Positions 1 through 64,000 of a stretch of DNA of 64,000 nt are shown here, piece after piece. Where the stretch lies: NCBI RefSeq assembly GCF_002215035.1, contig NZ_NKFP01000006.1, positions 3,253,080 to 3,317,079 on the forward strand, read 5' to 3'. Position numbers and translations under genes: made by a program. The stretch is from Leptolyngbya ohadii IS1. GTDB taxonomy: Bacteria; Cyanobacteriota; Cyanobacteriia; Elainellales; Elainellaceae. The notes under the pieces are model-generated. The model saw nothing but the letters and a program-made list of their open reading frames with translations. It made no database searches and was not told the DNA's origin. Numbering within the stretch: position 1 is the first letter of the stretch; each line of letters starts with the position of its first letter.

Positions 1-2
1 AC

Positions 3-956
3 GAAAATCGCCGCTACAGCCTCTCCGAATATGAGCAAAAAAAGCGATGGATCGGCGGACAGCTTGAGCGAATGCAGGCAGACATTGTGGGCTTTCAGGA
101 AGTGTTTCACGCAGAGGCATTAAAAGAGATCCTGGCTGATACATCAATGTACGAGAATGCCAGGCTGATTGTAGGCGATCGTCCCTCATCCAACCATCCA
201 AACTCCCGCCCGCAAAAGGCAAACGATGAGAAGCCTAAAGTTGCCCTGGTGTCTCGCTTTCCCGTTCTGCAACAGGAAGTGATCGATCGCTTTCCCGCCG
301 CCGCCCAGTTTGACGTGGAAGGAGTCCCAATTCCGCTCAGCCATTTTTCCCGTCCGGTCATTTGTGCCGAACTTGCCGTCACGGAAAATCTCACCTGTAC
401 GGTGATGGTCGTGCATCTCAAGTCCAAGCGTCCGATTGTGCCTGAAGGCAGGGATCGACATAATCCGATCGAAATTGCCAAAGGACAAGCCCGTGCCCTG
501 ATTCAGCGAGCCGCCGAAGCGATCGCCCTGCGCGTTCTACTAGTTGAAAAGCTGCAAAAAACGCGCCATCCGGTGATTCTCATGGGAGACATCAACGACA
601 GCGATCGGGCAGTTACGTCGCGCATAATTTCGGGAGAACCCCCTGACCCGGACTGGCAGCATGAATACAAGGAACTCGTGTGGGATGTGCTGCTGTACTA
701 CGCGAAGGAGATTCAATCCAAACAAATGCGCGGCGATTTTTACTATACGCACCTGCACGATGCCTACTACGAGAGCCTTGATCACATTCTGGTGAGCCAG
801 GAGTTTGTGTCGCAGAACCCTAAACATCTGGGGCGGGTCAAATATGTCTCTGTGCTGAATGATCATCTGCTAGACAAACATTTAATGGATCAGCCGATCG
901 AGGTTTGGAAGTCCGATCACGGTCAGGTAGTGGCGCAGATTGAGTTAAGGAATTGA
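3..956 (+). CDS. Endonuclease/exonuclease/phosphatase family protein (5' truncated by window edge)
   Basis: The reading frame is open to the left edge, so the true start lies outside the window; the first in-frame ATG is at 72, but conserved-looking coding sequence continues upstream of it. The visible 317 residues carry the EEP (DNase I-like) metal-dependent phosphodiesterase signature in order: the metal-binding QEV after the first strand (about residue 33), GDIND (about 195), LDHI (about 259) and SDHG (about 304). Family members cleave phosphodiester bonds in nucleic acids or other phosphoesters; the substrate cannot be told from sequence. No signal peptide can be assessed because the N-terminus is missing. 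A Crp/Fnr gene follows 74 bp downstream on the same strand. Confidence 0.8.
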   Translation, partial: ENRRYSLSEYEQKKRWIGGQLERMQADIVGFQEVFHAEALKEILADTSMYENARLIVGDRPSSNHPNSRPQKANDEKPKVALVSRFPVLQQEVIDRFPAAAQFDVEGVPIPLSHFSRPVICAELAVTENLTCTVMVVHLKSKRPIVPEGRDRHNPIEIAKGQARALIQRAAEAIALRVLLVEKLQKTRHPVILMGDINDSDRAVTSRIISGEPPDPDWQHEYKELVWDVLLYYAKEIQSKQMRGDFYYTHLHDAYYESLDHILVSQEFVSQNPKHLGRVKYVSVLNDHLLDKHLMDQPIEVWKSDHGQVVAQIELRN

Positions 957-957
957 G

Positions 958-990
958 CCGCCCCCCTAGCCCCCCAATTTTTGGGAGAAC
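958..990. repeat. C-rich intergenic hairpin element
   Basis: A C-rich run is followed by a small palindrome, CCCAA-TTT-TTGGG at 973-985. This form (a C tract, then CCCCAATTTTTGGG) recurs between genes in many cyanobacterial genomes. It could weakly terminate the upstream gene, but there is no U-run. Seen in sequence; function inferred. Confidence 0.4.
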
Positions 991-1030
991 CGAGCCGACG
1001 CAGGCAATTTTTTGTAATTGATCGCCCATC

Positions 1031-1726
1031 ATGCAGGCAACCCTTACCCAACTCCAATCCATTTCCGTCTTTGCTGCTGCCCAGGAGCATGACCTGACGG
1101 ATCTGATTCCCAATACCGCGATTCACTCCTATTTATCCGGGGAAATCGTGATGCAGGAGGGCGATCGTCTGCTGCCCCGTCTCCATGCTCTAGTGGGCGG
1201 AACAGTGCGCGTTACAAAGACTTCTATCACAGGCAAGGAAACGATTCTGCGGTTGCTGTCCGAAGGCGATATCTTCGCGGCTCCGGCTCTGTTTGGCAAC
1301 GGCATTGCCCCCGCAAACGTCACGGCGGAAACGGATGTGCAGGTGTTGACGATCGATCGAACTGCCCTCCTCCAGGCAATTCAGAAAACACCGGAAATTG
1401 CCCTCAGTATGCTCAGCTTGTTTAACCAGCGGTTGCAGCAGCTCCATAACACTGTGCATGGCTTAGTTTCCGAGCGGGCGATCGTGCGGCTAATTCGCTA
1501 TCTGGAATACTTTGCGGCGGAACACGGCACCGAGCAAACCCAGGACGGCATTCTGCTCAAGTCCAGCCTGTCCTACTATCAAATTGCCCGCAGTATTGGC
1601 ATCACCTACGAAGAATGTGTGCGGCTGTTCAAACAGCTTCAGCCGATCGTCTCCTATCGCCGAGGCGGCAAAATTACGGTGCAGGACTGGAAGAAGCTAG
1701 ATGCCCTCTGCCAGGACAGTCATTGA
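1031..1726 (+). CDS. Crp/Fnr family transcriptional regulator
   Basis: A 231-residue protein with an N-terminal cyclic-nucleotide-binding-type beta-roll (about residues 10-125, with a GDIFAAPALF-like segment) and a C-terminal helix-turn-helix (about 180-215, around YYQIARSIGITYEECVRLF). A long dimerisation helix containing SMLSLFNQRLQQL lies between them. The lengths are those of the Crp/Fnr superfamily, whose members bind DNA as dimers and respond to cAMP, oxygen, redox or 2-oxoglutarate. The HTH does not look like NtcA, and no Fnr cysteine cluster is visible, so the effector is unknown. The ATG at 1031 starts directly at the beta-roll. Confidence 0.85.
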   Translation: MQATLTQLQSISVFAAAQEHDLTDLIPNTAIHSYLSGEIVMQEGDRLLPRLHALVGGTVRVTKTSITGKETILRLLSEGDIFAAPALFGNGIAPANVTAETDVQVLTIDRTALLQAIQKTPEIALSMLSLFNQRLQQLHNTVHGLVSERAIVRLIRYLEYFAAEHGTEQTQDGILLKSSLSYYQIARSIGITYEECVRLFKQLQPIVSYRRGGKITVQDWKKLDALCQDSH

Positions 1727-1878
1727 TTCGGATTTCCCAGCCAGGATTTCTCTGGGGCGATCGTCCTGTCGCAACAAAAGATCAGGTCAAGATATCACGT
1801 TAAGATAATTACAACTCGTAAAGAAATTTTTCAGATCTTTTCTCAGATCTCTTGCTGTTTAACAAACACGGTTAACCC

Positions 1879-2265
1879 ATGCTGTCTGATCTGCTGCCCT
1901 TTCCCATCCGCATCGATACCGCCTTACTATCCGGGATCGCTCTCTGGTCACTGGCACTTTATCTGGGCTTCTTTCCGGTGAGCGAATGGGTGATGGAACA
2001 GCTAACCCGCTGGATGAATTTTGCCGACCGCTCTCTCTACACCTCCACCGAAGAATACGAGCGCACCCGCAAAGGACGGGAATCCCAGAATGCTTTCTAT
2101 GCCTCGCTGCTGAGCATCGTGCCGTTTATGGGTGCAGGCGGACTCTGCAACTGGCTCATGGAACTAAGCCTGGGTCGCAGTTGGGCGATTAGCGTTGGAA
2201 TTCTCGCCTGTATTGGCTGCGGAGTCTATGAGCTGGGTCGGCGGGATGGTCAGTCGATCGATTAA
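1879..2265 (+). CDS. Hypothetical membrane protein, 128 aa
   Basis: Not recognised as a named family. Two or three hydrophobic segments are visible (about residues 14-32, 77-93 and 98-112), with a charged loop between the first two containing YTSTEEYERTRKGRESQN. It is probably an integral membrane protein. It follows the Crp-type gene by 150 bp and converges on the aminotransferase gene with a 6-bp gap, so the two 3' ends nearly touch. Reading frame and length are convincing; function is unknown. Confidence 0.6.
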   Translation: MLSDLLPFPIRIDTALLSGIALWSLALYLGFFPVSEWVMEQLTRWMNFADRSLYTSTEEYERTRKGRESQNAFYASLLSIVPFMGAGGLCNWLMELSLGRSWAISVGILACIGCGVYELGRRDGQSID

Positions 2266-2271
2266 GGATTT

Positions 2272-3453
2272 CTACGCATACCGAATTCCAGCCTGCTTCA
2301 GTCGATCGAGTGCCTGCTGAAGCCGATCGCATTCCGCAATCAAACTAATTCGCACGTAGCCTTCACCTCCTGCCCCAAAGGCGTTACCGGGAGTGACGAC
2401 AACGCCCGTTTGCTGGAGGACAGATAGAGCAAAATCGGTAGAGCTAATGCCAGAGGGACAGGGAATCCAGAGATACATCGTAGCTTTGGTTTTGGGGATG
2501 TCCCAGCCCAGTTCCGCCAACCCCTTAATCAGGAAATCGCGGCGAGTACGGTAGCGTTCCTGCACTTCATGCACGTATTGGTCGGGAAGCTGGAGCGCAG
2601 TCTCGGCAGCGGCTTGGAGGGCAGCAAAAATGCCGTAGTCCAGATTGGTCTTGAGCGTGCGGAGTCCCTGAATCACATGGCGATTGCCCACCACAAAGCC
2701 GACTCGCCAGCCTGCCATGTTATAGGTTTTAGACATCGTGTGGAACTCGACGCTGAAATCCTTCGCGCCATCAATTTCTAAGAGGCTCGTCGGCTGGAAG
2801 CCGTCAAAAGCCAGCTCTGCATACGCCTGATCGTGAACCAGCAGAATTTCGTACTTCCGGGCAAACTTAACGATTTCCTCAAAGAATTCGCGCGGTGCAG
2901 TAGCGGTCGTCGGGTTGCTGGGATAGTTGAAGAAGAAAATTTTTGCCTGCTCCGCAACCGCATCCGGGATTTTCGTCAGGTCGATCAGCCAATCGTTTTC
3001 CGCCGACAGCATGATCGGATGGATTTTACCTCCCGCAATCACCGGACCTCGGAAATGCACCGGGTAGGACGGACTTGGAACCAGGATCAGATCTCCCGGA
3101 TTGATGTAGGCGATCGCCAAATGCCCCAATCCTTCCTTAGAACCCAGCAGCGGCAGTGCCTCTCCATCGGGGTCAAGGGAAACGCCGTAGCGGCGATGAT
3201 ACCAGTCGGTAATGGCGCGTCGGAAGCTGGCGGTTCCTTCAAAGGGCGGATAGCCGTGGGTGGCGGGATTTTTGAGGGCGTGGATGGCGGCTTCGACGAT
3301 CGGTTCTGGGGTGGCTCCGTCTGGGTTGCCCATGCCCAGATCGATTAAATCCAATCCCTGCTCACGGGCACGGGCTTTCAGTTCGTCCAGGCGGGCAAAT
3401 ACATAGGGGGGCAGAGCTTGCAGCCGTTCAGCGGGGGTGATCCAACTCAGCAT
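2272..3453 (-). CDS. Class I/II PLP-dependent aminotransferase (AlaC / LL-diaminopimelate aminotransferase-like)
   Basis: The 393-residue protein is a fold-type I aminotransferase. It has the substrate loop LGMGNPDGATP near residue 40, the FFNYPSNPT motif (about 175) and the PLP-binding lysine in MSKTYNMAGWRVG (about 242). Cyanobacterial homologues are annotated variously as aspartate, alanine or LL-diaminopimelate aminotransferase, and sequence alone does not settle the substrate. The ATG shares one base with the stop codon of the upstream dehydrogenase gene (TAATG), a classic translational-coupling arrangement, so the two enzymes are probably produced together. Confidence 0.8.
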   Translation of the reverse strand: MLSWITPAERLQALPPYVFARLDELKARAREQGLDLIDLGMGNPDGATPEPIVEAAIHALKNPATHGYPPFEGTASFRRAITDWYHRRYGVSLDPDGEALPLLGSKEGLGHLAIAYINPGDLILVPSPSYPVHFRGPVIAGGKIHPIMLSAENDWLIDLTKIPDAVAEQAKIFFFNYPSNPTTATAPREFFEEIVKFARKYEILLVHDQAYAELAFDGFQPTSLLEIDGAKDFSVEFHTMSKTYNMAGWRVGFVVGNRHVIQGLRTLKTNLDYGIFAALQAAAETALQLPDQYVHEVQERYRTRRDFLIKGLAELGWDIPKTKATMYLWIPCPSGISSTDFALSVLQQTGVVVTPGNAFGAGGEGYVRISLIAECDRLQQALDRLKQAGIRYA

Positions 3454-4637
3454 TATCGGTTTACCTCGCTGCTAGAAAAGGAAACCGACTCGGAAGGAAC
3501 CGCTTCCGCCGAGACCGTCCTTGGATTTCTTGCCTCTATGGGAGCGGTTGTTGAAACCATTGCCGCCATGAGCTGATCGGGCGTGACGGTAAAGGGCAGA
3601 CGATGAATATCCGAATTCGGACGACAGGCAACTTCCGCCGATCGCTGAAGGTCTGCCAGCGTTACATTAATCAGTCCCAGATCCGCCAGGGTTTGCGGTA
3701 GTCCAATTTCACCGTAGAACTTAAGAAGCTGCTGTCTTGCCGCCGCCGCCAGTCCGTTGCCCTGCACCATTTCCTCCAGCCGAAGCTGAACCAGAATCCC
3801 AAAGGCAACCTTTTCGCCGTGCAGCGTGCCGTGACTTTGCAGCAGATGGGTCAGCCCGTTGTGAACTGCATGAGCCGCCACCGTGCGACACTGCGCCCCA
3901 CCCAAACCGCCGATCACGCCTGCCATCAGCACCGAGGCATCCACCACTTCTCGCCAGACTGCGCTACCGGGATTGTTCAGCGCCTCGATCGACTTTTGCA
4001 GCAGTAAATCCCGCAAGACTCGCGCCTGCTGTACCGCCCCGATAATTAAAGTCTGTTCTGAATGCCCGCTGCTCACCGACGCCTCGTACCACTTCGCCAG
4101 GGCATCCCCGATTCCGGCAACCAACGTCCGACGCGAAGCCGTTTCCACAATCGCATAATCCAGAATTAGCAAATTCGGGCACTGGGGCAGAGGCACATCG
4201 TAGAGAAATGCCCCTTCCTCGGAATACACATTCGATAAAGCCGTCCATGCCGCGCAGGTTGCTCCTGACGTGGGAACCGTGACGATCGGCAGATTGCACT
4301 GATGCGCCACCAGTTTTGCTGCGTCCAATGCCTTACCGCCGCCCACGCCCAGAATCACCTCCGCTCGATGATCTGCCGCCGCCTGCCGCAGTGCTGCCAG
4401 TGCCGTTTCGCTACAGTCCTGCCCATAGGAAGCTTCTGCCAGGGCAATTCCCTGCTCCGCTGCGATCGACTCCAGAAGAGGACGGATGACCGCCAGGGAT
4501 CGATCGCCGCCAATTATCAGCAAACGTTGACCAAAACGGGCAATCGCACTTCCCATTTGCGCCAGAATTCCTGTGCCTCTGGCAACTTGAGCAGGCGCGA
4601 TCGATAGCACGGGAGGCGATAAATCTGAGTCAGTCAT
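3453..4637 (-). CDS. Iron-containing alcohol/glycerol dehydrogenase family protein
   Basis: A 394-residue GldA-like metal-dependent NAD(P)-dependent dehydrogenase. Visible motifs are the dinucleotide-binding GVGGGKALDAAK (about residue 100), the PTSGATCAAWTA loop, and the metal ligands expected from glycerol dehydrogenase: Asp in GIGDALAKW and His in AHAVHNGLTHL and HGTLHGEKVAFG. All ligands look intact, so an active polyol or secondary-alcohol dehydrogenase is likely; the substrate is unknown. It is the first gene of a two-gene unit with the aminotransferase (TAATG overlap). The last 30 residues are Ser/Glu-rich and probably disordered. Confidence 0.8.
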   Translation of the reverse strand: MTDSDLSPPVLSIAPAQVARGTGILAQMGSAIARFGQRLLIIGGDRSLAVIRPLLESIAAEQGIALAEASYGQDCSETALAALRQAAADHRAEVILGVGGGKALDAAKLVAHQCNLPIVTVPTSGATCAAWTALSNVYSEEGAFLYDVPLPQCPNLLILDYAIVETASRRTLVAGIGDALAKWYEASVSSGHSEQTLIIGAVQQARVLRDLLLQKSIEALNNPGSAVWREVVDASVLMAGVIGGLGGAQCRTVAAHAVHNGLTHLLQSHGTLHGEKVAFGILVQLRLEEMVQGNGLAAAARQQLLKFYGEIGLPQTLADLGLINVTLADLQRSAEVACRPNSDIHRLPFTVTPDQLMAAMVSTTAPIEARNPRTVSAEAVPSESVSFSSSEVNR

Positions 4638-4765
4638 AGAACAGGCAGAAGGTACAGAAATCAGGTAAGAGATTCAGTCAAAAAACCAATCGAAGGTATA
4701 GACCACTTTACTACAAGCGATCGAATCCCGCCTCGGCGAGTTAACTAACAAATTCGATCGGAAAA

Positions 4766-5293
4766 TTAGCTGGCGGCTTCGGCAGGTTGGGGTAACTTTG
4801 CCAGGTTTTGTGGAAACACACGAATCTCCATTTCTGCATCGTCCCGCTCTTGAAGCGATCGACGCACCTCGCCCAAAATTAGCGGCTGGCTCAACCCCGG
4901 CTCTGGATGCAGAATCGTCCGTGCCCGAATCACCAGCTTTTCGTTGCCCCGGCTCAGTCGTCCGTAGGAGTATAGGTCGTAGGCTGCCTGCTTCAGGGTT
5001 GCCTCAAGCTGCTCCTCGGTAATAGTCGGCGGCACGGCAATCACGGCAATCGTTGAACCCGCATCATAGATCGTGGAAAATCTGACGGAACCGGGGATCA
5101 CGGTGCGAGTAAAGGGAACCAGACCCAGCGCAAACAGACCCACTGCCAGCACTAGCGTAAAGCCCGTCACGCCAACCATCCGGAAGCGAATACCCCACTT
5201 CAGCAGAAACGCCAGCCCCGTTAACACAGCAAATACCAGCGCAGCGATCGCCGTCCATTGGGCGTATTGAAGGAAAGCAGCAGTCGTTAGCAT
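4766..5293 (-). CDS. Ycf51 family protein
   Basis: A 175-residue protein with two N-terminal transmembrane helices (about residues 12-32 and 38-60), the second running into LVPFTRTVIPGSVRF. A soluble C-terminal domain of about 110 residues contains IAVIAVPPTITEEQLEATL. This arrangement matches Ycf51, a protein of unknown function conserved in cyanobacteria and encoded in some red-algal and glaucophyte plastids. The assignment rests on recalled family resemblance, not a search. It stands alone between the dehydrogenase and sufU genes on the same strand. Confidence 0.7.
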   Translation of the reverse strand: MLTTAAFLQYAQWTAIAALVFAVLTGLAFLLKWGIRFRMVGVTGFTLVLAVGLFALGLVPFTRTVIPGSVRFSTIYDAGSTIAVIAVPPTITEEQLEATLKQAAYDLYSYGRLSRGNEKLVIRARTILHPEPGLSQPLILGEVRRSLQERDDAEMEIRVFPQNLAKLPQPAEAAS

Positions 5294-5369
5294 GACTCAA
5301 TATGACTAGGGATCAAAGACTGATGACGAGAGACTAAAACCAGAAACGAAAACCAGAAACCAAAAGAAG

Positions 5370-5852
5370 TTATTCGTTGCTGACAAATCCAGCGGGTTCC
5401 GCGTTCTGTGCCAGCTCGATCGCTGCCCTTAGCGTATGCCAGGACAGATTAGCGCACTTTATTCGCACGGGAAACTGAGCCACGCCCTGCATCACGTTCA
5501 GCTTGCGTAGCTCCTGGGGAAACTCGGCTTCCCCGCGCATCATGGACTGGAACTTCTGCACCATTTCCAAGGCTTCCGTTGTGGTTTTGCCCCGCAGCGC
5601 ATCTGCCATGAGATCCGCCGAAGCCATCGCGATCGCACAGCCCTCGCCCTCAAATTTCACATCCTCAATCCGATCGCCCGCTCCATTCTCAGAAGCAGTC
5701 AGGTGCAGAGTTATCTCGATCGTGTCCCCGCAGGAGGGATTGTGACCTTTTTGATAGCGATCGATCGGGTCAGTTTTACCGCGATTCCGGGGCTTTTTGT
5801 ACCGCTCCAGAATCACCTGTTGATAAAGATCGCGCAGGTTGTCCAGGGACAT
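5370..5852 (-). CDS. sufU: SufU / NifU-N-type Fe-S cluster assembly scaffold
   Basis: A 160-residue protein starting LDNLRDLYQQVILERYKKP, as in SufU. The three ligand cysteines are in place: NPSCGD (about residue 41), EGEGCAIAMASADLM (about 70) and KCANLSWHTL (about 133). It also has the 18-20 residue insertion between the second and third cysteine regions (MRGEAEFPQELRKLNVMQGVA) that separates SufU from IscU. SufU acts with the SufS cysteine desulfurase in sulfur transfer for Fe-S cluster formation in the cytoplasm. No other suf gene lies nearby. Confidence 0.92.
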   Translation of the reverse strand: MSLDNLRDLYQQVILERYKKPRNRGKTDPIDRYQKGHNPSCGDTIEITLHLTASENGAGDRIEDVKFEGEGCAIAMASADLMADALRGKTTTEALEMVQKFQSMMRGEAEFPQELRKLNVMQGVAQFPVRIKCANLSWHTLRAAIELAQNAEPAGFVSNE

Positions 5853-5914
5853 AAATTCAGTTGGCTGTGATGAGTCTCCTTTCCCATCGTATCAGGGGGA
5901 GGTGTGGATGGGTC

Positions 5915-5975
5915 GATGAGGGGATGGGTGGATGAGGGGGGAGTGGGGAGCGGGGGAGCAGGGAGCAGGGGAGAT
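5915..5975. repeat. G-rich intergenic repeat (GGGGAGCAGGGG family)
   Basis: An almost pure G/A stretch built from units such as GGGGAGTGG, GGGGAGC and GGGAGCAGG. The same vocabulary recurs, on either strand, near 16000-16035, 21183-21290, 36300-36365, 36765-36830, 39628-39672, 42650-42835, 46050-46110, 55140-55215 and inside a gene at 55838-55886. Confidence 0.6.
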
Positions 5976-6077
5976 TTCCAGAGTAAAGTAAGCTAACTTC
6001 CTTGTGGAGTGGGCGTCCTCGCCCGCTAATCCAGATCTGTTCTACTCCTTCAGCCTATTAAATGGACAATCGCTAAA

Positions 6078-6413
6078 TCACGCAGCGGCTTCTTGGGGAT
6101 GGGGGATAAGTTCGTAGCCTGGCTCGTAGATCATTTCCTGGAAGAAATCAGGGGAGTATCCTGCGGCACAGAGAGCAGCCTGAACGATCGCGGCATCGTC
6201 TTCGCAAAAGTAGATTAGGGCAGGGCGATCGTCTTTTTCCGTGGGTTCGGCAGGCAAGAACATAAAGTGGACATCATCCTGCTTCAGCAAAGCCCAGATG
6301 AGCCGTCCCTCAACTTCGCTGCGGTTAATCACTTCAAACTCCAGCACGTCCTGATAAAAGTCAAGCTCACCCAATTGAAGATTAAAGGCAGTATTGCAGC
6401 TCATTTCCGGCAT
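6078..6413 (-). CDS. Small VOC/glyoxalase-like protein, intact copy of an inverted pair
   Basis: A 111-residue protein. The pattern FYQDVLEFEVINR, then WALLKQDDVHFMFLP, ALIYFCEDDAAIVQAALCAAGY and a final MIYEPGYELIPHP resembles one vicinal-oxygen-chelate (glyoxalase/bleomycin-resistance) module. This is a fold-level guess; metal ligands are not obvious. An inner ATG at 6404 (starting MSCNTAF) is an alternative start. Most of the gene (6128-6413) lies in the left arm of a perfect 301-bp inverted repeat, whose other arm carries a second copy. This copy has the natural-looking C-terminus (YEPGYELIPHPQEAAA) outside the repeat and is probably the original. Confidence 0.6.
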   Translation of the reverse strand: MPEMSCNTAFNLQLGELDFYQDVLEFEVINRSEVEGRLIWALLKQDDVHFMFLPAEPTEKDDRPALIYFCEDDAAIVQAALCAAGYSPDFFQEMIYEPGYELIPHPQEAAA

Positions 6414-6428
6414 TCCATGATTACAGCA
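6128..6428. repeat. Left arm of a perfect 301-bp inverted repeat
   Basis: Base-by-base reading shows that the reverse complement of 6128-6428 is identical to 6620-6920 (paired coordinates sum to 13048). The spacer at 6429-6619 is 191 bp and unique. The arm contains the first 95 or so codons of the VOC-like gene and about 15 bp upstream of its start. Confidence 0.9.
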
Positions 6429-6508
6429 TAGCGAGGAGCGAGGGAGGCGGAGTTTTACTTTTATATCAGGCTAGGCAAAGAATAAGCTGGGGCAGTACAA
6501 TTGAACTA

Positions 6509-6533
6509 CAGCACAAGAAAAACTGCTGTGCTG
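6509..6533. other. Hairpin within the spacer of the inverted repeat
   Basis: CAGCACA (6509-6515) pairs with TGTGCTG (6527-6533) across an 11-base A-rich loop. It lies between the divergently transcribed gene copies, upstream of both. There is no T-run for a terminator on the plus strand; the role is unknown. Confidence 0.4.
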
Positions 6534-6619
6534 GTGTATGGGCTGACCTGCTTCTCAGTCCATTAGACAAATCGGGAAAGGATGAGTTGGACGGGTCGGA
6601 TACAAGAAACGCTTTTCAT

Positions 6620-6920
6620 TGCTGTAATCATGGAATGCCGGAAATGAGCTGCAATACTGCCTTTAATCTTCAATTGGGTGAGCTTGACTTTTATCAGGAC
6701 GTGCTGGAGTTTGAAGTGATTAACCGCAGCGAAGTTGAGGGACGGCTCATCTGGGCTTTGCTGAAGCAGGATGATGTCCACTTTATGTTCTTGCCTGCCG
6801 AACCCACGGAAAAAGACGATCGCCCTGCCCTAATCTACTTTTGCGAAGACGATGCCGCGATCGTTCAGGCTGCTCTCTGTGCCGCAGGATACTCCCCTGA
6901 TTTCTTCCAGGAAATGATCT
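6620..6920. repeat. Right arm of a perfect 301-bp inverted repeat
   Basis: Reverse complement of 6128-6428 with no mismatch found by eye. The arm ends exactly where a C tract begins (CCCCCCTCCCCCC from 6921), which suggests that the recombination or copying junction sits at this low-complexity run. Confidence 0.9.
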
Positions 6921-7006
6921 CCCCCCTCCCCCCGATCGCTAAAATAAAAATCCGAAGTATGAGAACCAAAAATGCTGCCACGGGAAGACCTACTAAAAGG
7001 AATTGA
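6635..7006 (+). pseudogene. Truncated inverted copy of the VOC-like gene
   Basis: Residues 1-95 or so are identical to the minus-strand gene at 6078-6413, up to FFQEMI. The natural last 16 residues are then replaced by an unrelated tail beginning SPLPPIAKIKIRS, read through the C tract and the leader of the next gene, so the frame ends 35 bp inside the PSII S4 gene. The open frame extends upstream to 6587, but homology starts with the ATG at 6635. The lost last strand and the foreign tail argue that this is a recent partial duplicate and probably not a functional protein. The perfect identity means it is very young or maintained by gene conversion. Confidence 0.6.
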
Positions 7007-7751
7007 AAATCGAGAAGCTGCTGTTCGTGTGATTGATCAGGCAGATACCGCCATTAAGACCTGGGAAGTGGTCTGCACAGATTTTTTGTCGCCGCCCGAA
7101 CTGGCGGAGGTGCAGCGGATGTTTTCCCGGCTGGTAGACGTGCATTTCCTGACCTGGGGGGGCTACCCGCAGGCAGAAAGACAGCGTGTGGCGATCGCCC
7201 GTGCAGATCTGCCGCTGGATCAGTCGCAAGTAGAGCTTGCTGCCCTGGAAATTGCCGGAAACTTTCTGTTTGACCCTGCCAGCCATCGAGATTTTCTGGG
7301 GGCACTGCTGGGGACGGGCATTGTGCGGGAAAAGGTGGGTGATCTAATTGTGCTGGGCGAGCGGGGGGCACAGGCGATCGTTGTCCCTGATCTGGTGGAC
7401 TTCCTGGAAATGAATTTGACCCAGGTGCGATCGGTTCCAGTGAAAACGCGCCGGATTGACCTGAGCGAACTCAAGATTCAGCCCCCAAAACGGAAGGAAA
7501 TGACGACTGTAGAAGCCTCAATGCGTCTGGATGCGATCGCCTCTGCGGGGTTTGGGATGTCGCGCAGCAAAATGGCGGATTTAATTACGGCAGGTGATGT
7601 GCGGGTGAACTGGAAGGAAACCACCCAGCCCAGCCATATCTTGAAACCGGGGGATCTGGTGGCAATTCGCGGCAAGGGACGCCTGGAGGTGGGGGAAATG
7701 GCAGTTACCAAGAAAGACCGCTATCGGGTGCAGTTGACCCGCCTGGCTTAG
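6972..7751 (+). CDS. Photosystem II S4 domain protein
   Basis: A 259-residue protein of the cyanobacterial/plastid S4-domain family related to YlmH. Its N-terminal half is the family-specific region (LPREDLLKGIENREAAVRVIDQ at the start, FLTWGGYPQAERQR about residue 60). A C-terminal S4 RNA-binding fold (about 180-245) contains LDAIASAGFGMSRSKMADLI and AGDVRVNW. Homologues are annotated as 'photosystem II S4 domain protein'; an RNA-linked role is inferred from the S4 fold. The start is 51 bp after the right arm of the inverted duplication, so its original upstream region may have been replaced by that event. Confidence 0.87.
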   Translation: MLPREDLLKGIENREAAVRVIDQADTAIKTWEVVCTDFLSPPELAEVQRMFSRLVDVHFLTWGGYPQAERQRVAIARADLPLDQSQVELAALEIAGNFLFDPASHRDFLGALLGTGIVREKVGDLIVLGERGAQAIVVPDLVDFLEMNLTQVRSVPVKTRRIDLSELKIQPPKRKEMTTVEASMRLDAIASAGFGMSRSKMADLITAGDVRVNWKETTQPSHILKPGDLVAIRGKGRLEVGEMAVTKKDRYRVQLTRLA

Positions 7752-7896
7752 CCAATAGGAATTAGGATTGAGTCAGCTTTTTGGCTGCTAGCAAGGGGAT
7801 TTTGGCAATCCGATCGATTCGCCAGACAAAAGTGGCACTCTACAGGGCACTCTATAGAGGGCTTATTCGATCGGTGTCAGCATCCTCAGATTTCCT

Positions 7897-10800
7897 ATGC
7901 CAAAGCTGCTTACTCTGCTGCTCGTTCACGATTCCGCTATAGAACGATCGCTTTGTCGTCGCTTACTCTGCAAAAATCCCCTTTTAGCAGATGTTTCGGG
8001 GGAGCAGCATTCCCTAAAAATTACCGAATGCGATGGGGTGGAAGCAGCACTGCGATCGTGCCAGCAGGCGATGCCCGACCTGATCTTGCTGAAGGCTTCT
8101 CTACCCGACAGGGGCAGTCTGGTGTTTCTGGAACGGCTCCGGCAGCAGGGGATAGCTCTGCCCGTTCTTTTATTGATTGCTCCAGGGGAAAACCAGGTGG
8201 CGATCGAGGCGTTGCGGCTAGGTGCCCAGGACTTTGTGATAACCACGCAGATCACGGCTGAGGAGTTAGGCTTGCGAGTGCGGGCAGGACTGGAGCGGCG
8301 GCAGCTTCAATACCATGAGCTTCAATACCATGAGCTTCAATACCATGAGCCTCAATGCCATGAGCTTCAACATTACCAGCTAAGACAACCTCATCGACGC
8401 CTTGAACAGGAACTTACCGATCGCAATCGCATTGAAGAACAGCTTCGAGAACGGGAAGCCCTGTTTCACGCTTTTATGAATCACAGTCCGGCGATCGCCT
8501 TCATGAAAGATGATGCTGGACGTATTGTGTATGCCAACCAGCGGCTTGAACGGCTGTTTCAAATAACGGCTGAGGAACTGATAGGCAAAACCGATTTTGA
8601 CCTTCTCCCTGAACCGATCGCCCAGCAGCTCCGAGCCAATGATTTGCTGATGCTGGAAAGTGGCTCTCCCATCGAATTTATCGAAGTGATTCCCAGTACG
8701 GACGGCTCTATTGCTCATTGGTTAACGCTCAGATTTCCCTTTACTGATAGCCAGGGGAATCGCTTTGTCGGGGGGGTTGCGGTTGACATCACAGCCAGAC
8801 GAGCGGCGGAAGATATTATTCGCAGAAACGAACGGGCAATGCGTGCCTTCGTCCAGATCATGCCGGATATGGTAATTCGGATGGATTCAACGGGATATCA
8901 TCTAGATGCTTCTCCGGGGCAGGTTCTCCTATACAATCCTCAGCAACCTCTGCAAGAGAAATCGGTCTATGATATTTTGCCCTATGAGCTAGCCAAACGA
9001 CGGATGCAGGCTGTTCATGAGGCGATCGCGACTAAAGAAGTTCAGGTCTACGAACAGGAGATTGAAGTAGCGGGGCAGATTCAGTACGAAGAGGTACGAG
9101 TCGTTGCCATTAACAACGCAGAAGTTTATGTAATTGTGCGGGACATTACGGCGCGAAAGCGAGCGGATATTGAGATTCGTCAAACCCGCAATTTTCTCAG
9201 AAGCGTAATCGAGCATTTGCCTGTTGCCCTGTTTGTAAAAGATGCCCGAAAGGAGCATTTTGGCACGTTTAGAGTGTGGAATCGGACGAGCGAGGGGATG
9301 TTTGGCATTCCCTCAGAACAAATCCTGGGGAAAACCAGCGATGAGTTGCTCTCCCTGCAAAAAGCCAACTTTTTCCACCAGACAGACCAGGAGATTTTTG
9401 CCCTTGGTAAGCCCAGCTATACCATCGAAGAAATGGTCGATCCCTACGATCTGGGGCGGCGAACGCTCTACACCATCAAGGTGCCGCTTTACGATGAACA
9501 GAATCAGCCAGAATATCTGATTGGCATCTGCGAAGACATTACCGAACGCAAGCGCCTCGAATCCGAGCTAAAAACTCGCCAGCGGCTTTTAAATGCCTTT
9601 TTTGAAGCTGCCTCCACGGTCGGGGTTGGGTTTGCGATCGCCGATAGTCAACTGCGCTACGTCCAGCTCAACGCCCATTTAGCAGCAATCAACGGCTACC
9701 CGGTCGAAGACCATTTGGGTAAACCGCTCCCGGAACTTCTGCCCGATCTGACCCCCCAAATTGCCCCTATCTTGCAGCAGGTGCTTGCCACCGGAGAGCC
9801 TGTCTTGAATCTGGAAGTTTCTAGCGAGCTGCCCAGCCATCCGGGAGCTGTGCGCCACTGGCTTGTGTCCTACTTTTCGATTCCCCATCCAGACTGCTCA
9901 GAAGCGTCACTGGGAACCATTCTGATTGAAATTAGCGATCGCAAGCAGATTGAACAGGAACTACAGCAGGCAAAGGAAGCGGCGGAAGCGGCGAATCTAG
10001 CCAAAAGCACCTTCCTGGCAAATATGAGCCACGAACTGCGAACTCCTCTCAATGCCGTTCTGGGATTCTCGGAGCTGATGATGCACAACCCTGCCCTGCC
10101 GCCCAACCTGCGAGAGGACATTGGGATAATTCACCAGAGCGGTAATCATCTCCTGGGCTTAATTAACGACATTTTGGACATTGCCAAAATTGAAGCCGGA
10201 CACGCGACGGTCGAGAAAAGCAGCTTTGACCTGTTTGCCCTCCTCTATACCATTCGGAGTTTGCTGCTGGAAGCTGCTACTGCAAAAGGGATTCGGCTGA
10301 ATTTAGAAATTGATTCAGTTGATTCAGAGGTTCCCCAATTCGTGATCGCCGACGCTCAAAAACTGCGTCAGGTGCTGCTGAATCTGCTGGGAAATGCAAT
10401 CAAATTCACTCATCAGGGCAGTGTTACGTTACGGGTCAGCAGCACCCCTCCTGCGCCAGTAGCCCAGCACCTTCAGTTTCAGGTCATAGATACGGGCGTT
10501 GGTATTGCCGCCGCAGAGCTAAACAGCATCTTTGCCCCTTTCTTCCAGGCAAATGCAGGCAAGCTTTCCGGCAAAGGAACTGGCTTAGGACTCACGATTA
10601 GCCGTAAGCTGCTGGAACTCATGGGGGGCAGCATTACCGTCCTCAGTGCCCCCGACCAGGGCAGCACATTCACCGTTACTCTCCCGATCGATCGCTCCAA
10701 GAACAAATCCAGTGAACCAGAACAGCACGATCGCCCTGTGATCGGTTTAGCCCCCGGTCAGCCCAACTACCGCATTCTGGTTGTCGATGATCAGCCCGAA

Positions 10801-11418
10801 AATCGGCTGCTGCTGGTTAAACTCCTGACCCAGATTGGGTTAAACGTGCGGGAGGCGATCGATGGACAGGAAGCCATTCAGGTCTGGCAACAGTGGCACC
10901 CTCACCTGATCTGGATGGATCTGCAAATGCCGATCGTCGATGGCTATGAGGCAACGCGATGCATTCGGGCGATCGAGCAGCGTGAATGGGATGCGGGGGA
11001 GCGGGGAAGTCTTGCCTCACCGACCAAAATCATTGCCCTCACTGCCTATGCCTTCGAGATCGACCAGGTTGCTAGCATGGATGCAGGGTGTGATGATTTT
11101 TTGCCCAAGCCCTTTACGGAAGCTGCACTGTTTAGAAAGATGTCCTGCCATTTGGGGCTGCGGTATCTCTATGCTGAAGGGAATGCTTTCCAGACTGAGG
11201 GATCGCCCTTTTGCCAGCCGCTCACCCAGCTAGATTTGCACATTATGCCCCTCGAATGGATTCTGGAAATGCATAATGCTGCCCTTGACCTGGATGATCA
11301 GCGGCTCTATCAACTCATTCAACAGATTCCTGAGCAGGAGAAAGGTCTGACTACTGCTCTCACTGCCCTGGTTGATACGTTTCAGCTGAACGTGATCGCT
11401 GCTCTCACTTTCCTTTAA
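7897..11418 (+). CDS. Large hybrid sensor histidine kinase: pseudo-receiver, several PAS, HisKA-HATPase, receiver
   Basis: A 1173-residue cytoplasmic phosphorelay protein. Order: N-terminal receiver-like domain (1-130); a linker with five 15-bp repeats; about four PAS/PAC modules (from FHAFMNHSPAIAFMK, RAFVQIMPDMVIRM, FLRSVIEHLPVALFV and LNAFFEAASTVGVGF); dimerisation/phospho-acceptor helix with His712 in MSHELRTPLNAVLGF; HATPase (GTGLGLTISRKLLELMGG); receiver with Asp1008 in WMDLQMP; and a C-terminal helical tail of about 80 residues. The first receiver has Lys66 where the phosphorylated Asp should be and VHDS instead of the acidic pair, so it cannot be phosphorylated normally. No transmembrane segment is seen. 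The next kinase starts 25 bp downstream, so they are likely co-transcribed. Confidence 0.9.
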   Translation: MPKLLTLLLVHDSAIERSLCRRLLCKNPLLADVSGEQHSLKITECDGVEAALRSCQQAMPDLILLKASLPDRGSLVFLERLRQQGIALPVLLLIAPGENQVAIEALRLGAQDFVITTQITAEELGLRVRAGLERRQLQYHELQYHELQYHEPQCHELQHYQLRQPHRRLEQELTDRNRIEEQLREREALFHAFMNHSPAIAFMKDDAGRIVYANQRLERLFQITAEELIGKTDFDLLPEPIAQQLRANDLLMLESGSPIEFIEVIPSTDGSIAHWLTLRFPFTDSQGNRFVGGVAVDITARRAAEDIIRRNERAMRAFVQIMPDMVIRMDSTGYHLDASPGQVLLYNPQQPLQEKSVYDILPYELAKRRMQAVHEAIATKEVQVYEQEIEVAGQIQYEEVRVVAINNAEVYVIVRDITARKRADIEIRQTRNFLRSVIEHLPVALFVKDARKEHFGTFRVWNRTSEGMFGIPSEQILGKTSDELLSLQKANFFHQTDQEIFALGKPSYTIEEMVDPYDLGRRTLYTIKVPLYDEQNQPEYLIGICEDITERKRLESELKTRQRLLNAFFEAASTVGVGFAIADSQLRYVQLNAHLAAINGYPVEDHLGKPLPELLPDLTPQIAPILQQVLATGEPVLNLEVSSELPSHPGAVRHWLVSYFSIPHPDCSEASLGTILIEISDRKQIEQELQQAKEAAEAANLAKSTFLANMSHELRTPLNAVLGFSELMMHNPALPPNLREDIGIIHQSGNHLLGLINDILDIAKIEAGHATVEKSSFDLFALLYTIRSLLLEAATAKGIRLNLEIDSVDSEVPQFVIADAQKLRQVLLNLLGNAIKFTHQGSVTLRVSSTPPAPVAQHLQFQVIDTGVGIAAAELNSIFAPFFQANAGKLSGKGTGLGLTISRKLLELMGGSITVLSAPDQGSTFTVTLPIDRSKNKSSEPEQHDRPVIGLAPGQPNYRILVVDDQPENRLLLVKLLTQIGLNVREAIDGQEAIQVWQQWHPHLIWMDLQMPIVDGYEATRCIRAIEQREWDAGERGSLASPTKIIALTAYAFEIDQVASMDAGCDDFLPKPFTEAALFRKMSCHLGLRYLYAEGNAFQTEGSPFCQPLTQLDLHIMPLEWILEMHNAALDLDDQRLYQLIQQIPEQEKGLTTALTALVDTFQLNVIAALTFL
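8305..8379 (+). repeat. Five 15-bp in-frame tandem repeats in the hybrid kinase
   Basis: Unit CTTCAATACCATGAG: three perfect copies (8305-8349), then two diverged ones. It encodes LQYHE repeats in the helix linking the pseudo-receiver to the first PAS domain, so copy number changes the linker length by five residues at a time. Confidence 0.9.
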
Positions 11419-11443
11419 AGGCATCTGCCTCAATGCGTTCGCT

Positions 11444-13402
11444 ATGTTAACCATGCTTGACCCTGCTTCTACTGCCGTTATTTTGCTGGTAGACGACAAT
11501 CCAAATAATTTGCGGCTGCTGGCTAAGATCCTGGAGGCAGAGGGGTTTACGGTGCGAAAGGCACTGAGTGGCAAAATGGCACTGCAAGGGGCAAATCGCA
11601 ATCCTCCTGATCTGATTTTGTTGGATATCAATATGCCGGAAATGAACGGCTATGAGGTCTGCCAGCGGCTCAAAGCCAATACGCTAACCCGCGATATCCC
11701 GGTGATCTTTATTAGCGCTCTTAACCAGATCGATGACAAAGTTCAGGCGTTTGCCCTGGGCGCACAGGACTACATCACAAAACCCTTTCAGGAACTCGAA
11801 GTCCTGGCACGAATTAGAAATCAACTGATGATTGTTCAGCAGCAGCGTCAGTTACTCCGGCAGAATGATCAGCTTTTGCAGGAAATTCAGGAACGGCAGG
11901 CGATCGAAGCAGAAGTCCGCCAGCTCAACGCCGATCTGGAGCAACGGGTACAGGCTCGCACGCTAGAACTCCAGCAGTCTCTCTATTTTGAAGCAATCCT
12001 GAAACGCATTTCGGATAGGGTGCGCGACTCGCTCGATCAGCACCAGATTTTACAGGAGGCGATCGAAGAACTCACGGTTGCTCTGAAACTACACTTCTGT
12101 AACGCCATACTGTACGGCACCGATCGCGATGGGGATTGCGGCGTGGAGTGTGATGGACGTTGCAGAACAGCGATTTTCCAGTATCAATCCTGCGAGGAGC
12201 AGGGCACGCCATTCAAGAATAGTCAAACCCAGGCGCAGCTTATCTGTGATCTCCCAGAAATTCAGGGACAGCTTCAGCAGCATCAGGTTTACGCTGCCTT
12301 CTGTGCAGTTCAGCCCGATCCGGCTCATCCGGCTTTTGCCATCCTGGTTTGTCCGGTCTTTGACGATCGGGTTGAGAAATGCGGACGATCGGGAGATCTC
12401 TGGCTGTTTAAGGCACCTGGCTCCAGTTTTAATCAGCTTGAAATTCAATTGGTGCAGCAGGTCGCCAACCAGTGTGCGATCGCTCTCCGGCAGGCAAGGC
12501 TTTACGAAGCGGCTCAAATTCAGGTGCAGGAACTTCAGCGGCTTAACCAGCTCAAGGACGATTTTCTCAGCACCATTTCCCATGAGTTACGAACCCCGAT
12601 CGCAACGATGAAGACGATCGTGCAAATGCTGGATTCTCTGATGGCGCAGATGCCGCTGCTGGAGGCAGATTCTCTATCGTCGGAGAACCAGATCCCAAAC
12701 CCCAGGATTGCCCAATACCTTGAGATTTTGAAGAATGAGTGCGATCGCGAATTAAATCTGGTAGAGGATTTGCTCAACCTTCAGCGGGTTGAAGCGGGGA
12801 TGTTTTCAGCTCACCAGAGCCAGATCGATCTACAAAGCTGGATTCTCCACGTCATTGAACCCTTTGAATCTCGGATGCAGGAGCAGCAGCAAACGCTCTG
12901 TGTCAATTTGGCTCCTAATTTGCCTGTCATCTATCTCGATCCGCTGGGGTTTAGTCGCATCATTATCGAACTGCTCAACAATGCGCTGAAATATACGCCT
13001 GCTGGCGAAACGATTACCGTTTCTGTCGATGTCATTGCTGATGATGCGCTGAATCAGATGTCTAACCCCTCAGTCGATCGATTGAAGAATGCTTTAGGGA
13101 AGGGAAAGGGCGATGTAAGGAGCGATGCAAAGGGCGGTCAATACAGCCAGAATGCTCTCCTGAAGCTACAGGTGATCAATACCGGAGCCGAAATTTCCGC
13201 CGAGGAAATCCCCCGCATCTTCGATAAGTTTTACCGCATCCCCAGCAATGATCCGTGGAAATATGGCGGAACGGGATTAGGGCTGGCATTAGTCAAAAAG
13301 CTAGTCGAACAAATGCCGGGTGAAATCAGCGTTGCAAGTGGGTGCGGTCGGACTTGTTTTACGGTGAGAGCGGCTATTTTTACGGAATCCGCACTGTTCT
13401 AG
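11444..13402 (+). CDS. Response-regulator/histidine kinase hybrid: receiver, GAF-like, HisKA, HATPase
   Basis: A 652-residue protein. The N-terminal receiver is intact (VDDNPNN, phospho-acceptor Asp61 in LILLDINMPEMNG, and TKPF). A coiled-coil linker (about 125-175, Q/E-rich) follows, then a GAF-like region (about 185-355). The kinase core has His380 in STISHELRTPIATM and an HATPase ending GTGLGLALVKKLVEQM. This receiver-first layout is common in cyanobacterial kinases that take phosphate from a partner. It lies 25 bp after the larger hybrid kinase, making that protein the obvious partner. Its 3' end overlaps the convergent gene at 13380-13706 by 23 bp. Confidence 0.9.
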   Translation: MLTMLDPASTAVILLVDDNPNNLRLLAKILEAEGFTVRKALSGKMALQGANRNPPDLILLDINMPEMNGYEVCQRLKANTLTRDIPVIFISALNQIDDKVQAFALGAQDYITKPFQELEVLARIRNQLMIVQQQRQLLRQNDQLLQEIQERQAIEAEVRQLNADLEQRVQARTLELQQSLYFEAILKRISDRVRDSLDQHQILQEAIEELTVALKLHFCNAILYGTDRDGDCGVECDGRCRTAIFQYQSCEEQGTPFKNSQTQAQLICDLPEIQGQLQQHQVYAAFCAVQPDPAHPAFAILVCPVFDDRVEKCGRSGDLWLFKAPGSSFNQLEIQLVQQVANQCAIALRQARLYEAAQIQVQELQRLNQLKDDFLSTISHELRTPIATMKTIVQMLDSLMAQMPLLEADSLSSENQIPNPRIAQYLEILKNECDRELNLVEDLLNLQRVEAGMFSAHQSQIDLQSWILHVIEPFESRMQEQQQTLCVNLAPNLPVIYLDPLGFSRIIIELLNNALKYTPAGETITVSVDVIADDALNQMSNPSVDRLKNALGKGKGDVRSDAKGGQYSQNALLKLQVINTGAEISAEEIPRIFDKFYRIPSNDPWKYGGTGLGLALVKKLVEQMPGEISVASGCGRTCFTVRAAIFTESALF

Positions 13403-13706
13403 TCAGGCGGCGCAGTTCCAGAATGAAGCGATCGACCGCGAACCTGGAAATTCCCTGCTCACTGAGCTGCTGCATGAGGCGGCTGAGCATGGCATCCGTG
13501 ATTTGATAAATGTCCACACCCGATCGGGGATTTTTAATACAATTCCAATATTGCTGTGCCTCGCCTTCCGGATCGCTCTCAATCCGCTGCGTGTAATAGT
13601 AGGCAACAGAGCGATCGCAGGTTTCTCTCCACCAGTGCCAGTATTCCGATAGGGTTGAGAGGAGGCTTGTCCGGGGAGATTGCGATCGTTGAGGAAGGTA
13701 AGCCAT
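13380..13706 (-). CDS. Hypothetical protein, 108 aa
   Basis: Not recognised. A small soluble protein rich in Trp/Tyr near its start (EYWHWWRETCDRSVAYYYTQR), with a C-terminal helical part (ITDAMLSRLMQQLSEQGISRFAVDRFILELRRL). It overlaps the 3' end of the convergent kinase gene by 23 bp. The clean start at 13706, compact frame and lack of competition on the other strand support it as a real gene. Confidence 0.55.
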   Translation of the reverse strand: MAYLPQRSQSPRTSLLSTLSEYWHWWRETCDRSVAYYYTQRIESDPEGEAQQYWNCIKNPRSGVDIYQITDAMLSRLMQQLSEQGISRFAVDRFILELRRLTRTVRIP

Positions 13707-13903
13707 AACCTATACCTAAAGTTAGAGGAACTGAACTTCGGTTTAGTATAGTAGGCGACGCAATACTAATTCCTATATCGTTACTTAACGATATACCTCT
13801 GACTCACGCAAATAAAAAGATTGGTAAATCCTTCTGACGCAGCAGGTTGGAAAAGCCTGTCCTGGACATAATTCAGGTGATATGTTCCCTCACCGATCGA
13901 TTC

Positions 13904-14845
13904 ATGCCCATTTCCCAAATTTTCCTCCAGGCTCAAGCAGCTCCCTGTTCCCGTTTGATCTTCGGGGCGTGGCGAATGGCGCAGTGGCAGATGACAACTT
14001 TCCAAATTCGCGAGCTGATCGATCGCTGTTTGGAATGGGGCATTACCAGCTTTGATCATGCCGATATCTACGGGGACTATACCTGCGAAGGGCTATTTGG
14101 GGCAGCGTTGGCAGAAGCTCCAGCCCTGCGAGAACAGATTCAAATTATCGATAAATGCGGCATCAGGCTGGTGTCCGATCGTCGTCCGCAGCATCAAATG
14201 CACGATTACGATACGAGTGCCGCCCACATCATCGCTTCGGTAAATCATTCCCTCAAACAGCTTCACACGGATTATCTGGATGTTTTGTTAATCCATCGTC
14301 CCGATCCCCTCATGGATGCGGATGACGTCGCCCAGGCATTTATCGATTTGCACCAGGCGGGAAAAGTGCGTCATTTTGGCGTGTCTAATTTCACACCCAG
14401 TCAATTTAATTTACTGGCTTCGCGTCTGCCCTTTCCGCTGGTAACGAATCAAGTTGAGATTTCCGTGCTGCACCTCGACCCCTTCACCGACGGCACCCTT
14501 GATCAGTGTCAGCAGCTGCGGATTGCCCCAATGGCATGGTCTCCCCTGGCGGGCGGTCGTCTCTTTCAGTCCCAAAATCATCAACCGCAAAATCATCAGC
14601 CGCAAAACGATCGGACTCAGCGAGTTCGTGCCGCACTTCAACAGGTCGGCGAACAGCTCAACGGAGCCACGACCGATCAGGTGGCATTTGCGTGGTTACT
14701 CACCCATCCGGCAAAAATTATCCCGATTCTGGGGACAGGTAAGATCGATCGCATCCAATCCGCAGTAGCGGCAGAAAAACTACGGCTATCTCGCGAACAG
14801 TGGTTCACGATCTGGACTGCCTCGACGGGTGCAGAAGTCCCTTAA
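13904..14845 (+). CDS. Aldo/keto reductase family oxidoreductase
   Basis: A 313-residue TIM-barrel NADPH-dependent reductase. Motifs are CLEWGITSFDHADIYG (catalytic Asp/Tyr), LDVLLIHRPDPLMD, GKVRHFGVSNFTPSQ and a C-terminal IIPILGTGKIDRI. It is most like the YdhF-type subgroup. The frame is open to a TTG at 13847, but the ATG at 13904 begins right before the first strand and is preferred. An insertion of 15-bp repeats (14571-14615) gives a QNHQPQNHQPQN stretch in the loop before the last helices. Substrate unknown. Confidence 0.88.
   Translation: MPISQIFLQAQAAPCSRLIFGAWRMAQWQMTTFQIRELIDRCLEWGITSFDHADIYGDYTCEGLFGAALAEAPALREQIQIIDKCGIRLVSDRRPQHQMHDYDTSAAHIIASVNHSLKQLHTDYLDVLLIHRPDPLMDADDVAQAFIDLHQAGKVRHFGVSNFTPSQFNLLASRLPFPLVTNQVEISVLHLDPFTDGTLDQCQQLRIAPMAWSPLAGGRLFQSQNHQPQNHQPQNDRTQRVRAALQQVGEQLNGATTDQVAFAWLLTHPAKIIPILGTGKIDRIQSAVAAEKLRLSREQWFTIWTASTGAEVP
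14571..14615 (+). repeat. Three 15-bp in-frame repeats in the aldo/keto reductase gene
   Basis: Units near CGCAAAATCATCAGC, coding for QNHQP repeats in a surface loop. They are diverged at the third copy. Confidence 0.8.
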
Positions 14846-14852
14846 ATCCCAT

Positions 14853-14883
14853 AAAAAAGCGTGGCAGGACAAACCCACCACAC
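14853..14883 (-). terminator. Rho-independent-type terminator of the peroxiredoxin gene
   Basis: Read on the minus strand, a GTGTGG/CCACGC stem (6 bp with one G-U pair) is followed by six T residues (14853-14858 complement). It lies about 95 bp after the peroxiredoxin stop codon. The plus-strand version has a mismatch and no T-run, so it probably acts only on the minus strand. Confidence 0.55.
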
Positions 14884-14977
14884 TCAATAGAATCATTTGA
14901 ATAATCTAGAGAACGATCGCTCCTAAGCCATAAAGAAACGATCGCCCATCAAGTCAATTCAAACAAACGAATTCAAA

Positions 14978-15589
14978 CTACACCGCAGCGAAGAAATCCT
15001 TCGACTTCACGGGGTCAGGAATCATCGTTGCTTCACCGGGCTTCCAGTTTGCGGGGCAAACCTCATCCGGGTGGGACTGAACGTACTGGATTGCTTGCAG
15101 GGTGCGGAGGGTTTCATCCACACTGCGACCGAATGCCAGGTTGTTGATCGTAGAGTGCTGGATCACACCATCTTTGTCGATGATGAACAGACCGCGCAGA
15201 GCTACACCCGCTTCGGGGTCAAGCACGTTGTAAGCAGCGCTGATTTCCTTCTTGATGTCCGCCACGAGGGGATAGTTCAGGTCGCCCACACCGCCGGACT
15301 TCCGATCGGTCTGCGTCCATGCCAGGTGAGAGAATTCGCTATCTACCGATACGCCCAGAACTTCGGTGTTGATGCTCTTGAACTCTTCGTAGCGATCGCT
15401 GAATGCCGTAATTTCAGTCGGGCAAACAAAGGTGAAGTCGAGCGGATAGAAGAACAGCACGACATACTTGCCGCGATAGTCGGACAGCTTGATCGTCTTG
15501 AATTCCTGATCATAAACAGCGGTTGCCGTGAAGTCAGGAGCAGCCTGACCAACCCGAAGGCATCCTTGCTGGCTGTAAGACAAGGTCAT
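14978..15589 (-). CDS. Typical 2-Cys peroxiredoxin
   Basis: A 203-residue AhpC/Prx1-type thioredoxin-dependent peroxidase. The peroxidatic cysteine is in [13 protein letters not shown] (about residue 55), with the active-site Pro/Thr, and the resolving cysteine is in [10 protein letters not shown] (about 177). It removes H2O2 and alkyl hydroperoxides in the cytoplasm and in chloroplast-type photosynthetic cells. The gene stands alone with a long divergent promoter region (15590-16043) containing a perfect palindrome and a terminator downstream. Confidence 0.95.
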
Positions 15590-16043
15590 GAATTACTCTC
15601 CTTTAATGCGTCTCAGTGCGTCTAACAATGCGTCTAACAATATGAACTTTCCACCGAATCCTGTCCTGAACTCTGGTCAAGCTATGCAGTTTGAGGATGC
15701 AGCTTAAACGAATCGAGATTCAGATTGAGGTTCAGATTAAGGTTCCAAACTTGCGCAGGTTCAGATTTATTCAGATCATCAGATCAATCACGACGGAAAA
15801 CAGGGAATCTTTGATTGAAACTTTTCTCCCGAACACCTGCTTCAAACGCCTAACCCGGACGTTTCGCTCAAGCGTCATCGAAAGCTCCACAGATTCAATG
15901 CTGCAATCGATCGTCATTACGATCTGTAACGACTATATCATAGTCATAACGATTTTGAGTAGTCCTAAGCTAAAGTCATTCCGACAACACCTTCCCGCAC
16001 CTCCCCACTCCCCTACTTCCCCATCTACCCCCAGGAGACCCCC
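15590..16043. promoter_or_regulatory. Divergent intergenic region between peroxiredoxin and debranching-enzyme genes
   Basis: A 454-bp region holding the promoters of both genes. It contains degenerate tandem units upstream of the peroxiredoxin start (TGCGTCTAACA, 15608-15640), a run of AGATTCAGATT-like units (15715-15785), the palindrome at 15931-15945 and a C-rich stretch just before the debranching gene. No coding sequence convinced me. Confidence 0.5.
15931..15945. promoter_or_regulatory. Perfect palindrome GACTAT-ATC-ATAGTC, possible operator
   Basis: A 6-bp inverted repeat with a 3-base centre, flanked by GTCATTACGAT, CTGTAACGAC and GTCATAACGAT, which look like three variants of one half-site. 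Its place between the divergent peroxiredoxin and debranching genes suits a regulator site. The cognate factor is unknown and the site does not match the AT-rich Fur/PerR box. Confidence 0.35.
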
Positions 16044-18185
16044 TTGGATCGAATCCACGATCGCGACACCCGTGAATGGCTGCTAACCAACGGAATTGGC
16101 GGATTTGCCTGTGGAACTGTCTGCGATGCCCATACTCGCACTTACCACGGCTGGCTAATGGCGGCTCTGGAGCCTCCGGCAAAGCGAACTTTGCTGCTGT
16201 CCCGAATTGATGCGGCGATCGAGGTTGGTGGGCAGAAAATTCCCCTCGGCGTCAACTTCTGGGTGAGCGGTGCCATTGCGCCGCAGGGCGATCGGCTATT
16301 GCGATCATTTACCGCTGATCCAGTGCCTACCTGGATTTGGGGACAGACTGGAGGACAGACCGAAGAACAGACTGAAGGAGAGATGAATTGGCAGCTTCAG
16401 CGAAGACTGATTATGCCCTACGGATTGCTGCCCGCCTCCCAGCGTGACGACCCCCCCGGACTGCGAAATCGCACCCTAATTCACTATTCCTACAAAGGCA
16501 ACCAGCCTGCTCGATTGATCCTGCGTCCCCTGATTGCCGATCGCACACTGCATTATCAGCAGCGAGAGCAGCCGGATTTGCAGTTCGTTCAGCTGGTGGA
16601 GTCCAATCGCGTATTGCTTCAGGCAAAAACTTCGACCAGGGTAGGCACTTCCTGGCAGCTGTCCTGGACGGTAGGCACTTATGAAGCGGATGGGCTATGG
16701 TACCGGGACTATCATTACCCGGAGGAAACAAAGCGAGGACTTGCCGATCGGGAAGATCTCTATAGTCCGGGGCGACTGACGGTTTCGCTTCAGCCGGGAG
16801 AAACGGTGACGATCGGGGCACGGGTGCGGGATTTCGATCGCTATCAGGCGCGGGAGATGCTGGACAACACCACCTTCGATCGCCTGGTTGCCGCTGAGCA
16901 GGAGCGATTAAAGACCGTCTTTGCGCCTTATCAATACGATCGATCAAACCAGGAATCAAACCAGAAGCCCAGTGTGCCACTTCAGTTGCTCCAGGCGAGC
17001 GATCGCTTTATTGTCTATCGGGCTGTGAAAAACCGTCCCACGATGATTGCGGGCTACCCGTGGTTTAGCGAATGGGGCAGGGATACGCTAATTGCACTGC
17101 CGGGAATGGCACTGACGACGAAACGCTACGACCTGGCGAAGGATCTGCTGCGGACTTGCAGCGACTACTGCGATCGCGGCTTAATTCCCAATCGGTTTCC
17201 GGATGAGAGGGCAGAGCCGTCCTACGGCAGTATGGATGTGGGGCTGTGGTGGATTGAGGCACTGGGGCTATACCTGGAGGCGACGCAGGACTGGGCGTTT
17301 CTGGTGGAGCAGTATCCGACGGTGGGCAAGATCTACAAGGGGCTGACGGTGGGGACGCTGCACAACATTCGCGTCGATGCCGCCGATAATCTTGTCACCT
17401 GGGATGTGCCGAATCTGGCGCTCACATGGATGGATGCCCTGGTTGCCGATCAGCCTGTGACCCCTCGAAAAGGAAAGCCGATCGAAGTCAATGCCCTCTG
17501 GTATTCGGCACTCTGCTGGGCGGCAAAGTGGGCAGAGCAGCTTCAGCAGTCCGATCGGGGGGAGCATCTCGATCGCGGAACGCTCGCCAATCAAGCAAGG
17601 CGATACAGCCAGCAGGCAATCCAGGTGAAGCAATCGCTGCAAAAGTTCTGGAATCCGGCGGCAAATTATCTGTTTGACTGCATTTCGCCCGACGATATTC
17701 CCGATGCCAGTATTCGTCCCAATGCGGCGATCGCCCTCTCGCTGAGCCACTGTGCCTTTGATACAGAAATTGGTCAGCCCGTAATGCAAACGGTTTGCGA
17801 TCGGCTCCTCACCCCCTACGGACTCCGCTCCCTCGATCCGGCAGACCCGCGATACGAAGGCAGGTATGAGGGCGGCATCTGGCAGCGCGATCGGGCATAC
17901 CATCAGGGGGCGGTCTGGAGCTGGCTGGTCGGGGCATTTGTACGGGGTTGGCGGCGATTCTATCCCGGTCAGGCAATTCCCTTTGACCCGGAACCGCTGT
18001 GGCAGCATGTTCAGCAGCAGGCAGGTTTAGGCTTTATCTCGGAAATATTTGATGGGGATACCCCCCATTTGCCGCGCGGCGCATTTGCCCAAGCCTGGTC
18101 AGTGGCAGAATTGCTGCGTCACTGGGAGGACATTCACTGGGAGGATGTTCACTGGGAGGATGTTGCTTCACGGAGCGATCGATAA
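16044..18185 (+). CDS. Glycogen debranching enzyme (amylo-alpha-1,6-glucosidase family)
   Basis: A 713-residue protein with the N-terminal GDE domain (TREWLLTNGIGGFACGT then TRTYHGWLMAAL). The C-terminal (alpha/alpha)6 catalytic domain has YPWFSEWGRDTLIALPG (about residue 345) and GGIWQRDRAYHQGAVWSWLVG near 620. It hydrolyses alpha-1,6 branch residues of glycogen in the cytoplasm. The likely start is the TTG at 16044; no ATG precedes the conserved N-terminus in frame. Two in-frame repeat expansions are present: 12-bp units at 16343-16378 (Gln/Thr/Glu-rich) and 15-bp units at 18120-18164 (HWEDV) at the C-terminus, which overlaps the convergent glycosylase gene by 37 bp. Confidence 0.88.
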   Translation: MDRIHDRDTREWLLTNGIGGFACGTVCDAHTRTYHGWLMAALEPPAKRTLLLSRIDAAIEVGGQKIPLGVNFWVSGAIAPQGDRLLRSFTADPVPTWIWGQTGGQTEEQTEGEMNWQLQRRLIMPYGLLPASQRDDPPGLRNRTLIHYSYKGNQPARLILRPLIADRTLHYQQREQPDLQFVQLVESNRVLLQAKTSTRVGTSWQLSWTVGTYEADGLWYRDYHYPEETKRGLADREDLYSPGRLTVSLQPGETVTIGARVRDFDRYQAREMLDNTTFDRLVAAEQERLKTVFAPYQYDRSNQESNQKPSVPLQLLQASDRFIVYRAVKNRPTMIAGYPWFSEWGRDTLIALPGMALTTKRYDLAKDLLRTCSDYCDRGLIPNRFPDERAEPSYGSMDVGLWWIEALGLYLEATQDWAFLVEQYPTVGKIYKGLTVGTLHNIRVDAADNLVTWDVPNLALTWMDALVADQPVTPRKGKPIEVNALWYSALCWAAKWAEQLQQSDRGEHLDRGTLANQARRYSQQAIQVKQSLQKFWNPAANYLFDCISPDDIPDASIRPNAAIALSLSHCAFDTEIGQPVMQTVCDRLLTPYGLRSLDPADPRYEGRYEGGIWQRDRAYHQGAVWSWLVGAFVRGWRRFYPGQAIPFDPEPLWQHVQQQAGLGFISEIFDGDTPHLPRGAFAQAWSVAELLRHWEDIHWEDVHWEDVASRSDR
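16343..16378 (+). repeat. Three 12-bp in-frame repeats in the debranching-enzyme gene
   Basis: Units ACAGACTGGAGG, ACAGACCGAAGA and ACAGACTGAAGG, coding for a QTGGQTEEQTEG-type loop in the N-terminal domain. Confidence 0.8.
18120..18164. repeat. Three 15-bp repeats shared by two convergent gene ends
   Basis: Unit CACTGGGAGGATGTT. On the plus strand it encodes HWEDI/HWEDV/HWEDV near the end of the debranching enzyme. On the minus strand the last unit supplies the final residues and the TGA stop (18149-18151) of the glycosylase gene. Confidence 0.85.
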
Positions 18186-18760
18186 ACCTCCGCCAAGTCC
18201 TGAAGCTGGTAGTGGGCATTTAAGCCGCTTGGATTCGGCAGAACCCAGATTAAAGTCCCTTCCCAGCGATCGGACTGCTGTCCCATTTTGGCTTTAGGCT
18301 GCTGAAAGGCAAGTCGATAGGCACTCACGCCTAACACTGCTAAACATTTTGGACGGTAGGTTTGCAGCTTTTGGGCAAGGGACTGCTGCGCCGCCACAAA
18401 TTCCTCGGCAGCAACTTCATCGGCTCTGGCGGTTGCCCGATCGACAATATTGGTAATTCCGTAGCCCAGCTTCAGCAAGTCCCGATCCTCGTCGGCAGAA
18501 TAGAGGCGATCGGTAAAGCCTGCGAGGTGAAGTGTTTTCCAGAAGCGATTTCCCGGACGGGCAAAATGATGTCCCACGACGGCACTGTAGAGACTGGGAT
18601 TGATGCCGCAAAATAGAACGTTTAGATCGCGATCGATAATATCGGCGACGGTGGCATTGTAGGCGGCTTGGATGTCCGCTTTCGTGGGTTTATAGCTCGG
18701 CGAGTTGCCGGACTTGTGAGTTGGCTTGTGAGTTGGCTTGTGATCTGGCTTAATCGACAC
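18149..18760 (-). CDS. mug: Mismatch-specific (G:U/T) DNA glycosylase, MUG/TDG family
   Basis: A 203-residue protein with the MUG signature: LNVLFCGINPSLYSA (catalytic-loop Asn in GINP), ARPGNRFWKTLHLAG, YGITNIV and the C-terminal LPNPSGLNAHYQ minor-groove motif. It excises uracil (and thymine or etheno adducts) from G mismatches in DNA repair. The start is the GTG at 18760; the first 25 or so residues are a low-complexity tail (HKPTHKPTHK) from 12-bp repeats (18713-18748) lying before the fold, so the functional start could be further in. The 3' end lies inside a repeat shared with the debranching gene. Confidence 0.88.
   Translation of the reverse strand: MSIKPDHKPTHKPTHKSGNSPSYKPTKADIQAAYNATVADIIDRDLNVLFCGINPSLYSAVVGHHFARPGNRFWKTLHLAGFTDRLYSADEDRDLLKLGYGITNIVDRATARADEVAAEEFVAAQQSLAQKLQTYRPKCLAVLGVSAYRLAFQQPKAKMGQQSDRWEGTLIWVLPNPSGLNAHYQLQDLAEVYRSLREATSSQ
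18713..18748 (-). repeat. Three 12-bp in-frame repeats at the 5' end of mug
   Basis: Unit CTTGTGAGTTGG (plus-strand reading): two perfect copies and one variant, encoding HKPT repeats in the N-terminal tail. Confidence 0.85.
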
Positions 18761-18880
18761 CCTGAAACCGGATTGGTAGACTGGAGTTCAGCTCGATCCT
18801 AGTCCAGGAAACCGCTGAGCGACAATTTTCGATCGCCTTTTCAATTGCTTTTCCCAATCGCCTTTCCCAAGATTCCTCTT

Positions 18881-19135
18881 ATGCCAGACCCCAAACTTCC
18901 AACGCCACCCGATCCCCTGCCGCCAGAGGAGCGAGTGTTGCGGATCAAAAGCCAGATTGATGCAGAGGAATCCGTCGCGCAGGCAAAGAAGATCTTTTTG
19001 CGGCTGTTGATTGGGGGACTGGTACTGGGTGTTATTTCATCGATCGTGATCGTCCAACTGCTTAAGGCGCTAGACCGGACGTTTAATACTGATTTCGCAC
19101 CCTCCCGTTCCCCGGCTTCTCAGCAAAACCGCTAA
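18881..19135 (+). CDS. Small single-pass membrane protein, 84 aa
   Basis: A proline-rich N-terminus (PDPKLPTPPDPLPPEER) is followed by an amphipathic charged stretch and one transmembrane helix (LLIGGLVLGVISSIVIVQLL, about residues 44-63), then a short tail. The ATG at 18881 is preferred to an upstream TTG at 18845. Small proteins of this design next to thf1 occur in cyanobacteria, but I do not recognise a named family. Function unknown. Confidence 0.6.
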   Translation: MPDPKLPTPPDPLPPEERVLRIKSQIDAEESVAQAKKIFLRLLIGGLVLGVISSIVIVQLLKALDRTFNTDFAPSRSPASQQNR

Positions 19136-19155
19136 ATCACGGCTCAGGCAGAATT

Positions 19156-19887
19156 TCAGCTTCCGCTCGTTTCCTGGGAAGTTGGCTCCTGTGAATCCGT
19201 CGGGGCTGCGACCGCATCCTTCGCCTTTGCCCGCTCCTCTTTCTTTTTGCGATCGGCTTTCAGAATATCCGCCAGTACAATCTGCGCCTGTGCCATCTTC
19301 TCCAGGTTGCTGCGATAGAGTTCCAGGTCTTTCTGAACCTTATCGGTGGAGAAGTTCAGCGCTTCTGCCAGGGTTTGCAAGGTTTCATTCCGCTGCTTTT
19401 CGTCCTTCACCAGTTCTGGATTCATGGTCTCCAGCAGAGTGTATAGACCCACGGCAAACGGACGGTTGTACTTAAACTTGGGATTGGCGGCGACTGCCTT
19501 CAGACTGCCAATAATGCTGCCCGCCTCTGTCGTGGAAAGATTTTTGACCTGATTGACAAAATCCCCTAGCGGCACAGAAGCTGCCTCCGACAGTAGTTGA
19601 GCGGCATCGTTACGGTATCGCTGCGGATCGTCCTGCAATGCCTGACAGATGGCATTAAAAATAGAATCCTTGTCTTCCTCTGGAAGATAGCCCTGCATAA
19701 AGCGATCGAAGGATGTGACCACACCAAGGGCATAGATCGGGTTGTAGCTAAAATCAGTATTCACCGACAGCAGATGCATTTCTACCATCAGCTCATCCAC
19801 GACCCGCCGATAGATCGAGTTGATCGGGCGCGTGTGCAGGGTGTAAAACGCTCTTTTGGTATCGGAAACGGTGCGGACGTTATTCAC
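19156..19887 (-). CDS. thf1: Psb29/Thf1 thylakoid formation protein
   Basis: A 243-residue all-helical protein with the family's opening NVRTVSDTKRAFY, then RPINSIYRRVVDELMVEMHLL, YALGVVTSFDRFMQGY and a charged C-terminal coiled-coil (KADRKKKEERAKAKDAV). Psb29/Thf1 supports photosystem II assembly/repair and FtsH stability at the thylakoid. I choose the GTG at 19887 because it gives the usual N-terminus and length; an upstream ATG at 19926 adds 13 non-conserved residues. It converges with the small membrane-protein gene (20-bp gap). Confidence 0.92.
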   Translation of the reverse strand: MNNVRTVSDTKRAFYTLHTRPINSIYRRVVDELMVEMHLLSVNTDFSYNPIYALGVVTSFDRFMQGYLPEEDKDSIFNAICQALQDDPQRYRNDAAQLLSEAASVPLGDFVNQVKNLSTTEAGSIIGSLKAVAANPKFKYNRPFAVGLYTLLETMNPELVKDEKQRNETLQTLAEALNFSTDKVQKDLELYRSNLEKMAQAQIVLADILKADRKKKEERAKAKDAVAAPTDSQEPTSQETSGS

Positions 19888-20202
19888 AGCCAATTCTAGA
19901 AATAGACCTTTCCCATTATCCCACATTCGTTCCAGACTGGGCTGATGCAGAGTCCAATCCGTCCAACGGTAGAATTTAGGGCGGTAGAATTTGGGACGAT
20001 CGATTTGTGAATATTCAGAGTCGAGTCAAATCTCCCGTAAATCTCGTGTTCAGGCTCAGCCTGAATATGGCTTGGAGGCGGCTCTGCCGCTAGCTAACTG
20101 AAATCAGGAGGCAGAGCCTCCCATCGGCATTCCAACGCAGAGCACTGGAACGAGGTGAACGAGGTGAATTTGGGCGATCGATTTCTGGACTATTAGGCAA
20201 AA
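19888..20202. other. Intergenic region between thf1 and argB
   Basis: 315 bp, mostly occupied by a dispersed palindromic repeat (20048-20155). The remainder holds the thf1 promoter region with the near-duplicate GGTAGAATTTAGG/GGTAGAATTTGGG (19969-19996). No gene seen. Confidence 0.5.
20048..20155. repeat. Dispersed palindromic intergenic repeat, copy 1
   Basis: Begins GTTCAGGCTCAGCCTG, contains GGCTCTGCC...GGCAGAGCC (9-bp inverted repeat) and ends ATTCCAACGCAGAGCACTGGAACGAG. The same ordered blocks occur at 26689-26830. It may fold into two hairpins and may act as a terminator for the 3' end of argB. Confidence 0.8.
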
Positions 20203-21093
20203 CTAGTAGGCAAAATCAGAAGCCACAATCATCGTCCCCGTCCCGGCATCCGTGAAAATTTCCAGCAGGAGGGCATGGGGCAAACGACCGTCGATAATGT
20301 GGGCAGCCCGGACTCCCTGCGCCAGCGATCGCACACAGCAGTTGACTTTAGGAATCATGCCGCCGGAGACAATGCCGGAATCGATTAGCTGACGGGCTTC
20401 CTGAATATCGACTTTCGAGATGAGGGTGCTGGCATCCTTGTAGTCCCGCAAAATGCCGGAGGTGTCTGTCATCAAAATCAGCTTTTCTGCCCCCAGAGCA
20501 GCCGCCAGTTCCCCCGCCACCGTATCCGCGTTGATGTTGTAAGCCTGCCCGCTATCATCCGCTGCAACGCTCGACACCACAGGAATGTAGCCGCTGTTTA
20601 CCAGGGAATTGATCAGCTTTACGTCGATCGAACTCACTTCGCCCACAAAGCCAATGCCCTCCTGCCCCTGCGGACGTGCCCGAATCAGATTGCCATCCTT
20701 ACCGCACAGTCCCACCGCAACACCGCCCGCCTGCTGGATCAGGGACACGAGTTCCTTGTTCACCCGACCCACCAGCACCATTTCCACCACATCCATCGTG
20801 GCAGCATCCGTAACGCGCAGCCCGTTCTTGAACTGTGGCTCAATGCCCAGCTTGTCCAGCCAGGAGTTAATTTCGGGTCCGCCGCCATGCACCACCACCG
20901 GACGCAAGCCCACGCAGGATAGGAACACAATGTCGCGAATCACCGTTTCCTTCAGGTTGCCGTCCTTCATTGCCGCGCCGCCGTACTTGACGACGATCGT
21001 GCGTCCACTGAACTGCTGAATGTAGGGTAGAGCTTCACTGAGAACGCGAACGCGGGTGGCTTCTTCTCGCTGGATAAATTCTTGGTCGAGCAT
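20203..21093 (-). CDS. argB: Acetylglutamate kinase
   Basis: A 296-residue amino-acid-kinase-fold enzyme that phosphorylates N-acetylglutamate in arginine synthesis. Motifs: VVKYGGAAM (phosphate-binding Lys), [43 protein letters not shown] and GGMIPKVN. As in other cyanobacteria, the N-terminal helix ([24 protein letters not shown]), needed for hexamer formation, arginine inhibition and PII control, is present. Monocistronic, with the dispersed repeat just downstream. Confidence 0.95.
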
Positions 21094-21182
21094 GGTGACG
21101 CAAAAACGGCTTCAAGGATTTGCATTAATGCAGTGTATCAGGCAGGGATGGGGGGAATGGTGTTTGTTAATGCGATCGATCG

Positions 21183-21290
21183 GTTTTGGGAATGGGGAGT
21201 GGGGAAGAGCTAAACCGCTGCCTTCGCCCTGCGAACAAGGAAATGGGGAGGAATTAAATCGCTCCCTACTCCCTGCTTCCTGTGAACAGA
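21183..21290. repeat. G-rich/C-rich intergenic repeat pair
   Basis: Two related units (GGGGAGTGGGG/CTAAACCGCT...CCCTGCGAACAAGG and GGGGAGGAATTAAATCGCT...CCCTGCTTCCTGTGAACAG) lie head to tail between argB and the protease gene. They belong to the window's GGGGAGCAGGGG family. Confidence 0.5.
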
Positions 21291-21328
21291 GAAAGCCCAA
21301 AATAATGAACTCCAATGATGATAAATCC

Positions 21329-22891
21329 TCACGGATACAGGCTGAGTCCCTGGCGGGTGGCAGTCCCAATTAGAATCGCAGCAATTTGAGTCGGGGTGAG
21401 CGTGGGATTGGCTTGCAGCATCAGGGCGGCTACACCGGACACCAGGGGAACGGCAAAAGAGGTGCCGCTGTTGTCGGCTCGATAGCCACCGCCCCGATCG
21501 GTCGCAAACAGATCTACTCCGGGAGCTACCAAAAAGGGGAAGGGTCGATTGCCTGCGGGATTTGAGAAGTCGGCAAGCTGGAAGTTTCGATCGATCGCCC
21601 CCACTGCAATTCCCAACCCCTGAAGGGCGGCGTAGCCAGGTTCTATAGGACGGAGGGCACCAAAGTCTTCGCGATCGTTTCCGGCTGCCATAACCACGGT
21701 GACGCCTGCTTTTTGAGCTTCCCGCAGCGCCGCCATATTTTCCGGGAGGGACTGGAACAGCGAGAAGCCAGGGGAGGAACTGAGGCTCATATTAATCACC
21801 TTCGCGCCGCTGCGAATGGCATAGCGGATGCCATCTGCCACCGAATTGCTGTCTCCGCTTTCCTCGTTATCGCTTAACACCCGCACGGGCAAGATTTTGG
21901 CACCGGAGGCAATACCGGGCGATCGGCTGAGGGGAGAAGCGGCAATAATTCCGGCGACCGCCGTGCCATGTCCATCGGAGTCAGAAGGATCGTTGTCCTG
22001 GGAGACAAAATCCCAGCCGTTGACATCGTCGATGAAGCCGTTGCGATCGTCGTCAATGCCGTTTGTAGGAATTTCGCCTGGGTTGCGCCAGAGATTCGAT
22101 ACGAGATCGGGATGGCGATAATCCACGCCCGTATCCAGCACTGCGACGATGACATCCTTGCCGTCGAAACCGCTGGTGGGGAGTGTGCCTGCCCCGATCG
22201 CATCTATGCCCCAATTGGCATTGCCGGAGCTTCCCAGGACGGAAACTGATCTGCCGGATGCCTGGGAAACTGCCGCTGCTGCATTCACTAAGCCGTAGCC
22301 GTAAAAGAAATTGAAGCCGGGAGTGGACGGAATCAATCGGCTTTGCAGGCTATAGCGTCCTTCCTGAAGCGTTCCCAAAATTGGATTAGGGGAAACGCTA
22401 ACCCGCACCTGATAGCGAACTCCGGGCTGAACGGTGAACACCAGTCGCGCATTGGGATCAAAGCTGTCCGTATCTTCTCCGTAAAGCAGAATTCGGCGAG
22501 TCCGGGCATCGCGCAGTTCCAGGTAGGCATCAAACTGTCTGGATTTGAGGTTAATTTCAATCTGCTGACCGGGTTTAACCCCGCGCAGATCGTACTCATC
22601 GATAAACGAAGACAGCCCAAAGCTAAACGGATCGCCCTCTTTTAGAACGCCCTGAATCCGCTGGTTCGATCGCAGACTTGCCAATCGATTCGATCGGGAA
22701 CTGGACGATCGCGCCGACCGCGCATCGATATCTGCAACCCTGCGGGATCGCAAACGCTGTACTGAAACTTGACCCACGGGCTGGCTGACAGACAGAGAAG
22801 GGGATGCAGAACGCTCTATGCGAGAATTCAAATTCTGGAGATCGTGCCTTCGGAAGATTGGGAAGCGATCGGACGTGGCAGCAGACAGCAT
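21329..22891 (-). CDS. S8 family serine peptidase (subtilisin-like) with PPC-type N-terminal domain
   Basis: A 520-residue protein. An N-terminal Ser/Arg-rich region is followed by a beta-rich pre-peptidase-type domain (about residues 95-205, with EGDPFSFG and FDAYLELRDARTRRI). The subtilase catalytic domain then has all three residues: Asp in AVLDTGVDYRHPDL, His in DGHGTAVAGIIA and Ser in NSGTSFAVPLVSG; the oxyanion Asn is in VMAAGNDRED. No clear signal peptide is visible, so secretion is uncertain. The frame is open to a TTG at 22936; the ATG at 22891 is the first conventional start. Substrate unknown. Confidence 0.85.
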   Translation of the reverse strand: MLSAATSDRFPIFRRHDLQNLNSRIERSASPSLSVSQPVGQVSVQRLRSRRVADIDARSARSSSSRSNRLASLRSNQRIQGVLKEGDPFSFGLSSFIDEYDLRGVKPGQQIEINLKSRQFDAYLELRDARTRRILLYGEDTDSFDPNARLVFTVQPGVRYQVRVSVSPNPILGTLQEGRYSLQSRLIPSTPGFNFFYGYGLVNAAAAVSQASGRSVSVLGSSGNANWGIDAIGAGTLPTSGFDGKDVIVAVLDTGVDYRHPDLVSNLWRNPGEIPTNGIDDDRNGFIDDVNGWDFVSQDNDPSDSDGHGTAVAGIIAASPLSRSPGIASGAKILPVRVLSDNEESGDSNSVADGIRYAIRSGAKVINMSLSSSPGFSLFQSLPENMAALREAQKAGVTVVMAAGNDREDFGALRPIEPGYAALQGLGIAVGAIDRNFQLADFSNPAGNRPFPFLVAPGVDLFATDRGGGYRADNSGTSFAVPLVSGVAALMLQANPTLTPTQIAAILIGTATRQGLSLYP

Positions 22892-23052
22892 AAAACCGCA
22901 GGAAACACTGGAATCAACAAAAGACCAGACCTCCAAACTAGCTTAACCAGTTCCCTCGCCATATAACCCGATCGGGTACCGCGAAACCGGACGCGATCGA
23001 ACATGATTCGATACAATCGTCTCTATCCCTATCGCATTATCTAGAACTTGCT

Positions 23053-25932
23053 GTGACAGTGACAGAACCCGGAAGCTACAAAGACACAGTTAATTTGCCG
23101 CAAACGAAATTTGATATGCGGGCAAACGCCACGAAGCGCGAACCCGAACTTCAGCAGTTTTGGGCAGACCAGCGAATTTATGAAAAGCTGTCGGAAAGCA
23201 ATCCGGGTGAACCCTTCATTCTGCACGACGGTCCTCCCTACGCCAACGGTGCGCTGCACATTGGGCACGCTCTGAACAAGATCCTCAAGGACACGATTAA
23301 CAAATATCAGCTTTTGCGCGGTCGCAAGGTGCGCTATGTACCGGGCTGGGACTGCCACGGGCTGCCGATCGAGCTAAAAGTGCTGCAAGCCATGAAGCCG
23401 GAGGAGCGGGCACACCTTACCCCGATCGAGCTTCGTCAGCGGGCAAAAAATTGGGCGATCGAGCAGGCACAGCAGCAGGCAACGGGCTTCAAGCGATATG
23501 GCGTATGGGGCGACTGGAGCCATCCCTATCTGACACTGACGCCGGACTATGAGGCGGCACAAATTGGCGTATTTGGGCAAATGGCGCTGAAGGGCTACAT
23601 TTATCGCGGCTTAAAGCCCGTTTACTGGAGTCCCAGTTCCCAAACGGCTCTGGCAGAAGCGGAGCTAGAGTATCCCGATGGTCACACTTCGCGCAGTATC
23701 TACGTGGCGTTTCGAGTGGTCAGTCTGGCGGACAGTGCCGAAGCATTTAAGCCCTATCAGGATGATCTGGGTGTAGCGATCTGGACGACGACCCCCTGGA
23801 CGATTCCCGCAAACCTGGCTGTGGCGGTAAATGGCGATCTGAAATATTCGGTGGTGGAGTCTGCGGACGGTAAACTGCCAACGAAATATCTGATTGTCGC
23901 GACGGAACTGGTCGATCGCCTCTCGAAGCTGTTTGAAACCGAACTGACGGTGAAAGCGACGCTGAAGGGTTCGGAACTGGAGTTTTCTAGCTATCAGCAT
24001 CCGTTGTATGACCGCACTAGCCCGATCGTGGTCGGCGGCGACTATATCACTACGGAGTCTGGTACGGGTCTGGTTCACACCGCTCCCGGTCACGGCATGG
24101 ACGACTTTATTGTGGGTCAGCGGTATGGTCTGTCTGTCCTGTCTCCCGTCGATGATGTGGGCAACTTCACCGCCGAAGCGGGACCGTTTGAGGGGCTGAA
24201 TGTCCTCAAGAACGCGAACGAGGCAATTATCCAGGCGTTAGCCGATGCCCATGCCCTGCTGAAGGAAGAAACCTACGCCCACCGCTATCCCTACGACTGG
24301 CGCACCAAGAAGCCCGTGATCTATCGCGCCACAGAACAGTGGTTCGCTTCGGTAGACGGATTCCGCGAAGAGGCAATGCAGGCGATCGGCGAAGTGCAGT
24401 GGATTCCCGAACAGGGCGAAAACCGGATCACGTCGATGGTGTCGGAGCGATCGGACTGGTGTATCTCTCGCCAGCGAACTTGGGGTGTGCCAATTCCGGT
24501 GTTCTATGACGAAGAAACAAATGAGCCACTTCTGAACGCAGAGACGATCGATCACGTTCAGAAGCTCTTTGCCGAAAAAGGCTCGGATGCCTGGTGGCAA
24601 TTGCCGATCGAGGAACTGCTGCCGGAGTCCTATCGCAACAACGGCAAGACCTACCGCAAGGGCACGGACACAATGGACGTCTGGTTCGATTCCGGGTCAT
24701 CCTGGGCAGCGGTGGCAAAGGCGCGAGGCTTGGGCTATCCGGTGGATATGTACCTGGAAGGTTCTGACCAGCACCGGGGATGGTTCCAGTCCAGCTTGCT
24801 AACCAGTGTGGCGGTAAACGGAACTGCGCCCTACAAAACGGTTCTGACTCACGGCTTCACCCTGGACGAACAGGGACGCAAGATGAGCAAATCTCTGGGC
24901 AACGTGGTCGATCCGGCGATCGTGATCGAAGGCGGCAAGAACCAGAAAGAGGAGCCTCCCTACGGAGCGGATGTGCTGCGGCTGTGGGTATCGTCGGTGG
25001 ACTACTCTTCGGATGTGTCCGTGGGTAAGAACATCCTGAAGCAAATGGCGGATGTGTACCGCAAGATCCGCAACACGGCGAGATTCCTGCTGGGCAACCT
25101 GCATGACTTCGATCCGGCAAAGAACTCCGTGTCCTACGACCAGCTTCCCGAACTCGATCGCTATCTGCTGCACCGCATGACCAAAGTATTTGCCGAAGTC
25201 ACCGATGCCTACGATACCTATCAGTTCTATCGCTTCTTCCAGACCGTGCAAAATTTCTGCGTGGTCGATCTGTCGAACTTCTATCTGGATATCGCGAAGG
25301 ATCGGCTTTACATCAGCGCAGCAAACTCTCCCCGCCGTCGAAGCTGTCAGACCGTGCTGGCGATCGCCCTGGAAAATCTGGCTCGATCGATCGCTCCCGT
25401 ACTATCTCACTTGGCGGAAGACATCTGGCAGGCAATTCCCTACTCGACTCCGTACCAGTCTGTGTTTGAGGCTGGTTGGGTGCAAGTGGAGGCAGGCTGG
25501 AAACAACCCCCACTGGCAGGCAAATGGGAGCAGCTGCGCGAAATCCGCGATCAGGTAAACCGAGTTCTAGAAAAGGCGCGATCGGATAAGACGATCGGCT
25601 CTTCCCTGGAAGCGAAAGTTCTCCTCTACGTGGGCGATCTGGAACTGCGGCAAGCAATGGCAGAAATGAACCCGCCAGACAGTCTGCTGGGCAATGGCGT
25701 AGACGAACTGCGCTACCTGCTGATTACTTCTCAGGTGGAGCTATTGGATAATCCTGCACCCCTGGCGGATCTGAAATACCAGTCACAAACGGATGGCTTG
25801 GGAATCGGTGTAGCCGATGCAGATGGAGAAAAGTGCGATCGCTGCTGGAACTACTCGCTTCAGGTGGGTAAGTCCTCGCTGCATCCTCTCCTGTGCGAAC
25901 GGTGTATTCCTGCCCTCGACGGCAAATTTTAA
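23053..25932 (+). CDS. ileS: Isoleucyl-tRNA synthetase
   Basis: A 959-residue class I synthetase that charges tRNA-Ile. It has the HIGH motif (PPYANGALHIGHALNK, about residue 62), the editing domain (TTTPWTIPANLAV), the KMSKS motif (GRKMSKSLGN, about 612) and a C-terminal zinc module (KCDRCWNY and LCERCIP, four cysteines), which identifies the bacterial IleS type. The start is a GTG at 23053, giving the usual cyanobacterial N-terminus. It is followed after 15 bp by the chelatase gene and probably co-transcribed with it. Confidence 0.97.
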   Translation: MTVTEPGSYKDTVNLPQTKFDMRANATKREPELQQFWADQRIYEKLSESNPGEPFILHDGPPYANGALHIGHALNKILKDTINKYQLLRGRKVRYVPGWDCHGLPIELKVLQAMKPEERAHLTPIELRQRAKNWAIEQAQQQATGFKRYGVWGDWSHPYLTLTPDYEAAQIGVFGQMALKGYIYRGLKPVYWSPSSQTALAEAELEYPDGHTSRSIYVAFRVVSLADSAEAFKPYQDDLGVAIWTTTPWTIPANLAVAVNGDLKYSVVESADGKLPTKYLIVATELVDRLSKLFETELTVKATLKGSELEFSSYQHPLYDRTSPIVVGGDYITTESGTGLVHTAPGHGMDDFIVGQRYGLSVLSPVDDVGNFTAEAGPFEGLNVLKNANEAIIQALADAHALLKEETYAHRYPYDWRTKKPVIYRATEQWFASVDGFREEAMQAIGEVQWIPEQGENRITSMVSERSDWCISRQRTWGVPIPVFYDEETNEPLLNAETIDHVQKLFAEKGSDAWWQLPIEELLPESYRNNGKTYRKGTDTMDVWFDSGSSWAAVAKARGLGYPVDMYLEGSDQHRGWFQSSLLTSVAVNGTAPYKTVLTHGFTLDEQGRKMSKSLGNVVDPAIVIEGGKNQKEEPPYGADVLRLWVSSVDYSSDVSVGKNILKQMADVYRKIRNTARFLLGNLHDFDPAKNSVSYDQLPELDRYLLHRMTKVFAEVTDAYDTYQFYRFFQTVQNFCVVDLSNFYLDIAKDRLYISAANSPRRRSCQTVLAIALENLARSIAPVLSHLAEDIWQAIPYSTPYQSVFEAGWVQVEAGWKQPPLAGKWEQLREIRDQVNRVLEKARSDKTIGSSLEAKVLLYVGDLELRQAMAEMNPPDSLLGNGVDELRYLLITSQVELLDNPAPLADLKYQSQTDGLGIGVADADGEKCDRCWNYSLQVGKSSLHPLLCERCIPALDGKF

Positions 25933-25947
25933 GGTAAATCCCAATCT

Positions 25948-26676
25948 GTGAATTCGACCTTTTCTGATGCCGCCTGCCTGCTGGTCACACACGGAAGCCG
26001 CGACCCGCGTCCGGAAATTGCGCTGGATCATCTCGTCAAGCTGATGTCCGATCGATCGCCCAATTATCTGATCGGCACGGCTCAACTTGAACTGGCTCCC
26101 GAACCGCTGCACCAGCAGATTCTTCGTTTTGCCCAGCTTGCGATCGATCGCGGCAAGACCCGTCTGCAAATTCTGCCGCTGTTTTTGCTGGCAGGGGTTC
26201 ACGTAATGGAGGACATTCCCGCCGAGGTGGCGCTAGCCCGATCGAAGCAGTTGGATTTGGCGATCGAGATTCTGCCTCATACCGGACAGCACCCGGACTT
26301 CTGGAAACTGCTGATCAATCCCGTCGATGAAATTGGCACCTCTCCCCACGCCGGAAAAATTTTGCTGGCACACGGCAGTCGGCGCGAGGGAGCGAATCAG
26401 CCGATCGTCCAAATCGCGGCTCAGCTTAGAGCAATGCCTGCCTTCTGGTCAGTCGAACCCAATCTCGAAACTCAGGCGACAAATCTGATCCGGCAGGGCT
26501 GTCAGGAAATTTGCGTTTTGCCCTACTTTCTGTTTGAAGGCGGCATCACCGATGCAATCGAACAGCAGGTACAGCAAATTGCCCAGCAGTTTCCCTACGT
26601 GAAGTTGCATTTGGGGAGGGCGATCGGCGCAAGTCCAGCCCTGGCAGATTTTTTGCTTGCCTTAATCGATCGCTAG
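25948..26676 (+). CDS. Sirohydrochlorin chelatase (CbiX/SirB type)
   Basis: A 242-residue class II chelatase with two homologous halves, each with the CbiX metal-site pattern: LVTHGSRDPRPE at the start and LLAHGSRREGANQP at about residue 138. It also has ILPLFLLAGVHVMEDIP and VLPYFLFEGGITDAI. It inserts Fe2+ (siroheme) or Co2+ (cobamide) into sirohydrochlorin in the cytoplasm. The GTG at 25948 is the only good start, 15 bp after ileS. A dispersed palindromic repeat follows directly and may end the transcript. Confidence 0.88.
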   Translation: MNSTFSDAACLLVTHGSRDPRPEIALDHLVKLMSDRSPNYLIGTAQLELAPEPLHQQILRFAQLAIDRGKTRLQILPLFLLAGVHVMEDIPAEVALARSKQLDLAIEILPHTGQHPDFWKLLINPVDEIGTSPHAGKILLAHGSRREGANQPIVQIAAQLRAMPAFWSVEPNLETQATNLIRQGCQEICVLPYFLFEGGITDAIEQQVQQIAQQFPYVKLHLGRAIGASPALADFLLALIDR

Positions 26677-26688
26677 GTTAATTCTGGT

Positions 26689-26830
26689 GTTCAAGCTCAG
26701 CCTGGGTACTCTGGAATGTGGCTCTGCTGCCCATGACATAACCTATAACATAGAGGAGGCAGAGCCTCTCATTAGTATTCCAACGCAGAGCATTGGAACA
26801 AGAGGAACGCAGAGCATTGGAACAAGAAGG
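26689..26830. repeat. Dispersed palindromic intergenic repeat, copy 2
   Basis: Same blocks in the same order as 20048-20155: GTTCAAGCTCAGCCTG, GGCTCTGCTGC, GGAGGCAGAGCCTC and ATTCCAACGCAGAGCATTGGAAC. The terminal block is duplicated here (GGAACGCAGAGCATTGGAAC again at about 26805-26823). Confidence 0.8.
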
Positions 26831-26847
26831 ACTATCCTGATTGACTC

Positions 26848-29103
26848 CTAACTGACGATCGATTGACTGGTGTGAGGGTTTGGGAGTTCTGCCGCCAGGT
26901 TGGGAGAAGGCTTGGCAAACAGAAAACCCTGCCCGTACTCACAGCGCAGTGCCTTCAATTGGGCAAGCTGTTTGGGGGTTTCAATACCCTCGGCGATCAC
27001 CTCCATGCCCAAATTCCAGGCAAGGGTGATAATCGTCCGCACGATCGCCAACTGTTCCCCATCCTGATCGATTTTGCTGATAAACGATCGATCAATCTTC
27101 AGTGTATCAATGGGCAGACGGTGTAAATAGCTGAGCGACGAGTAGCCCGTGCCAAAATCATCGATCGCCAACTGGACGCCAATTTGCCGCAGCTGATTCA
27201 GAATGGCGATCGCCAGTTCCGCATTTTCCATCAGCACCGTTTCTGTAATTTCCAGCTTGAGCTGCTCTGCCAGCAGTCCCGTCTCTTGAAGCACTTGACG
27301 CACCTCTTCCGTAATTTGCGGGCTAAACTGCCTGCCGGAAAGATTCACATGAACCACGAGCAGGTTTTTCATGCCTGCCTCAGACTGCCACTGGCTCAAC
27401 TGGCGACAGGCTTCCCGCAACACCCAGCTGCCGATCGGCACAATCAAACCCGTCTCCTCGGCAAGCGGAATAAACTCGGCTGGAGAAATCAAGCCCCGCT
27501 GAGGATGATGCCACCGCACCAGCGCTTCTACCCCCATTACCTGACGAGTTCGGAGAGACACGATCGGCTGGTAGTGCAGGCAGAGTTCCTGCCGTTCAAC
27601 GGCTCGGCGCAGATCGGTTTCCAGCTGAAGCAGCGCCATCGCGTTCCTGTGCATACCGGGCTGAAAAATTTCATAGCGTCCCCGTCCCTGAGCCTTTGCC
27701 CGGTACATGGCAATATCGGCATCGCGCAGCACATCTTCCGGCTGGTCATAGCCCACCGTACTGAGGGCAATTCCGATACTGGCTGCCGTGTAAACCTCGT
27801 GCCCCTCCAGCAGAAACGACTCCGATAACTCCACCTGAATTCGATCGGCAACGGTCATCGCTGTGTGGACATCCCTCACTTCCTCCAGCAGCACCACAAA
27901 CTCATCGCCCCCCAGCCGAGCGATCGTATCGGTTGGACGCAGGCAGTGAAGAAACCGACGGGCAATCGCAACCAGAAGCTGATCGCCAATCATGTGTCCC
28001 AGGCTGTCATTGATGACCTTAAAGCGATCGAGGTCAATAAACAGCACGGCAAACATGAGGTTTGAATTTCGTCGCACCACTTCAATTGCCCGCCGCATTC
28101 GCTCAGTCAGCAGCACTCGATTCGGTAGTCCCGTCAGGGTGTCATAGAAGGCATCGTGGATCAGCTTATCCCTTGCCTGCTTCCATGCCGTCATGTCCGT
28201 CTGCGAACCTGCAATCCGGGTTGCCTGCCCTGCCCCATCCCGCACCGCCAGCCCCCGACTGAGCATCCAGCGAAAGCTCCCATCCCGATGCTGCATCCGA
28301 TACTCACACTCAAAGTGCGTTGTTTCTCCCGTAACATGGGCTGCGATCTGCCGCTTTAGCAGGTACAAATCCTCTGGATGAACTCGATCGAACCATTCCT
28401 CAAGCCGATCGCAAACCTCATGGGGTTCGTGTCCCAGCATCGTTTTCCAGCGGGGCGAGAAATAGACCTGATTGGTTTGAAGATTCCAGTCCCAGATGCC
28501 GTCATTTGCTCCCTGCATTGCCAGAGAATAGCGCTCCTCACTTTCGGAAAGGGAGGATTTGGCGCTTGCCGTCGTCTGCACGATCGCCTGACTGAGCCGA
28601 TTCTTCTCCGCGATTATCTCTCGTAGCTGAATCCGGGTGTGATGCTGCTCCAGGACGTAGCGAATCGATCGAGCCAGCAGCGACGCATTCAGTTCGGTTT
28701 TTGGCAGGTAGTCGTCTGCTCCTGCCTTTCGAGCCGGCTGAGCAACTGCAAAATCATCGATCGCCGCAGGGTCTACCGGAAAATCTGTGCAGCCCATCTG
28801 GAAGTCCTGCGAGCCGCTGTTCTGTCCTTCCAATACAATCACTGGTGCATCACAGCCTTTCGCGATCGCTTCGCGCAGCAGATCCAGCCCAGAGCTTGCC
28901 GCCTCACCCCCAGAACCCAACTGCTCGTCCACCAGATAGAGGTCGTGACAGTTCTGCGCCATCTGCGTTAAAGCATCGGCATGGCTTTTTGCTCGCTCCA
29001 GCTTGAACTCCCTGTCCTTAATAGCCTGGAGTAGACCGCAGGTAATGAGGTAATCCTCCTCATCGTCCTCAACGATAAGAACCCGAATCACAGGGTGAAC
29101 CAT
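26848..29103 (-). CDS. Response regulator with PAS, GGDEF and EAL domains (cyclic di-GMP turnover)
   Basis: A 751-residue protein. Receiver (1-160) with the acidic VEDDEED and phospho-acceptor Asp (about 57, LVDEQLG). PAS/PAC (about 190-310). GGDEF domain with intact RLGGDEF (about 396) and an I-site RPTD five residues upstream, so it should make c-di-GMP with product inhibition. EAL domain (about 524) with GVEALVRW, LEITETVL, AIDDFGTGYSS, KIDRSFI and AEGIET, so hydrolysis is also possible. The receiver has an unusual insertion of about 30 residues between ...VIVLEGQN and KAGADDYLPK. No membrane segments, so a cytoplasmic signalling enzyme. Partner kinase not adjacent. Confidence 0.92.
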   Translation of the reverse strand: MVHPVIRVLIVEDDEEDYLITCGLLQAIKDREFKLERAKSHADALTQMAQNCHDLYLVDEQLGSGGEAASSGLDLLREAIAKGCDAPVIVLEGQNSGSQDFQMGCTDFPVDPAAIDDFAVAQPARKAGADDYLPKTELNASLLARSIRYVLEQHHTRIQLREIIAEKNRLSQAIVQTTASAKSSLSESEERYSLAMQGANDGIWDWNLQTNQVYFSPRWKTMLGHEPHEVCDRLEEWFDRVHPEDLYLLKRQIAAHVTGETTHFECEYRMQHRDGSFRWMLSRGLAVRDGAGQATRIAGSQTDMTAWKQARDKLIHDAFYDTLTGLPNRVLLTERMRRAIEVVRRNSNLMFAVLFIDLDRFKVINDSLGHMIGDQLLVAIARRFLHCLRPTDTIARLGGDEFVVLLEEVRDVHTAMTVADRIQVELSESFLLEGHEVYTAASIGIALSTVGYDQPEDVLRDADIAMYRAKAQGRGRYEIFQPGMHRNAMALLQLETDLRRAVERQELCLHYQPIVSLRTRQVMGVEALVRWHHPQRGLISPAEFIPLAEETGLIVPIGSWVLREACRQLSQWQSEAGMKNLLVVHVNLSGRQFSPQITEEVRQVLQETGLLAEQLKLEITETVLMENAELAIAILNQLRQIGVQLAIDDFGTGYSSLSYLHRLPIDTLKIDRSFISKIDQDGEQLAIVRTIITLAWNLGMEVIAEGIETPKQLAQLKALRCEYGQGFLFAKPSPNLAAELPNPHTSQSIVS

Positions 29104-29234
29104 GATGATGCCTGTTAACTCGATTAAGTGTTTTTTAAACAGATAGAAAACTGGAGATCAAAGAAATTGAGCAAAAATAGCCTAATTCCTAGCTTTCCCC
29201 CGCTTGGGCTGGAATGCACGCCTGGATATTGAAG

Positions 29235-29305
29235 TTTACAGAAATGGGCTTGCAGAAATGAGCTTACAGACATGGGCTTACAGACACAGGCATTACAGAC
29301 ATGAG
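29235..29305. repeat. Five tandem 14-15-bp repeats upstream of the GGDEF/EAL gene
   Basis: Units: TTTACAGAAATGGG, CTTGCAGAAATGAG, CTTACAGACATGGG, CTTACAGACACAGG and CATTACAGACATGAG. They lie about 130-200 bp upstream of the 29103 start, in its likely promoter region and downstream of nanE. Confidence 0.85.
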
Positions 29306-29376
29306 CTTTGCCCATCCCCAAAGTTGGGACATTCCTCCGGAAAGGTTCTGCTCTCCTGCTCAGAAGACCTGTCCGC

Positions 29377-30099
29377 TCAAGCAGAGCTGTCCGTCCCAGA
29401 ACGATCAATAACAGAATCGTGGATTGCCGATTGGTAGGACTGTACCAGCGCATCAACGCCTGTAATTGCAGTGCCCACGACGATCGCAAAGGCTCCTCGC
29501 TGCAATGCTGCCTGTGCCATCTGGGGGGAAGCAATGCCGCCCTCACAAATAACCGGAATCGACAGGCGATCGACCATCTGGCTCAGCAGATCGAACCCCG
29601 GCGGCTGGCAGTGCTGGGTCGTAGACGTATAGCCATACAGCGTTGTGCCCACCAAGTCGGCTCCGGCTTCGGCGGCTTGCAGGGCGGCTTCTAGCGTATC
29701 GACATCTGCCATCACCGCTTTGCCCAGCTCATTGTGAATGCGATCGATCAGTTGAGCAACGGTGGTTCCCTGGGGATGATCGCGGAGCGTGGCATCAATG
29801 GCAATAATCTCCGCGCCTGCGACTGCAACGGCTTTAGCGTCTTCAAACTGGGGCGTAATGTAAACCTCGTAGCCCGGAATCTGTCGCTTCCACAATCCAA
29901 TAATCGGAACACGCACCCGCTGCCGGACTGCCTCAATGTGAGCAGGCGTATCGATCCGCACCCCGATCGCCCCTCGATGAACGGCTGCCTGTGCCATTGC
30001 CGCGATAACCATTGGATCGTGTAACGGAGAATCGACGGGAGCCTGACAGGAGACGATCAGACCGCCCGCAAGGGACTGAACAGCAGCGGCAGCAGACAT
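29377..30099 (-). CDS. nanE: Putative N-acetylmannosamine-6-phosphate 2-epimerase
   Basis: A 240-residue (beta/alpha)8 protein with NanE landmarks: GLIVSCQAP at the start, IGVRIDTPAHI, PIIGLWKR, ITPQFEDA, IIAIDATLRDHP (catalytic Lys/Asp region), VMADVDTLEAALQAAEAGADLVGTTLYGYT and VICEGGIASP. It converts ManNAc-6-P to GlcNAc-6-P in amino-sugar catabolism. No sialic acid lyase or ManNAc kinase gene is near, but a glucokinase gene is divergently transcribed 170 bp away, which hints at a shared hexose/amino-sugar role (inference). Confidence 0.88.
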   Translation of the reverse strand: MSAAAAVQSLAGGLIVSCQAPVDSPLHDPMVIAAMAQAAVHRGAIGVRIDTPAHIEAVRQRVRVPIIGLWKRQIPGYEVYITPQFEDAKAVAVAGAEIIAIDATLRDHPQGTTVAQLIDRIHNELGKAVMADVDTLEAALQAAEAGADLVGTTLYGYTSTTQHCQPPGFDLLSQMVDRLSIPVICEGGIASPQMAQAALQRGAFAIVVGTAITGVDALVQSYQSAIHDSVIDRSGTDSSA

Positions 30100-30269
30100 A
30101 AATAAAATTAGGCGAGGGATAGGCGAGGGAATCGGAAAAAGCGTGTTTAATGTAACTAGATTTTAAACTTTAGAGGGTCACAGTTCGACCGCAACTTGGC
30201 GTACTGTGCTTTTGCTTTGAATAGCTCTACTCCTTGATCACCCTTTGATTACTCTAATTCTCACGCATC

Positions 30270-31325
30270 ATGACTCAAATTCTGGCAGGCGATACGGGCG
30301 GTACCAAGACCCTCCTCAAGTTAGTCGAAGCTGGGCCAGGGGCATCACAAACGGGGCTAACGTTTAACGTTCTCTACTCCGAACGGTTTACCAGCCGCGA
30401 GTTTGATGATCTAGTGCCGCTAGTGCGTCGGTTTCTAGCCAATGCAGAAGGGGCGATCGGCTCTAAGCCCAATCCGCAGAAAGCCTGTTTTTCGATCGCG
30501 GGTCCGGTCGTGAACAATACCTGCGATGTCACCAACCTGTCCTGGATTTTGAGTGCCGATCGGCTCCAGCACGATTTATCGATCGATCGCATCAGCCTGA
30601 TCAATGATTTTGCCGCCGTAGGACACGGAATTGAGGCACTGGAACCTGGCGACATTTTGACGTTGCAGGAGGGAATCCATGATGCCAATGCCCCGATCGC
30701 CGTCATCGGAGCCGGAACGGGACTCGGACAGGGGTTTGTGATTCGTCAGGGCAGCCACTATCAGGTGTTTGGCACGGAGGGCGGTCACGCAGATTTTGCG
30801 CCGCGATCGGAGATGGAGTTTGCGCTGCTCAAGTACCTGCGCGATAAGCATGAGCTGAGCCGAATTTCGGTGGAGCGGGTGGTTTCCGGGATGGGCATTA
30901 CGGCAATCTATCAGTTTTTGCGCGATCGCCAGTGCAGCGTCGAGTCGCCGGAAATTGCCCAGGCAATCCGCACCTGGGAGCAGGAGGCAGGCAAATCTGA
31001 GAAGTCGGTCGATCCGGGGGCAGTGATTGGCAAGGCGGCGGCGGAAAAACGCGATCTGCTCTGCGAGGAAACCATGGAATTCTTTGTGGCGGCATACGGT
31101 GCAGAAGCAGGCAATCTGGCACTGAAACTTCTACCCTACGGCGGGCTGTACATTGCGGGCGGGGTTGCCGCGAAAAATCTGGAAATCATGAAGTCTGGTA
31201 TTTTTCTGCGGGCAATGTGCGATAAGGGCAGAATGCGTCCGCTGATGGAGCGTGTCCCCGTTCACCTGATTTTGAATGAGCAGGTGGGTTTACTGGGGGC
31301 TGCGCTGATCGCCGCTCGGCTGTAG
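30270..31325 (+). CDS. glk: Glucokinase
   Basis: A 351-residue enzyme of the bacterial Glk family (ROK-unrelated). The ATP phosphate loop GDTGGTKTLL is at the N-terminus, followed by ACFSIAGPVVNNTCDVTNLSW, LINDFAAVGHGI, AVIGAGTGLGQGF and the substrate-site FGTEGGHADFAPRS. It phosphorylates glucose to glucose-6-phosphate. The strong start ATG at 30270 is close to the first strand. Divergent from nanE. Confidence 0.95.
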   Translation: MTQILAGDTGGTKTLLKLVEAGPGASQTGLTFNVLYSERFTSREFDDLVPLVRRFLANAEGAIGSKPNPQKACFSIAGPVVNNTCDVTNLSWILSADRLQHDLSIDRISLINDFAAVGHGIEALEPGDILTLQEGIHDANAPIAVIGAGTGLGQGFVIRQGSHYQVFGTEGGHADFAPRSEMEFALLKYLRDKHELSRISVERVVSGMGITAIYQFLRDRQCSVESPEIAQAIRTWEQEAGKSEKSVDPGAVIGKAAAEKRDLLCEETMEFFVAAYGAEAGNLALKLLPYGGLYIAGGVAAKNLEIMKSGIFLRAMCDKGRMRPLMERVPVHLILNEQVGLLGAALIAARL

Positions 31326-31394
31326 GGATCACCTTTAAGATCGACATAGGGATCACCTATGGAAATCCCCCTTAGGATCGATCGCTGCCGTATC

Positions 31395-31865
31395 TCAGTC
31401 CTGGTTATCTTCTAGCGATCCCGTTCCGGAGGAAGCCTGCACCGATCCAGATGTCATCGCCGGACTGGAGAAGCAGTACAGTACCTGTCCTTCCGCTGTG
31501 GTTTTGAACTGAGCGTCAAAATCGATCGCCTTCTGGTGAAGAAATTTCTTTGCTGCTGCCGTAGGAAGCTGGGTTTCCATGGCAAAATCCAGGGCGGTGA
31601 ATTCGCCGTGATGCTGCCGCACCATCCGGTAGAAAATTTTGTCAAGGTATTCTTCCCTTGCCTGCCGTGCCGCTTCCTGTTCCTGTTGCCGTTGCTGTCG
31701 CCACTGCCAGACTTTCCAGCCGCCATAGCCGAGCGCCCCCAGCAGGAGAAAAGGCAGCAAGAGCTTGAGCAGCACGATCGCCAAAGCAAGTGCAAACAGA
31801 CCCAGCAGCAGGGTTTTGGGGGAGGACTTGGAAGCTGTGCGGAAGCGATAGAGACGGGGGGGCAT
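31395..31865 (-). CDS. Hypothetical membrane-anchored protein, 156 aa
   Basis: A basic N-terminus, then one or two adjacent hydrophobic helices (LLLGLFALALAIVLLKLLLPFLLLGALGY; about residues 19-47), a Gln/Arg-rich coiled-coil (KVWQWRQQRQQEQEAARQAREEY) and a small C-terminal domain of about 70 residues. That domain reads like a winged helix (FTALDFAMETQLPTAAAKKFLHQKA). Such proteins are conserved in cyanobacteria without a known role. It lies convergent to glk. Confidence 0.6.
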   Translation of the reverse strand: MPPRLYRFRTASKSSPKTLLLGLFALALAIVLLKLLLPFLLLGALGYGGWKVWQWRQQRQQEQEAARQAREEYLDKIFYRMVRQHHGEFTALDFAMETQLPTAAAKKFLHQKAIDFDAQFKTTAEGQVLYCFSSPAMTSGSVQASSGTGSLEDNQD

Positions 31866-31984
31866 AGAGGTTTCGGGGATTCGGATATTGGCTTGAGAGT
31901 GACTGGATATTGATCTGATCCTATCTTGCCTTCCCGATGTCCGGCATCTTCTAACTTTAGGTTTACCCCAGGTTTATCCCAGGT

Positions 31985-32947
31985 TTACCCCCGTTCGCGA
32001 AATTCCACCCGATCGGAGCGAATCACCAGATCGTAATTGCCAAAGAAATCGTGTCCCAGCAGCCCCAGATCCAGTTCGGGTCCGGCGATCGCCACCATCA
32101 CGTTTTGCGCCACTGCCCCGCCCACCTCGATCGACTGCACATAGCCAAGCGGAAACGTTACGTTCCGTTCACTGGCAGTATTGACCCTGGCTTGACTAAC
32201 GGGTACAACACCCAGCGCTGCTGCCATTGGACGCGTAATTACGGTGCCGCTTGCGCCTGTGTCCAGAATCATGTCAAAGGGCTGATTGCCGTTAAACAAG
32301 ACGCGGATAACCGGAGTATTGCCCGCCCGTCGGACGATCGGGGCAGAAAAAGCGCGAGGATCAGCTCCACTTGCCGCAGGGGGAGAAACCGGACTTGCCG
32401 CAGCCCGACGGGGCACAGTTGGAAGAGAACTTGCCGCAGGAGATATTGCAGGAGAGGGAGCCAGCACAATCACGGCATCGGGATCTTTGGGTAGACTGGC
32501 ACGGTTGAACCGCTGCTGAGCCTGAACCTGAGCGCGACGGTACTCCTGAAGTTTGCCCTGTGCCTGGGAATAATCCCGACTGGACTTGGGGACGGTCTTG
32601 AGCAAATCGATCGCCTGCTGCCAGCGGTTCACAACGAGTTGCCAGTCGTCCTTAGATTGGGCGGATTGGGCAATGCCTGCCGCACTTTTTGCCCGATCGA
32701 GTGCCTGTTTGTAAGACGTAGAGGACTGCTGTGTGGTCGTGGTTTTTGCCTGGGTTTGAGGTGGCTGCGCTGGCACGGGAGCCTCGATCGCAGGAGAATT
32801 GACAACCGTGGGGGAAGGTCGGTAAGTCAATGCCTGGATCAGACGACGATCGCAGCCCGTCAGCAGCAGTAGACCAAGCCCTGAAAGCAGTAAGGCAATT
32901 CGACTGGAAGCAGGAATCATAGGCGGGAAAGCGGCACTGCTAGACAA
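31985..32947 (-). CDS. Retropepsin-like aspartic protease, predicted lipoprotein
   Basis: A 320-residue protein with a lipobox-type signal (LLLSGLGLLLLTGC, Cys about residue 32), a Pro/Ser/Gln-rich linker, a helical middle (WQLVVNRWQQAIDLLKTVPKSSRDYSQA) and a C-terminal clan AA single-domain aspartic protease fold. The active site is DTGASGTVITRPMAAALGV, with a later GLLGHDFFGNYDLVIR strand. One DTG per chain means that activity would need a dimer. Predicted to be anchored outside the cytoplasmic membrane. Substrate unknown. Confidence 0.85.
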   Translation of the reverse strand: MSSSAAFPPMIPASSRIALLLSGLGLLLLTGCDRRLIQALTYRPSPTVVNSPAIEAPVPAQPPQTQAKTTTTQQSSTSYKQALDRAKSAAGIAQSAQSKDDWQLVVNRWQQAIDLLKTVPKSSRDYSQAQGKLQEYRRAQVQAQQRFNRASLPKDPDAVIVLAPSPAISPAASSLPTVPRRAAASPVSPPAASGADPRAFSAPIVRRAGNTPVIRVLFNGNQPFDMILDTGASGTVITRPMAAALGVVPVSQARVNTASERNVTFPLGYVQSIEVGGAVAQNVMVAIAGPELDLGLLGHDFFGNYDLVIRSDRVEFRERG

Positions 32948-33030
32948 AGGGACGGGAGAAACACCTGATGCAATGCGAAGACTGGTTTTTCATGCGGCTA
33001 TTTCTTATCAGTTTGCCCTCAATTTTTGGC

Positions 33031-33090
33031 TTTGCCCTCAAATCTGCCCTTAAGTCTGCCCTTAAGTCTGCCTTTAAGTCTCCCCTCAAA
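33031..33090. repeat. Five tandem 12-bp repeats at the 3' end of surE
   Basis: Units TTTGCCCTCAAA, TCTGCCCTTAAG twice, TCTGCCTTTAAG and TCTCCCCTCAAA. The surE stop codon (33086-33088 on the minus strand) lies in the last unit, so repeats continue past the gene end. Confidence 0.9.
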
Positions 33091-33805
33091 TGCGAATTTG
33101 GGAAACGGCAATTTGTCCGCCGAAGCAGACTGCCACATCTCCATCGGAGTCGCGATCGCGCTGGCTGTAGTCTCCGTTGTAATAGAGATAATCCCCTTCC
33201 TCACGGTAGCTTGTGGGCAAGGGCTGGGTGCAGAGGGGACAGAAGACGATTTCCGGTTCCGCCATTCCCGCCTCCAAGTGGGGCAGATTTACATTCCAGA
33301 AGGTTCCGGGTTCGATCGGCATTGCCATCAGTTTATCCAGCACCCGTACGGTCAGTTGCTCGGCTAATGCCCAATCTATTGCCCTTCTGCGGTGAATGTA
33401 GTGGGAAATGGCGATGCCCGGAATCCGATGAAATGCCGCCTCCCGCACTGCTGCCACCGTCCCAGAAATGTAGACATCTGCGCCCAGATTTCCCCCGGCA
33501 TTGATGCCCGAAATCACCCACTCCACCGGCGGGTAAAGCTGCGTAACCGCAATTCGGGTACAGTCTGCCGGAGTTCCCTCGATCGCAATATCGCCATTCG
33601 ATCGGCGCTCGACATGGATTGCTCGATGGGTTGTCACCTGATGTCCGCAGCCGGAGTGGGGCAGTTTGGGGGCAACAATCATTGCAGGTTTGCCCATTGC
33701 AGGTTTGCCCACCGTTCTTTTGCCGAGAACTTCGCTAATCGCCTGCTTCAGCGATCGAATTCCGGGGGCATCAATGCCGTCATCATTGGTGAGAACGATC
33801 GTCAT
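33086..33805 (-). CDS. surE: 5'/3'-nucleotidase SurE
   Basis: A 239-residue survival protein E family phosphatase. The metal site is in LTNDDGIDAPGI at the N-terminus, followed by GTPADCTRIAV, VISGINAGGNLGADVYISGTVAAVREA and FWNVNLPHL. It dephosphorylates nucleoside monophosphates. Between the first helix and the second strand, two perfect 15-bp repeats (33681-33710) add a VGKPAMGKPAM stretch that is not typical of the family. Confidence 0.93.
   Translation of the reverse strand: MTIVLTNDDGIDAPGIRSLKQAISEVLGKRTVGKPAMGKPAMIVAPKLPHSGCGHQVTTHRAIHVERRSNGDIAIEGTPADCTRIAVTQLYPPVEWVISGINAGGNLGADVYISGTVAAVREAAFHRIPGIAISHYIHRRRAIDWALAEQLTVRVLDKLMAMPIEPGTFWNVNLPHLEAGMAEPEIVFCPLCTQPLPTSYREEGDYLYYNGDYSQRDRDSDGDVAVCFGGQIAVSQIRI
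33681..33710 (-). repeat. Two perfect 15-bp in-frame repeats in surE
   Basis: Unit ATTGCAGGTTTGCCC repeated exactly twice, encoding GKPAM repeats in a surface loop. Confidence 0.85.
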
Positions 33806-33825
33806 GCAAATCTGGGTTGAAGGGG

Positions 33826-34578
33826 CTAGCGGGATGTTCCCGTCGTTTCATTCAGCAGTCCAGACTCCTGGATACAGATCGCATAGAGCTGAACCGGACT
33901 GAGCGTCGTTTGCTGCTGTGCCTGTTCGATCGGCATTCCGGGAGCCGTACAGAAGCTTTGCACAATTTGCTTATACTGTGCCTCTGTGCCCAGCAGGGTT
34001 CGCAGATTATTGGTTTGCTCCATTGTCGGCAAAAGCTTGTCCATAACCTGGTTGCTAAGCAACGCTGCCCCGTCCGAATTTGCCTCGATCGCTCCACTTT
34101 GTACCAGTGCCGCCACGACTGCATCCTGAATCACGGCTTTGCCCTCGGTGGTGCTGAGAATTGCGTAAAGCTGTTCGGGCGTGAGCTGGGGTGTAGTTTC
34201 CATTTGCTGCCGCAATCCCAGTAGCGCACTCGCCGCCAGAAAATCCGAAGCGGTGTTCAGGTAGGTCTGAAGCGGAATTTCTGCCTGCACCGTGCCATCG
34301 CCACAAACCACTGCCCCATTTGCCCCCTCATCCGCAGTCAGGTTGACCTGCCCCTGTTCTCGACAGACATTCAGTGTTTTCTGGATTTCCGGTGAAAACA
34401 TTTGCATCAGCCGCTGCGCCGATTCAGACTCTTCGATCGCCGTTGCCGGATCTGCCGCCTGAGCGGGTGTCGCACGGAAGAGAATCGCCGTTCCAACACT
34501 GATCGTTCCGATGCTAATGAGACTTAGCCCGATCGACGCAATGCACTTTTTCAGACCTGATGGCTGGGAAAGAATCAT
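33826..34578 (-). CDS. Secreted hypothetical protein, 250 aa
   Basis: From the ATG at 34578 the protein has a clear signal peptide (basic start, hydrophobic CIASIGLSLISIGTISVGTAILF, cleavage after TPAQA). The mature part is mostly helical and contains two pairs of widely spaced Cys (NVCREQGQ, VVCGDGT, SFCTAPG, AICIQES), which may form disulfides. The frame is open further upstream (to 34761), but the signal peptide supports the internal ATG. No family recognised. It is exported to the periplasm or thylakoid lumen by inference. Confidence 0.65.
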   Translation of the reverse strand: MILSQPSGLKKCIASIGLSLISIGTISVGTAILFRATPAQAADPATAIEESESAQRLMQMFSPEIQKTLNVCREQGQVNLTADEGANGAVVCGDGTVQAEIPLQTYLNTASDFLAASALLGLRQQMETTPQLTPEQLYAILSTTEGKAVIQDAVVAALVQSGAIEANSDGAALLSNQVMDKLLPTMEQTNNLRTLLGTEAQYKQIVQSFCTAPGMPIEQAQQQTTLSPVQLYAICIQESGLLNETTGTSR

Positions 34579-34767
34579 GGTGGGGGGTGAAAGAGGTTTG
34601 CTGCATCGTATTTGCTGAATCATAGCCGATACGGCATGGGATGACACTGCGGAACGGCGGTCGTCCAGCCTTGATGAAATCCTTGATGCAGCAGTGAGCG
34701 ATAAAGCGATGGGTGCTTCAACGAGGAGCAACTGAACGATGGGCAACCGAACGAGGAGCAAAATAAC

Positions 34768-35349
34768 CTATGAGCCGCAAATCACCCGCCGCATTTGCCG
34801 CAGATTGTTGGGAAAGTCAAATTTAATTGCTTCCTGAATGAGCTGCGTGGGAACGGGAATGGTCGGCGTTGCCTGCACCGAGTAGGTCAACAGCGTTCCG
34901 GCATGAAAATCGTGCAGTTCTAGGGTGGCACTGAAGTCGGAAAAACTGCCCCGCTCTAGCTGAAACTCAATTTTCTGGCGGTTTGGCTGCACAATTTCCA
35001 GCACGTTCAGATAAATCTCGACTCCTACAGACAGCAGGAAGAAAGTTTTGCGGGCAACCTGATAGAGCCGTTTGCGGGTGCTGCCATCGTTGAGAACTTG
35101 GCTCTGCGTCATATCTGGGAAGTAGTGAACCCACTGCGGATAGTTTGTAACCTGCTGCCATGCGCGAGATCGATCGATCGGCAAGTACAGATTTGCAGTG
35201 ACCGCACCGCCCCAGAGGGAGTGGGATCGGGTTTGAAGCAGCACTTCTCCGTTCAAAAGTTTTTCATGGTTCTGACGGGAGACTGCCTTGAGCGGCTCTG
35301 GCAAATCAAGCTCAACCGGATCAAGCAGGGCAGATGCAACACTTACCAT
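34768..35349 (-). CDS. SRPBCC (START/polyketide-cyclase-like) protein
   Basis: A 193-residue protein with the SRPBCC ligand-binding fold: TANLYLPIDRSRAWQQVTNYPQWVHYFPDM, then FFLLSVGVEIYLNVLEI and the long C-terminal helix VPTQLIQEAIKFDFPNNLRQMRRVI. Such proteins bind hydrophobic ligands or act as cyclase-like enzymes; the ligand is unknown. The ATG at 35349 is chosen because AGGAGAAAGG lies right upstream on the minus strand; an open frame continues 33 codons further. Confidence 0.75.
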   Translation of the reverse strand: MVSVASALLDPVELDLPEPLKAVSRQNHEKLLNGEVLLQTRSHSLWGGAVTANLYLPIDRSRAWQQVTNYPQWVHYFPDMTQSQVLNDGSTRKRLYQVARKTFFLLSVGVEIYLNVLEIVQPNRQKIEFQLERGSFSDFSATLELHDFHAGTLLTYSVQATPTIPVPTQLIQEAIKFDFPNNLRQMRRVICGS

Positions 35350-35754
35350 ATCCTTTCTCCTCACTACACCTTTTTCACCAATCCAAAGCTTCTGCGTTGG
35401 AACCGGCGTGAATCGGCTTTTCCTACCTTCTGTTTTAAGCTCTGTCAACTGAAGATACTACGGTCGATAGGACGAACCTGTGTAAAGTTCCCGCAAACTT
35501 TTTATGCTGACCTGCGGTAATTCTATATCGATCGCCGTGATTGCAACGAATTGTTGCCTCAACTTGCGGACTCAACTTGTGGAAATTACAGCATTCAACT
35601 CAGCTCAGCGATCGTGCCAGCAGCCTGTCTAATCAAACTCCATTCAAACTGCAAGCAAACTGTCTATCAGTTCTCCTCAATGTCCGCACCCCCATGTCAC
35701 AATAGGTTGCGTTAAATTTCCCGCTGCTTGGGTTTTCGCCCAATCGGGATCACA
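35350..35754. other. Divergent intergenic region, 405 bp
   Basis: Lies between the SRPBCC gene and the small membrane protein gene. It holds a ribosome-binding site for the minus-strand gene next to 35350 and a degenerate run of CTCAACTTGCGGA/CTCAACTTGTGGA and ATTCAAACTGCAAGCAAACTG units (35559-35665). No gene seen. Confidence 0.4.
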
Positions 35755-35973
35755 ATGTTCCGTTTATTCCCTGTTCGCAGGAGGCATGGTGTGAGGCAGT
35801 CCCCCAATCTGGGCGTTACGATCTTTCTATATGTTGCTGGAATTCTGCTCGTCATGATGGCAGTTGTCCTGATGCTCCAAGCCTTTGGAGTGCAAGTCCC
35901 GGAGTCTGCAATCTGGGCAGTCGTGCTGCTCTCGATCGGCGCAGGCATTCTGGCAGGCATTCGCAACCGTTAA
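35755..35973 (+). CDS. Small two-helix membrane protein, 72 aa
   Basis: From the ATG at 35755: a basic N-terminus (FRLFPVRRRHGVRQ), then two transmembrane helices (LGVTIFLYVAGILLVMMAVVLML and ESAIWAVVLLSIGAGILAGI) separated by FGVQVP, ending IRNR. The layout resembles the next small protein (36088-36270), suggesting a diverged tandem pair. Function unknown. Confidence 0.55.
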   Translation: MFRLFPVRRRHGVRQSPNLGVTIFLYVAGILLVMMAVVLMLQAFGVQVPESAIWAVVLLSIGAGILAGIRNR

Positions 35974-36087
35974 GAACCGTTAAGAATGGTGGATTGAACA
36001 TCCTGTAGAAGCAGCATAAATCCTGAAAGGCGGGCAGGATACCCACCCCACACGAACGAAAAGAGCAGCCAGAACTAGAAACGATCG

Positions 36088-36270
36088 ATGCTAAAATCCC
36101 TGCGTCCCGAAACCACCATTTTCCTTGCCTGCCTTATCCTCACTATCTTTGTCTGGGTACTGCGCGGCTTAGGCATTCTTTCCTTTATTCCCGGCGGCGT
36201 CATCTGGATGCTGATCCTGCTCACCGTCGGCACCGCGATCGTCAACGGTTTACTCGGCACCCGCCGCTAA
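36088..36270 (+). CDS. Small two-helix membrane protein, 60 aa
   Basis: Two transmembrane helices (TIFLACLILTIFVWVLRGLG and GGVIWMLILLTVGTAIVNGLL) and a basic end GTRR. The motif P...IW..LLL..G.AI..G shared with 35755-35973 suggests common ancestry. The ATG at 36088 follows a 114-bp gap. Function unknown. Confidence 0.55.
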   Translation: MLKSLRPETTIFLACLILTIFVWVLRGLGILSFIPGGVIWMLILLTVGTAIVNGLLGTRR

Positions 36271-36299
36271 CCCTAAAACGAAGACATCGCCCAACCCAC

Positions 36300-36365
36300 A
36301 CCAAACGCTCCCCTTCCCCCTGTTCTCTCCTACTCCCGTACTCCCTACTCCCCCTCCACCCACTC
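36300..36365. repeat. C-rich intergenic repeat
   Basis: CTCCCCTTCCCCC, CTACTCCCGTACTCCCTACTCCCC, then CACTCATCGACTCATCC: minus-strand version of the G-rich family, ending just before the ATG at 36382. Confidence 0.55.
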
Positions 36366-36381
36366 ATCGACTCATCCGCCC

Positions 36382-36756
36382 ATGTTCATCCTCACTCTTG
36401 CCGAAATCGCCCAATTCCGCTCCCAGCTCTCCGAAGACCCGATCGCCCTTCGTGCCCTGGATATGATCGAAGACTGCGAAGGCGATCTCGAAGATGCAGC
36501 GATTACGCTGGCATTGCAAGTTGGACAGGAACCCAATCGATCGGATCAGTGGCTCGATGGTCTGGCAAAGCGGTGGCGTGTGTTCATTTGCCAATCGGAA
36601 GCCCGCTCGTCTGCGACAGAAGGCTCGATCGCAGAACTGGTTAAAGCGCTATCTGTTGAAACAACTCTGCCGTCCGTGCTGGCTACGCCGATCGCGATTT
36701 ATGTGGCGAAGACCGGGGTTGAGGGGTTTTGTAAGCCGCTGGAGGAGAAGCTTTAG
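36382..36756 (+). CDS. Hypothetical protein, 124 aa
   Basis: Soluble, acidic and mostly helical: ILTLAEIAQFRSQL, ALRALDMIEDCEGDLEDAAITLALQVG, then AELVKALSVETTLPSVLATPIAIYVAKTGVEGFC. The second stretch resembles conserved cyanobacterial hypothetical proteins of unknown function. The start lies right after a C-rich repeat, with no good Shine-Dalgarno. Confidence 0.65.
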   Translation: MFILTLAEIAQFRSQLSEDPIALRALDMIEDCEGDLEDAAITLALQVGQEPNRSDQWLDGLAKRWRVFICQSEARSSATEGSIAELVKALSVETTLPSVLATPIAIYVAKTGVEGFCKPLEEKL

Positions 36757-36764
36757 GGGAGAGG

Positions 36765-36830
36765 AGTGGATGGGTGAATGGGTGGATGAGTCGATGAGTG
36801 GGTGGGTGAGTGGGGAGCGGTGGCGTAGGA
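36765..36830. repeat. G-rich tandem run GGGTGGATGAGT-type
   Basis: Short 4-8-bp units (GGATGGGT, GAATGGGT, GGATGAGT, CGATGAGT, GGGTGGGTGAGT) ending in GGGGAGCGGTGG. An intergenic low-complexity element just after the 36756 stop. Confidence 0.6.
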
Positions 36831-36937
36831 TGGGTTGGCACAGCATAACGCGTGGCATAGGTGGCATACAGGGATCGACCAAATTCGATTGGAGAAATTG
36901 ATTTTTAGATAATTGTGTAGCGTAGGTTGGAGGGGCG

Positions 36938-37234
36938 ATGAATTCATCCTCAAAAGACTTGATGCGCGTTCATGTTTGGGTTTCTGGACGGGTGCAGGGT
37001 GTGGGCTACCGGGCTTCGACCTGGGATATGGCGCAACTGCTGAAGCTCAATGGCTGGGTGCGGAATTTGCGCGATGGGCGAGTCGAAGCTGTGTTTGAAG
37101 GAGCGCCGGAACAGGTGGAGGAAATGCTGCGCTGGTGTCATCAGGGTCCGCCTGCTGCGATCGTCGATCAGGTTGCCACTGAACAGGAGCCGCCGGAAGG
37201 ATTGAAGCAGTTTGAGGTAATGCGATCGGTTTAA
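36938..37234 (+). CDS. acyP: Acylphosphatase
   Basis: A 98-residue acylphosphatase that hydrolyses carboxyl-phosphate bonds. The catalytic Arg is in GRVQGVGYRASTW and the catalytic Asn in NGWVRNLRDGRVEAVFEG, with WCHQGPPAAIVDQV following. A good ribosome-binding site (GGAGGGG) is just upstream of 36938, supporting that ATG over the inner one at codon 9. Its stop is embedded in degenerate GATCGGTTTAATGTGC-type repeats (37221-37265). Confidence 0.93.
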   Translation: MNSSSKDLMRVHVWVSGRVQGVGYRASTWDMAQLLKLNGWVRNLRDGRVEAVFEGAPEQVEEMLRWCHQGPPAAIVDQVATEQEPPEGLKQFEVMRSV

Positions 37235-37484
37235 TGTGCGATCGGCTTAAGATGCGATCGATTTGAAATGTGAAGTTTGGAGAACTTTGAGGGCATTGCG
37301 ATCGTCTTGGGTTTGCAGGCGTTTCTGCTGACAACGATAGAATGGGCAGAACGCAGGATTAAATCCAATGCTGCGAATCATTCCTCGTTGACTTTGGGTA
37401 CGCTTTCAGATGTGTGCGCTGGAAAATCTCCGGGCGTACTCTCTACCTTCACGTCTCTTCCCCCTACCTTCTCGCCTGAATCCT

Positions 37485-38855
37485 ATGGACTCTAATCAAA
37501 CCAATCCGGCTCAATCCCGACAGACGCGACAGCAGTTTGCCAATCCGGAGGATTATCTGTCCTATGAGCTGGGAAAGGCAGTGCGGGAATTGCCGCCGCT
37601 CTATACTCGATTGCTGGCAGGAACGCTCACGGCGATCGTCTTAGGGGCATTGAGCTGGGCGCACTTCAGCAAAGTTGATGAGGTGGCAGTGACTCAGGGA
37701 GAGCTAATTCCGGCAGCGCAGGTGCGACCCGTCCGGGCACTGGAGGGCGGTGTAATTCGGGAAATTAAGGTGAAAGAAGGCGATGAAATCAAGAAAGGCG
37801 ATGTGCTGATTGAGCAAGACCCTGCCCTATCTGAGTCAGAAGTGACACGCCTCCAGCAGGCAGCGAATTTGATTAAGCAGGATATTGCCCGTCTGGAAGC
37901 CGAGCGATCGGGCAAACGGGATGCGGGAAGCAATTTGCAAAACCAGCTTCTAGAGGCACGGCTGCGGGAATTTGATAATCGGCGGGCAACGGCAACATCA
38001 GAGGTTCAGCGGCAGGCAGCGGCGATCGAACAGGCAAGAACGCAGTTAGCGAAACTTCAGGAAAATCTGACCAGTGCGCGAACTCAGCTTAGAAATGCCC
38101 AGGAACGGGAAGCCAGTCTGCGAACGCTGGTGGACGGGGCAATTCCGCGATTTGACTACCTGGAAGCCAAAGACCGACTGACGGAGGCACAGGATCGAGT
38201 TGCCACGCTGCAAAAGGAAATTGTCGGACAGCAGCAGGTTATTCGTCAAGCGGAGGAAGCATACCGGGGCGCAGAGCAAACCCGACAGCAGCTTGGCTCC
38301 CAGCGCCAGAGCGAAATTTTGACCCAGCTTAATCAGCGACGGGAAGAACTCTCTAACGTTGAAGGGCAACTGAAGCAGGCACAGCTCCGCAATCAGGGAC
38401 AGGTGATTACGGCTCCCATTTCCGGCACGATCTACAACGTACAAACCACGCTGGCAGAGCGAACAGTTGAACCAGGCGAAGAATTGCTGTCTATCCTGCC
38501 GTCGGGTGAAAACTTGGTGCTGGAGGTCAAAGTCCTGAACCGGGACATTGGTTTTATCCAGCCGGGAATGCGGGCAAAGGTGAAGCTGGCAACCTTCCCG
38601 TTCCAGGAATTCGGCATCATTGATGGGGAAGTGATGCAGATTAGCCCCAACGCCACGATGGAGCGGGATTTAGGGCTGGTCTACACGGCACGGGTCAAGC
38701 TGAAGCAGGATTCCATTAAAGTTCAGGGACGCGATGTTCCCTTTTCACCCGGTATGGCAGCCACCGCAGAACTGGTGACTCGTCAGCGATCGGTTCTGAC
38801 TTTCATTCTGGAGCCGATTACTCGCCGCTTCAGCGAGGCATTCTCGACGCGATAG
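37485..38855 (+). CDS. HlyD-family membrane fusion/adaptor protein
   Basis: A 456-residue periplasmic adaptor with one N-terminal transmembrane helix (LLAGTLTAIVLGALSW, about residue 45), a biotinyl-lipoyl-like half (GGVIREIKVKEGDEIKKGDVL), a long coiled-coil hairpin (about 115-300) and the second lipoyl half plus beta-barrel (VITAPISGTIYNV, then GMRAKVKLATFPF). It bridges an inner-membrane ABC transporter to an outer-membrane channel in type I secretion. No ABC or TolC gene is next to it. ATG 37485 is preferred over an upstream ATG at 37410. Confidence 0.87.
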   Translation: MDSNQTNPAQSRQTRQQFANPEDYLSYELGKAVRELPPLYTRLLAGTLTAIVLGALSWAHFSKVDEVAVTQGELIPAAQVRPVRALEGGVIREIKVKEGDEIKKGDVLIEQDPALSESEVTRLQQAANLIKQDIARLEAERSGKRDAGSNLQNQLLEARLREFDNRRATATSEVQRQAAAIEQARTQLAKLQENLTSARTQLRNAQEREASLRTLVDGAIPRFDYLEAKDRLTEAQDRVATLQKEIVGQQQVIRQAEEAYRGAEQTRQQLGSQRQSEILTQLNQRREELSNVEGQLKQAQLRNQGQVITAPISGTIYNVQTTLAERTVEPGEELLSILPSGENLVLEVKVLNRDIGFIQPGMRAKVKLATFPFQEFGIIDGEVMQISPNATMERDLGLVYTARVKLKQDSIKVQGRDVPFSPGMAATAELVTRQRSVLTFILEPITRRFSEAFSTR

Positions 38856-38865
38856 TTAATCCGAT

Positions 38866-38925
38866 CGCCAAAATTCAGTTAGAACCGATTCAGTTAAAAC
38901 CATTTAGCTAGAACCGATCTGGCTG
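38866..38925. repeat. Degenerate 15-bp tandem units
   Basis: ATTCAGTTAGAACCG, ATTCAGTTAAAACCA, TTTAGCTAGAACCG. Located between the HlyD-like and rimM genes, followed by CAACAATAATGCATCGGCAACAATAA. Confidence 0.6.
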
Positions 38926-39047
38926 GAGATGTTTGGGATGCGCCAGACGCAGGTGGAACCTATCCATCAGCAACAATAATGCATCGGCAACAATAAGCGA
39001 CAATAGGATGGCTGTAGGATTCCATTTTTGCTTTATATCTTGGTCTA

Positions 39048-39632
39048 ATGTCGATCGCAGAAGAATGGTTAGAAATCGGTAAAATCGTCGCTGCTCAGGG
39101 ACTCAAGGGCGAACTGAAGGTCTACCCCAACTCGGACTTTCCCGAACGATTTGAGGAACCGGGAAAACGGTGGCTCCGGCGTCCTGGAAAGACAGAACTG
39201 GAGACGATCGAACTGCTCTCAGGACGGTATCTTGCCGGAAAAGGGCTGTACGTTATTCAAATTAAGGGAATTACCGATCGGGAACAGGCAGAACAGCTCT
39301 GCGACTGTCGGCTGTTAATTCCTAGCAGCGATCGTCCTCACCTGGAGGAAGACGAGTTTCATGTACCGGATTTATTGGGCTTAGAAGTAATCGACCAGAT
39401 CCGTCAGCAGGCGATCGGACGGGTCAAGGACGTGCTGCCCGCAGGAAACGATCTGCTGCAAGTTGAGCTATACGCTGTCGAATCAGATGATTCCAGTTCT
39501 ACCGAATCCACTCAGGATAAAACCCCTCCCAGAACGGTTCTCATTCCCTTTGTGAAGGAGATTGTGCCGATCGTTGATTTGAAGCAGGGGCGGATTGAAG
39601 TTGTGCTGCCTTCGGGGTTGTTGGAGTTGTAG
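39048..39632 (+). CDS. rimM: Ribosome maturation factor RimM
   Basis: A 194-residue 16S rRNA processing factor that binds S19 during 30S assembly. The N-terminal RimM beta-barrel ([27 protein letters not shown]) and the C-terminal PRC barrel (DLLGLEV...[19 protein letters not shown], then [15 protein letters not shown]) are clear. A Ser/Asp/Glu-rich insertion (about residues 145-160) is typical of cyanobacterial forms. A G-rich repeat follows the stop. Confidence 0.95.
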
Positions 39633-39672
39633 GGGAGTAGGGAGCAGGGGAGCAGGGGAGCAGAGAGAGGGG
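39628..39672. repeat. G-rich repeat after rimM
   Basis: GGGGAGTAGGGAGCAGGGGAGCAGGGGAGC-type run that begins at the rimM stop codon. Confidence 0.6.
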
Positions 39673-40660
39673 GATTGTAGATGTATTTATTGGGTTGGGA
39701 TTAGGGATAGCTAATTAGAATTGCTGGTGGAGTTTAAGTAGCAGTTTGGGTGGGGTGGAGATCTGGAGTTTCTGCTGGAAAAAATCTAGGGATGTGTAGG
39801 ATTTGAACCACGATTTCAAAGAGTCTATTGGTGATCGTTTTGGCGATCTTTCCTGCATTATTTCTGCGGAGAAGCAAAGCAATGGGGACAACGTAAGAAG
39901 CTTTTGATGCGGTTTGATGTCCTGAGGCTGGGCGGCGCAAGCTAATTTCAAGGTCTGCCTGCTGAAGGGAACTTGGGCAGCAATGCAGCAAATCTCGCCC
40001 TGTGCAAATCCCTATCTGGCTGCTGTAGGGAAGAGGGCATCCATTGCCGATCTCATTTCAAGGAGTTGGATCAGACAATGGTTTGAGATGACTTGATCGA
40101 TCGCAAGATTAGAAATTATCCCGGTGAGTATCCGGATAAAATTAGAAAATTTTTAGAAAAATAAATAACGCTACTTATAGAGTAAATTGCCGCCTCTAAA
40201 ACCCCAATTCGACTCTATATGTAGAATAAGCAAGTTTTTTCCTATTACCAATTCCTCCTCTGGCAGCTAGTCGGCAGCAGAATTTTCGAGTAAAGATAAA
40301 GAATATATAACAATGTTTGACGGCATTCGGATCGGGTTTGACTTTAATTTTTCCTGTTTCGGAACGAACCTTTCTCAGAAGTTCTCTCTCGATCGGAATT
40401 CGGCAAGCATTGTGTGAAGTGCTTAATGGTGAAGTTCTCAGTAGGAGATTGGATCGATCGCCTCTTCTTGTGGGGAGGAGATGCTGTTCCACCGACTTTG
40501 GGAATCTCCGTTCCGGGAATGATTGAAAAAAAGGCAAGGCTCGATGGACCAGATCGAACTTTGCCTGACTTACCTGAGTCCCAATCAATCCCGATTGACC
40601 ATCTCAATTGACCAACAGTGAATGACCAGTAGTAAATGACCAACAGTGAGTGAGGAACCT
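39633..40660. other. Gene-poor region of about 1 kb
   Basis: After the G-rich repeat the sequence becomes more AT-rich. The open frames on the minus strand (39715-39991) have no recognisable domain and overlap each other in different frames, so I do not call them genes; they could be the decayed end of an older gene. A hairpin TTATCC/GGATAA (40116-40139) is followed by an A/T-rich stretch. Degenerate TGACCAACAGTGAA-type units (40606-40650) precede the next start. Confidence 0.4.
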
Positions 40661-41323
40661 ATGAAACCGCGAATAACGACCCATTCGATTCCTTTTGATC
40701 AAGACCCAGGCATACCTTCTAAACTGAAGCAATTTAAGAGACTCCCCCAACGAATGTCAAGCTTTCTGCGTCAGGGATTTCTGTCGCTGGCTGTTATGAC
40801 TTCGGTGGTAGGCGTTTCTTCCCATACGCTGGCTCAAACCCTTTTCCCTAGCGATACGCTGTTTCCCGGCGATAGCGGTGCGAATGTATTCTATTTACAG
40901 CAGCTACTTCGCCGAGAAGGATTTTTTGTCTCAGTTGATGGGAGATACGGATCTGAGACGACGGCTGCGGTAACACAGTTTCAGCGACAGTGCGGATTAA
41001 TTGTGGACGGCATTGCTGGACCGCAAACCATTACCTCCCTCACTTCTAGTCGCTGCTCTGGATTGGTTCCGATTCAGCCTGAGCTGCCCATTGGAAATTT
41101 GCCAGAAGGTCCTTTTGTCGCAGTCGTTCCCGGTGATGACTTAAACACATTAAGGGCTGTTCAGCAGGTTGTCCCTGCGGCTGATATTGTCCCCAGTTCT
41201 CGCGGCGGTCGCGGTGCTTTTATTAGTGCTGGAGGCTATCGTGAACGGGATCGGGCTGAAGCGATCGTGAATCAACTGCGCGATCGTCGAGTGTCCAATG
41301 CCCGTGTCGAATTTCGCCCCTAG
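40661..41323 (+). CDS. Secreted peptidoglycan-binding protein with SPOR-like C-terminus
   Basis: A 220-residue protein. After a signal segment (FLSLAVMTSVVGVSSHTLAQ, about residues 40-58) comes a PG_binding_1 domain (LFPGDSGANVFYLQQLLRREGFFVSVDGRYGSETTAAVTQFQ...GIAGPQTI). The C-terminal half (PFVAVVPG...RGAFISAGGYRERDRAEAIVNQL) looks like a SPOR-type RNP-fold repeat. It is likely cell-wall-associated. The ATG at 40661 has GAGG upstream and is chosen over GTG 40646. Confidence 0.8.
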   Translation: MKPRITTHSIPFDQDPGIPSKLKQFKRLPQRMSSFLRQGFLSLAVMTSVVGVSSHTLAQTLFPSDTLFPGDSGANVFYLQQLLRREGFFVSVDGRYGSETTAAVTQFQRQCGLIVDGIAGPQTITSLTSSRCSGLVPIQPELPIGNLPEGPFVAVVPGDDLNTLRAVQQVVPAADIVPSSRGGRGAFISAGGYRERDRAEAIVNQLRDRRVSNARVEFRP

Positions 41324-41454
41324 CCGGATTTGTTGTTTTTGACTGTAGACCGATTCTGATTAATGTAGCGTTCTTTCTAGCGTTCACTTTTTAGCGTTCT
41401 TCTCGTTCGGATTTCGCAAATTTTGGTCAAGCCGAATCTGGTCAGCTGAACTGA

Positions 41455-42642
41455 TTAAGCTGAAGCGATCTCGATTCGTGATTTGATCAGCGATCGCACT
41501 TCCTGCGCCGTTGCCGGAGCTAGCAATATGCCATTTCGATAGTGCCCGGTTGCCACGATCACATTCTGGTAGTCGGGCATCGGTTCAATTACGGGGGCAG
41601 GACGCTGATGCGGACGGGGACGCAAGCCTGACCACTGCTGAATAATTTCCCCCGATGCCAGTACCGGACAAAGGTCGATCGCTCCCTGCAAAACTAATCG
41701 CAGACGATCCGCAACTGGAACCATTGCCGCTTCTGCCATCGAAACTTCCGGCGGAAATTCAACCGTTGCCCCCACCCAGTATTCCCGACCGCCGTATTTC
41801 TGATCGCCCAAAGGCACTAAATGAATATCATTGCCTGTAACGACGGGCTGAAAATCTGCACTGCCTAGCGGCTCCGCTAACCGCATCCGCACTGCTTGAC
41901 CTAAAACGGGACGAATCTCCAGCAAACTTTCCCGACGCGGACGGTCTTCCTCCGGCTCAGAGGGGCGTCCCTGCTGCAAAGCCTTCAATAACGGCGTTGA
42001 TCCTAGCCCTGCCGTCACCACGATCGCATCAACGTTAAGCTGCTCCTGACCGAGCGCGATTGTATGACAGCGAGCAGAACCATCCGAAGCGAGGGTTGAC
42101 TCAAACCCGGTAATTTCTGTCTGCAAGCGAAACTGGACTCCCCGCTGCCGAGCCGCCTGGATGAGCGACAGGGTCAGTGCTTTGGGGTCAAGCTGACGAT
42201 CGTCCGCCGAGTAAATTGCTCCCGTTACCCGTGGGCTAGTAATTTGCGGACAGTGCTGCCGGAGTTTTGCCAGCTCCCACCGTTCCAGATGCCATCCCTG
42301 CGATTGGCGCGTGGCAATCAAGTTATCCCAGTCCGGCGATTCCTCTTCTGCCAGACATAGCTTAACAATCCCCTGGCGGTTAAACGGAATGCGATCGCCC
42401 GTTGCCTGCTCCAACTCAGGGATCAGCGTTTCGTAGCGCTTCAGGCTGATCTCCCGCAAGTTCCAGGCACGCCCTTTCACCTTCTGGCTAATTGCGCCCA
42501 TCAATACCCCCAGCGCCGCCTGCGTTGCGCCCTGTGCCGGAAGCTGGCGATCGATCACAGTAATCTTCAAGTCCGGCTGCTGGCTTAGTTCATAGGCAGT
42601 CATTGCCCCGATTGCGCCACAGCCAAGGATGGCGATGTGCAT
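41455..42642 (-). CDS. FAD-dependent oxidoreductase, glycine oxidase (ThiO)-like
   Basis: A 395-residue D-amino-acid-oxidase-fold enzyme. The Rossmann FAD motif IAILGCGAIGAMTAYEL is at the N-terminus, then an adenine-pocket acid (TVIDRQ), AIVVTAGLGST and a C-terminal IIQQWSGLRPRPHQRPAPVI ... VIVATGHYRNGILLAPATA. The last is the family's substrate/FAD loop, as in ThiO. Glycine oxidases feed thiazole synthesis in thiamine pathways; that role here is only inferred. First of a minus-strand run with psbQ and lepB upstream. Confidence 0.82.
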   Translation of the reverse strand: MHIAILGCGAIGAMTAYELSQQPDLKITVIDRQLPAQGATQAALGVLMGAISQKVKGRAWNLREISLKRYETLIPELEQATGDRIPFNRQGIVKLCLAEEESPDWDNLIATRQSQGWHLERWELAKLRQHCPQITSPRVTGAIYSADDRQLDPKALTLSLIQAARQRGVQFRLQTEITGFESTLASDGSARCHTIALGQEQLNVDAIVVTAGLGSTPLLKALQQGRPSEPEEDRPRRESLLEIRPVLGQAVRMRLAEPLGSADFQPVVTGNDIHLVPLGDQKYGGREYWVGATVEFPPEVSMAEAAMVPVADRLRLVLQGAIDLCPVLASGEIIQQWSGLRPRPHQRPAPVIEPMPDYQNVIVATGHYRNGILLAPATAQEVRSLIKSRIEIASA

Positions 42643-42649
42643 TTGAGTG

Positions 42650-42827
42650 AGGAGAGAGTAGGGAATCGGGAGTGGGCAGTGGGGGAGTGGTTGGAAAGAT
42701 GCGGAGGTGGGCAGAGAAGGAAATAGGGAGAGATGCGGAGTTTCATAGGCTAAATGATTCCTACTCCCCTAATTCCCTGCTCCCTTACTCTCTTGCTTCC
42801 TACTCCCCACTCCCCACTTCCCACTTT
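42650..42827. repeat. G-rich and C-rich repeat cluster between thiO-like gene and psbQ
   Basis: GGAGTGGGCAGTGGGGGAGTGG on one side and CTACTCCCCTAATTCCCTGCTCCC, CTACTCCCCACTCCCCAC on the other, i.e. complementary members of the same family facing each other. The two could pair into a long imperfect stem. Confidence 0.6.
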
Positions 42828-43271
42828 CTACGAAGGAATCTTCTCAATAAATGCATCAAAGTCCTTCAGCAATTCATTGTAGTTTCGCAGGGCTTTGATA
42901 CCGTCCTGTGCCTGGGCTGCTTCGTCGATCGCAATCAGGTGTTCAAAGGTTTCTTTGGCTGCGGTCTCTGCGGCTTTTTGCTCAGACGGCAGCAGGTTGC
43001 GCGACAGGCGAAGCATCGTAGCTCGGATCTCGCCCAGCGGACCGTGGATGAGAGATTCTACATCTGTCCATCGCTTTTGCTGAACCAGGGGGGGCAGTTC
43101 CAGCATCCGATCGCGGGAGCTTTGCAGTCGGGTAGTGTACTGCTGGATCTGGGTAAGTTGATCGGTTGTGTAGGTGGGTGCTTTGGCAGTAGGAGTAGGA
43201 CTGCTACAGCTCACAAGCAGGCTGGTTACGGCAACCAGAATCAGGGCAATCAATGACCGATAACGGAACAT
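42828..43271 (-). CDS. psbQ: Photosystem II protein PsbQ (CyanoQ lipoprotein)
   Basis: A 147-residue protein with a lipobox (LIALILVAVTSLLVSC, Cys about residue 22) and a four-helix bundle (DQLTQIQQYTTRLQSSRDRMLELPPLVQQKRWTDVESLIHGPLGEIRATM ...). This matches cyanobacterial PsbQ, a lumenal lipoprotein that stabilises the oxygen-evolving side of photosystem II. ATG 43271 is chosen because it starts right at the signal peptide; a GTG lies six codons upstream. Confidence 0.9.
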   Translation of the reverse strand: MFRYRSLIALILVAVTSLLVSCSSPTPTAKAPTYTTDQLTQIQQYTTRLQSSRDRMLELPPLVQQKRWTDVESLIHGPLGEIRATMLRLSRNLLPSEQKAAETAAKETFEHLIAIDEAAQAQDGIKALRNYNELLKDFDAFIEKIPS

Positions 43272-43380
43272 AGGAAGTTGTCTCACCAATTCACTGTACG
43301 GAATAAGGTTTAAAAAAACCTAAAAACCAAGTCCATCCTATAGCGGATTGGGTCGGTGAGACAGTCGCAATCGAACTGAA

Positions 43381-44154
43381 TTAGGGGGAGGGCTGTGCCG
43401 CAGGCTGATTTTGAGCGGGCTGATCCTGTCCGGGTTGACCCTGTCCGGACTGATCCTGTCCGGGCTCATAGTAAGGCGCAGAGTCAATATCGCCGACCCG
43501 ATTGGGGGGCCAGAAGCGGAACACGGCACGACCGATAATATTCTCACGCGGCACATAGCCCCAGAAATGGCTATCGAAGCTATTGTTGCGGTTGTCTCCT
43601 AGCACCAGATAGGAATCCGGCGGTACGACTTCCGGACCCCACTGGTAATCTGGTTTAGCGGCAATGTACTCTTCCTGAAGGGGCTGGTCGTTGATAAACA
43701 CAGTGCCGTTCTTGACCTCAACCTTTTCTCCCGGCAATCCAATCACTCGCTTGATGAAAGCATCCTTCAGCTCCGGGTTTTGCTGCCGCAGACGATCGTT
43801 GGGCCAAAAAACAATAATGTCTTCTCGCTGAGGCGGATTAAACCGATAGCTAATTTTCTCCACGATCAAGCGATCGTTGACTGCTAGAGTCGGCACCATC
43901 GATTCGGAGGGAATATAGCGAGCCTCTGCCACAAAATGACGAATTCCAAGTGCCAGTACCAGACTCAAACCGATCGTTTTTGCCGCTTCAACCCAGGCGT
44001 TTTCGGTCTTGGGTGCGGTGGAGTGAGATTTATCGCGGTCAGGCTTTAGCGACATGGCAGGGGGGGGAGCAGCGTCTGAAGCGGGTTTGTGACTGGAATC
44101 CTCAGGCGGAGTGGGGTGGCTATGGGGTGGGAGATTAGGATCGGGATGAGACAT
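43381..44154 (-). CDS. lepB: Signal peptidase I
   Basis: A 257-residue S26 peptidase. A Pro/Ser/His-rich N-terminal tail of about 50 residues precedes the single transmembrane helix ([15 protein letters not shown]). The catalytic Ser is in [12 protein letters not shown], the Lys in [15 protein letters not shown], and [16 protein letters not shown] follows. It removes signal peptides at the plasma or thylakoid membrane. The C-terminal tail is a Gln/Pro/Gly repeat from 15-bp units (43417-43461). The ATG at 44154 is preferred to one at 44220. Confidence 0.93.
43417..43461 (-). repeat. Three 15-bp in-frame repeats at the lepB 3' end
   Basis: Units GGGCTGATCCTGTCC, GGGTTGACCCTGTCC and GGACTGATCCTGTCC (plus-strand reading), coding for GQDQP/GQGQP repeats after the catalytic fold. 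Confidence 0.85.
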
Positions 44155-44783
44155 GGATGACGAGATAGAAGTGGTCGAAAGCGCAGTTTGCAGCAGACCG
44201 AATTGCGGACAAGCCCTCAACGCAACACCAAAGCAGTGCCCCCACGAAAAGGAGCAGGGCTAAACCTTAGTTATGGCATAAAAATCCGCGACATAAGCGA
44301 AGGAAGGACATAGACCGGACGACAGTATCATAGTCCAAAGGGTCACAAAAGGATCAGTCAAGCGGGGCGCAGTCAGCGGAAAGGTCTGATCAAGCAGGTT
44401 TCCCAAATCGTTAACGGGTAGATCGTTCAAGTCAGAAAAATCTTCCTGACCACACGCTACTGAGACTTGATTACCCCCTCCAAACACCTTGATGAATTAC
44501 AACTGATTAATTACGACTAATTGCAGCGTTGATCCAGTGCTTTCCATTCTAATGGGTGAGCGTTATTTTCCTGGGTTGCTGCCGCGCCAGGCAATGTTGC
44601 TCTTGAAATAAAACTTACAGAATCCCCTCCGGTTCTGATTCTCTGGCGATTTCCCTAACTGTTTCTCTGATTATTTCTCTGACTATGCCCCTGCAACCGG
44701 GTTCCCCGCTCATTTGTCTCTGGGCTAACTCTGCTGCCAACCACGATCGACCGTTTGCGACTTCCGCAACATCCAAGAAGCAT
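44155..44783. other. Intergenic region upstream of lepB, about 630 bp
   Basis: Holds the lepB promoter region and the 3' flank of the DUF58 gene. Seen: a run of TTTCCCTAACTG/TTTCTCTGATTA/TTTCTCTGACTA units (44648-44685). No tRNA, small RNA or coding signature recognised. Confidence 0.4.
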
Positions 44784-45983
44784 TTACCCGATCGCCTGCT
44801 GTAGCTGCACCTGAAGCGACTTCTCCAAACTCATTTCTGCCACAGAATCATCGGACGCGATGACTAACCCCCGATTGCCCGAATCCGACAGAGCGTTTCG
44901 ATCGTCCGATCGCTGCCAGAGAATCCATCGGCTTCCCGAAGGCAAATCACTTAATGAGCCAGTATTCTGGGTGAGCCACAGGATCGGCTGCTGGGGACGA
45001 TCCCGCAGGGCTGCGGGCATCGGTGCCCGGTCGCTTTCCCCGGTCTGATGAGACTGAATATCTGCCAGCAGTTCCAGCACCGTTTGTTCGCCGCTCACCT
45101 GTCCCAGAGTCGTCCACAGGCTAACGCGCATCTGATGGCGCAGGACATAGCAATAGAGCGAGGCGGCTGCCACGACTGCCTGTTCAAAAGCTTCTGGCTC
45201 CCAAGTCACGCCGTTATCTAGCGCCACAATAATTTCCTGTCCGCCCGTGTAGGTTTCCAGTTCGCGGACGCGCAGTTCGCCATAGCGGGCACTGGTGCGC
45301 CAGTGGATCAGCCGCATGGAGTCACCCCATCGGTAGGGGCGCAGGGTGCGGGTTAAGTCCTGGTTGGCATTCTGGGTCTGATAGGCGTTAATCAATTGGG
45401 TATTGCTGTCCTGCCCCAGCGCATTCACGATCGGACAATTGCTCAGCGGCAGCACGGTCGGATACACGATCGCCACTGATTTCACCTTTTGACTGCGCCG
45501 ACACCAGAACAGCCCAAGCGGAGCCGCTGTGCGTCGATCGATCGTCTGCCACCGATAAATCCCCCGCTGCGGAGCCGGACATTCGTATCGCCAGAAAAAG
45601 CTCCCCTGGGGCGGAATCTGCTCGATCGCCGTTCGGCTGGGCTGACCGAGTTCCTTTGGCAGATTGTCCTGAAGCTGAATCAGCGTTTTCGGCTGACGAG
45701 TCTGATTTTCGATCGCTAGCTCGATCGTTAAAACATCTCCGGCATGAACTGAAGTAATTGGCTGTCGGCGAATCCGAATTCCTTGCAGCGATCGTTCCGG
45801 CAAAATTGCGCCAATCACCAGCAGCGCAAACATCACCCCGCTCATCACGTAGAGCCAGCCGGACATCGTATTTGTTGCCGCTCCAAAAAAGAACAGCGAT
45901 AGCCCCAGCAGAAGCCAGCCGCTATAGGTGGGCGTGACCCAGTGGGTTTCCAGCCAGTTCGTGATCTGCCGAAAGAATTTCAT
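44784..45983 (-). CDS. DUF58 domain-containing membrane protein
   Basis: A 399-residue protein. Two N-terminal hydrophobic helices (about residues 20-60) are followed by a beta-sandwich region (ELAIENQTRQPKTLIQLQDNLP) and the DUF58 signature YRWGDSMRLIHWRTSARYGELRVRE (about 225-250). A von Willebrand-like segment (IIVALDNGVTWEPEAFEQAVVAAASL) comes next. DUF58 proteins often work with MoxR ATPases, but none is near. The start is the ATG at 45983, embedded in a triple repeat of the ribosome-binding region (45981-46025). Confidence 0.85.
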   Translation of the reverse strand: MKFFRQITNWLETHWVTPTYSGWLLLGLSLFFFGAATNTMSGWLYVMSGVMFALLVIGAILPERSLQGIRIRRQPITSVHAGDVLTIELAIENQTRQPKTLIQLQDNLPKELGQPSRTAIEQIPPQGSFFWRYECPAPQRGIYRWQTIDRRTAAPLGLFWCRRSQKVKSVAIVYPTVLPLSNCPIVNALGQDSNTQLINAYQTQNANQDLTRTLRPYRWGDSMRLIHWRTSARYGELRVRELETYTGGQEIIVALDNGVTWEPEAFEQAVVAAASLYCYVLRHQMRVSLWTTLGQVSGEQTVLELLADIQSHQTGESDRAPMPAALRDRPQQPILWLTQNTGSLSDLPSGSRWILWQRSDDRNALSDSGNRGLVIASDDSVAEMSLEKSLQVQLQQAIG

Positions 45984-46025
45984 CTTTTCCCAGTTAATCT
46001 TTTCCCAGTTAATCTTTTCCCAGTT
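45981..46025 (-). repeat. Three 15-bp repeats covering the DUF58 ribosome-binding site and start
   Basis: On the minus strand AACTGGGAAAAGATT occurs twice, then AACTGGGAAAAGATG, where the last ATG is the start codon. Each unit repeats the Shine-Dalgarno-like GGGAAAAG. The units are in frame with the gene. Confidence 0.9.
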
Positions 46026-46316
46026 AGAAGTATTGGGTACACAACGATCGCCCTCCCCCAGTATTCCCCTCTTTCCCCCTACTTTCCACTCCCCACTCCC
46101 CCGATTCCCCCACAGACAGAACTCTAACCCACTAATCCCTACCCTCAGGATGTAGTAGATCGATCGTCAGGCACAATACAATCACTCCAACATCGCCCCA
46201 GTCATCATGACAGTCATAGCCGCAGTCTTCAGGGCGTTGCGAGTAGCAAATCCAGCGACACTCAGCGATCGCAAGTTATAATTTTTGCGGAGCTTACCGA
46301 TCCAGCCTCTTAAATT

Positions 46317-46652
46317 ATGAACAATCCACTGACTCACGCCTTCTTTATTGGTCGCGCTTTTGCTGAGGCACTGGGCGAACAGGTTGAACATACCGTTACC
46401 AACACCTTGAGCGAACTCGGTAAGTTTGATGCAGAGCAACGGGAACGACTGCGGCAGTTCACCGAAGATGTAATGGAACGGGCACGCCGCGCTGAAGAAA
46501 TGGCAACCCAGGGATCGACGGGTTCCGCCACCACTTCTTATTCCGCCTCGCGCAAGGCAGACGATGTTCAGGAAATGGTCGATAACCTGCGGGCAGAAAC
46601 CGCTCAGCTTCGAGCAGAGCTTCAGCAGTATCGCAACCAGTCTTCCCAGTAA
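46317..46652 (+). CDS. Small conserved cyanobacterial protein, 111 aa
   Basis: A helical protein: NPLTHAFFIGRAFAEALGEQVEHTVTNTLSELGKFDAEQRERLRQF, then a Ser/Thr linker and a coiled-coil (DVQEMVDNLRAETAQLRAELQQY). It resembles a conserved cyanobacterial family that I recall as DUF6825; this is unverified. It lies 74 bp upstream of the ABC1-kinase gene on the same strand. Function unknown. Confidence 0.65.
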   Translation: MNNPLTHAFFIGRAFAEALGEQVEHTVTNTLSELGKFDAEQRERLRQFTEDVMERARRAEEMATQGSTGSATTSYSASRKADDVQEMVDNLRAETAQLRAELQQYRNQSSQ

Positions 46653-46726
46653 GGTTTTATCTGTTTGTTCCCCACTCTCCCCTAATCTCCCTTTAGTAAA
46701 CCCTTTTACGGAATTCCCCAACTCGC

Positions 46727-48580
46727 GTGGCTGTCCTCCCCGACGATCCGATTTTTGATTCCGAATCTGAAATGCCGTTGCCCAAACGCGATCGCAATCT
46801 GGCGACGGTACAGCATCATCTGTCTTCGATCAACCTGGAAGCCGATCGCCAGGATTACCAGCAGGGTTACGAGAGTACAGCCCCAGTAAAGTCCTACAGC
46901 GGCAAGGCGTATCGCTGGAATCGCGAAAAGTATTCCCGCCAGCGTCGCTTTATCGATATCTGGTCGTTTGTGCTGCGGTTCATGACCTCTCAGTGGGCAT
47001 ACGGCAAATCCTGGACGTATCCCGGCGGCAAAACGGAGGAAAAGCAGGCAAAGCGTCGTCGTGCCCAGGCGGTCTGGATTCGGGAAACCTTCCTCGATCT
47101 GGGACCCACCTTCATCAAAGTCGGGCAACTTTTCTCCACCAGAGCCGATCTGTTTCCCGTCGAGTACGTTGAGGAACTGTCGAAGCTTCAGGATAAAGTG
47201 CCTGCCTTTAGCTACGACCAGATCGAAACGATTATTGAGCAGGACTTTGGGCGATCGATTCCCGAACTGTTCAGCAGCTTCGATCCGATTCCCTTAGCGG
47301 CGGCGAGTTTGGGACAGGTGCATCGGGCACAGCTCCATTCCGGCGAAGAGGTTGTTGTCAAAGTACAGCGACCGGGACTGAAGAAGCTCTTTACGATCGA
47401 CCTGCAAATCCTCAAGGGCATTGCCCGCTACTTCCAGAGCCATCCCAAGTGGGGACGCGGACGCGACTGGATGGGCATCTACGAAGAGTGCTGCCGAATT
47501 TTGTGGGAAGAAATTGACTACCTCAACGAAGGACGCAACGCCGATACCTTCCGGCGCAACTTTCGCGACGAGGATTGGGTAAAGGTGCCCCGCGTCTACT
47601 GGCGCTATAGCTCTCCCCGTGTGCTGACGCTGGAATATATGCCGGGAATCAAAATTAGCCACTACGAAGCACTGGAAGCTGCCGGACTCGATCGCAAAAG
47701 TCTGGCAAGAATGGGTGCCCAGGCATACCTGCAACAGCTGCTCAACGACGGCTTTTTCCATGCCGATCCCCACCCCGGCAACATTGCCGCCAGCCCCGAC
47801 GGTTCGCTGATTTTCTACGATTTCGGCATGATGGGTCGGGTGCAGGCTGTGACCCGCGAGAAGCTGATGGATACCTTCTTTGGTATTGCCCAGAAGGACG
47901 GCGATCGCGTGATGAACTCCCTGATTGCGCTGGGGGCGCTGTCTCCTGCTGAGGATATGGGTCCGGTACGGCGATCGATTCAGTATATGCTGGATCACTT
48001 CATGGATCAGCCGTTCGAGAATCAGTCCGTGGCGTCGATCAGCGATGACCTGTACGAAATTGCCTACGACCAGCCGTTCCGCTTCCCGGCAACGTTTACC
48101 TTTGTGATGCGGGCATTCTCGACGCTGGAGGGCGTGGGCAAGGGGCTAGACCCCGACTTTAACTTTATGGAGGTTGCAAAACCGTTTGCAATGCAGCTTA
48201 TGTCTAATGGAAATGGTTCTCCGGCTCAAGGGTTGTCCGATAGTCTCTTAGGGGAATTGGGTCGGCAGGCGGCACAGGTCAGCACATCGGCGCTGGGACT
48301 TCCTCGACGAATTGAGGATACGCTGGATAAGCTGGAGCGAGGTGACATTCGGGTGCGGGTGCGATCGACGGAAAGCGATCGAGTACTGCGACGGGTGAGC
48401 AACGTCAACATGGGCACGAATTACAGCCTGTTAATCGGGACATTCACGCTGTCAGCCACGATTTTGCTGGTAAATAACATGATCTGGTTAGCGGCGGCGG
48501 CGGCAGTTCCGGCAGTTCTGTCAGGATTTGCTCTGATCCGGTTGTTAATGCGGATTGATCGTTACGATCGAATGTTTTAA
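46727..48580 (+). CDS. ABC1/UbiB (AarF) family protein kinase-like protein
   Basis: A 617-residue protein with the ABC1K signature: FIKVGQLFSTRADLFP (KxGQ motif), AAASLGQVHRAQLHSGEEVVVKVQRPG (Ala-rich loop and Lys), NYDYLNEG-like EEIDYLNEGRNAD, and the catalytic HADPHPGNIAASPDGSLIFYDFGMMG. Two C-terminal transmembrane helices (YSLLIGTFTLSATILLV and AAAAVPAVLSGFALIRLL) anchor it. In cyanobacteria and plastids such kinases affect prenylquinone metabolism and stress responses. The GTG at 46727 is the likely start. A PP2C gene starts 27 bp after its stop. Confidence 0.9.
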   Translation: MAVLPDDPIFDSESEMPLPKRDRNLATVQHHLSSINLEADRQDYQQGYESTAPVKSYSGKAYRWNREKYSRQRRFIDIWSFVLRFMTSQWAYGKSWTYPGGKTEEKQAKRRRAQAVWIRETFLDLGPTFIKVGQLFSTRADLFPVEYVEELSKLQDKVPAFSYDQIETIIEQDFGRSIPELFSSFDPIPLAAASLGQVHRAQLHSGEEVVVKVQRPGLKKLFTIDLQILKGIARYFQSHPKWGRGRDWMGIYEECCRILWEEIDYLNEGRNADTFRRNFRDEDWVKVPRVYWRYSSPRVLTLEYMPGIKISHYEALEAAGLDRKSLARMGAQAYLQQLLNDGFFHADPHPGNIAASPDGSLIFYDFGMMGRVQAVTREKLMDTFFGIAQKDGDRVMNSLIALGALSPAEDMGPVRRSIQYMLDHFMDQPFENQSVASISDDLYEIAYDQPFRFPATFTFVMRAFSTLEGVGKGLDPDFNFMEVAKPFAMQLMSNGNGSPAQGLSDSLLGELGRQAAQVSTSALGLPRRIEDTLDKLERGDIRVRVRSTESDRVLRRVSNVNMGTNYSLLIGTFTLSATILLVNNMIWLAAAAAVPAVLSGFALIRLLMRIDRYDRMF

Positions 48581-48607
48581 GCTGAATTCAACTCTATTCT
48601 CCTGCCC

Positions 48608-49390
48608 ATGCCGCTGGCTTCCACCATGAAACCCTTGTTTACGGGTCTGACCGATCCGGGGTTACTGCGTTCCGTTAATCAAGATGACTATTATTTAGAC
48701 CCCCAGGGTCGCTTTTTTATCGTGGCGGATGGCATGGGCGGACATGCAGGCGGACAGGAAGCCAGCCACATTGCAACGACCGCGATTCAGAGCTATCTCA
48801 ATGAATACTGGGATTCGGACGAACCTTCAACCGTTCTGCTAGAGCAGGCTTTTCTACGGGCAAATCGCGCCATTCTTAAGGATCAGGCAAAACATCCGGA
48901 GCGATCGGATATGGGGACGACCGCAGTGGTCGTGCTGTTTCGCGATCAGCAGTCCTGGTGCGCCCACGTTGGCGATTCGCGGCTGTATCGGCTGCGGGGG
49001 GCAAAGCTGCATCAAGTCACGGAAGATCATACCTGGGTTGCACGGGCAACCAAGATGGGCGATCTGACTCCAGAGCAGGCAAGGCTTCACCCCTGGCGGC
49101 ATATTCTGTCTCGCTGTCTGGGTCGCGAAGATGTGGGACAAATTGATGTCCAGTCCTTTGATTTGCAGGTGAACGATCGGCTGCTGCTGTGCAGCGATGG
49201 ACTCACGGAAGAACTGCCGGATCACCTGATCGCCTTCCATCTGAAGACCATTCGTGCCTGCGATCGGGCGGCGGCAACGCTGGTGGGGGCAGCAAAGGAG
49301 CGAGGCGGACGGGACAACATTACGGTCGTAATTGTGGCGTTTGAGGAAATCCCTGTCGCGAACGAAATGCAACCGGATATTCGTTCGTAA
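48608..49390 (+). CDS. PP2C-type serine/threonine protein phosphatase
   Basis: A 260-residue PPM phosphatase with the metal-binding motifs VADGMGGHAGG, MGTTAVVV, VGDSRLYRLRG, LLCSDGLTEEL and GGRDNITVVIV. It dephosphorylates Ser/Thr-phosphorylated proteins in the cytoplasm. It lies 27 bp after the ABC1-type kinase gene, suggesting co-transcription. The 3' end runs into 13-14-bp degenerate repeats (49376-49425). Confidence 0.94.
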   Translation: MPLASTMKPLFTGLTDPGLLRSVNQDDYYLDPQGRFFIVADGMGGHAGGQEASHIATTAIQSYLNEYWDSDEPSTVLLEQAFLRANRAILKDQAKHPERSDMGTTAVVVLFRDQQSWCAHVGDSRLYRLRGAKLHQVTEDHTWVARATKMGDLTPEQARLHPWRHILSRCLGREDVGQIDVQSFDLQVNDRLLLCSDGLTEELPDHLIAFHLKTIRACDRAAATLVGAAKERGGRDNITVVIVAFEEIPVANEMQPDIRS

Positions 49391-49425
49391 TATTCGTTCG
49401 TAGTATTCATTCCTGATATTCATCC
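49376..49425. repeat. Degenerate 13-14-bp tandem units over the PP2C stop
   Basis: GATATTCGTTCGTAA, TATTCGTTCGTAG, TATTCATTCCTGA and TATTCATCC. The first unit contains the TAA stop (49388-49390). Confidence 0.75.
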
Positions 49426-49529
49426 TTTGGACAGACATTAATTCTATTGAACTGCGGTGGCTGCCCAGTGGAAGGTGATATAACCTATTGGGGTATGCGC
49501 CTCAGGTTGCCGATTCTCTGTTTGGCTTT

Positions 49530-50144
49530 ATGACATTGCGACAGGCAGTTTTAGCAAAAAAGCGATCCTCCCGGCGATCGGGCTGGAGGCGCGGAGTCAC
49601 AAGAATTTTCTTCGGTGTTACGCTGGTTGGACTGTTGGGATTTGGCTTTCAGCAGGTCGGAAGTTGGTGGCAAAAGCCTCAGGCAGTGCTGGTATTGGGC
49701 GGCGCAACGGAGCGAGAAATTTTTGCGGCACAGTTTGCCCAGGAGCATCCGAACCTGCCGATCTGGGTGTCTTCTGGCAGCAATCCCGAATATGCGGAAT
49801 GGGTGTTCTCCGAGGCAGGCATTCCCGCCGATCGCGTTCACCTGGACTATCAGGCAGTTGATACCGTCACGAACTTTACGACTTTGGTCGATCATCTCAA
49901 AGCTGAGGGCATTACCAGCGTTTATCTAATTACCTCTGACTACCACATGCGTCGCGCCAAGGTAATTGGGGAAATTATTTTTGGCAGTCGCGGCATTGAC
50001 TTTAAGCCGATCGCCGTTCCCAGCCGTCAGCAGGATGAGCCGATCGAGAAGGTGGTGCGGGATGCCGCCAGAGCCGTTTTGTGGGTGACGACTGGCAATA
50101 CGGGGGAAGATTTGCTAGAACGCTGGAAGCACACGGTTCAATAA
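49530..50144 (+). CDS. YdcF/SanA-like DUF218 protein
   Basis: A 204-residue protein with one N-terminal transmembrane helix (IFFGVTLVGLLGFGF) and the DUF218 core: AVLVLGGATEREIFAAQFA, IWVSSGSNPEYAEWVFSEAGI and VYLITSDYHMRRAKVIGEII. Family members include YdcF and SanA, linked to envelope metabolism; the precise role here is unknown. ATG 49530 is chosen over an upstream TTG at 49488. Confidence 0.85.
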   Translation: MTLRQAVLAKKRSSRRSGWRRGVTRIFFGVTLVGLLGFGFQQVGSWWQKPQAVLVLGGATEREIFAAQFAQEHPNLPIWVSSGSNPEYAEWVFSEAGIPADRVHLDYQAVDTVTNFTTLVDHLKAEGITSVYLITSDYHMRRAKVIGEIIFGSRGIDFKPIAVPSRQQDEPIEKVVRDAARAVLWVTTGNTGEDLLERWKHTVQ

Positions 50145-50231
50145 GTCCGATTCAACAAGCCTCCACAAATTAAATTCGATCGACCAAGATGGAAGAGTAC
50201 CTTTGTTCTTCTCAGCCGATCGATTTCTACC

Positions 50232-51101
50232 ATGATCACCACATCACGGACGATGCCGGAGTCCGATTTTACGCCCGAAGAGCCTACATCTGAGAGAAAC
50301 CGCGATCGAACTGCTGCCCATTCAGAAACCCAGCCCATCTTACAGTCCGGTTTGGCGCAATCTCGTTTGGTGGATTCCCTGCTCAACTCATCCGAGCTTC
50401 AGACGGTGCTGGATATGCTGGCGGTGATGGAATCTGCTGAGGAACTGGATCAGCTTCAGGCATTGACAGAGGCACAGAAGCGCCAGGTCTGGGAAGCGAC
50501 ATCGGAATTTCTGAAACAAAAGCTGTGGCAGCTCCGCAATCAGCCAGACCGCGATCGATCGACTTCCAACCCAGATGATAGGCAGTCGGTAGAAATCTCA
50601 GAAAACGAAGCTCAGGAGGATATTCAGGACGAATATTTTGAAGGCGATCCTGCGGAAGACTATCACGAGTCGGAATCCGATCGCGAAGCCGATTTAGAGG
50701 ATGACATCGAAGACCTGGGGCAGGACTTAGAGCTAACCACCGACTCCTACCCGTCCACCGCGACAGGACTCACCAGGGCAGGAATGGCTGACGTAATTCA
50801 ACCTGATTTAACCGCCTTGCCGTCTCAAACTGAATTATCTCCACTCGATCGAGCGGCTCCCCTCGTTGCTCCCCAGGTGGGCGATCGCGTCATTCTCAAG
50901 GCACAGCCCCGACTCAGCAGTGCGGAACTGAAAGCAGTCTGGCGGCTTCAGCAAATTGCTGGAAATAATGGGGAAGTTTACGACGCAAAGCTGGGAGTCC
51001 GCATCTACCCGCTGTCCTGGATGGCAGTTTACGCCAAGGCAGAGCCTGCAAGTTTGGAAGGGCTTCTGGACAATTCGCACGAGGGCGAAGAGGACTTTTA
51101 G
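50232..51101 (+). CDS. Acidic hypothetical protein, 289 aa
   Basis: Unrecognised. An N-terminal region containing the helix LLNSSELQTVLDMLAVMESAEELDQLQALTEAQKRQVWEAT is followed by a long disordered acidic stretch (Asp/Glu/Ser-rich, about residues 115-185). A short C-terminal domain follows (APLVAPQVGDRVILKAQPRLSSAELKAVWRLQQIAGNNGEVYDAKLGV). That end looks like a small beta domain with conserved GDRV and Trp. Convergent with the next gene (7-bp gap). Confidence 0.6.
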   Translation: MITTSRTMPESDFTPEEPTSERNRDRTAAHSETQPILQSGLAQSRLVDSLLNSSELQTVLDMLAVMESAEELDQLQALTEAQKRQVWEATSEFLKQKLWQLRNQPDRDRSTSNPDDRQSVEISENEAQEDIQDEYFEGDPAEDYHESESDREADLEDDIEDLGQDLELTTDSYPSTATGLTRAGMADVIQPDLTALPSQTELSPLDRAAPLVAPQVGDRVILKAQPRLSSAELKAVWRLQQIAGNNGEVYDAKLGVRIYPLSWMAVYAKAEPASLEGLLDNSHEGEEDF

Positions 51102-51108
51102 CCGAATG

Positions 51109-51366
51109 CTAGTTGGCTTCAGCAACTTCCTCGGACGACTGTGCTGCGGGTTCTGCGATCGGGCTAACGGCGATCGGCTCTAGACGAAATCCCACAACAG
51201 GAATTCCCTGGCAGAAAAATCCCTGACGCGGACGAAACTCAAACGCAGGCTCGTTGCCTCTCTGATGCTCCGGCTCCGTCAGAAGCTTGCAGCCGTTTTC
51301 GCAGGCGATTAGCTGTACGGGAGTTTGGCGGGTGCGGGAGACAAGCAGATGAGTGGGATTAAACAT
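51109..51366 (-). CDS. Small conserved hypothetical protein, 85 aa
   Basis: MFNPTHLLVSRTRQTPVQLIA then CENGCKLLTEPEH, FEFRPRQGFFCQGIPVVGFRLEPI and an Ala/Glu-rich end. Two Cys in CENGC and one later could bind metal. The ATG at 51366 has GAGGT upstream, so it is preferred to 51387. Homologues occur in cyanobacteria by recollection, without known function. Confidence 0.6.
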   Translation of the reverse strand: MFNPTHLLVSRTRQTPVQLIACENGCKLLTEPEHQRGNEPAFEFRPRQGFFCQGIPVVGFRLEPIAVSPIAEPAAQSSEEVAEAN

Positions 51367-51721
51367 GACTGACCTCACAAATGACAAATAAATTTCAATA
51401 TCAATTCAAAACGCTGTAAAACCGCCTGGTCTTTAACACGATCGACCCAGCACTCTGACATTCTTCTGACTACAGCCGATTGCTGCAATCCACTTCAGAA
51501 AAGTTAGTAATGAAACTAACAAACCAGCATAGGACTTGAGAATCGCTCGTAGGTGCAAAACTGAAGGCGGCAAACCGTAACTCTGAAGGGGGACTTACCG
51601 CCCCGGAGTCTATCTATGGTTAGCATTAGTGATTCTATCGATCGTCCCAGATTCCTCTAGAAGCTCAGGAATCTATCCCAATAGGCATTTCGCAAAGGCA
51701 GAATCCGGTTAAATTTTCGCT
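51367..51721. other. Intergenic region, 355 bp, with possible structured leader
   Basis: On the minus strand, upstream of the 51366 start: an 8-bp stem formed by GGCGGUAA and UUUGCCGCC (51566-51602) and a hairpin GTTAG-TAATGAAA-CTAAC (near 51503-51519). Neither has a T-run. Could be a structured 5' leader; no known riboswitch class fits. Confidence 0.3.
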
Positions 51722-54139
51722 TCAAAGGGCACCTTCAGAAGCCAGTACCTCAGCTTCCCCAGCAAAATCGCTATTCGTCACGATCGCCTGAATCAGAGAA
51801 AGCGGAACCTGCGAAAAATACTGCCGCTGAAACTGCTCCTCCTGCACCGCATCCAGAAACGGCTGAAGTGCGAGATTTGCCTGCGAATCTGCCTCGCTCA
51901 GGTCTGTCCCAAACTGCAAACTGAACGATATTCCCTCATCCGATCGCCCGATTTGAAAGCCGTATTGCCTGAGCAGATAGAGTCCAACCTGGAACGATCG
52001 AAAACTGATTTGAAGCTGCTGACAAATTTGCTCCGGTGGGACAGCGGTTCCGGTGCGGCTCAGGTATTTGGCGATGCCTACAAGCTGCCGCCAGCGCTCG
52101 ATCGGCTCATCTTGGGGGGGTGGGGGGTAGTCCAGAATCAGCGATCGTTGGGTTTGCTGTGCTTGCCGCAGCCATTGCCCTAGCTCATCCCAGCTTGCCG
52201 GACAGGTCGTGAGACGAATTGCATCTTCGATCGCCGTTTGGGTGTAGGAAAGGGGAGAATCTTCAGCATTTCGGCAGTCGATAATCCAGTCGATAGAAAG
52301 ATTGCTCGCTTGGGGTACGGCTGGGCTGGCAAGCCGCAGATCAACCAGTCGCACCTCGTACTGTTTGCGGTAGGCATTATAGTCCAGTTCGACGATCGCA
52401 TCGCAGGGAAGGGTAGGAATTTCGTCGCGGTAGTGTCCCCACCAGATACCGGGGAACCCCTGCTGAGTCGTTCTATCCCAGAGTTCAAATTCGGTTTTGA
52501 TGTAGCGAATTTTGCGTCCCCGCAGGTCTTTGATATTGGCATTGTGGACGTTGCGAAACCAGCAGCTGTGGATCAGCAGTCGGGGGACAGGGTTGCCCAT
52601 GCCGTAGGGTTCCAGCAGTTTTAACTCGCGAAACAAATCTTTCCCCAGTTCGGCAACCGTGACGGTGAGATCGGCGGTGAGGGTGGGGGCAGAAAGGCTG
52701 ATTTGCTGCTGACGCACCTGGCGGTTAACCGCTTCCGTAAATAGCGGCAGATTTTCCAGGGGCAGGGTGAGTCCGGCAGCGAGGGGATGTCCGCCAAAGT
52801 GGTGAATCAGGTGAGACTGGGTGGCAAACAGGGCGTACAGGTCAAGATTTTGGGTCGAGCGGGCAGAGCCTCTGGCGATTGGATGACTCTCGGTTTCGTC
52901 GTAGGTCAGCAGAATCGTGGGGCGATTGGTTTCCTGGGCAATCTGTCCTGCCACCAGTCCCAGCACCCCAACTGACCACTGGGAATCTGCCAGCACGATC
53001 ACGCTCGTTGTTGACAGATCAATTTCCGTCAGCCTTGCCTGAATTTGCTGCACCACGTCTTTCTGAAGCGATTTGCGGCGTGTATTTGCCAGCTCGGTTT
53101 CCTGCGCCAGTTCCCGGCAGCGATCGAGTTCTCGACAGGTCAGCAGTTCTACCCCAAAGCGAGCATCGCCTCGAATCCGGCTAATGGCATTAATGCGCGG
53201 CCCCAAGCCAAAGGAAATATCCGTGGGGCGATCGCCGTTTCGCTGACAGAGTTCTAGCAGACAGGCAACCCCTGGACGGGAAGCGGTTTTCGGATCGCGC
53301 TGCCGCTGAAGCTGCTCAATGCCCCGCTGTGCCAGATAGCGACAGTCCCCCGTCAGGTTGACCAAATCGGCAATCAGTCCGATCGCCACCAAATCCAGCA
53401 GATCCGTGAGGGGACGAGTTGGCAGGTCAGGCAGCGTCTCGTACAGGGCTTCCACGAGCTTATATGCCACCGCAACGCCGGACAGATAGGCAAGGGGGTG
53501 ATCGGGGGACAGGGTGCGCGGGTTAACCATCGCCACAACGGGCGGACGTTTTGCAGGCAGCGTATGGTGGTCGGTAATAATCACTTCAATACCCTGCTGC
53601 TGGGCGTATTCCAGTTCCGTGAGATTTGTGCTGCCCGTGTCGCAGGTGACAATTAGCCGATAGCCTTCTGCGTTGAGGGCATCCATCCCCGCGATCGCCA
53701 ACCCATGAGACTCAGTTAGCCGATTTGGAATTACGTAGGTGAGCTGCTCCGACGGGAAAAACTGCCCCAGCCCTTCCCACAGCACTGCCGTCGAGGTAAT
53801 TCCATCGGCATCAAAATCGCCCCAGATTGCGACCTTCTCGCCGTTCTGTCTGGCTTGAATTAGGCGATCGACTGCCTGCCGCATTTCTTCCCCGAACGCA
53901 AAGGGACTGGTGGGCTGATACTGGTTCGGATTCAGGTAGCCTGCAAGACTTTGAGACGATCGAATACCGCGATTCCAGAGCAACTGTGCCGCCCGCTGCC
54001 CGACCTGAGCAGACTGAGGATTTGCGGCTGGATTAGCTTTTGGATCGGTTAAGGCTTCGCTGGCGATCTGGCAGACCGCTTCCAGAAAATCAGCCGATAC
54101 ATCAGCCATTGTCTGAATTCGCCACTGCATTTCACCCAT
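51722..54139 (-). CDS. recJ: Single-stranded-DNA-specific exonuclease RecJ
   Basis: An 805-residue DHH/DHHA1-family 5'-3' exonuclease. The DHH core has VAIWGDFDADGITSTAV, EVIITDHHTLP and VALVNPR-like AMVNPRT, and the DHHA1 domain has GHPLAAGLTLP. A C-terminal RecJ OB-fold region and a long cyanobacterial extension follow. It acts in DNA repair and mismatch repair. The start at 54139 may be replaced by the ATG at 54130 (MQWRIQ). Monocistronic. Confidence 0.92.
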   Translation of the reverse strand: MGEMQWRIQTMADVSADFLEAVCQIASEALTDPKANPAANPQSAQVGQRAAQLLWNRGIRSSQSLAGYLNPNQYQPTSPFAFGEEMRQAVDRLIQARQNGEKVAIWGDFDADGITSTAVLWEGLGQFFPSEQLTYVIPNRLTESHGLAIAGMDALNAEGYRLIVTCDTGSTNLTELEYAQQQGIEVIITDHHTLPAKRPPVVAMVNPRTLSPDHPLAYLSGVAVAYKLVEALYETLPDLPTRPLTDLLDLVAIGLIADLVNLTGDCRYLAQRGIEQLQRQRDPKTASRPGVACLLELCQRNGDRPTDISFGLGPRINAISRIRGDARFGVELLTCRELDRCRELAQETELANTRRKSLQKDVVQQIQARLTEIDLSTTSVIVLADSQWSVGVLGLVAGQIAQETNRPTILLTYDETESHPIARGSARSTQNLDLYALFATQSHLIHHFGGHPLAAGLTLPLENLPLFTEAVNRQVRQQQISLSAPTLTADLTVTVAELGKDLFRELKLLEPYGMGNPVPRLLIHSCWFRNVHNANIKDLRGRKIRYIKTEFELWDRTTQQGFPGIWWGHYRDEIPTLPCDAIVELDYNAYRKQYEVRLVDLRLASPAVPQASNLSIDWIIDCRNAEDSPLSYTQTAIEDAIRLTTCPASWDELGQWLRQAQQTQRSLILDYPPPPQDEPIERWRQLVGIAKYLSRTGTAVPPEQICQQLQISFRSFQVGLYLLRQYGFQIGRSDEGISFSLQFGTDLSEADSQANLALQPFLDAVQEEQFQRQYFSQVPLSLIQAIVTNSDFAGEAEVLASEGAL

Positions 54140-54424
54140 GCCGCTATCCTTTTCAGATATGTCTGACTGCTGCCCTGCTGTTTATCCTAGTACGGTGGTA
54201 CTCTGTGAGTAAATCTGTTTCTCACCTTCATATCACCTTCATATAGAGATTACCCAAGAAATTACCCACAAACTGTCCATCAAACCGTCAGGATTACCAG
54301 CGGCAGTGCATGAATGGAATGGTAGCGAATCACACAGGCTTAATCGGTCAGTCAAACCAGTAAGGCAAACCAGCAATTCATCCTGCGCGATCGATCGCCC
54401 TAAACCACCTTGAGGAGTGACGTT

Positions 54425-55144
54425 ATGATTTTTGGTTCTATTTCACCTTGCTCTACTCAGACCCAGCCAGTTCAGCGAATGTTCCGTACTGTGCAAAAAG
54501 AACTGACTGTAAAAAACCTGACTGTATTGCTAGGCGCGATCGTCCTCACAGGTGGATCGATCGGATTTCTGACTCAATCGGCTCAGGCGCAGTCTGTAAT
54601 GCAGGAGCAAGGTTCTCTCCAGCCCGTCCAGCACGAACACACTTTCTCCGGTGAGGCAGGGCAAACGGTGATGATTACCCTCACCAGCGATGAATTCGAC
54701 CCCTATCTGGTTCTGCTCGACCCCAGCGGCAAAGAGATTGCTGTCAACGACGACTATGCCCGCAGCCTCAATTCTGCGATCGTCTTTACCCTTCCCGAAA
54801 GCGGACAATACAAGGTCGTAGCCCGTTCCTTTAGCGGACAGGGAGGCAATTATTCAGTGAACGTTCAGCCCGCCAGCCCCTTCGATCGCGCCTACGCCAA
54901 AGGAATGCAGCTCCTTGCAGAAGGAAATCTCTCCGCAGCCGAAACTGCCCTTTCCGAAGCTATTCAAATCGCGCCCAGTGTCCCCGCACCCTACCTCGAT
55001 CGGGCAGAACTGTTCCTGGCTTTAGGAAATCTCCCCTCTGCTGTATCGGATTATCAGCAAGCTGCTAGTTTGTATGAGCAAGCCGGAAATCGGGAAGCAG
55101 CGGAGCAGATTCGGGCACATCTTTCGGTGGTGCAGGGGCAGTAG
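54425..55144 (+). CDS. Secreted PPC-domain plus TPR-like protein
   Basis: A 239-residue protein. Signal segment (LTVLLGAIVLTGGSIGFLTQSAQA), a PPC-type beta-domain (HTFSGEAGQTVMITLTSDEFDPYLVLLDPSGKEIAVNDDYARS ... PESGQYKVVARSFSGQGGNYSV), then two TPR repeats (AYAKGMQLLAEGNLSAAETALSEAI and APYLDRAELFLALGNLPSAVSDYQQAASL). Extracytoplasmic. The ATG at 54425 has GAGGAG eight bases upstream and is clearly preferred over TTG 54410. Confidence 0.8.
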   Translation: MIFGSISPCSTQTQPVQRMFRTVQKELTVKNLTVLLGAIVLTGGSIGFLTQSAQAQSVMQEQGSLQPVQHEHTFSGEAGQTVMITLTSDEFDPYLVLLDPSGKEIAVNDDYARSLNSAIVFTLPESGQYKVVARSFSGQGGNYSVNVQPASPFDRAYAKGMQLLAEGNLSAAETALSEAIQIAPSVPAPYLDRAELFLALGNLPSAVSDYQQAASLYEQAGNREAAEQIRAHLSVVQGQ

Positions 55145-55215
55145 GGGAGTGGGGGAGCAAGGGAGGGGATGGGTGGATGAGTGGGGGAGTGGATGGTGGA
55201 TGAGTCGGGGGGATT
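55140..55215. repeat. G-rich tandem repeat between two genes
   Basis: GGGGAGTGGGGGAGCAAGGGAGG, then GGTGGATGAGT, GGGGGAGTGG, GGTGGATGAGTCGGGGGG. Lies directly after the stop of the 54425 gene. Confidence 0.6.
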
Positions 55216-55258
55216 TCTAGTGCGGTTGTCCTATTTGCATCCTCATTGTGAGTTTTAC

Positions 55259-56890
55259 TCAAAGTCCCTCTCTCAGCATCTTCGCTTTCGTCGGCAGTAT
55301 CTTTGCCGGAATTCCGACCGCAGTGCATCCCGCAGGCACATCGCTCAAGACGACCGCGTTTGCCCCAATGTTGGCGTCGTCGCCAATTTCCACATTGCCT
55401 AAAATGACGGCTCCCGCCCCTACATTGACCCGCTTACCCAGCTTCGGCGCGTCAAATGGACGATCGAGGTAGCGAATTCCCAGCGTCACTCCCTGACGAA
55501 TAATGCTTTCATCGCCGATCGTGCTGTAGCCGTGAATAATGATGCCGCTATGGTGTTCAACGACCACTCGCCGACCCAGCTTTACCGTGAAGGGCAGCTC
55601 AATTCCGTAGCTGTTGCGAATCTTGCGATAGAGCGATCGATACAAAATACTGAGCGGGGCACGCAAAATCTTCGGCTTCACCGTCATCCGCCAAACGCCA
55701 AACCGCTGCACTGCAACCGCTCGAAATCCCGGCAGCGTCCAGTCCCGCCCATGTGCCTCCCAATCCTCCCGGATCTGCTCCCACAGACCCAACTCAGGAT
55801 TATATTCAGGCTCATAGGATTCCGACTGGCTCGTCTTTCTCCCCTGCTCCCCTGCTGCGGTTCCCCCTGCTCCCCTATTCCCCACAACCGTCTTCACCAA
55901 AACGCTATTCCGCACAAAATCCACCAGCAAATAGGGCGGATCGGTATCAGGCTTACGTTGGATTGCTCGCCGCACACGCCATAGGGCAAAGCTAACCGCC
56001 CAAAGGATTTCGGACAGGACGGCATACCACCAGCCATAGTTTTTGGTGAAGTATCGCCGCCGGGAATCAAACCAGTAAGTCGGGCGACGCTTCGGGGCGA
56101 TTTTGGTATCCGTTACGCCAGAGCTTTGACCAACAAAGTGAACCACACGACTCTGGGGCACATACCAGCAAGACCAGCCCGATCGCTTTGCAGCCAGACA
56201 AAAATCCAGCTCTTCAAAGTAAAGAAAATAGTCTTCGTCCATTAGCCCGACCTGTTCCCAGACCGATCGCCGCACAATCATGCTGGCACCCGCCACCCAG
56301 TCCGTCTCACATTCCGATTCGGGAACTGGAGGCGCAACTGTCCAGGATTCGAGCAGTTTGGACACGACGCCGAGCCGCAGCCCGTCATCCAGTTCGCTGA
56401 ACACGGAGGGAAATCGAAACGCCGATCGCTGGGGTGTTCCGTCCAGATCTTCTAATCGACTTCCGGCAATGCCCGCTTCTGGATGGCGCTCCATAAACTC
56501 CACCAGGGCAGACAGGGCACCCGGACGCACGATCGTATCGGGGTTGAGCAGCAGAATGTAGTCGGGCAGCGTTTCCCCCGATAAAATTTGCCGAATCGCA
56601 GCATTATTGCCCGCAGCATAGCCCCGGTTTTGCGACAGCGGTAGAAAGGTTGCCCATTGCCACTCAGCGGCAGCGATCGCAGCAGCGATCTTTTCGGCAG
56701 AACCGTCGGCAGAGCAGTTATCCACCACGTAAACCTGGGTTTCGGGCAGCGTTTCGATCTCTGGAACCAGGGACTTTAAACAGCCGATCGTTAAATCCGC
56801 TGTGCGATAGTTGAGGACGACCACCGCAAGGCGGATCGTACGATCGGATGAATCCGGAGTGGGGGGCAAGGGCTGGATAGACGCAGACAT
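55259..56890 (-). CDS. Fusion of family 2 glycosyltransferase and hexapeptide acyltransferase (serine acetyltransferase-like)
   Basis: A 543-residue protein. Residues 1-270 are a GT2 enzyme (AVVVLNYRTADLTIGCLKSL, YVVDNCSADGS, LLLNPDTIV as the metal-binding DxD-type motif, WVAGASMIVRRSVWEQVG, DEDYFLYFEELDF). Residues 335-351 are a Gly/Ala/Gln linker. From about 370 comes a left-handed beta-helix acetyltransferase (HHSGIIIHGYSTIGDESIIRQGVTLGI, GAGAVILGNVEIGDDANIGANAVVLSDVPAGC). The linker is encoded by a G-rich intergenic-type repeat, hinting that two genes were fused. A good Shine-Dalgarno (AGGAG) precedes ATG 56890. Likely exopolysaccharide assembly. Confidence 0.82.
   Translation of the reverse strand: MSASIQPLPPTPDSSDRTIRLAVVVLNYRTADLTIGCLKSLVPEIETLPETQVYVVDNCSADGSAEKIAAAIAAAEWQWATFLPLSQNRGYAAGNNAAIRQILSGETLPDYILLLNPDTIVRPGALSALVEFMERHPEAGIAGSRLEDLDGTPQRSAFRFPSVFSELDDGLRLGVVSKLLESWTVAPPVPESECETDWVAGASMIVRRSVWEQVGLMDEDYFLYFEELDFCLAAKRSGWSCWYVPQSRVVHFVGQSSGVTDTKIAPKRRPTYWFDSRRRYFTKNYGWWYAVLSEILWAVSFALWRVRRAIQRKPDTDPPYLLVDFVRNSVLVKTVVGNRGAGGTAAGEQGRKTSQSESYEPEYNPELGLWEQIREDWEAHGRDWTLPGFRAVAVQRFGVWRMTVKPKILRAPLSILYRSLYRKIRNSYGIELPFTVKLGRRVVVEHHSGIIIHGYSTIGDESIIRQGVTLGIRYLDRPFDAPKLGKRVNVGAGAVILGNVEIGDDANIGANAVVLSDVPAGCTAVGIPAKILPTKAKMLREGL
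55838..55886 (-). repeat. Intergenic-type G-rich repeat inside a coding region
   Basis: Minus-strand GGGGAATAGGGGAGC, then GGGGGAACCGC, then AGCAGGGGAGCAGGGG. It encodes the linker of the GT2/acyltransferase fusion. Identical vocabulary to the window's intergenic repeats. Confidence 0.85.
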
Positions 56891-57364
56891 AGGCTCCTGA
56901 CGCAGTCGAAACAGCAGTGAAATCAAGGCGAAATCAATCTTAAACGCAGTTTTTGAAGACGGGACAAGCCGTTTAATCGCGATTCTTCTATCACACTAGT
57001 CAGAATTGCTGAGAATAACTGTGAAAGCTTGCCTTGTCCTGTTATCGTAATTACAAAGTTTTGGAAAAGAATGATTTTGAGTTGGTAAAAACCGGGACGA
57101 TATGGGCTTTTTTTGGCTGGGGTCTTAGAAACTTATGGTAGTTTGGATGGGAAATTCGGGCAGCGTCCTGGTATTGCTGATCGATCGCAGGCTAATGCTG
57201 ATTGTGCCTTAGATGCCCAGTTTTGCAGACGCCCGGTACCCACTTCTTTAGTACGCAGAAATCATAATCGTTAGGGATGCATCGGTAACTCGATCGCTAG
57301 CTGCTCTGCTTAGTCCTAATCCCTTGGTCGTGCTTCTCTTTACCTATTGGTTTCTAGTAAAAAT
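56891..57364. other. Divergent promoter region of the exopolysaccharide genes, about 470 bp
   Basis: AT-rich, with T-runs (GGGCTTTTTTTGGCTGG at 57098-57113) and no coding potential seen. Contains no NtcA-type GTA-N8-TAC that I could find. Confidence 0.4.
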
Positions 57365-58768
57365 ATGAAAGCCTCGCCAAATCACTCTTTGCCTGACCAG
57401 CATCACCTGAATCAGGGTCAGCCCTTCAACCCTCCGCTTTCTTCCCAGTCTCCGGCACAGCGTCCCGCCCCCCTGGAGCTACGCCGCTCGATCGCAACAC
57501 TGATGCTCAGCCTGACTGCCTGGACAAGCGCGGCAAGCCTGCCCGTTCTGGCACAGACGGCTCCAGCGCAAACGGCTCCAGCCCAGGCACAAACGATTCC
57601 TGTTCCTCCCGCTCCCCAGGCAACTCCTGCCCAACCGACTGAAGGTGCAGCAGAGGCAACAGGAGGATTGACGCAAACGACGCCAGCGCCCTCTCCAACG
57701 CCTGACAATGTACTGCCCCAGCCGAATCGCACCATTATTCCGCCGCCAGTCACGGCAGCCCCGTTTGAAAACGCCTATCTGCTGGGACCGGGCGATCAAA
57801 TTCAGATCGATATCTTTGATGTACCGGAGTTAAGCGGTGCCGCAGGTCGCCACGCCGTTCTGGTGGATGGAACCATTCGCCTTCCCTGGGCAGGAGCAGT
57901 GCGGGTTCAGGGATTGAGCCTCGACCAGGCAGCCAACGCAGTCTCCAGAGCATACGCATCCTACATCAACAATCCCCTGGTCACGGTGAATCTGCTGTCG
58001 GTTCGGACCCTCCGGATTAGCGTGGCGGGTGAGGTGAAGCGTCCCGGTGCCTATGTCATCGACCCGACCAGCGAAACGAATTCGGTTCTGGTTGGCGATG
58101 CAGCAGTGGCAGGCGGCACGGCTGGAAATCAGTGGCCTACCCTGTCTCAGGCAATTCAAGCGGCAGGCGGCATTACCCAGTCTGCGAATCTGCGCGAGGT
58201 GCAAATTCGTCGTCCCCAGCCCAACGGCGCGATCGAAGTGATTGATGCAAACCTCTGGGATCTGGTGAAAAACGGCAACCTGAACCAGGATGTGCGGCTG
58301 CGCGATCGCGATATCGTTTACATTCCCACCGCAACAGCCCTCAGCAACGAAGATATCTTGACCCAGGGCGCTGCCAACCTTTCGCCTGCTACAATCCGCA
58401 TTAACGTCGTGGGTGAAGTGGGGTCGCCAGGAGTGGTAGAGGTACCGGCTAACACACCGCTCAACCAGGCGCTTTTGGCAGCGGGCGGGTTTGAGTCCAG
58501 ACGTGCCAGACGCAGTGAAGTGGAACTCATTCGCCTCAATCCCAACGGAACGGCGACGCGCCGCACAGTCAATGTGGATCTGGCAGCGGGCGTTAACGAG
58601 GAAACCAATCCATCCCTGCGGGAGTATGATACGGTCGTAGTCAGTCGTTCTGGGTTAGCCAGAACCGGAGATTTCATCGGCACTCTCCTGGCTCCGTTTG
58701 GTGGAGTTCTGGGTGCGGTTGGCGGTATCTTTGGTATCGTCGATACTATCTCCAACATTGGTGAGTAG
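57365..58768 (+). CDS. Wza-like polysaccharide export protein (SLBB domains)
   Basis: A 467-residue outer-membrane export channel. A long N-terminal tail contains a hydrophobic signal (LRRSIATLMLSLTAWTSAASLPVLAQ) and a Pro/Ala/Thr linker with 15-bp repeats (57551-57595). The Poly_export domain follows (YLLGPGDQIQIDIFDVPELSG ... VLVDGTIRLPWAGAV), with two SLBB repeats (LRISVAGEVKRPGAYVI and RINVVGEVGSPGVVEV) and a Gly-rich hydrophobic end. ATG 57365 is chosen over TTG 57347. No lipobox is seen. It presumably works with the downstream Wzc-like protein. Confidence 0.9.
   Translation: MKASPNHSLPDQHHLNQGQPFNPPLSSQSPAQRPAPLELRRSIATLMLSLTAWTSAASLPVLAQTAPAQTAPAQAQTIPVPPAPQATPAQPTEGAAEATGGLTQTTPAPSPTPDNVLPQPNRTIIPPPVTAAPFENAYLLGPGDQIQIDIFDVPELSGAAGRHAVLVDGTIRLPWAGAVRVQGLSLDQAANAVSRAYASYINNPLVTVNLLSVRTLRISVAGEVKRPGAYVIDPTSETNSVLVGDAAVAGGTAGNQWPTLSQAIQAAGGITQSANLREVQIRRPQPNGAIEVIDANLWDLVKNGNLNQDVRLRDRDIVYIPTATALSNEDILTQGAANLSPATIRINVVGEVGSPGVVEVPANTPLNQALLAAGGFESRRARRSEVELIRLNPNGTATRRTVNVDLAAGVNEETNPSLREYDTVVVSRSGLARTGDFIGTLLAPFGGVLGAVGGIFGIVDTISNIGE
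57551..57595 (+). repeat. Three 15-bp in-frame repeats in the export-protein linker
   Basis: GCACAGACGGCTCCA, GCGCAAACGGCTCCA and GCCCAGGCACAAACG, coding for AQTAP repeats after the signal sequence. Confidence 0.8.
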
Positions 58769-59114
58769 CAGCTTCCAGGCTGAAGGATTGTGGGTTTCCC
58801 CGGATCAATCCAGCTTTTCCAATAATGCTCCAGTATGATGCTCAAAGGTTGAATATGAAATCAGGGTGTTTCTGATGTCTGACCGTCTACCGTGCTTGAT
58901 GATAGCCTTTTTCAGTTAGATGCCATGTCAAGGGGGTATGGGAGCTTTGCTTTCCCTACTCCCTGCTTTAATTGAACGAAGACCTTGAGCAAAACCCACT
59001 TGAGCAAGGCTGTGCCCAGCCTCCCGTCTTCGATGTTGTTCATGTCTTCGATGCTGCCTAAATTGCCGATCGCTTCGGATAAGGGTGGGTCACTTGAGCT
59101 ATAAAGAGGTCAAT
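58769..59114. other. Intergenic region between export and chain-length genes, 346 bp
   Basis: Contains a CCCTACTCCCTGC element (58958-58971) and a run of GTCTTCGATGTTGTT/GTCTTCGATGCTGCC (59029-59060). No gene recognised; the two exopolysaccharide genes may still be co-transcribed. Confidence 0.4.
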
Positions 59115-61502
59115 ATGGAAACAGAGCAGACAGTTCAATCCTCAGCACCCAGCATGAGAGGCAGATCAATTCCCCCCCTACCGCCTGTGGATCTGGACGA
59201 AGCGGATGTCTCCCCAAACCGAGGCATTAATCTGCGTGCCCTGGGTCGAACAATTCAGCGTCAGGCATTGCTGATTGCCGGGGTCGCGACGGTGACAACT
59301 GCTCTGGCAATTTTCCAGGCAATGAAGATCCCCCGCAGCTATGAAGGCGATTTTCAGCTTCTTGTCGAACCTGTCACCAACGAAGCTCGGATTGCTGACC
59401 CGCTCACCGTGACGCGAACCGAAGGCGGAGTGCCCGGTCGGGATGTGTTTACGCTGGACTATGCAACCCAGATCGAAATTCTGAAAAGTCCAGAAATGCT
59501 GAATTCGATCGTGCAGCAAGTCAAGACGGAGTATCCTGACTTCAGCTTTGTAGACCTGAGGCAGGGTCTCACAGTCGAACGATTGCAGCCAGAGGGTTCG
59601 CCCGATGCGACCCGCATTATTAAAGCCAACTTTTCGGGAGACGATCCCGGTCTGGTGCAGAAAGTTTTAAAAGTCACTGCCAATCGCTTCTTGCAGTACA
59701 GTTTGGAGGATCGCAAGAGCCGCTTTGGGGAGGGCATTAAGTTTATTGAGGATCAGCTGCCAGAACTCCAACAGCGAGTGACAAGCCTCCAGGATCAGCT
59801 TCAGCGACTCCAACAGCAGTACAACCTGCTTGATCCTGCCTCCCAGGGAAGCCAGCTCTCTGGACAGGTGAACGATATTACCAGCCTGCGGCTTGAAACC
59901 GAACGTCAGCTTCAGGAACAGAGAACCCTCTATCGCAATTTACAGCAGCAGCTTCGGCTCAGTCCCCAGGAGGCGATCGCCGCGTCTGCCCTGAGTGAAG
60001 ATCCCAGCTACCGGGAACTCCAGGCGGCACAGCAGGAAGTGCAGCGTCAGATTGCGATCGAGACTGCCCGCTTTAGCGATCGGAGTCCGGTGGTGCGATC
60101 CCTCCGGCAGCGGGAAGCCAACCTGAATGCGCTCATGAATCAGCAGGCACAGCGAATTGTGGGTCAGGCTCCGGCTCCAGTTCCGACACAGCAAGGTTCT
60201 GGCGGTACATCTGCTAACCCAGCCGCGAGTTCCGCCGCCGCTCCGCCTGCTGGCAATCCTCAGGTCTTGGCGTTTCAGAACTCGATTCGCCTGGGGTTAA
60301 TCGAACAGTTGGTGAATGCAGGCAACCAGATTCAAATGCTGGAGGCACGGAGCCGAGAAATTAATCAAGCGAGCGGTCAGTTTGCGCGACGGCTTCAGCA
60401 GTTTCCGGCGATCGCCCGTCAATACAATGACCTGACCCGCGAACTGCAAATCGCCACCCAGACCCTCGATCGCCTGCTGTCTCAGCGGGAAACCCTGCGT
60501 GTAGAAGCCGCCCAGACTGAAATTCCGTGGGAAATTGTGTCGGAGCCAACCATTCCGCGTGATGCCGACGGTAATCCCGTGCCCGCTCCCTCCAGAGCGC
60601 AAAACATGGTCATTGCGGGCGTGGGTTTGGGGCTGCTGCTGGGAACGCTGCTGGCACTGTTGCTGGAGCGGTATCGCAATATGTTCTACACGATCGAAGA
60701 CATCCAGGAAACGATCAAGCTGCCCACCGCAGGAGTTATTCCCTTTTCTAGAGGGGCAAAGCAGTCGCTCGATTTTCCAATGACCTTTGGCGCATTGGGC
60801 GATATGGAAGACAACCGCCTGGAAACCGCCGCATTCCGCGAATCGTTTAGCGATCTGTATTCCAACATTCGCCTGGCAGAACCGCCGATCCATGCCCTGA
60901 TGGTGACTTCTGCTGAACCGGGAGACGGCAAAACGACGATCGCCCTTTATCTGGCACAAACCGCCGCAGGTGCAGGACAGCGGGTGCTGCTGGTGGATAC
61001 CAATCTGCGACAGCCCCAGCTTCAAAACCGCCTGGACTTGAGAAATGTCAGAGGTTTGAGCGATTTGCTAACCAGCAATACTGCTGCGGAGGAAGTGATC
61101 CAGCAATCGCCTCTTGCCGATAATCTATACGTTCTGGCAGCCGGATCGATGATGCCCGGATCAGCCCGCCTGCTGGGTTCCGATCAGATGAAACAGCTGA
61201 TGGAAAAGTTCCGCGCCTCGTTTGATTTGGTGATCTACGACACGTCCCATCTGTTTGGCGTGACTGATGCCAGCTTCCTGACAGCTGAGGTGGATGAAGT
61301 GCTGCTGGTGATTGCGACGGGCAAAACCAATCGCAGTACAGTGCAGCGTGTCCTTAACAAACTGACAGGCTTACCAATGGCTGGAGTTAGCCTGGTGGTG
61401 AACCATCTGCGCGAACAGGGTGATCCAACCGGAACTTACAATAGCTATAGCCAGAAAGCAATCGCCTCGCAGCGGGACGGTCAGCCTTCAATCCGGCTGT
61501 AG
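59115..61502 (+). CDS. Wzc/GumC-like chain-length determinant and tyrosine-kinase-type ATPase
   Basis: A 795-residue protein. Wzz domain with an N-terminal transmembrane helix (about residues 45-65) and Pro-rich tail, a periplasmic coiled-coil region (about 200-450), a second transmembrane helix (NMVIAGVGLGLLLGTLLALLLE) and a cytoplasmic BY-kinase-type ATPase. Walker A is GDGKTT (about 604). Walker A' is LLVDTNLRQ, with Asp628 but Asn630 where the usual second Asp stands. Walker B is LVIYDTS (Asp709). The C-terminal tail has only two nearby Tyr (GTYNSYS) rather than a cluster. ATG 59115 has AGAGGTCAAT upstream. Partner of the Wza-like exporter. Confidence 0.88.
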   Translation: METEQTVQSSAPSMRGRSIPPLPPVDLDEADVSPNRGINLRALGRTIQRQALLIAGVATVTTALAIFQAMKIPRSYEGDFQLLVEPVTNEARIADPLTVTRTEGGVPGRDVFTLDYATQIEILKSPEMLNSIVQQVKTEYPDFSFVDLRQGLTVERLQPEGSPDATRIIKANFSGDDPGLVQKVLKVTANRFLQYSLEDRKSRFGEGIKFIEDQLPELQQRVTSLQDQLQRLQQQYNLLDPASQGSQLSGQVNDITSLRLETERQLQEQRTLYRNLQQQLRLSPQEAIAASALSEDPSYRELQAAQQEVQRQIAIETARFSDRSPVVRSLRQREANLNALMNQQAQRIVGQAPAPVPTQQGSGGTSANPAASSAAAPPAGNPQVLAFQNSIRLGLIEQLVNAGNQIQMLEARSREINQASGQFARRLQQFPAIARQYNDLTRELQIATQTLDRLLSQRETLRVEAAQTEIPWEIVSEPTIPRDADGNPVPAPSRAQNMVIAGVGLGLLLGTLLALLLERYRNMFYTIEDIQETIKLPTAGVIPFSRGAKQSLDFPMTFGALGDMEDNRLETAAFRESFSDLYSNIRLAEPPIHALMVTSAEPGDGKTTIALYLAQTAAGAGQRVLLVDTNLRQPQLQNRLDLRNVRGLSDLLTSNTAAEEVIQQSPLADNLYVLAAGSMMPGSARLLGSDQMKQLMEKFRASFDLVIYDTSHLFGVTDASFLTAEVDEVLLVIATGKTNRSTVQRVLNKLTGLPMAGVSLVVNHLREQGDPTGTYNSYSQKAIASQRDGQPSIRL

Positions 61503-61620
61503 GAATTCAGCTATAAGGATTCGGCTATTGTAGGGCTACCCTGAGATCGGCATGAGGTAAACGTCCTGTTTGCCTACCGTATTTCTATTTCCTGCCGTAT
61601 TGCTACCTGTCTATCTATTT

Positions 61621-62454
61621 CTATTGCGATACCAGGTTGATCACAGTTAATTCCGGAGGGCAGAACAACCGCCCTGGGGGATAGGTTCCCAGCCCCCGAT
61701 TCACGTAGAGCCAGTTTGACCCGACCTGATGCAGACCCTGCGCCCATTCCCAGTGCCGCACCACCTTGCAGATGTCTTCGCGCATATAGGGAATCCAGCG
61801 TCGCCAAGATTTAGGCACGTACTGCCGGAGCCGCTGATAGGTGCTGGGAAATGGACCAAAATAAGGCACTACAATCTGCCCGCCGTGGGTATGTCCTGAA
61901 AGAATCAAATCCGCTCGCCAGGACTGGAGCCGTTCCGCTGAATCAGGATTGTGGGATAGAACAATGCGGGGAATGGCAGGATCAAGCTGATTGAAGACTG
62001 GAGCCGGATTAAATTCTCGCGACCAGAAATCGGCTAGTCCGGCGATCGGCAATGCTTGCCCCAGTGGGTAGGCGATCTCGTTCCACAATACCTGGATTCC
62101 AGCACGGGTGAGGGCGTTTGTCACTTCGGAGCGGGACTGGGGATAGTGCAGGTCGTGGTTGCCGAGTACGGCAAAAATTCCTTTCCGGCTTTGGAGCCGC
62201 TGAAGTCGATCGGCTAAGGCATCAATTGGCGTCGGATCATCCGTCACATAATCCCCGGTCAGCATTACCAGATCGGGCTGGAGCGCATTGCTAGCTTCGA
62301 TCGCTTCCTCTAACATTGCTTCCGACAGGCGCAGTCCGTCGTAGTGCAGATCGGAAAGCTGAACCAGGCGAGTTTGATGCAGGGAGGACGGAAGTTGAGA
62401 AATTGGGATTGTAATTTCCTCAATCCGAAGGGAGCCGGATAACAGCTTGTGCAT
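61621..62454 (-). CDS. Metallophosphoesterase, YkuE-like
   Basis: A 277-residue calcineurin-like phosphoesterase with the five metal motifs LSDLHYDG, GDYVTDD, LGNHDLHY, LSHNPD and SGHTHGGQ. No clear signal peptide; a start at 62454 gives a short N-terminal strand first. Convergent with the Wzc-like gene. Related enzymes hydrolyse phospholipid- or nucleotide-type substrates; here unknown. Confidence 0.88.
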   Translation of the reverse strand: MHKLLSGSLRIEEITIPISQLPSSLHQTRLVQLSDLHYDGLRLSEAMLEEAIEASNALQPDLVMLTGDYVTDDPTPIDALADRLQRLQSRKGIFAVLGNHDLHYPQSRSEVTNALTRAGIQVLWNEIAYPLGQALPIAGLADFWSREFNPAPVFNQLDPAIPRIVLSHNPDSAERLQSWRADLILSGHTHGGQIVVPYFGPFPSTYQRLRQYVPKSWRRWIPYMREDICKVVRHWEWAQGLHQVGSNWLYVNRGLGTYPPGRLFCPPELTVINLVSQ

Positions 62455-62847
62455 TTCGATACGTTCTTCTGAACGGTTACTTTAGCTTAACAAATGGGGA
62501 TACTATCCCTGGTGTTCGCCACACAACACCCGTCTTCTTTCTATATCTTTTTTCTCTAATTTTCTCTCTAACCTTCTGGCTGTTTGCTAGCTATTTTTTT
62601 CTGCCCGATTTCACAGGTTAAAACGTGGCGGCGTCAAACTAATATCAACCTTTGGAAATAGAAAATATGGAGTGGGCGGGTAAAACCCGGAAGCCGCAAA
62701 TAATCTTAACAATTCTCAGCAGAACTCAACGTTTTCGATTAAGGTTTGACGTTTTTCCTGGGTTTTCGGGACAATCGGATTTTCCGTTGTATTCACTTAA
62801 TGTATAAAGATGCTGTAGTCAGGATGCATAAGTCCCTCGAAAACCTA

Positions 62848-62865
62848 CCGTTAACGCTCTAACGG
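62848..62865. other. Hairpin in leader of the secretion operon
   Basis: CCGTTA and TAACGG separated by six bases, 19 bp upstream of the small frame's start. No T-run follows, so it is more likely an operator or mRNA structure than a terminator. Confidence 0.4.
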
Positions 62866-62883
62866 AGAAACTGAAGCAGGATT

Positions 62884-62955
62884 ATGACAGAACAGACAAC
62901 CGAGTTTCTCTCTAACAAAGCTTTGTCAAACCGTAGAGTTAACCTAAAGTTTTAG
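62884..62955 (+). CDS. Possible 23-residue leader peptide
   Basis: A short frame beginning at ATG 62884 (AGGA six bases upstream) and ending TAG at 62953-62955. Peptide starts MTEQTTEFLSNKALSN and has a basic end. No double-glycine leader and no homology recognised. It could be a chance frame. Confidence 0.25.
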   Translation: MTEQTTEFLSNKALSNRRVNLKF

Positions 62956-63056
62956 ACGAAATCTCCGTAGCCATGAGCCAATCGGTAGAAATTGGGGCAG
63001 ATTAGAGTCTAGGGACATAGCCTGTATCAAGCTCGTATAACAGAGATCCTACTGAG

Positions 63057-63818
63057 ATGACCGTTGTATTACGAATTGGGGAGCGATCGATCACGGCTGA
63101 AGAAGTGCTGCCGCTTATGGCGGGCTATCAAATGCTGCCGCAGTTTACCCAGGAACTTTTGATCGACCAGGCAATTGAGTCGATCGAATGCACAGAGGAA
63201 GAAATTGCTGCCGCCCGCCAGCAGTTCTACAGTCAGAACCAGATTGAAGACGCAGAACATCGTAAAGCCTGGCTTGCCTACTACGGTATGACCGAGGAAC
63301 AGCTCGATCGCCTGGCAATGCGGGAGACGCGGATTGAGAAGTTCAAGCAGGCAATCTGGGGCAACAAGCTGGAGTCCTACTTCCTCAGCCGCAAGGACAA
63401 GCTGGACAAGGTGATCTACTCCCTGATTCGCGTATCGGAACAGGACGTTGGCATTGCTCAAGAACTCTACTTCCGCATTCTGGAGGGCGAGCAGAGCTTT
63501 GCTGAACTGGCACGCGAGTATTCCAAGGGTCCAGAAGCGCAGACCGATGGCTTGATCGGTCCTGTTGAATTGAGCGTTCCTCACCCTGTTTTGGCACAGT
63601 TGCTCACCCTGAGTCAGCCCGGTCAGGTCAGCCAACCCACGCGAGTCGGGGAGTGGATTGTCCTGGTGCGTTTAGAGAAATTTATTCCTGCCCAGATGGA
63701 TGAAGCGATGCGGCGCAGGCTGCTGAATGAGTGCTTTAACACCTGGCTCAAAGAACAGATTGAACAAGTCAATTCCCCCAGTCCGAGTTCTTCTACTGCT
63801 GCCCCCCTTGCCTCATGA
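63057..63818 (+). CDS. Parvulin-type peptidyl-prolyl isomerase (SurA-like) of a type I secretion locus
   Basis: A 253-residue protein without a visible signal peptide. SurA-type N-terminal helical part (ITAEEVLPLMAGYQMLPQFTQELLIDQAIESI ...) and a parvulin-like domain (about 125-215: SFAELAREYSKGPEAQTDGLIGPVELSVPHPVLAQLL ... QPTRVGEWIVLVRLE). In cyanobacteria such genes sit upstream of peptidase-domain ABC transporters. The ATG of the next gene overlaps its TGA (ATGA), so they are translationally coupled. Probably aids folding or presentation of exported peptides (inference). Confidence 0.8.
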   Translation: MTVVLRIGERSITAEEVLPLMAGYQMLPQFTQELLIDQAIESIECTEEEIAAARQQFYSQNQIEDAEHRKAWLAYYGMTEEQLDRLAMRETRIEKFKQAIWGNKLESYFLSRKDKLDKVIYSLIRVSEQDVGIAQELYFRILEGEQSFAELAREYSKGPEAQTDGLIGPVELSVPHPVLAQLLTLSQPGQVSQPTRVGEWIVLVRLEKFIPAQMDEAMRRRLLNECFNTWLKEQIEQVNSPSPSSSTAAPLAS

Positions 63819-64000
63819 CATATACCAAATCAACCGTTCAGGATTTTGTTGCATCTGTACCGCCGTTTGACCAGCTCTCTCCCGGTGCGCTGTCTTCCGT
63901 TACTGAGCGGTTTCAGCTTTTACGTTACCGGATGGGTCAGGCAGTGCTAGTGCGCGATCGCCTGCCGAACCAGGTTTGCATTGTCTATCAGGGACAGGTA
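63815..64000 (+). CDS. N-terminus of an ABC transporter with cyclic-nucleotide-binding-like domain (3' truncated by window edge)
   Basis: 62 codons visible. The opening VASVPPFDQLSPGALSSVTERFQLLRYRMGQAVLVRDRLPNQVCIVYQGQV is the start of a cyclic-nucleotide-binding-type beta-roll. Cyanobacterial peptidase-domain (C39) ABC exporters of about 1000 residues commonly begin this way. The identity is inferred from that and from the coupled PPIase gene. ATG overlaps the upstream TGA. Confidence 0.6.
   Translation, partial: MTYTKSTVQDFVASVPPFDQLSPGALSSVTERFQLLRYRMGQAVLVRDRLPNQVCIVYQGQV

What the first reader, a model, noticed from the sequence alone, without database searches (positions are those of the whole stretch)
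6128..6920. Perfect 301-bp inverted duplication carrying a small VOC-like gene
Arms 6128-6428 and 6620-6920 are reverse complements without any mismatch I could find, with a 191-bp unique spacer. The left gene is complete; the right copy loses its last 16 residues at a C tract and reads into the PSII S4 leader. Perfect identity means either very recent duplication, gene conversion that keeps the arms equal, or an assembly artefact. A spacer flanked by such arms could invert and switch promoters, or the hairpin could affect the S4 gene. The sequence is certain; the function is inference.
Basis: partly seen in the sequence, partly recalled or inferred. Interest (0 to 1): 0.7.

Follow-up and report, generated by a model that had tools for sequence, protein, structure and literature searches.

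The report
Inverted gene copy, probably assembly error
The perfect mirror-image copy of a small gene is really in the deposited sequence, but this assembly holds many similar mirror-image patches that its sampled relatives lack, so it is probably a sequencing or assembly error and not a genetic switch.

Summary

Anatomy. The arms carry the first 95 codons of a small VOC-like gene. Left copy complete (111 aa); right copy lacks the last 16 residues. In single-copy G001 (same genus) the VOC promoter (TAGGCA...TACAAT) matches the window spacer only in the orientation reading into the truncated right copy (score 57 against 19; 0 of 1000 shuffles reach 57). So the spacer is inverted relative to the inferred ancestor, and the complete gene is cut off from its promoter. 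One template switch, or one segment (6429-6920) placed backwards, explains this.

Context. 12 of 40 sampled 20-kb stretches of this genome hold similar inverted copies, including a perfect 1008-bp palindrome, against 0 of 139 pieces from relatives. One patch stands in place of about 100 codons of an otherwise intact gene; another carries 27 substitutions in 89 bp without indels or codon bias. sbcC and sbcD are present.

Verdict: most likely an amplification/assembly artefact (0.68); a real, recent template switch is the main rival (0.25); a maintained promoter switch is unlikely (0.04). No reads were available.

The parts
6128..6428 (-). Left arm of the inverted repeat: first 95 codons of the VOC-like gene plus 15 nt upstream
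   Evidence: (100 % complementary to 6620-6920)
6620..6920 (+). Right arm: inverted copy of the same 301 nt
6429..6619 (+). 191-nt spacer; carries the VOC promoter in the orientation that reads into the right, truncated copy, i.e. inverted relative to the inferred ancestral order
   Evidence: local alignment to the G001 VOC upstream region, score 57 on + and 19 on -; maximum of 1000 shuffles 27
6472..6501 (+). Promoter-like site TAGGCA-18-TACAAT, both hexamers conserved in G001
   Evidence: consensus scan of 5850-7000: 1 found, shuffles mean 0.8; conservation
6078..6413 (-). Complete VOC-like gene, 111 aa; a single-copy relative in G001 lies next to sufU
6635..7006 (+). Truncated VOC copy (95 codons) with a foreign tail, overlapping the start of the S4 gene
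6921..6933 (+). C tract CCCCCCTCCCCCC at the right junction; G001 is also C-rich here, so it may be native S4 leader
6972..7751 (+). S4-domain / YlmH-type RNA-binding protein gene, open frame intact
5370..5852 (-). NifU N-domain gene (called sufU here; the name is recalled) on the other side, open frame intact

Best explanation
The inverted repeat is most likely an artefact of how this genome was amplified and/or assembled. The real chromosome probably has the ordinary order sufU(-), VOC(-), shared divergent promoter region, S4(+). A 492-bp piece holding the 5' part of VOC and its promoter (6429-6920) was set into the assembly backwards: its VOC part duplicates sequence already present on the left (301-bp arm) and its promoter part appears inverted (spacer). 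Shown: the repeat, the inverted promoter, the excess of such patches in this assembly. Inferred: that the patches come from inverted chimeric molecules (as in whole-genome amplification) or from faulty gap filling.
For: 1. The feature is one of many: 14 of 40 sampled 20-kb stretches of this genome hold inverted copies of at least 40 bp within 2 kb (rows), 12 of 40 at the stricter limit of 60 bp and 95 % identity; relatives give 0 of 139 pieces, 1.62 Mb, some overlapping, and 0 of 14 more. 2. They include structures expected (general knowledge) to be very unstable in cells: perfect palindromes of 1008 and 1020 bp without spacer, and a 2.5-kb mosaic of alternating shards, although sbcD and sbcC are present. 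3. Amplification chimeras have this anatomy: they left 'numerous inverted duplications' in an assembly that were not detected after read correction (PMC6218980, passages), and amplified DNA gave 'complex multi-inversion structures' (PMC13265396, passages). 4. At L153 a palindrome stands in place of about 100 codons of a CheA-like gene that is one 1019-aa frame in G001, while the following 825 residues align at 73 % identity: like a filled gap. 5. At L178 the outer end of a palindrome arm has 27 substitutions in 89 nt, no indel, spread 10/8/9 over codon positions, next to 510 nt without any: like bad base calls, not evolution. 6. Turning 6429-6920 round gives a VOC-S4 gap of 257 bp, within the 157-309 bp that I read in the three relatives with the same divergent pair. 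7. The assembly looks like a draft: ambiguous bases in what I recognise as a 16S gene, and N runs; some N may be masking by the operators.
Against: The four ends of the window repeat are clean: 21 % and 17 % identity just outside and inside the arms, against a chance mean of 25 %, so this locus itself shows no bad base calls. Of 20 ORFs scanned at the edges of 14 patches, 14 have a Pfam match and in most of these the domain at the edge is near full length, which selection would also produce; exceptions are L145 (positions 26-121 of 446) and the broken L153 gene. Two of the 'decaying' arm ends have natural explanations (a Pro-rich linker at L153; low-complexity repeats at L174). Some arms differ by a few mismatches away from their ends (L162, L168, L171), which could also be age. 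The sequencing method of this genome is not known to me and no reads could be examined. The first 20 kb of six other contigs of the genome showed none (0 of 6). G001 has a rearrangement with its breakpoint in the same VOC-S4 interval, which could mean a truly fragile place.
Confidence: 0.68

Rival explanations
1. A real, recent mutation in the cell: a replication fork switched template. After copying the gene up to its start (point 1, 6428), the new strand jumped ahead onto the other strand at the far end of the promoter (point 2), copied back through promoter and gene (to point 3, gene position 6128), then returned to the S4 leader (point 4). This single event gives perfect arms and an inverted spacer. 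The complete gene lost its promoter; the promoter now drives a truncated copy that runs into S4. A simple inverted duplication followed by RecA-dependent flipping of the spacer would give the same sequence.
For: The inverted promoter is what I derive from the four-point model for order 3-1-2-4; the model is described in PMC7954356 (passages; that order itself was not in the passages seen). Arms are 301/301 identical while G000 and G001 share only 62/128, 40/69 and 52/92 fourfold sites in three neighbouring genes, so the event would be recent. Junctions are clean. Both flanking genes are open. Two palindrome centres elsewhere sit on natural-looking short palindromes, GCGATCGC at L155 and GTCAATATTGAC at L178; other centres were not examined for this.
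Against: It would have to be happening all over one genome and in none of its sampled relatives, with perfect kilobase palindromes in a cell that has sbcC and sbcD. It does not explain the substitution-only patch at L178.
Confidence: 0.25
2. A maintained invertible promoter: the 191-bp spacer flips by recombination between the arms and drives either the complete VOC gene or a truncated copy plus S4; gene conversion keeps the arms equal.
For: A conserved promoter lies in the spacer, and arms of 301 bp are long enough for homologous recombination (general knowledge).
Against: One of the two outputs is a broken protein. None of the relatives with a VOC match has the arrangement (4 of 59 relatives, one copy each). 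None of nine neighbouring proteins scanned is a recombinase. Only one orientation is on record.
Confidence: 0.04
3. A mobile element with terminal inverted repeats.
For: Inverted repeat flanking a unique segment.
Against: Each arm is part of a gene that, on the left, continues outside it; only these two full copies exist in the genome; no transposase among the proteins scanned in and around it.
Confidence: 0.01

Closest known systems
Inverted chimeras (artificial palindromes) of whole-genome amplification carried into assemblies (PMC6218980, PMC13265396; passages seen)
   Same: Inverted copies of nearby sequence; multi-segment mosaics; many per data set
   Different: There they were shown in long reads; here only a finished consensus is available and the library method is unknown
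Short-range template switch, four-point model (PMC7954356; passages seen)
   Same: Segment copied in reverse complement between two pairs of switch points, giving a perfect inverted repeat
   Different: 492 nt copied here, while that paper treats short-range events (lengths not seen); order 3-1-2-4, as I derive it, rather than its majority patterns 1-4-3-2 and 3-2-1-4
Tandem inversion duplications of Salmonella (recalled, not read; the phrase occurs in one paper listed)
   Same: Alternating inverted copies resemble several other patches in this genome
   Different: Those have three copies (recalled); the window locus has two
Invertible promoter fimS of E. coli (start of the abstract of PMC9993118 seen; rest recalled)
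   Same: A promoter on an invertible segment, 314 bp there, 191-bp spacer here
   Different: fimS is inverted by a tyrosine integrase; no recombinase was found among the neighbours scanned here

Membership tests
Amplification/assembly artefact (inverted chimera) | Same kind of local inverted copy recurs across this one assembly and not in relatives | tested here: met
   12 of 40 stretches against 0 of 139 pieces; further 0 of 6 own and 0 of 14 relative stretches
Amplification/assembly artefact (inverted chimera) | True sequence missing where the patch stands | tested here: inconclusive
   About 100 codons missing at L153, the only cluster traced residue by residue; nothing is evidently missing at the window locus
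Amplification/assembly artefact (inverted chimera) | Reads contradict the assembled order | not testable with these tools
   No reads available
Four-point template switch | Perfect inverted repeat with spacer reversed relative to the ancestor | tested here: met
   ancestral orientation inferred from one relative (G001)
Four-point template switch | The event exists in the organism's DNA | not testable with these tools
   Needs PCR or reads
Invertible promoter (fimS-like) | Recombinase gene next to the switch | tested here: not met
   Nine proteins between 72 and 15589 have other Pfam domains, as do the two flanking genes; not every ORF in that stretch was scanned
Invertible promoter (fimS-like) | Both orientations present in a population | not testable with these tools
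   One consensus only
Insertion sequence / MITE | Terminal inverted repeats around a mobile unit, several copies | tested here: not met
   Arms are part of a gene that continues outside; two full copies only
VOC (glyoxalase/bleomycin resistance) superfamily | Match to PF00903 over its curated cut-off | tested here: met
   22.5 bits against 20.6, residues 17-87; weak; metal ligands not examined by any search

The most novel reading that the evidence does not exclude
The patches are real: this cyanobacterium has undergone a recent genome-wide burst of fold-back and template-switch duplications (14 clusters in the 800 kb, about one per 57 kb), tolerates perfect kilobase palindromes despite sbcCD, and at this locus the event moved a promoter from a complete gene to a truncated one, creating by accident a segment that homologous recombination could flip back.
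Probability: 0.2. Interest if true: 0.8.

Novelty: not a real feature. Interest (0 to 1): 0.25.

Why it matters
If it is an artefact, a public reference genome probably carries on the order of a hundred false inverted copies, some of them breaking genes (extrapolated from 14 clusters in 800 kb); anyone using it to study repeats, gene loss or gene order should know. If it is real, it would be a rare natural record of genome-wide template switching in a bacterium, with perfect long palindromes surviving in the presence of the nuclease thought to remove them. One PCR decides between the two.

Tried and rejected
Mobile element: rejected, arms are part of a host gene. Structured RNA: no Rfam match at gathering score in 5300-8000. 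Defence gene: no PADLOC match for the two VOC frames. Loss of sbcCD as a reason for tolerated palindromes: rejected, both are present. Polypurine tracts as cause: runs of 20 purines or pyrimidines lie within 200 bp of 0 of 14 patches (random control 1.2 %), so rejected; runs of six or more G or C are commoner in patches (26 in 20,172 bp against 259 in 779,828 bp), which I do not rest on because some look natural. Far end of the spacer as a miscalled copy of the S4 leader (shared TAGCGA): compared with G001, the assembled leader fits slightly better (47 against 43), so dropped. Identity of the organism: not established. Literature: searches listed no title or abstract start that reports such patches in this or a related cyanobacterial genome; the lists were cut (15 of 21, 10 of 46), and subscription papers are not held.

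Full report
What is there. The window (from a 7.9-Mb genome in 8 contigs, whose nearest named relatives are cyanobacteria) holds a perfect inverted repeat, arms 6128-6428 and 6620-6920, 191 bp apart. Left of it lies a NifU-domain gene (sufU) on the minus strand, right of it an S4-domain gene on the plus strand. The arms hold 95 codons and 15 upstream nucleotides of a weakly VOC-like gene (PF00903, 22.5 bits). The left copy is complete; the right copy loses its last 16 residues and reads on through a C tract to 7006, overlapping the start of S4 at 6972.

What the ancestor looked like. Besides this genome, 4 of 59 relatives have a match to the VOC protein, one copy each. The only one of the same genus, G001, has it next to sufU, on sufU's strand, at 49 %. 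The other three (G014, G030, G033) have theirs divergent from S4, with 309, 157 and 275 bp between the two starts as I read them. Of 17 other relatives' loci looked at around S4, 5 have sufU divergent from S4 with no VOC match between (G002, G004, G006, G009, G020), 3 have the VOC neighbour, and 9 have neither within the stretch taken. So sufU-VOC-S4 with a divergent promoter region is the likely ancestral order of this genus, by inference. G001 itself carries a rearrangement: hemE-VOC and epimerase-S4 there, hemE-epimerase here (the names hemE and epimerase are my reading of the sequences).

The spacer is inverted. A 51-nt stretch upstream of VOC in G001 that holds TAGGCA...TACAAT matches the window spacer on the plus strand, reading into the right copy: score 57 against 19 for the other orientation, and at most 27 in 1000 shuffles (alignment also). 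The promoter scan finds the same site at 6472-6501 (shuffles give 0.8 such sites, so the weight lies on conservation). So the complete left gene has lost its promoter to the truncated right copy. Two single-step histories give this: a template switch of order 3-1-2-4 in the four-point scheme (my derivation; scheme in PMC7954356, passages), or a 492-bp piece set into the assembly backwards. The sequence of this locus alone cannot tell them apart. Reversing the piece gives a 257-bp VOC-S4 gap, like the relatives.

It is not alone. As a control I sampled 40 stretches of 20 kb from contigs C6 and C4 of the same genome. 14 of 40 hold inverted copies of at least 40 bp within 2 kb; at 60 bp and 95 % identity it is 12 of 40. 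The first 20 kb of six other contigs give 0 of 6. Relatives at the stricter limit: G001 0 of 22 pieces, G003 and G008 0 of 20, 17 other family loci 0, 80 named loci around S4 0, together 0 of 139 pieces and 1.62 Mb, some overlapping, and 0 of 14 more stretches. At the looser limit G001 has 0 of 20, G003 0 of 10, and G008 4 of 10 with 43-46-nt hairpins only. The search looked only within 2 kb, so that the copies are local is partly by design. The patches range from a clean pair like the one in the window (L172: 359-bp arms, 145-bp spacer, 100 %) to a perfect 1008-bp palindrome (L155) and a 2.5-kb mosaic of direct and inverted shards (L162).

Why I favour an artefact. Perfect kilobase palindromes are hard to keep in bacteria that have SbcCD (general knowledge), and this genome has both genes. 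At L153 the palindrome stands in place of about 100 codons in a CheA-like gene that is continuous in G001, while the following 825 residues align at 73 %. At L178 one arm end carries 27 substitutions in 89 nt with no indel and no codon-position bias, beside 510 nt that are identical; the other arm is the Pfam-complete PdxJ frame (4-233 of 234). L162 involves a gene with a 93 % paralogue elsewhere in the genome, a classic place for assembly trouble. There are ambiguous bases in what looks like a 16S gene, though masking cannot be excluded. Whole-genome amplification is documented to make inverted chimeras and to leave inverted duplications in assemblies (PMC6218980 and PMC13265396, passages). 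I do not know that this genome was amplified.

What speaks for a real event. The window junctions are clean. Beyond exact arms, 11 of 42 pairs show at least 50 % outer identity against 1 % by chance, but three are single mismatches within longer arms, one is an internal patch, and L153 and L174 have natural explanations on inspection; error-like ends are convincing mainly at L178 and, less so, L166. Of 20 ORFs scanned at the edges of 14 patches, 14 have a Pfam match and in most of these the domain at the edge is near full length (exceptions L145 and the broken L153 gene). Arms are not all perfect: a few mismatches lie mid-arm at L162, L168 and L171. Two fold-back centres sit on short palindromes, which fits a polymerase in a cell as well as in a tube. 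The VOC-S4 interval is also a breakpoint in G001.

Age, if real. Arms are identical over 301 nt, and 36 of 36 fourfold sites agree, while sufU, S4 and the DUF2518 gene agree with G001 at 40/69, 62/128 and 52/92 fourfold sites. The event would be very recent or the arms kept equal by conversion.

Verdict. Observation confirmed; most likely an artefact (0.68), otherwise a recent template switch (0.25). A maintained switch is unlikely (0.04). A single PCR on unamplified DNA would decide.

Noticed in passing
L145, L146, L153, L155, L162, L165, L166, L168, L169, L171, L172, L174, L177, L178 (own genome, contigs C4 and C6): Inverted copies, long perfect palindromes and mosaics in 14 of 40 sampled stretches of this assembly; none of comparable size in the relatives sampled.
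   Followed up: yes
L153:13641-16489 (G000 C6 about 2,013,641-2,016,489): CheA-like histidine kinase gene interrupted by a 352-bp palindrome; about 100 codons present in G001 are missing.
   Followed up: yes
L178:9582-10793: The start of the PdxJ frame lies at the centre of a palindrome of about 1.2 kb; the other arm ends in a stretch with 27 substitutions in 89 nt and no codon bias.
   Followed up: partly
L163:560-1730 (G000 C4 start): What I recognise as a 16S rRNA gene holds dozens of ambiguous bases: unresolved consensus, or masking.
   Followed up: no
L042:3335-5620 and L041:4482-6397 against G000 C4:463009-465254 and window 5370-7751: In G001 a hemE-like gene is followed by VOC-sufU and an epimerase-like gene is divergent from S4; in G000 the hemE-like gene is followed by the epimerase-like one. 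The G001 breakpoint falls in the same VOC-S4 interval as the inverted repeat.
   Followed up: partly
window 8303-8370: 15-bp tandem repeat (AGCTTCAATACCATG, 4.5 copies) inside the N-terminal part of a large hybrid histidine kinase, giving an in-frame LQYHE repeat.
   Followed up: no
window 5906-5975: Purine-rich intergenic repeat (GGATGGGTCGATGAGG units) between sufU and VOC; similar purine-rich units recur at 39631 and 55161.
   Followed up: no
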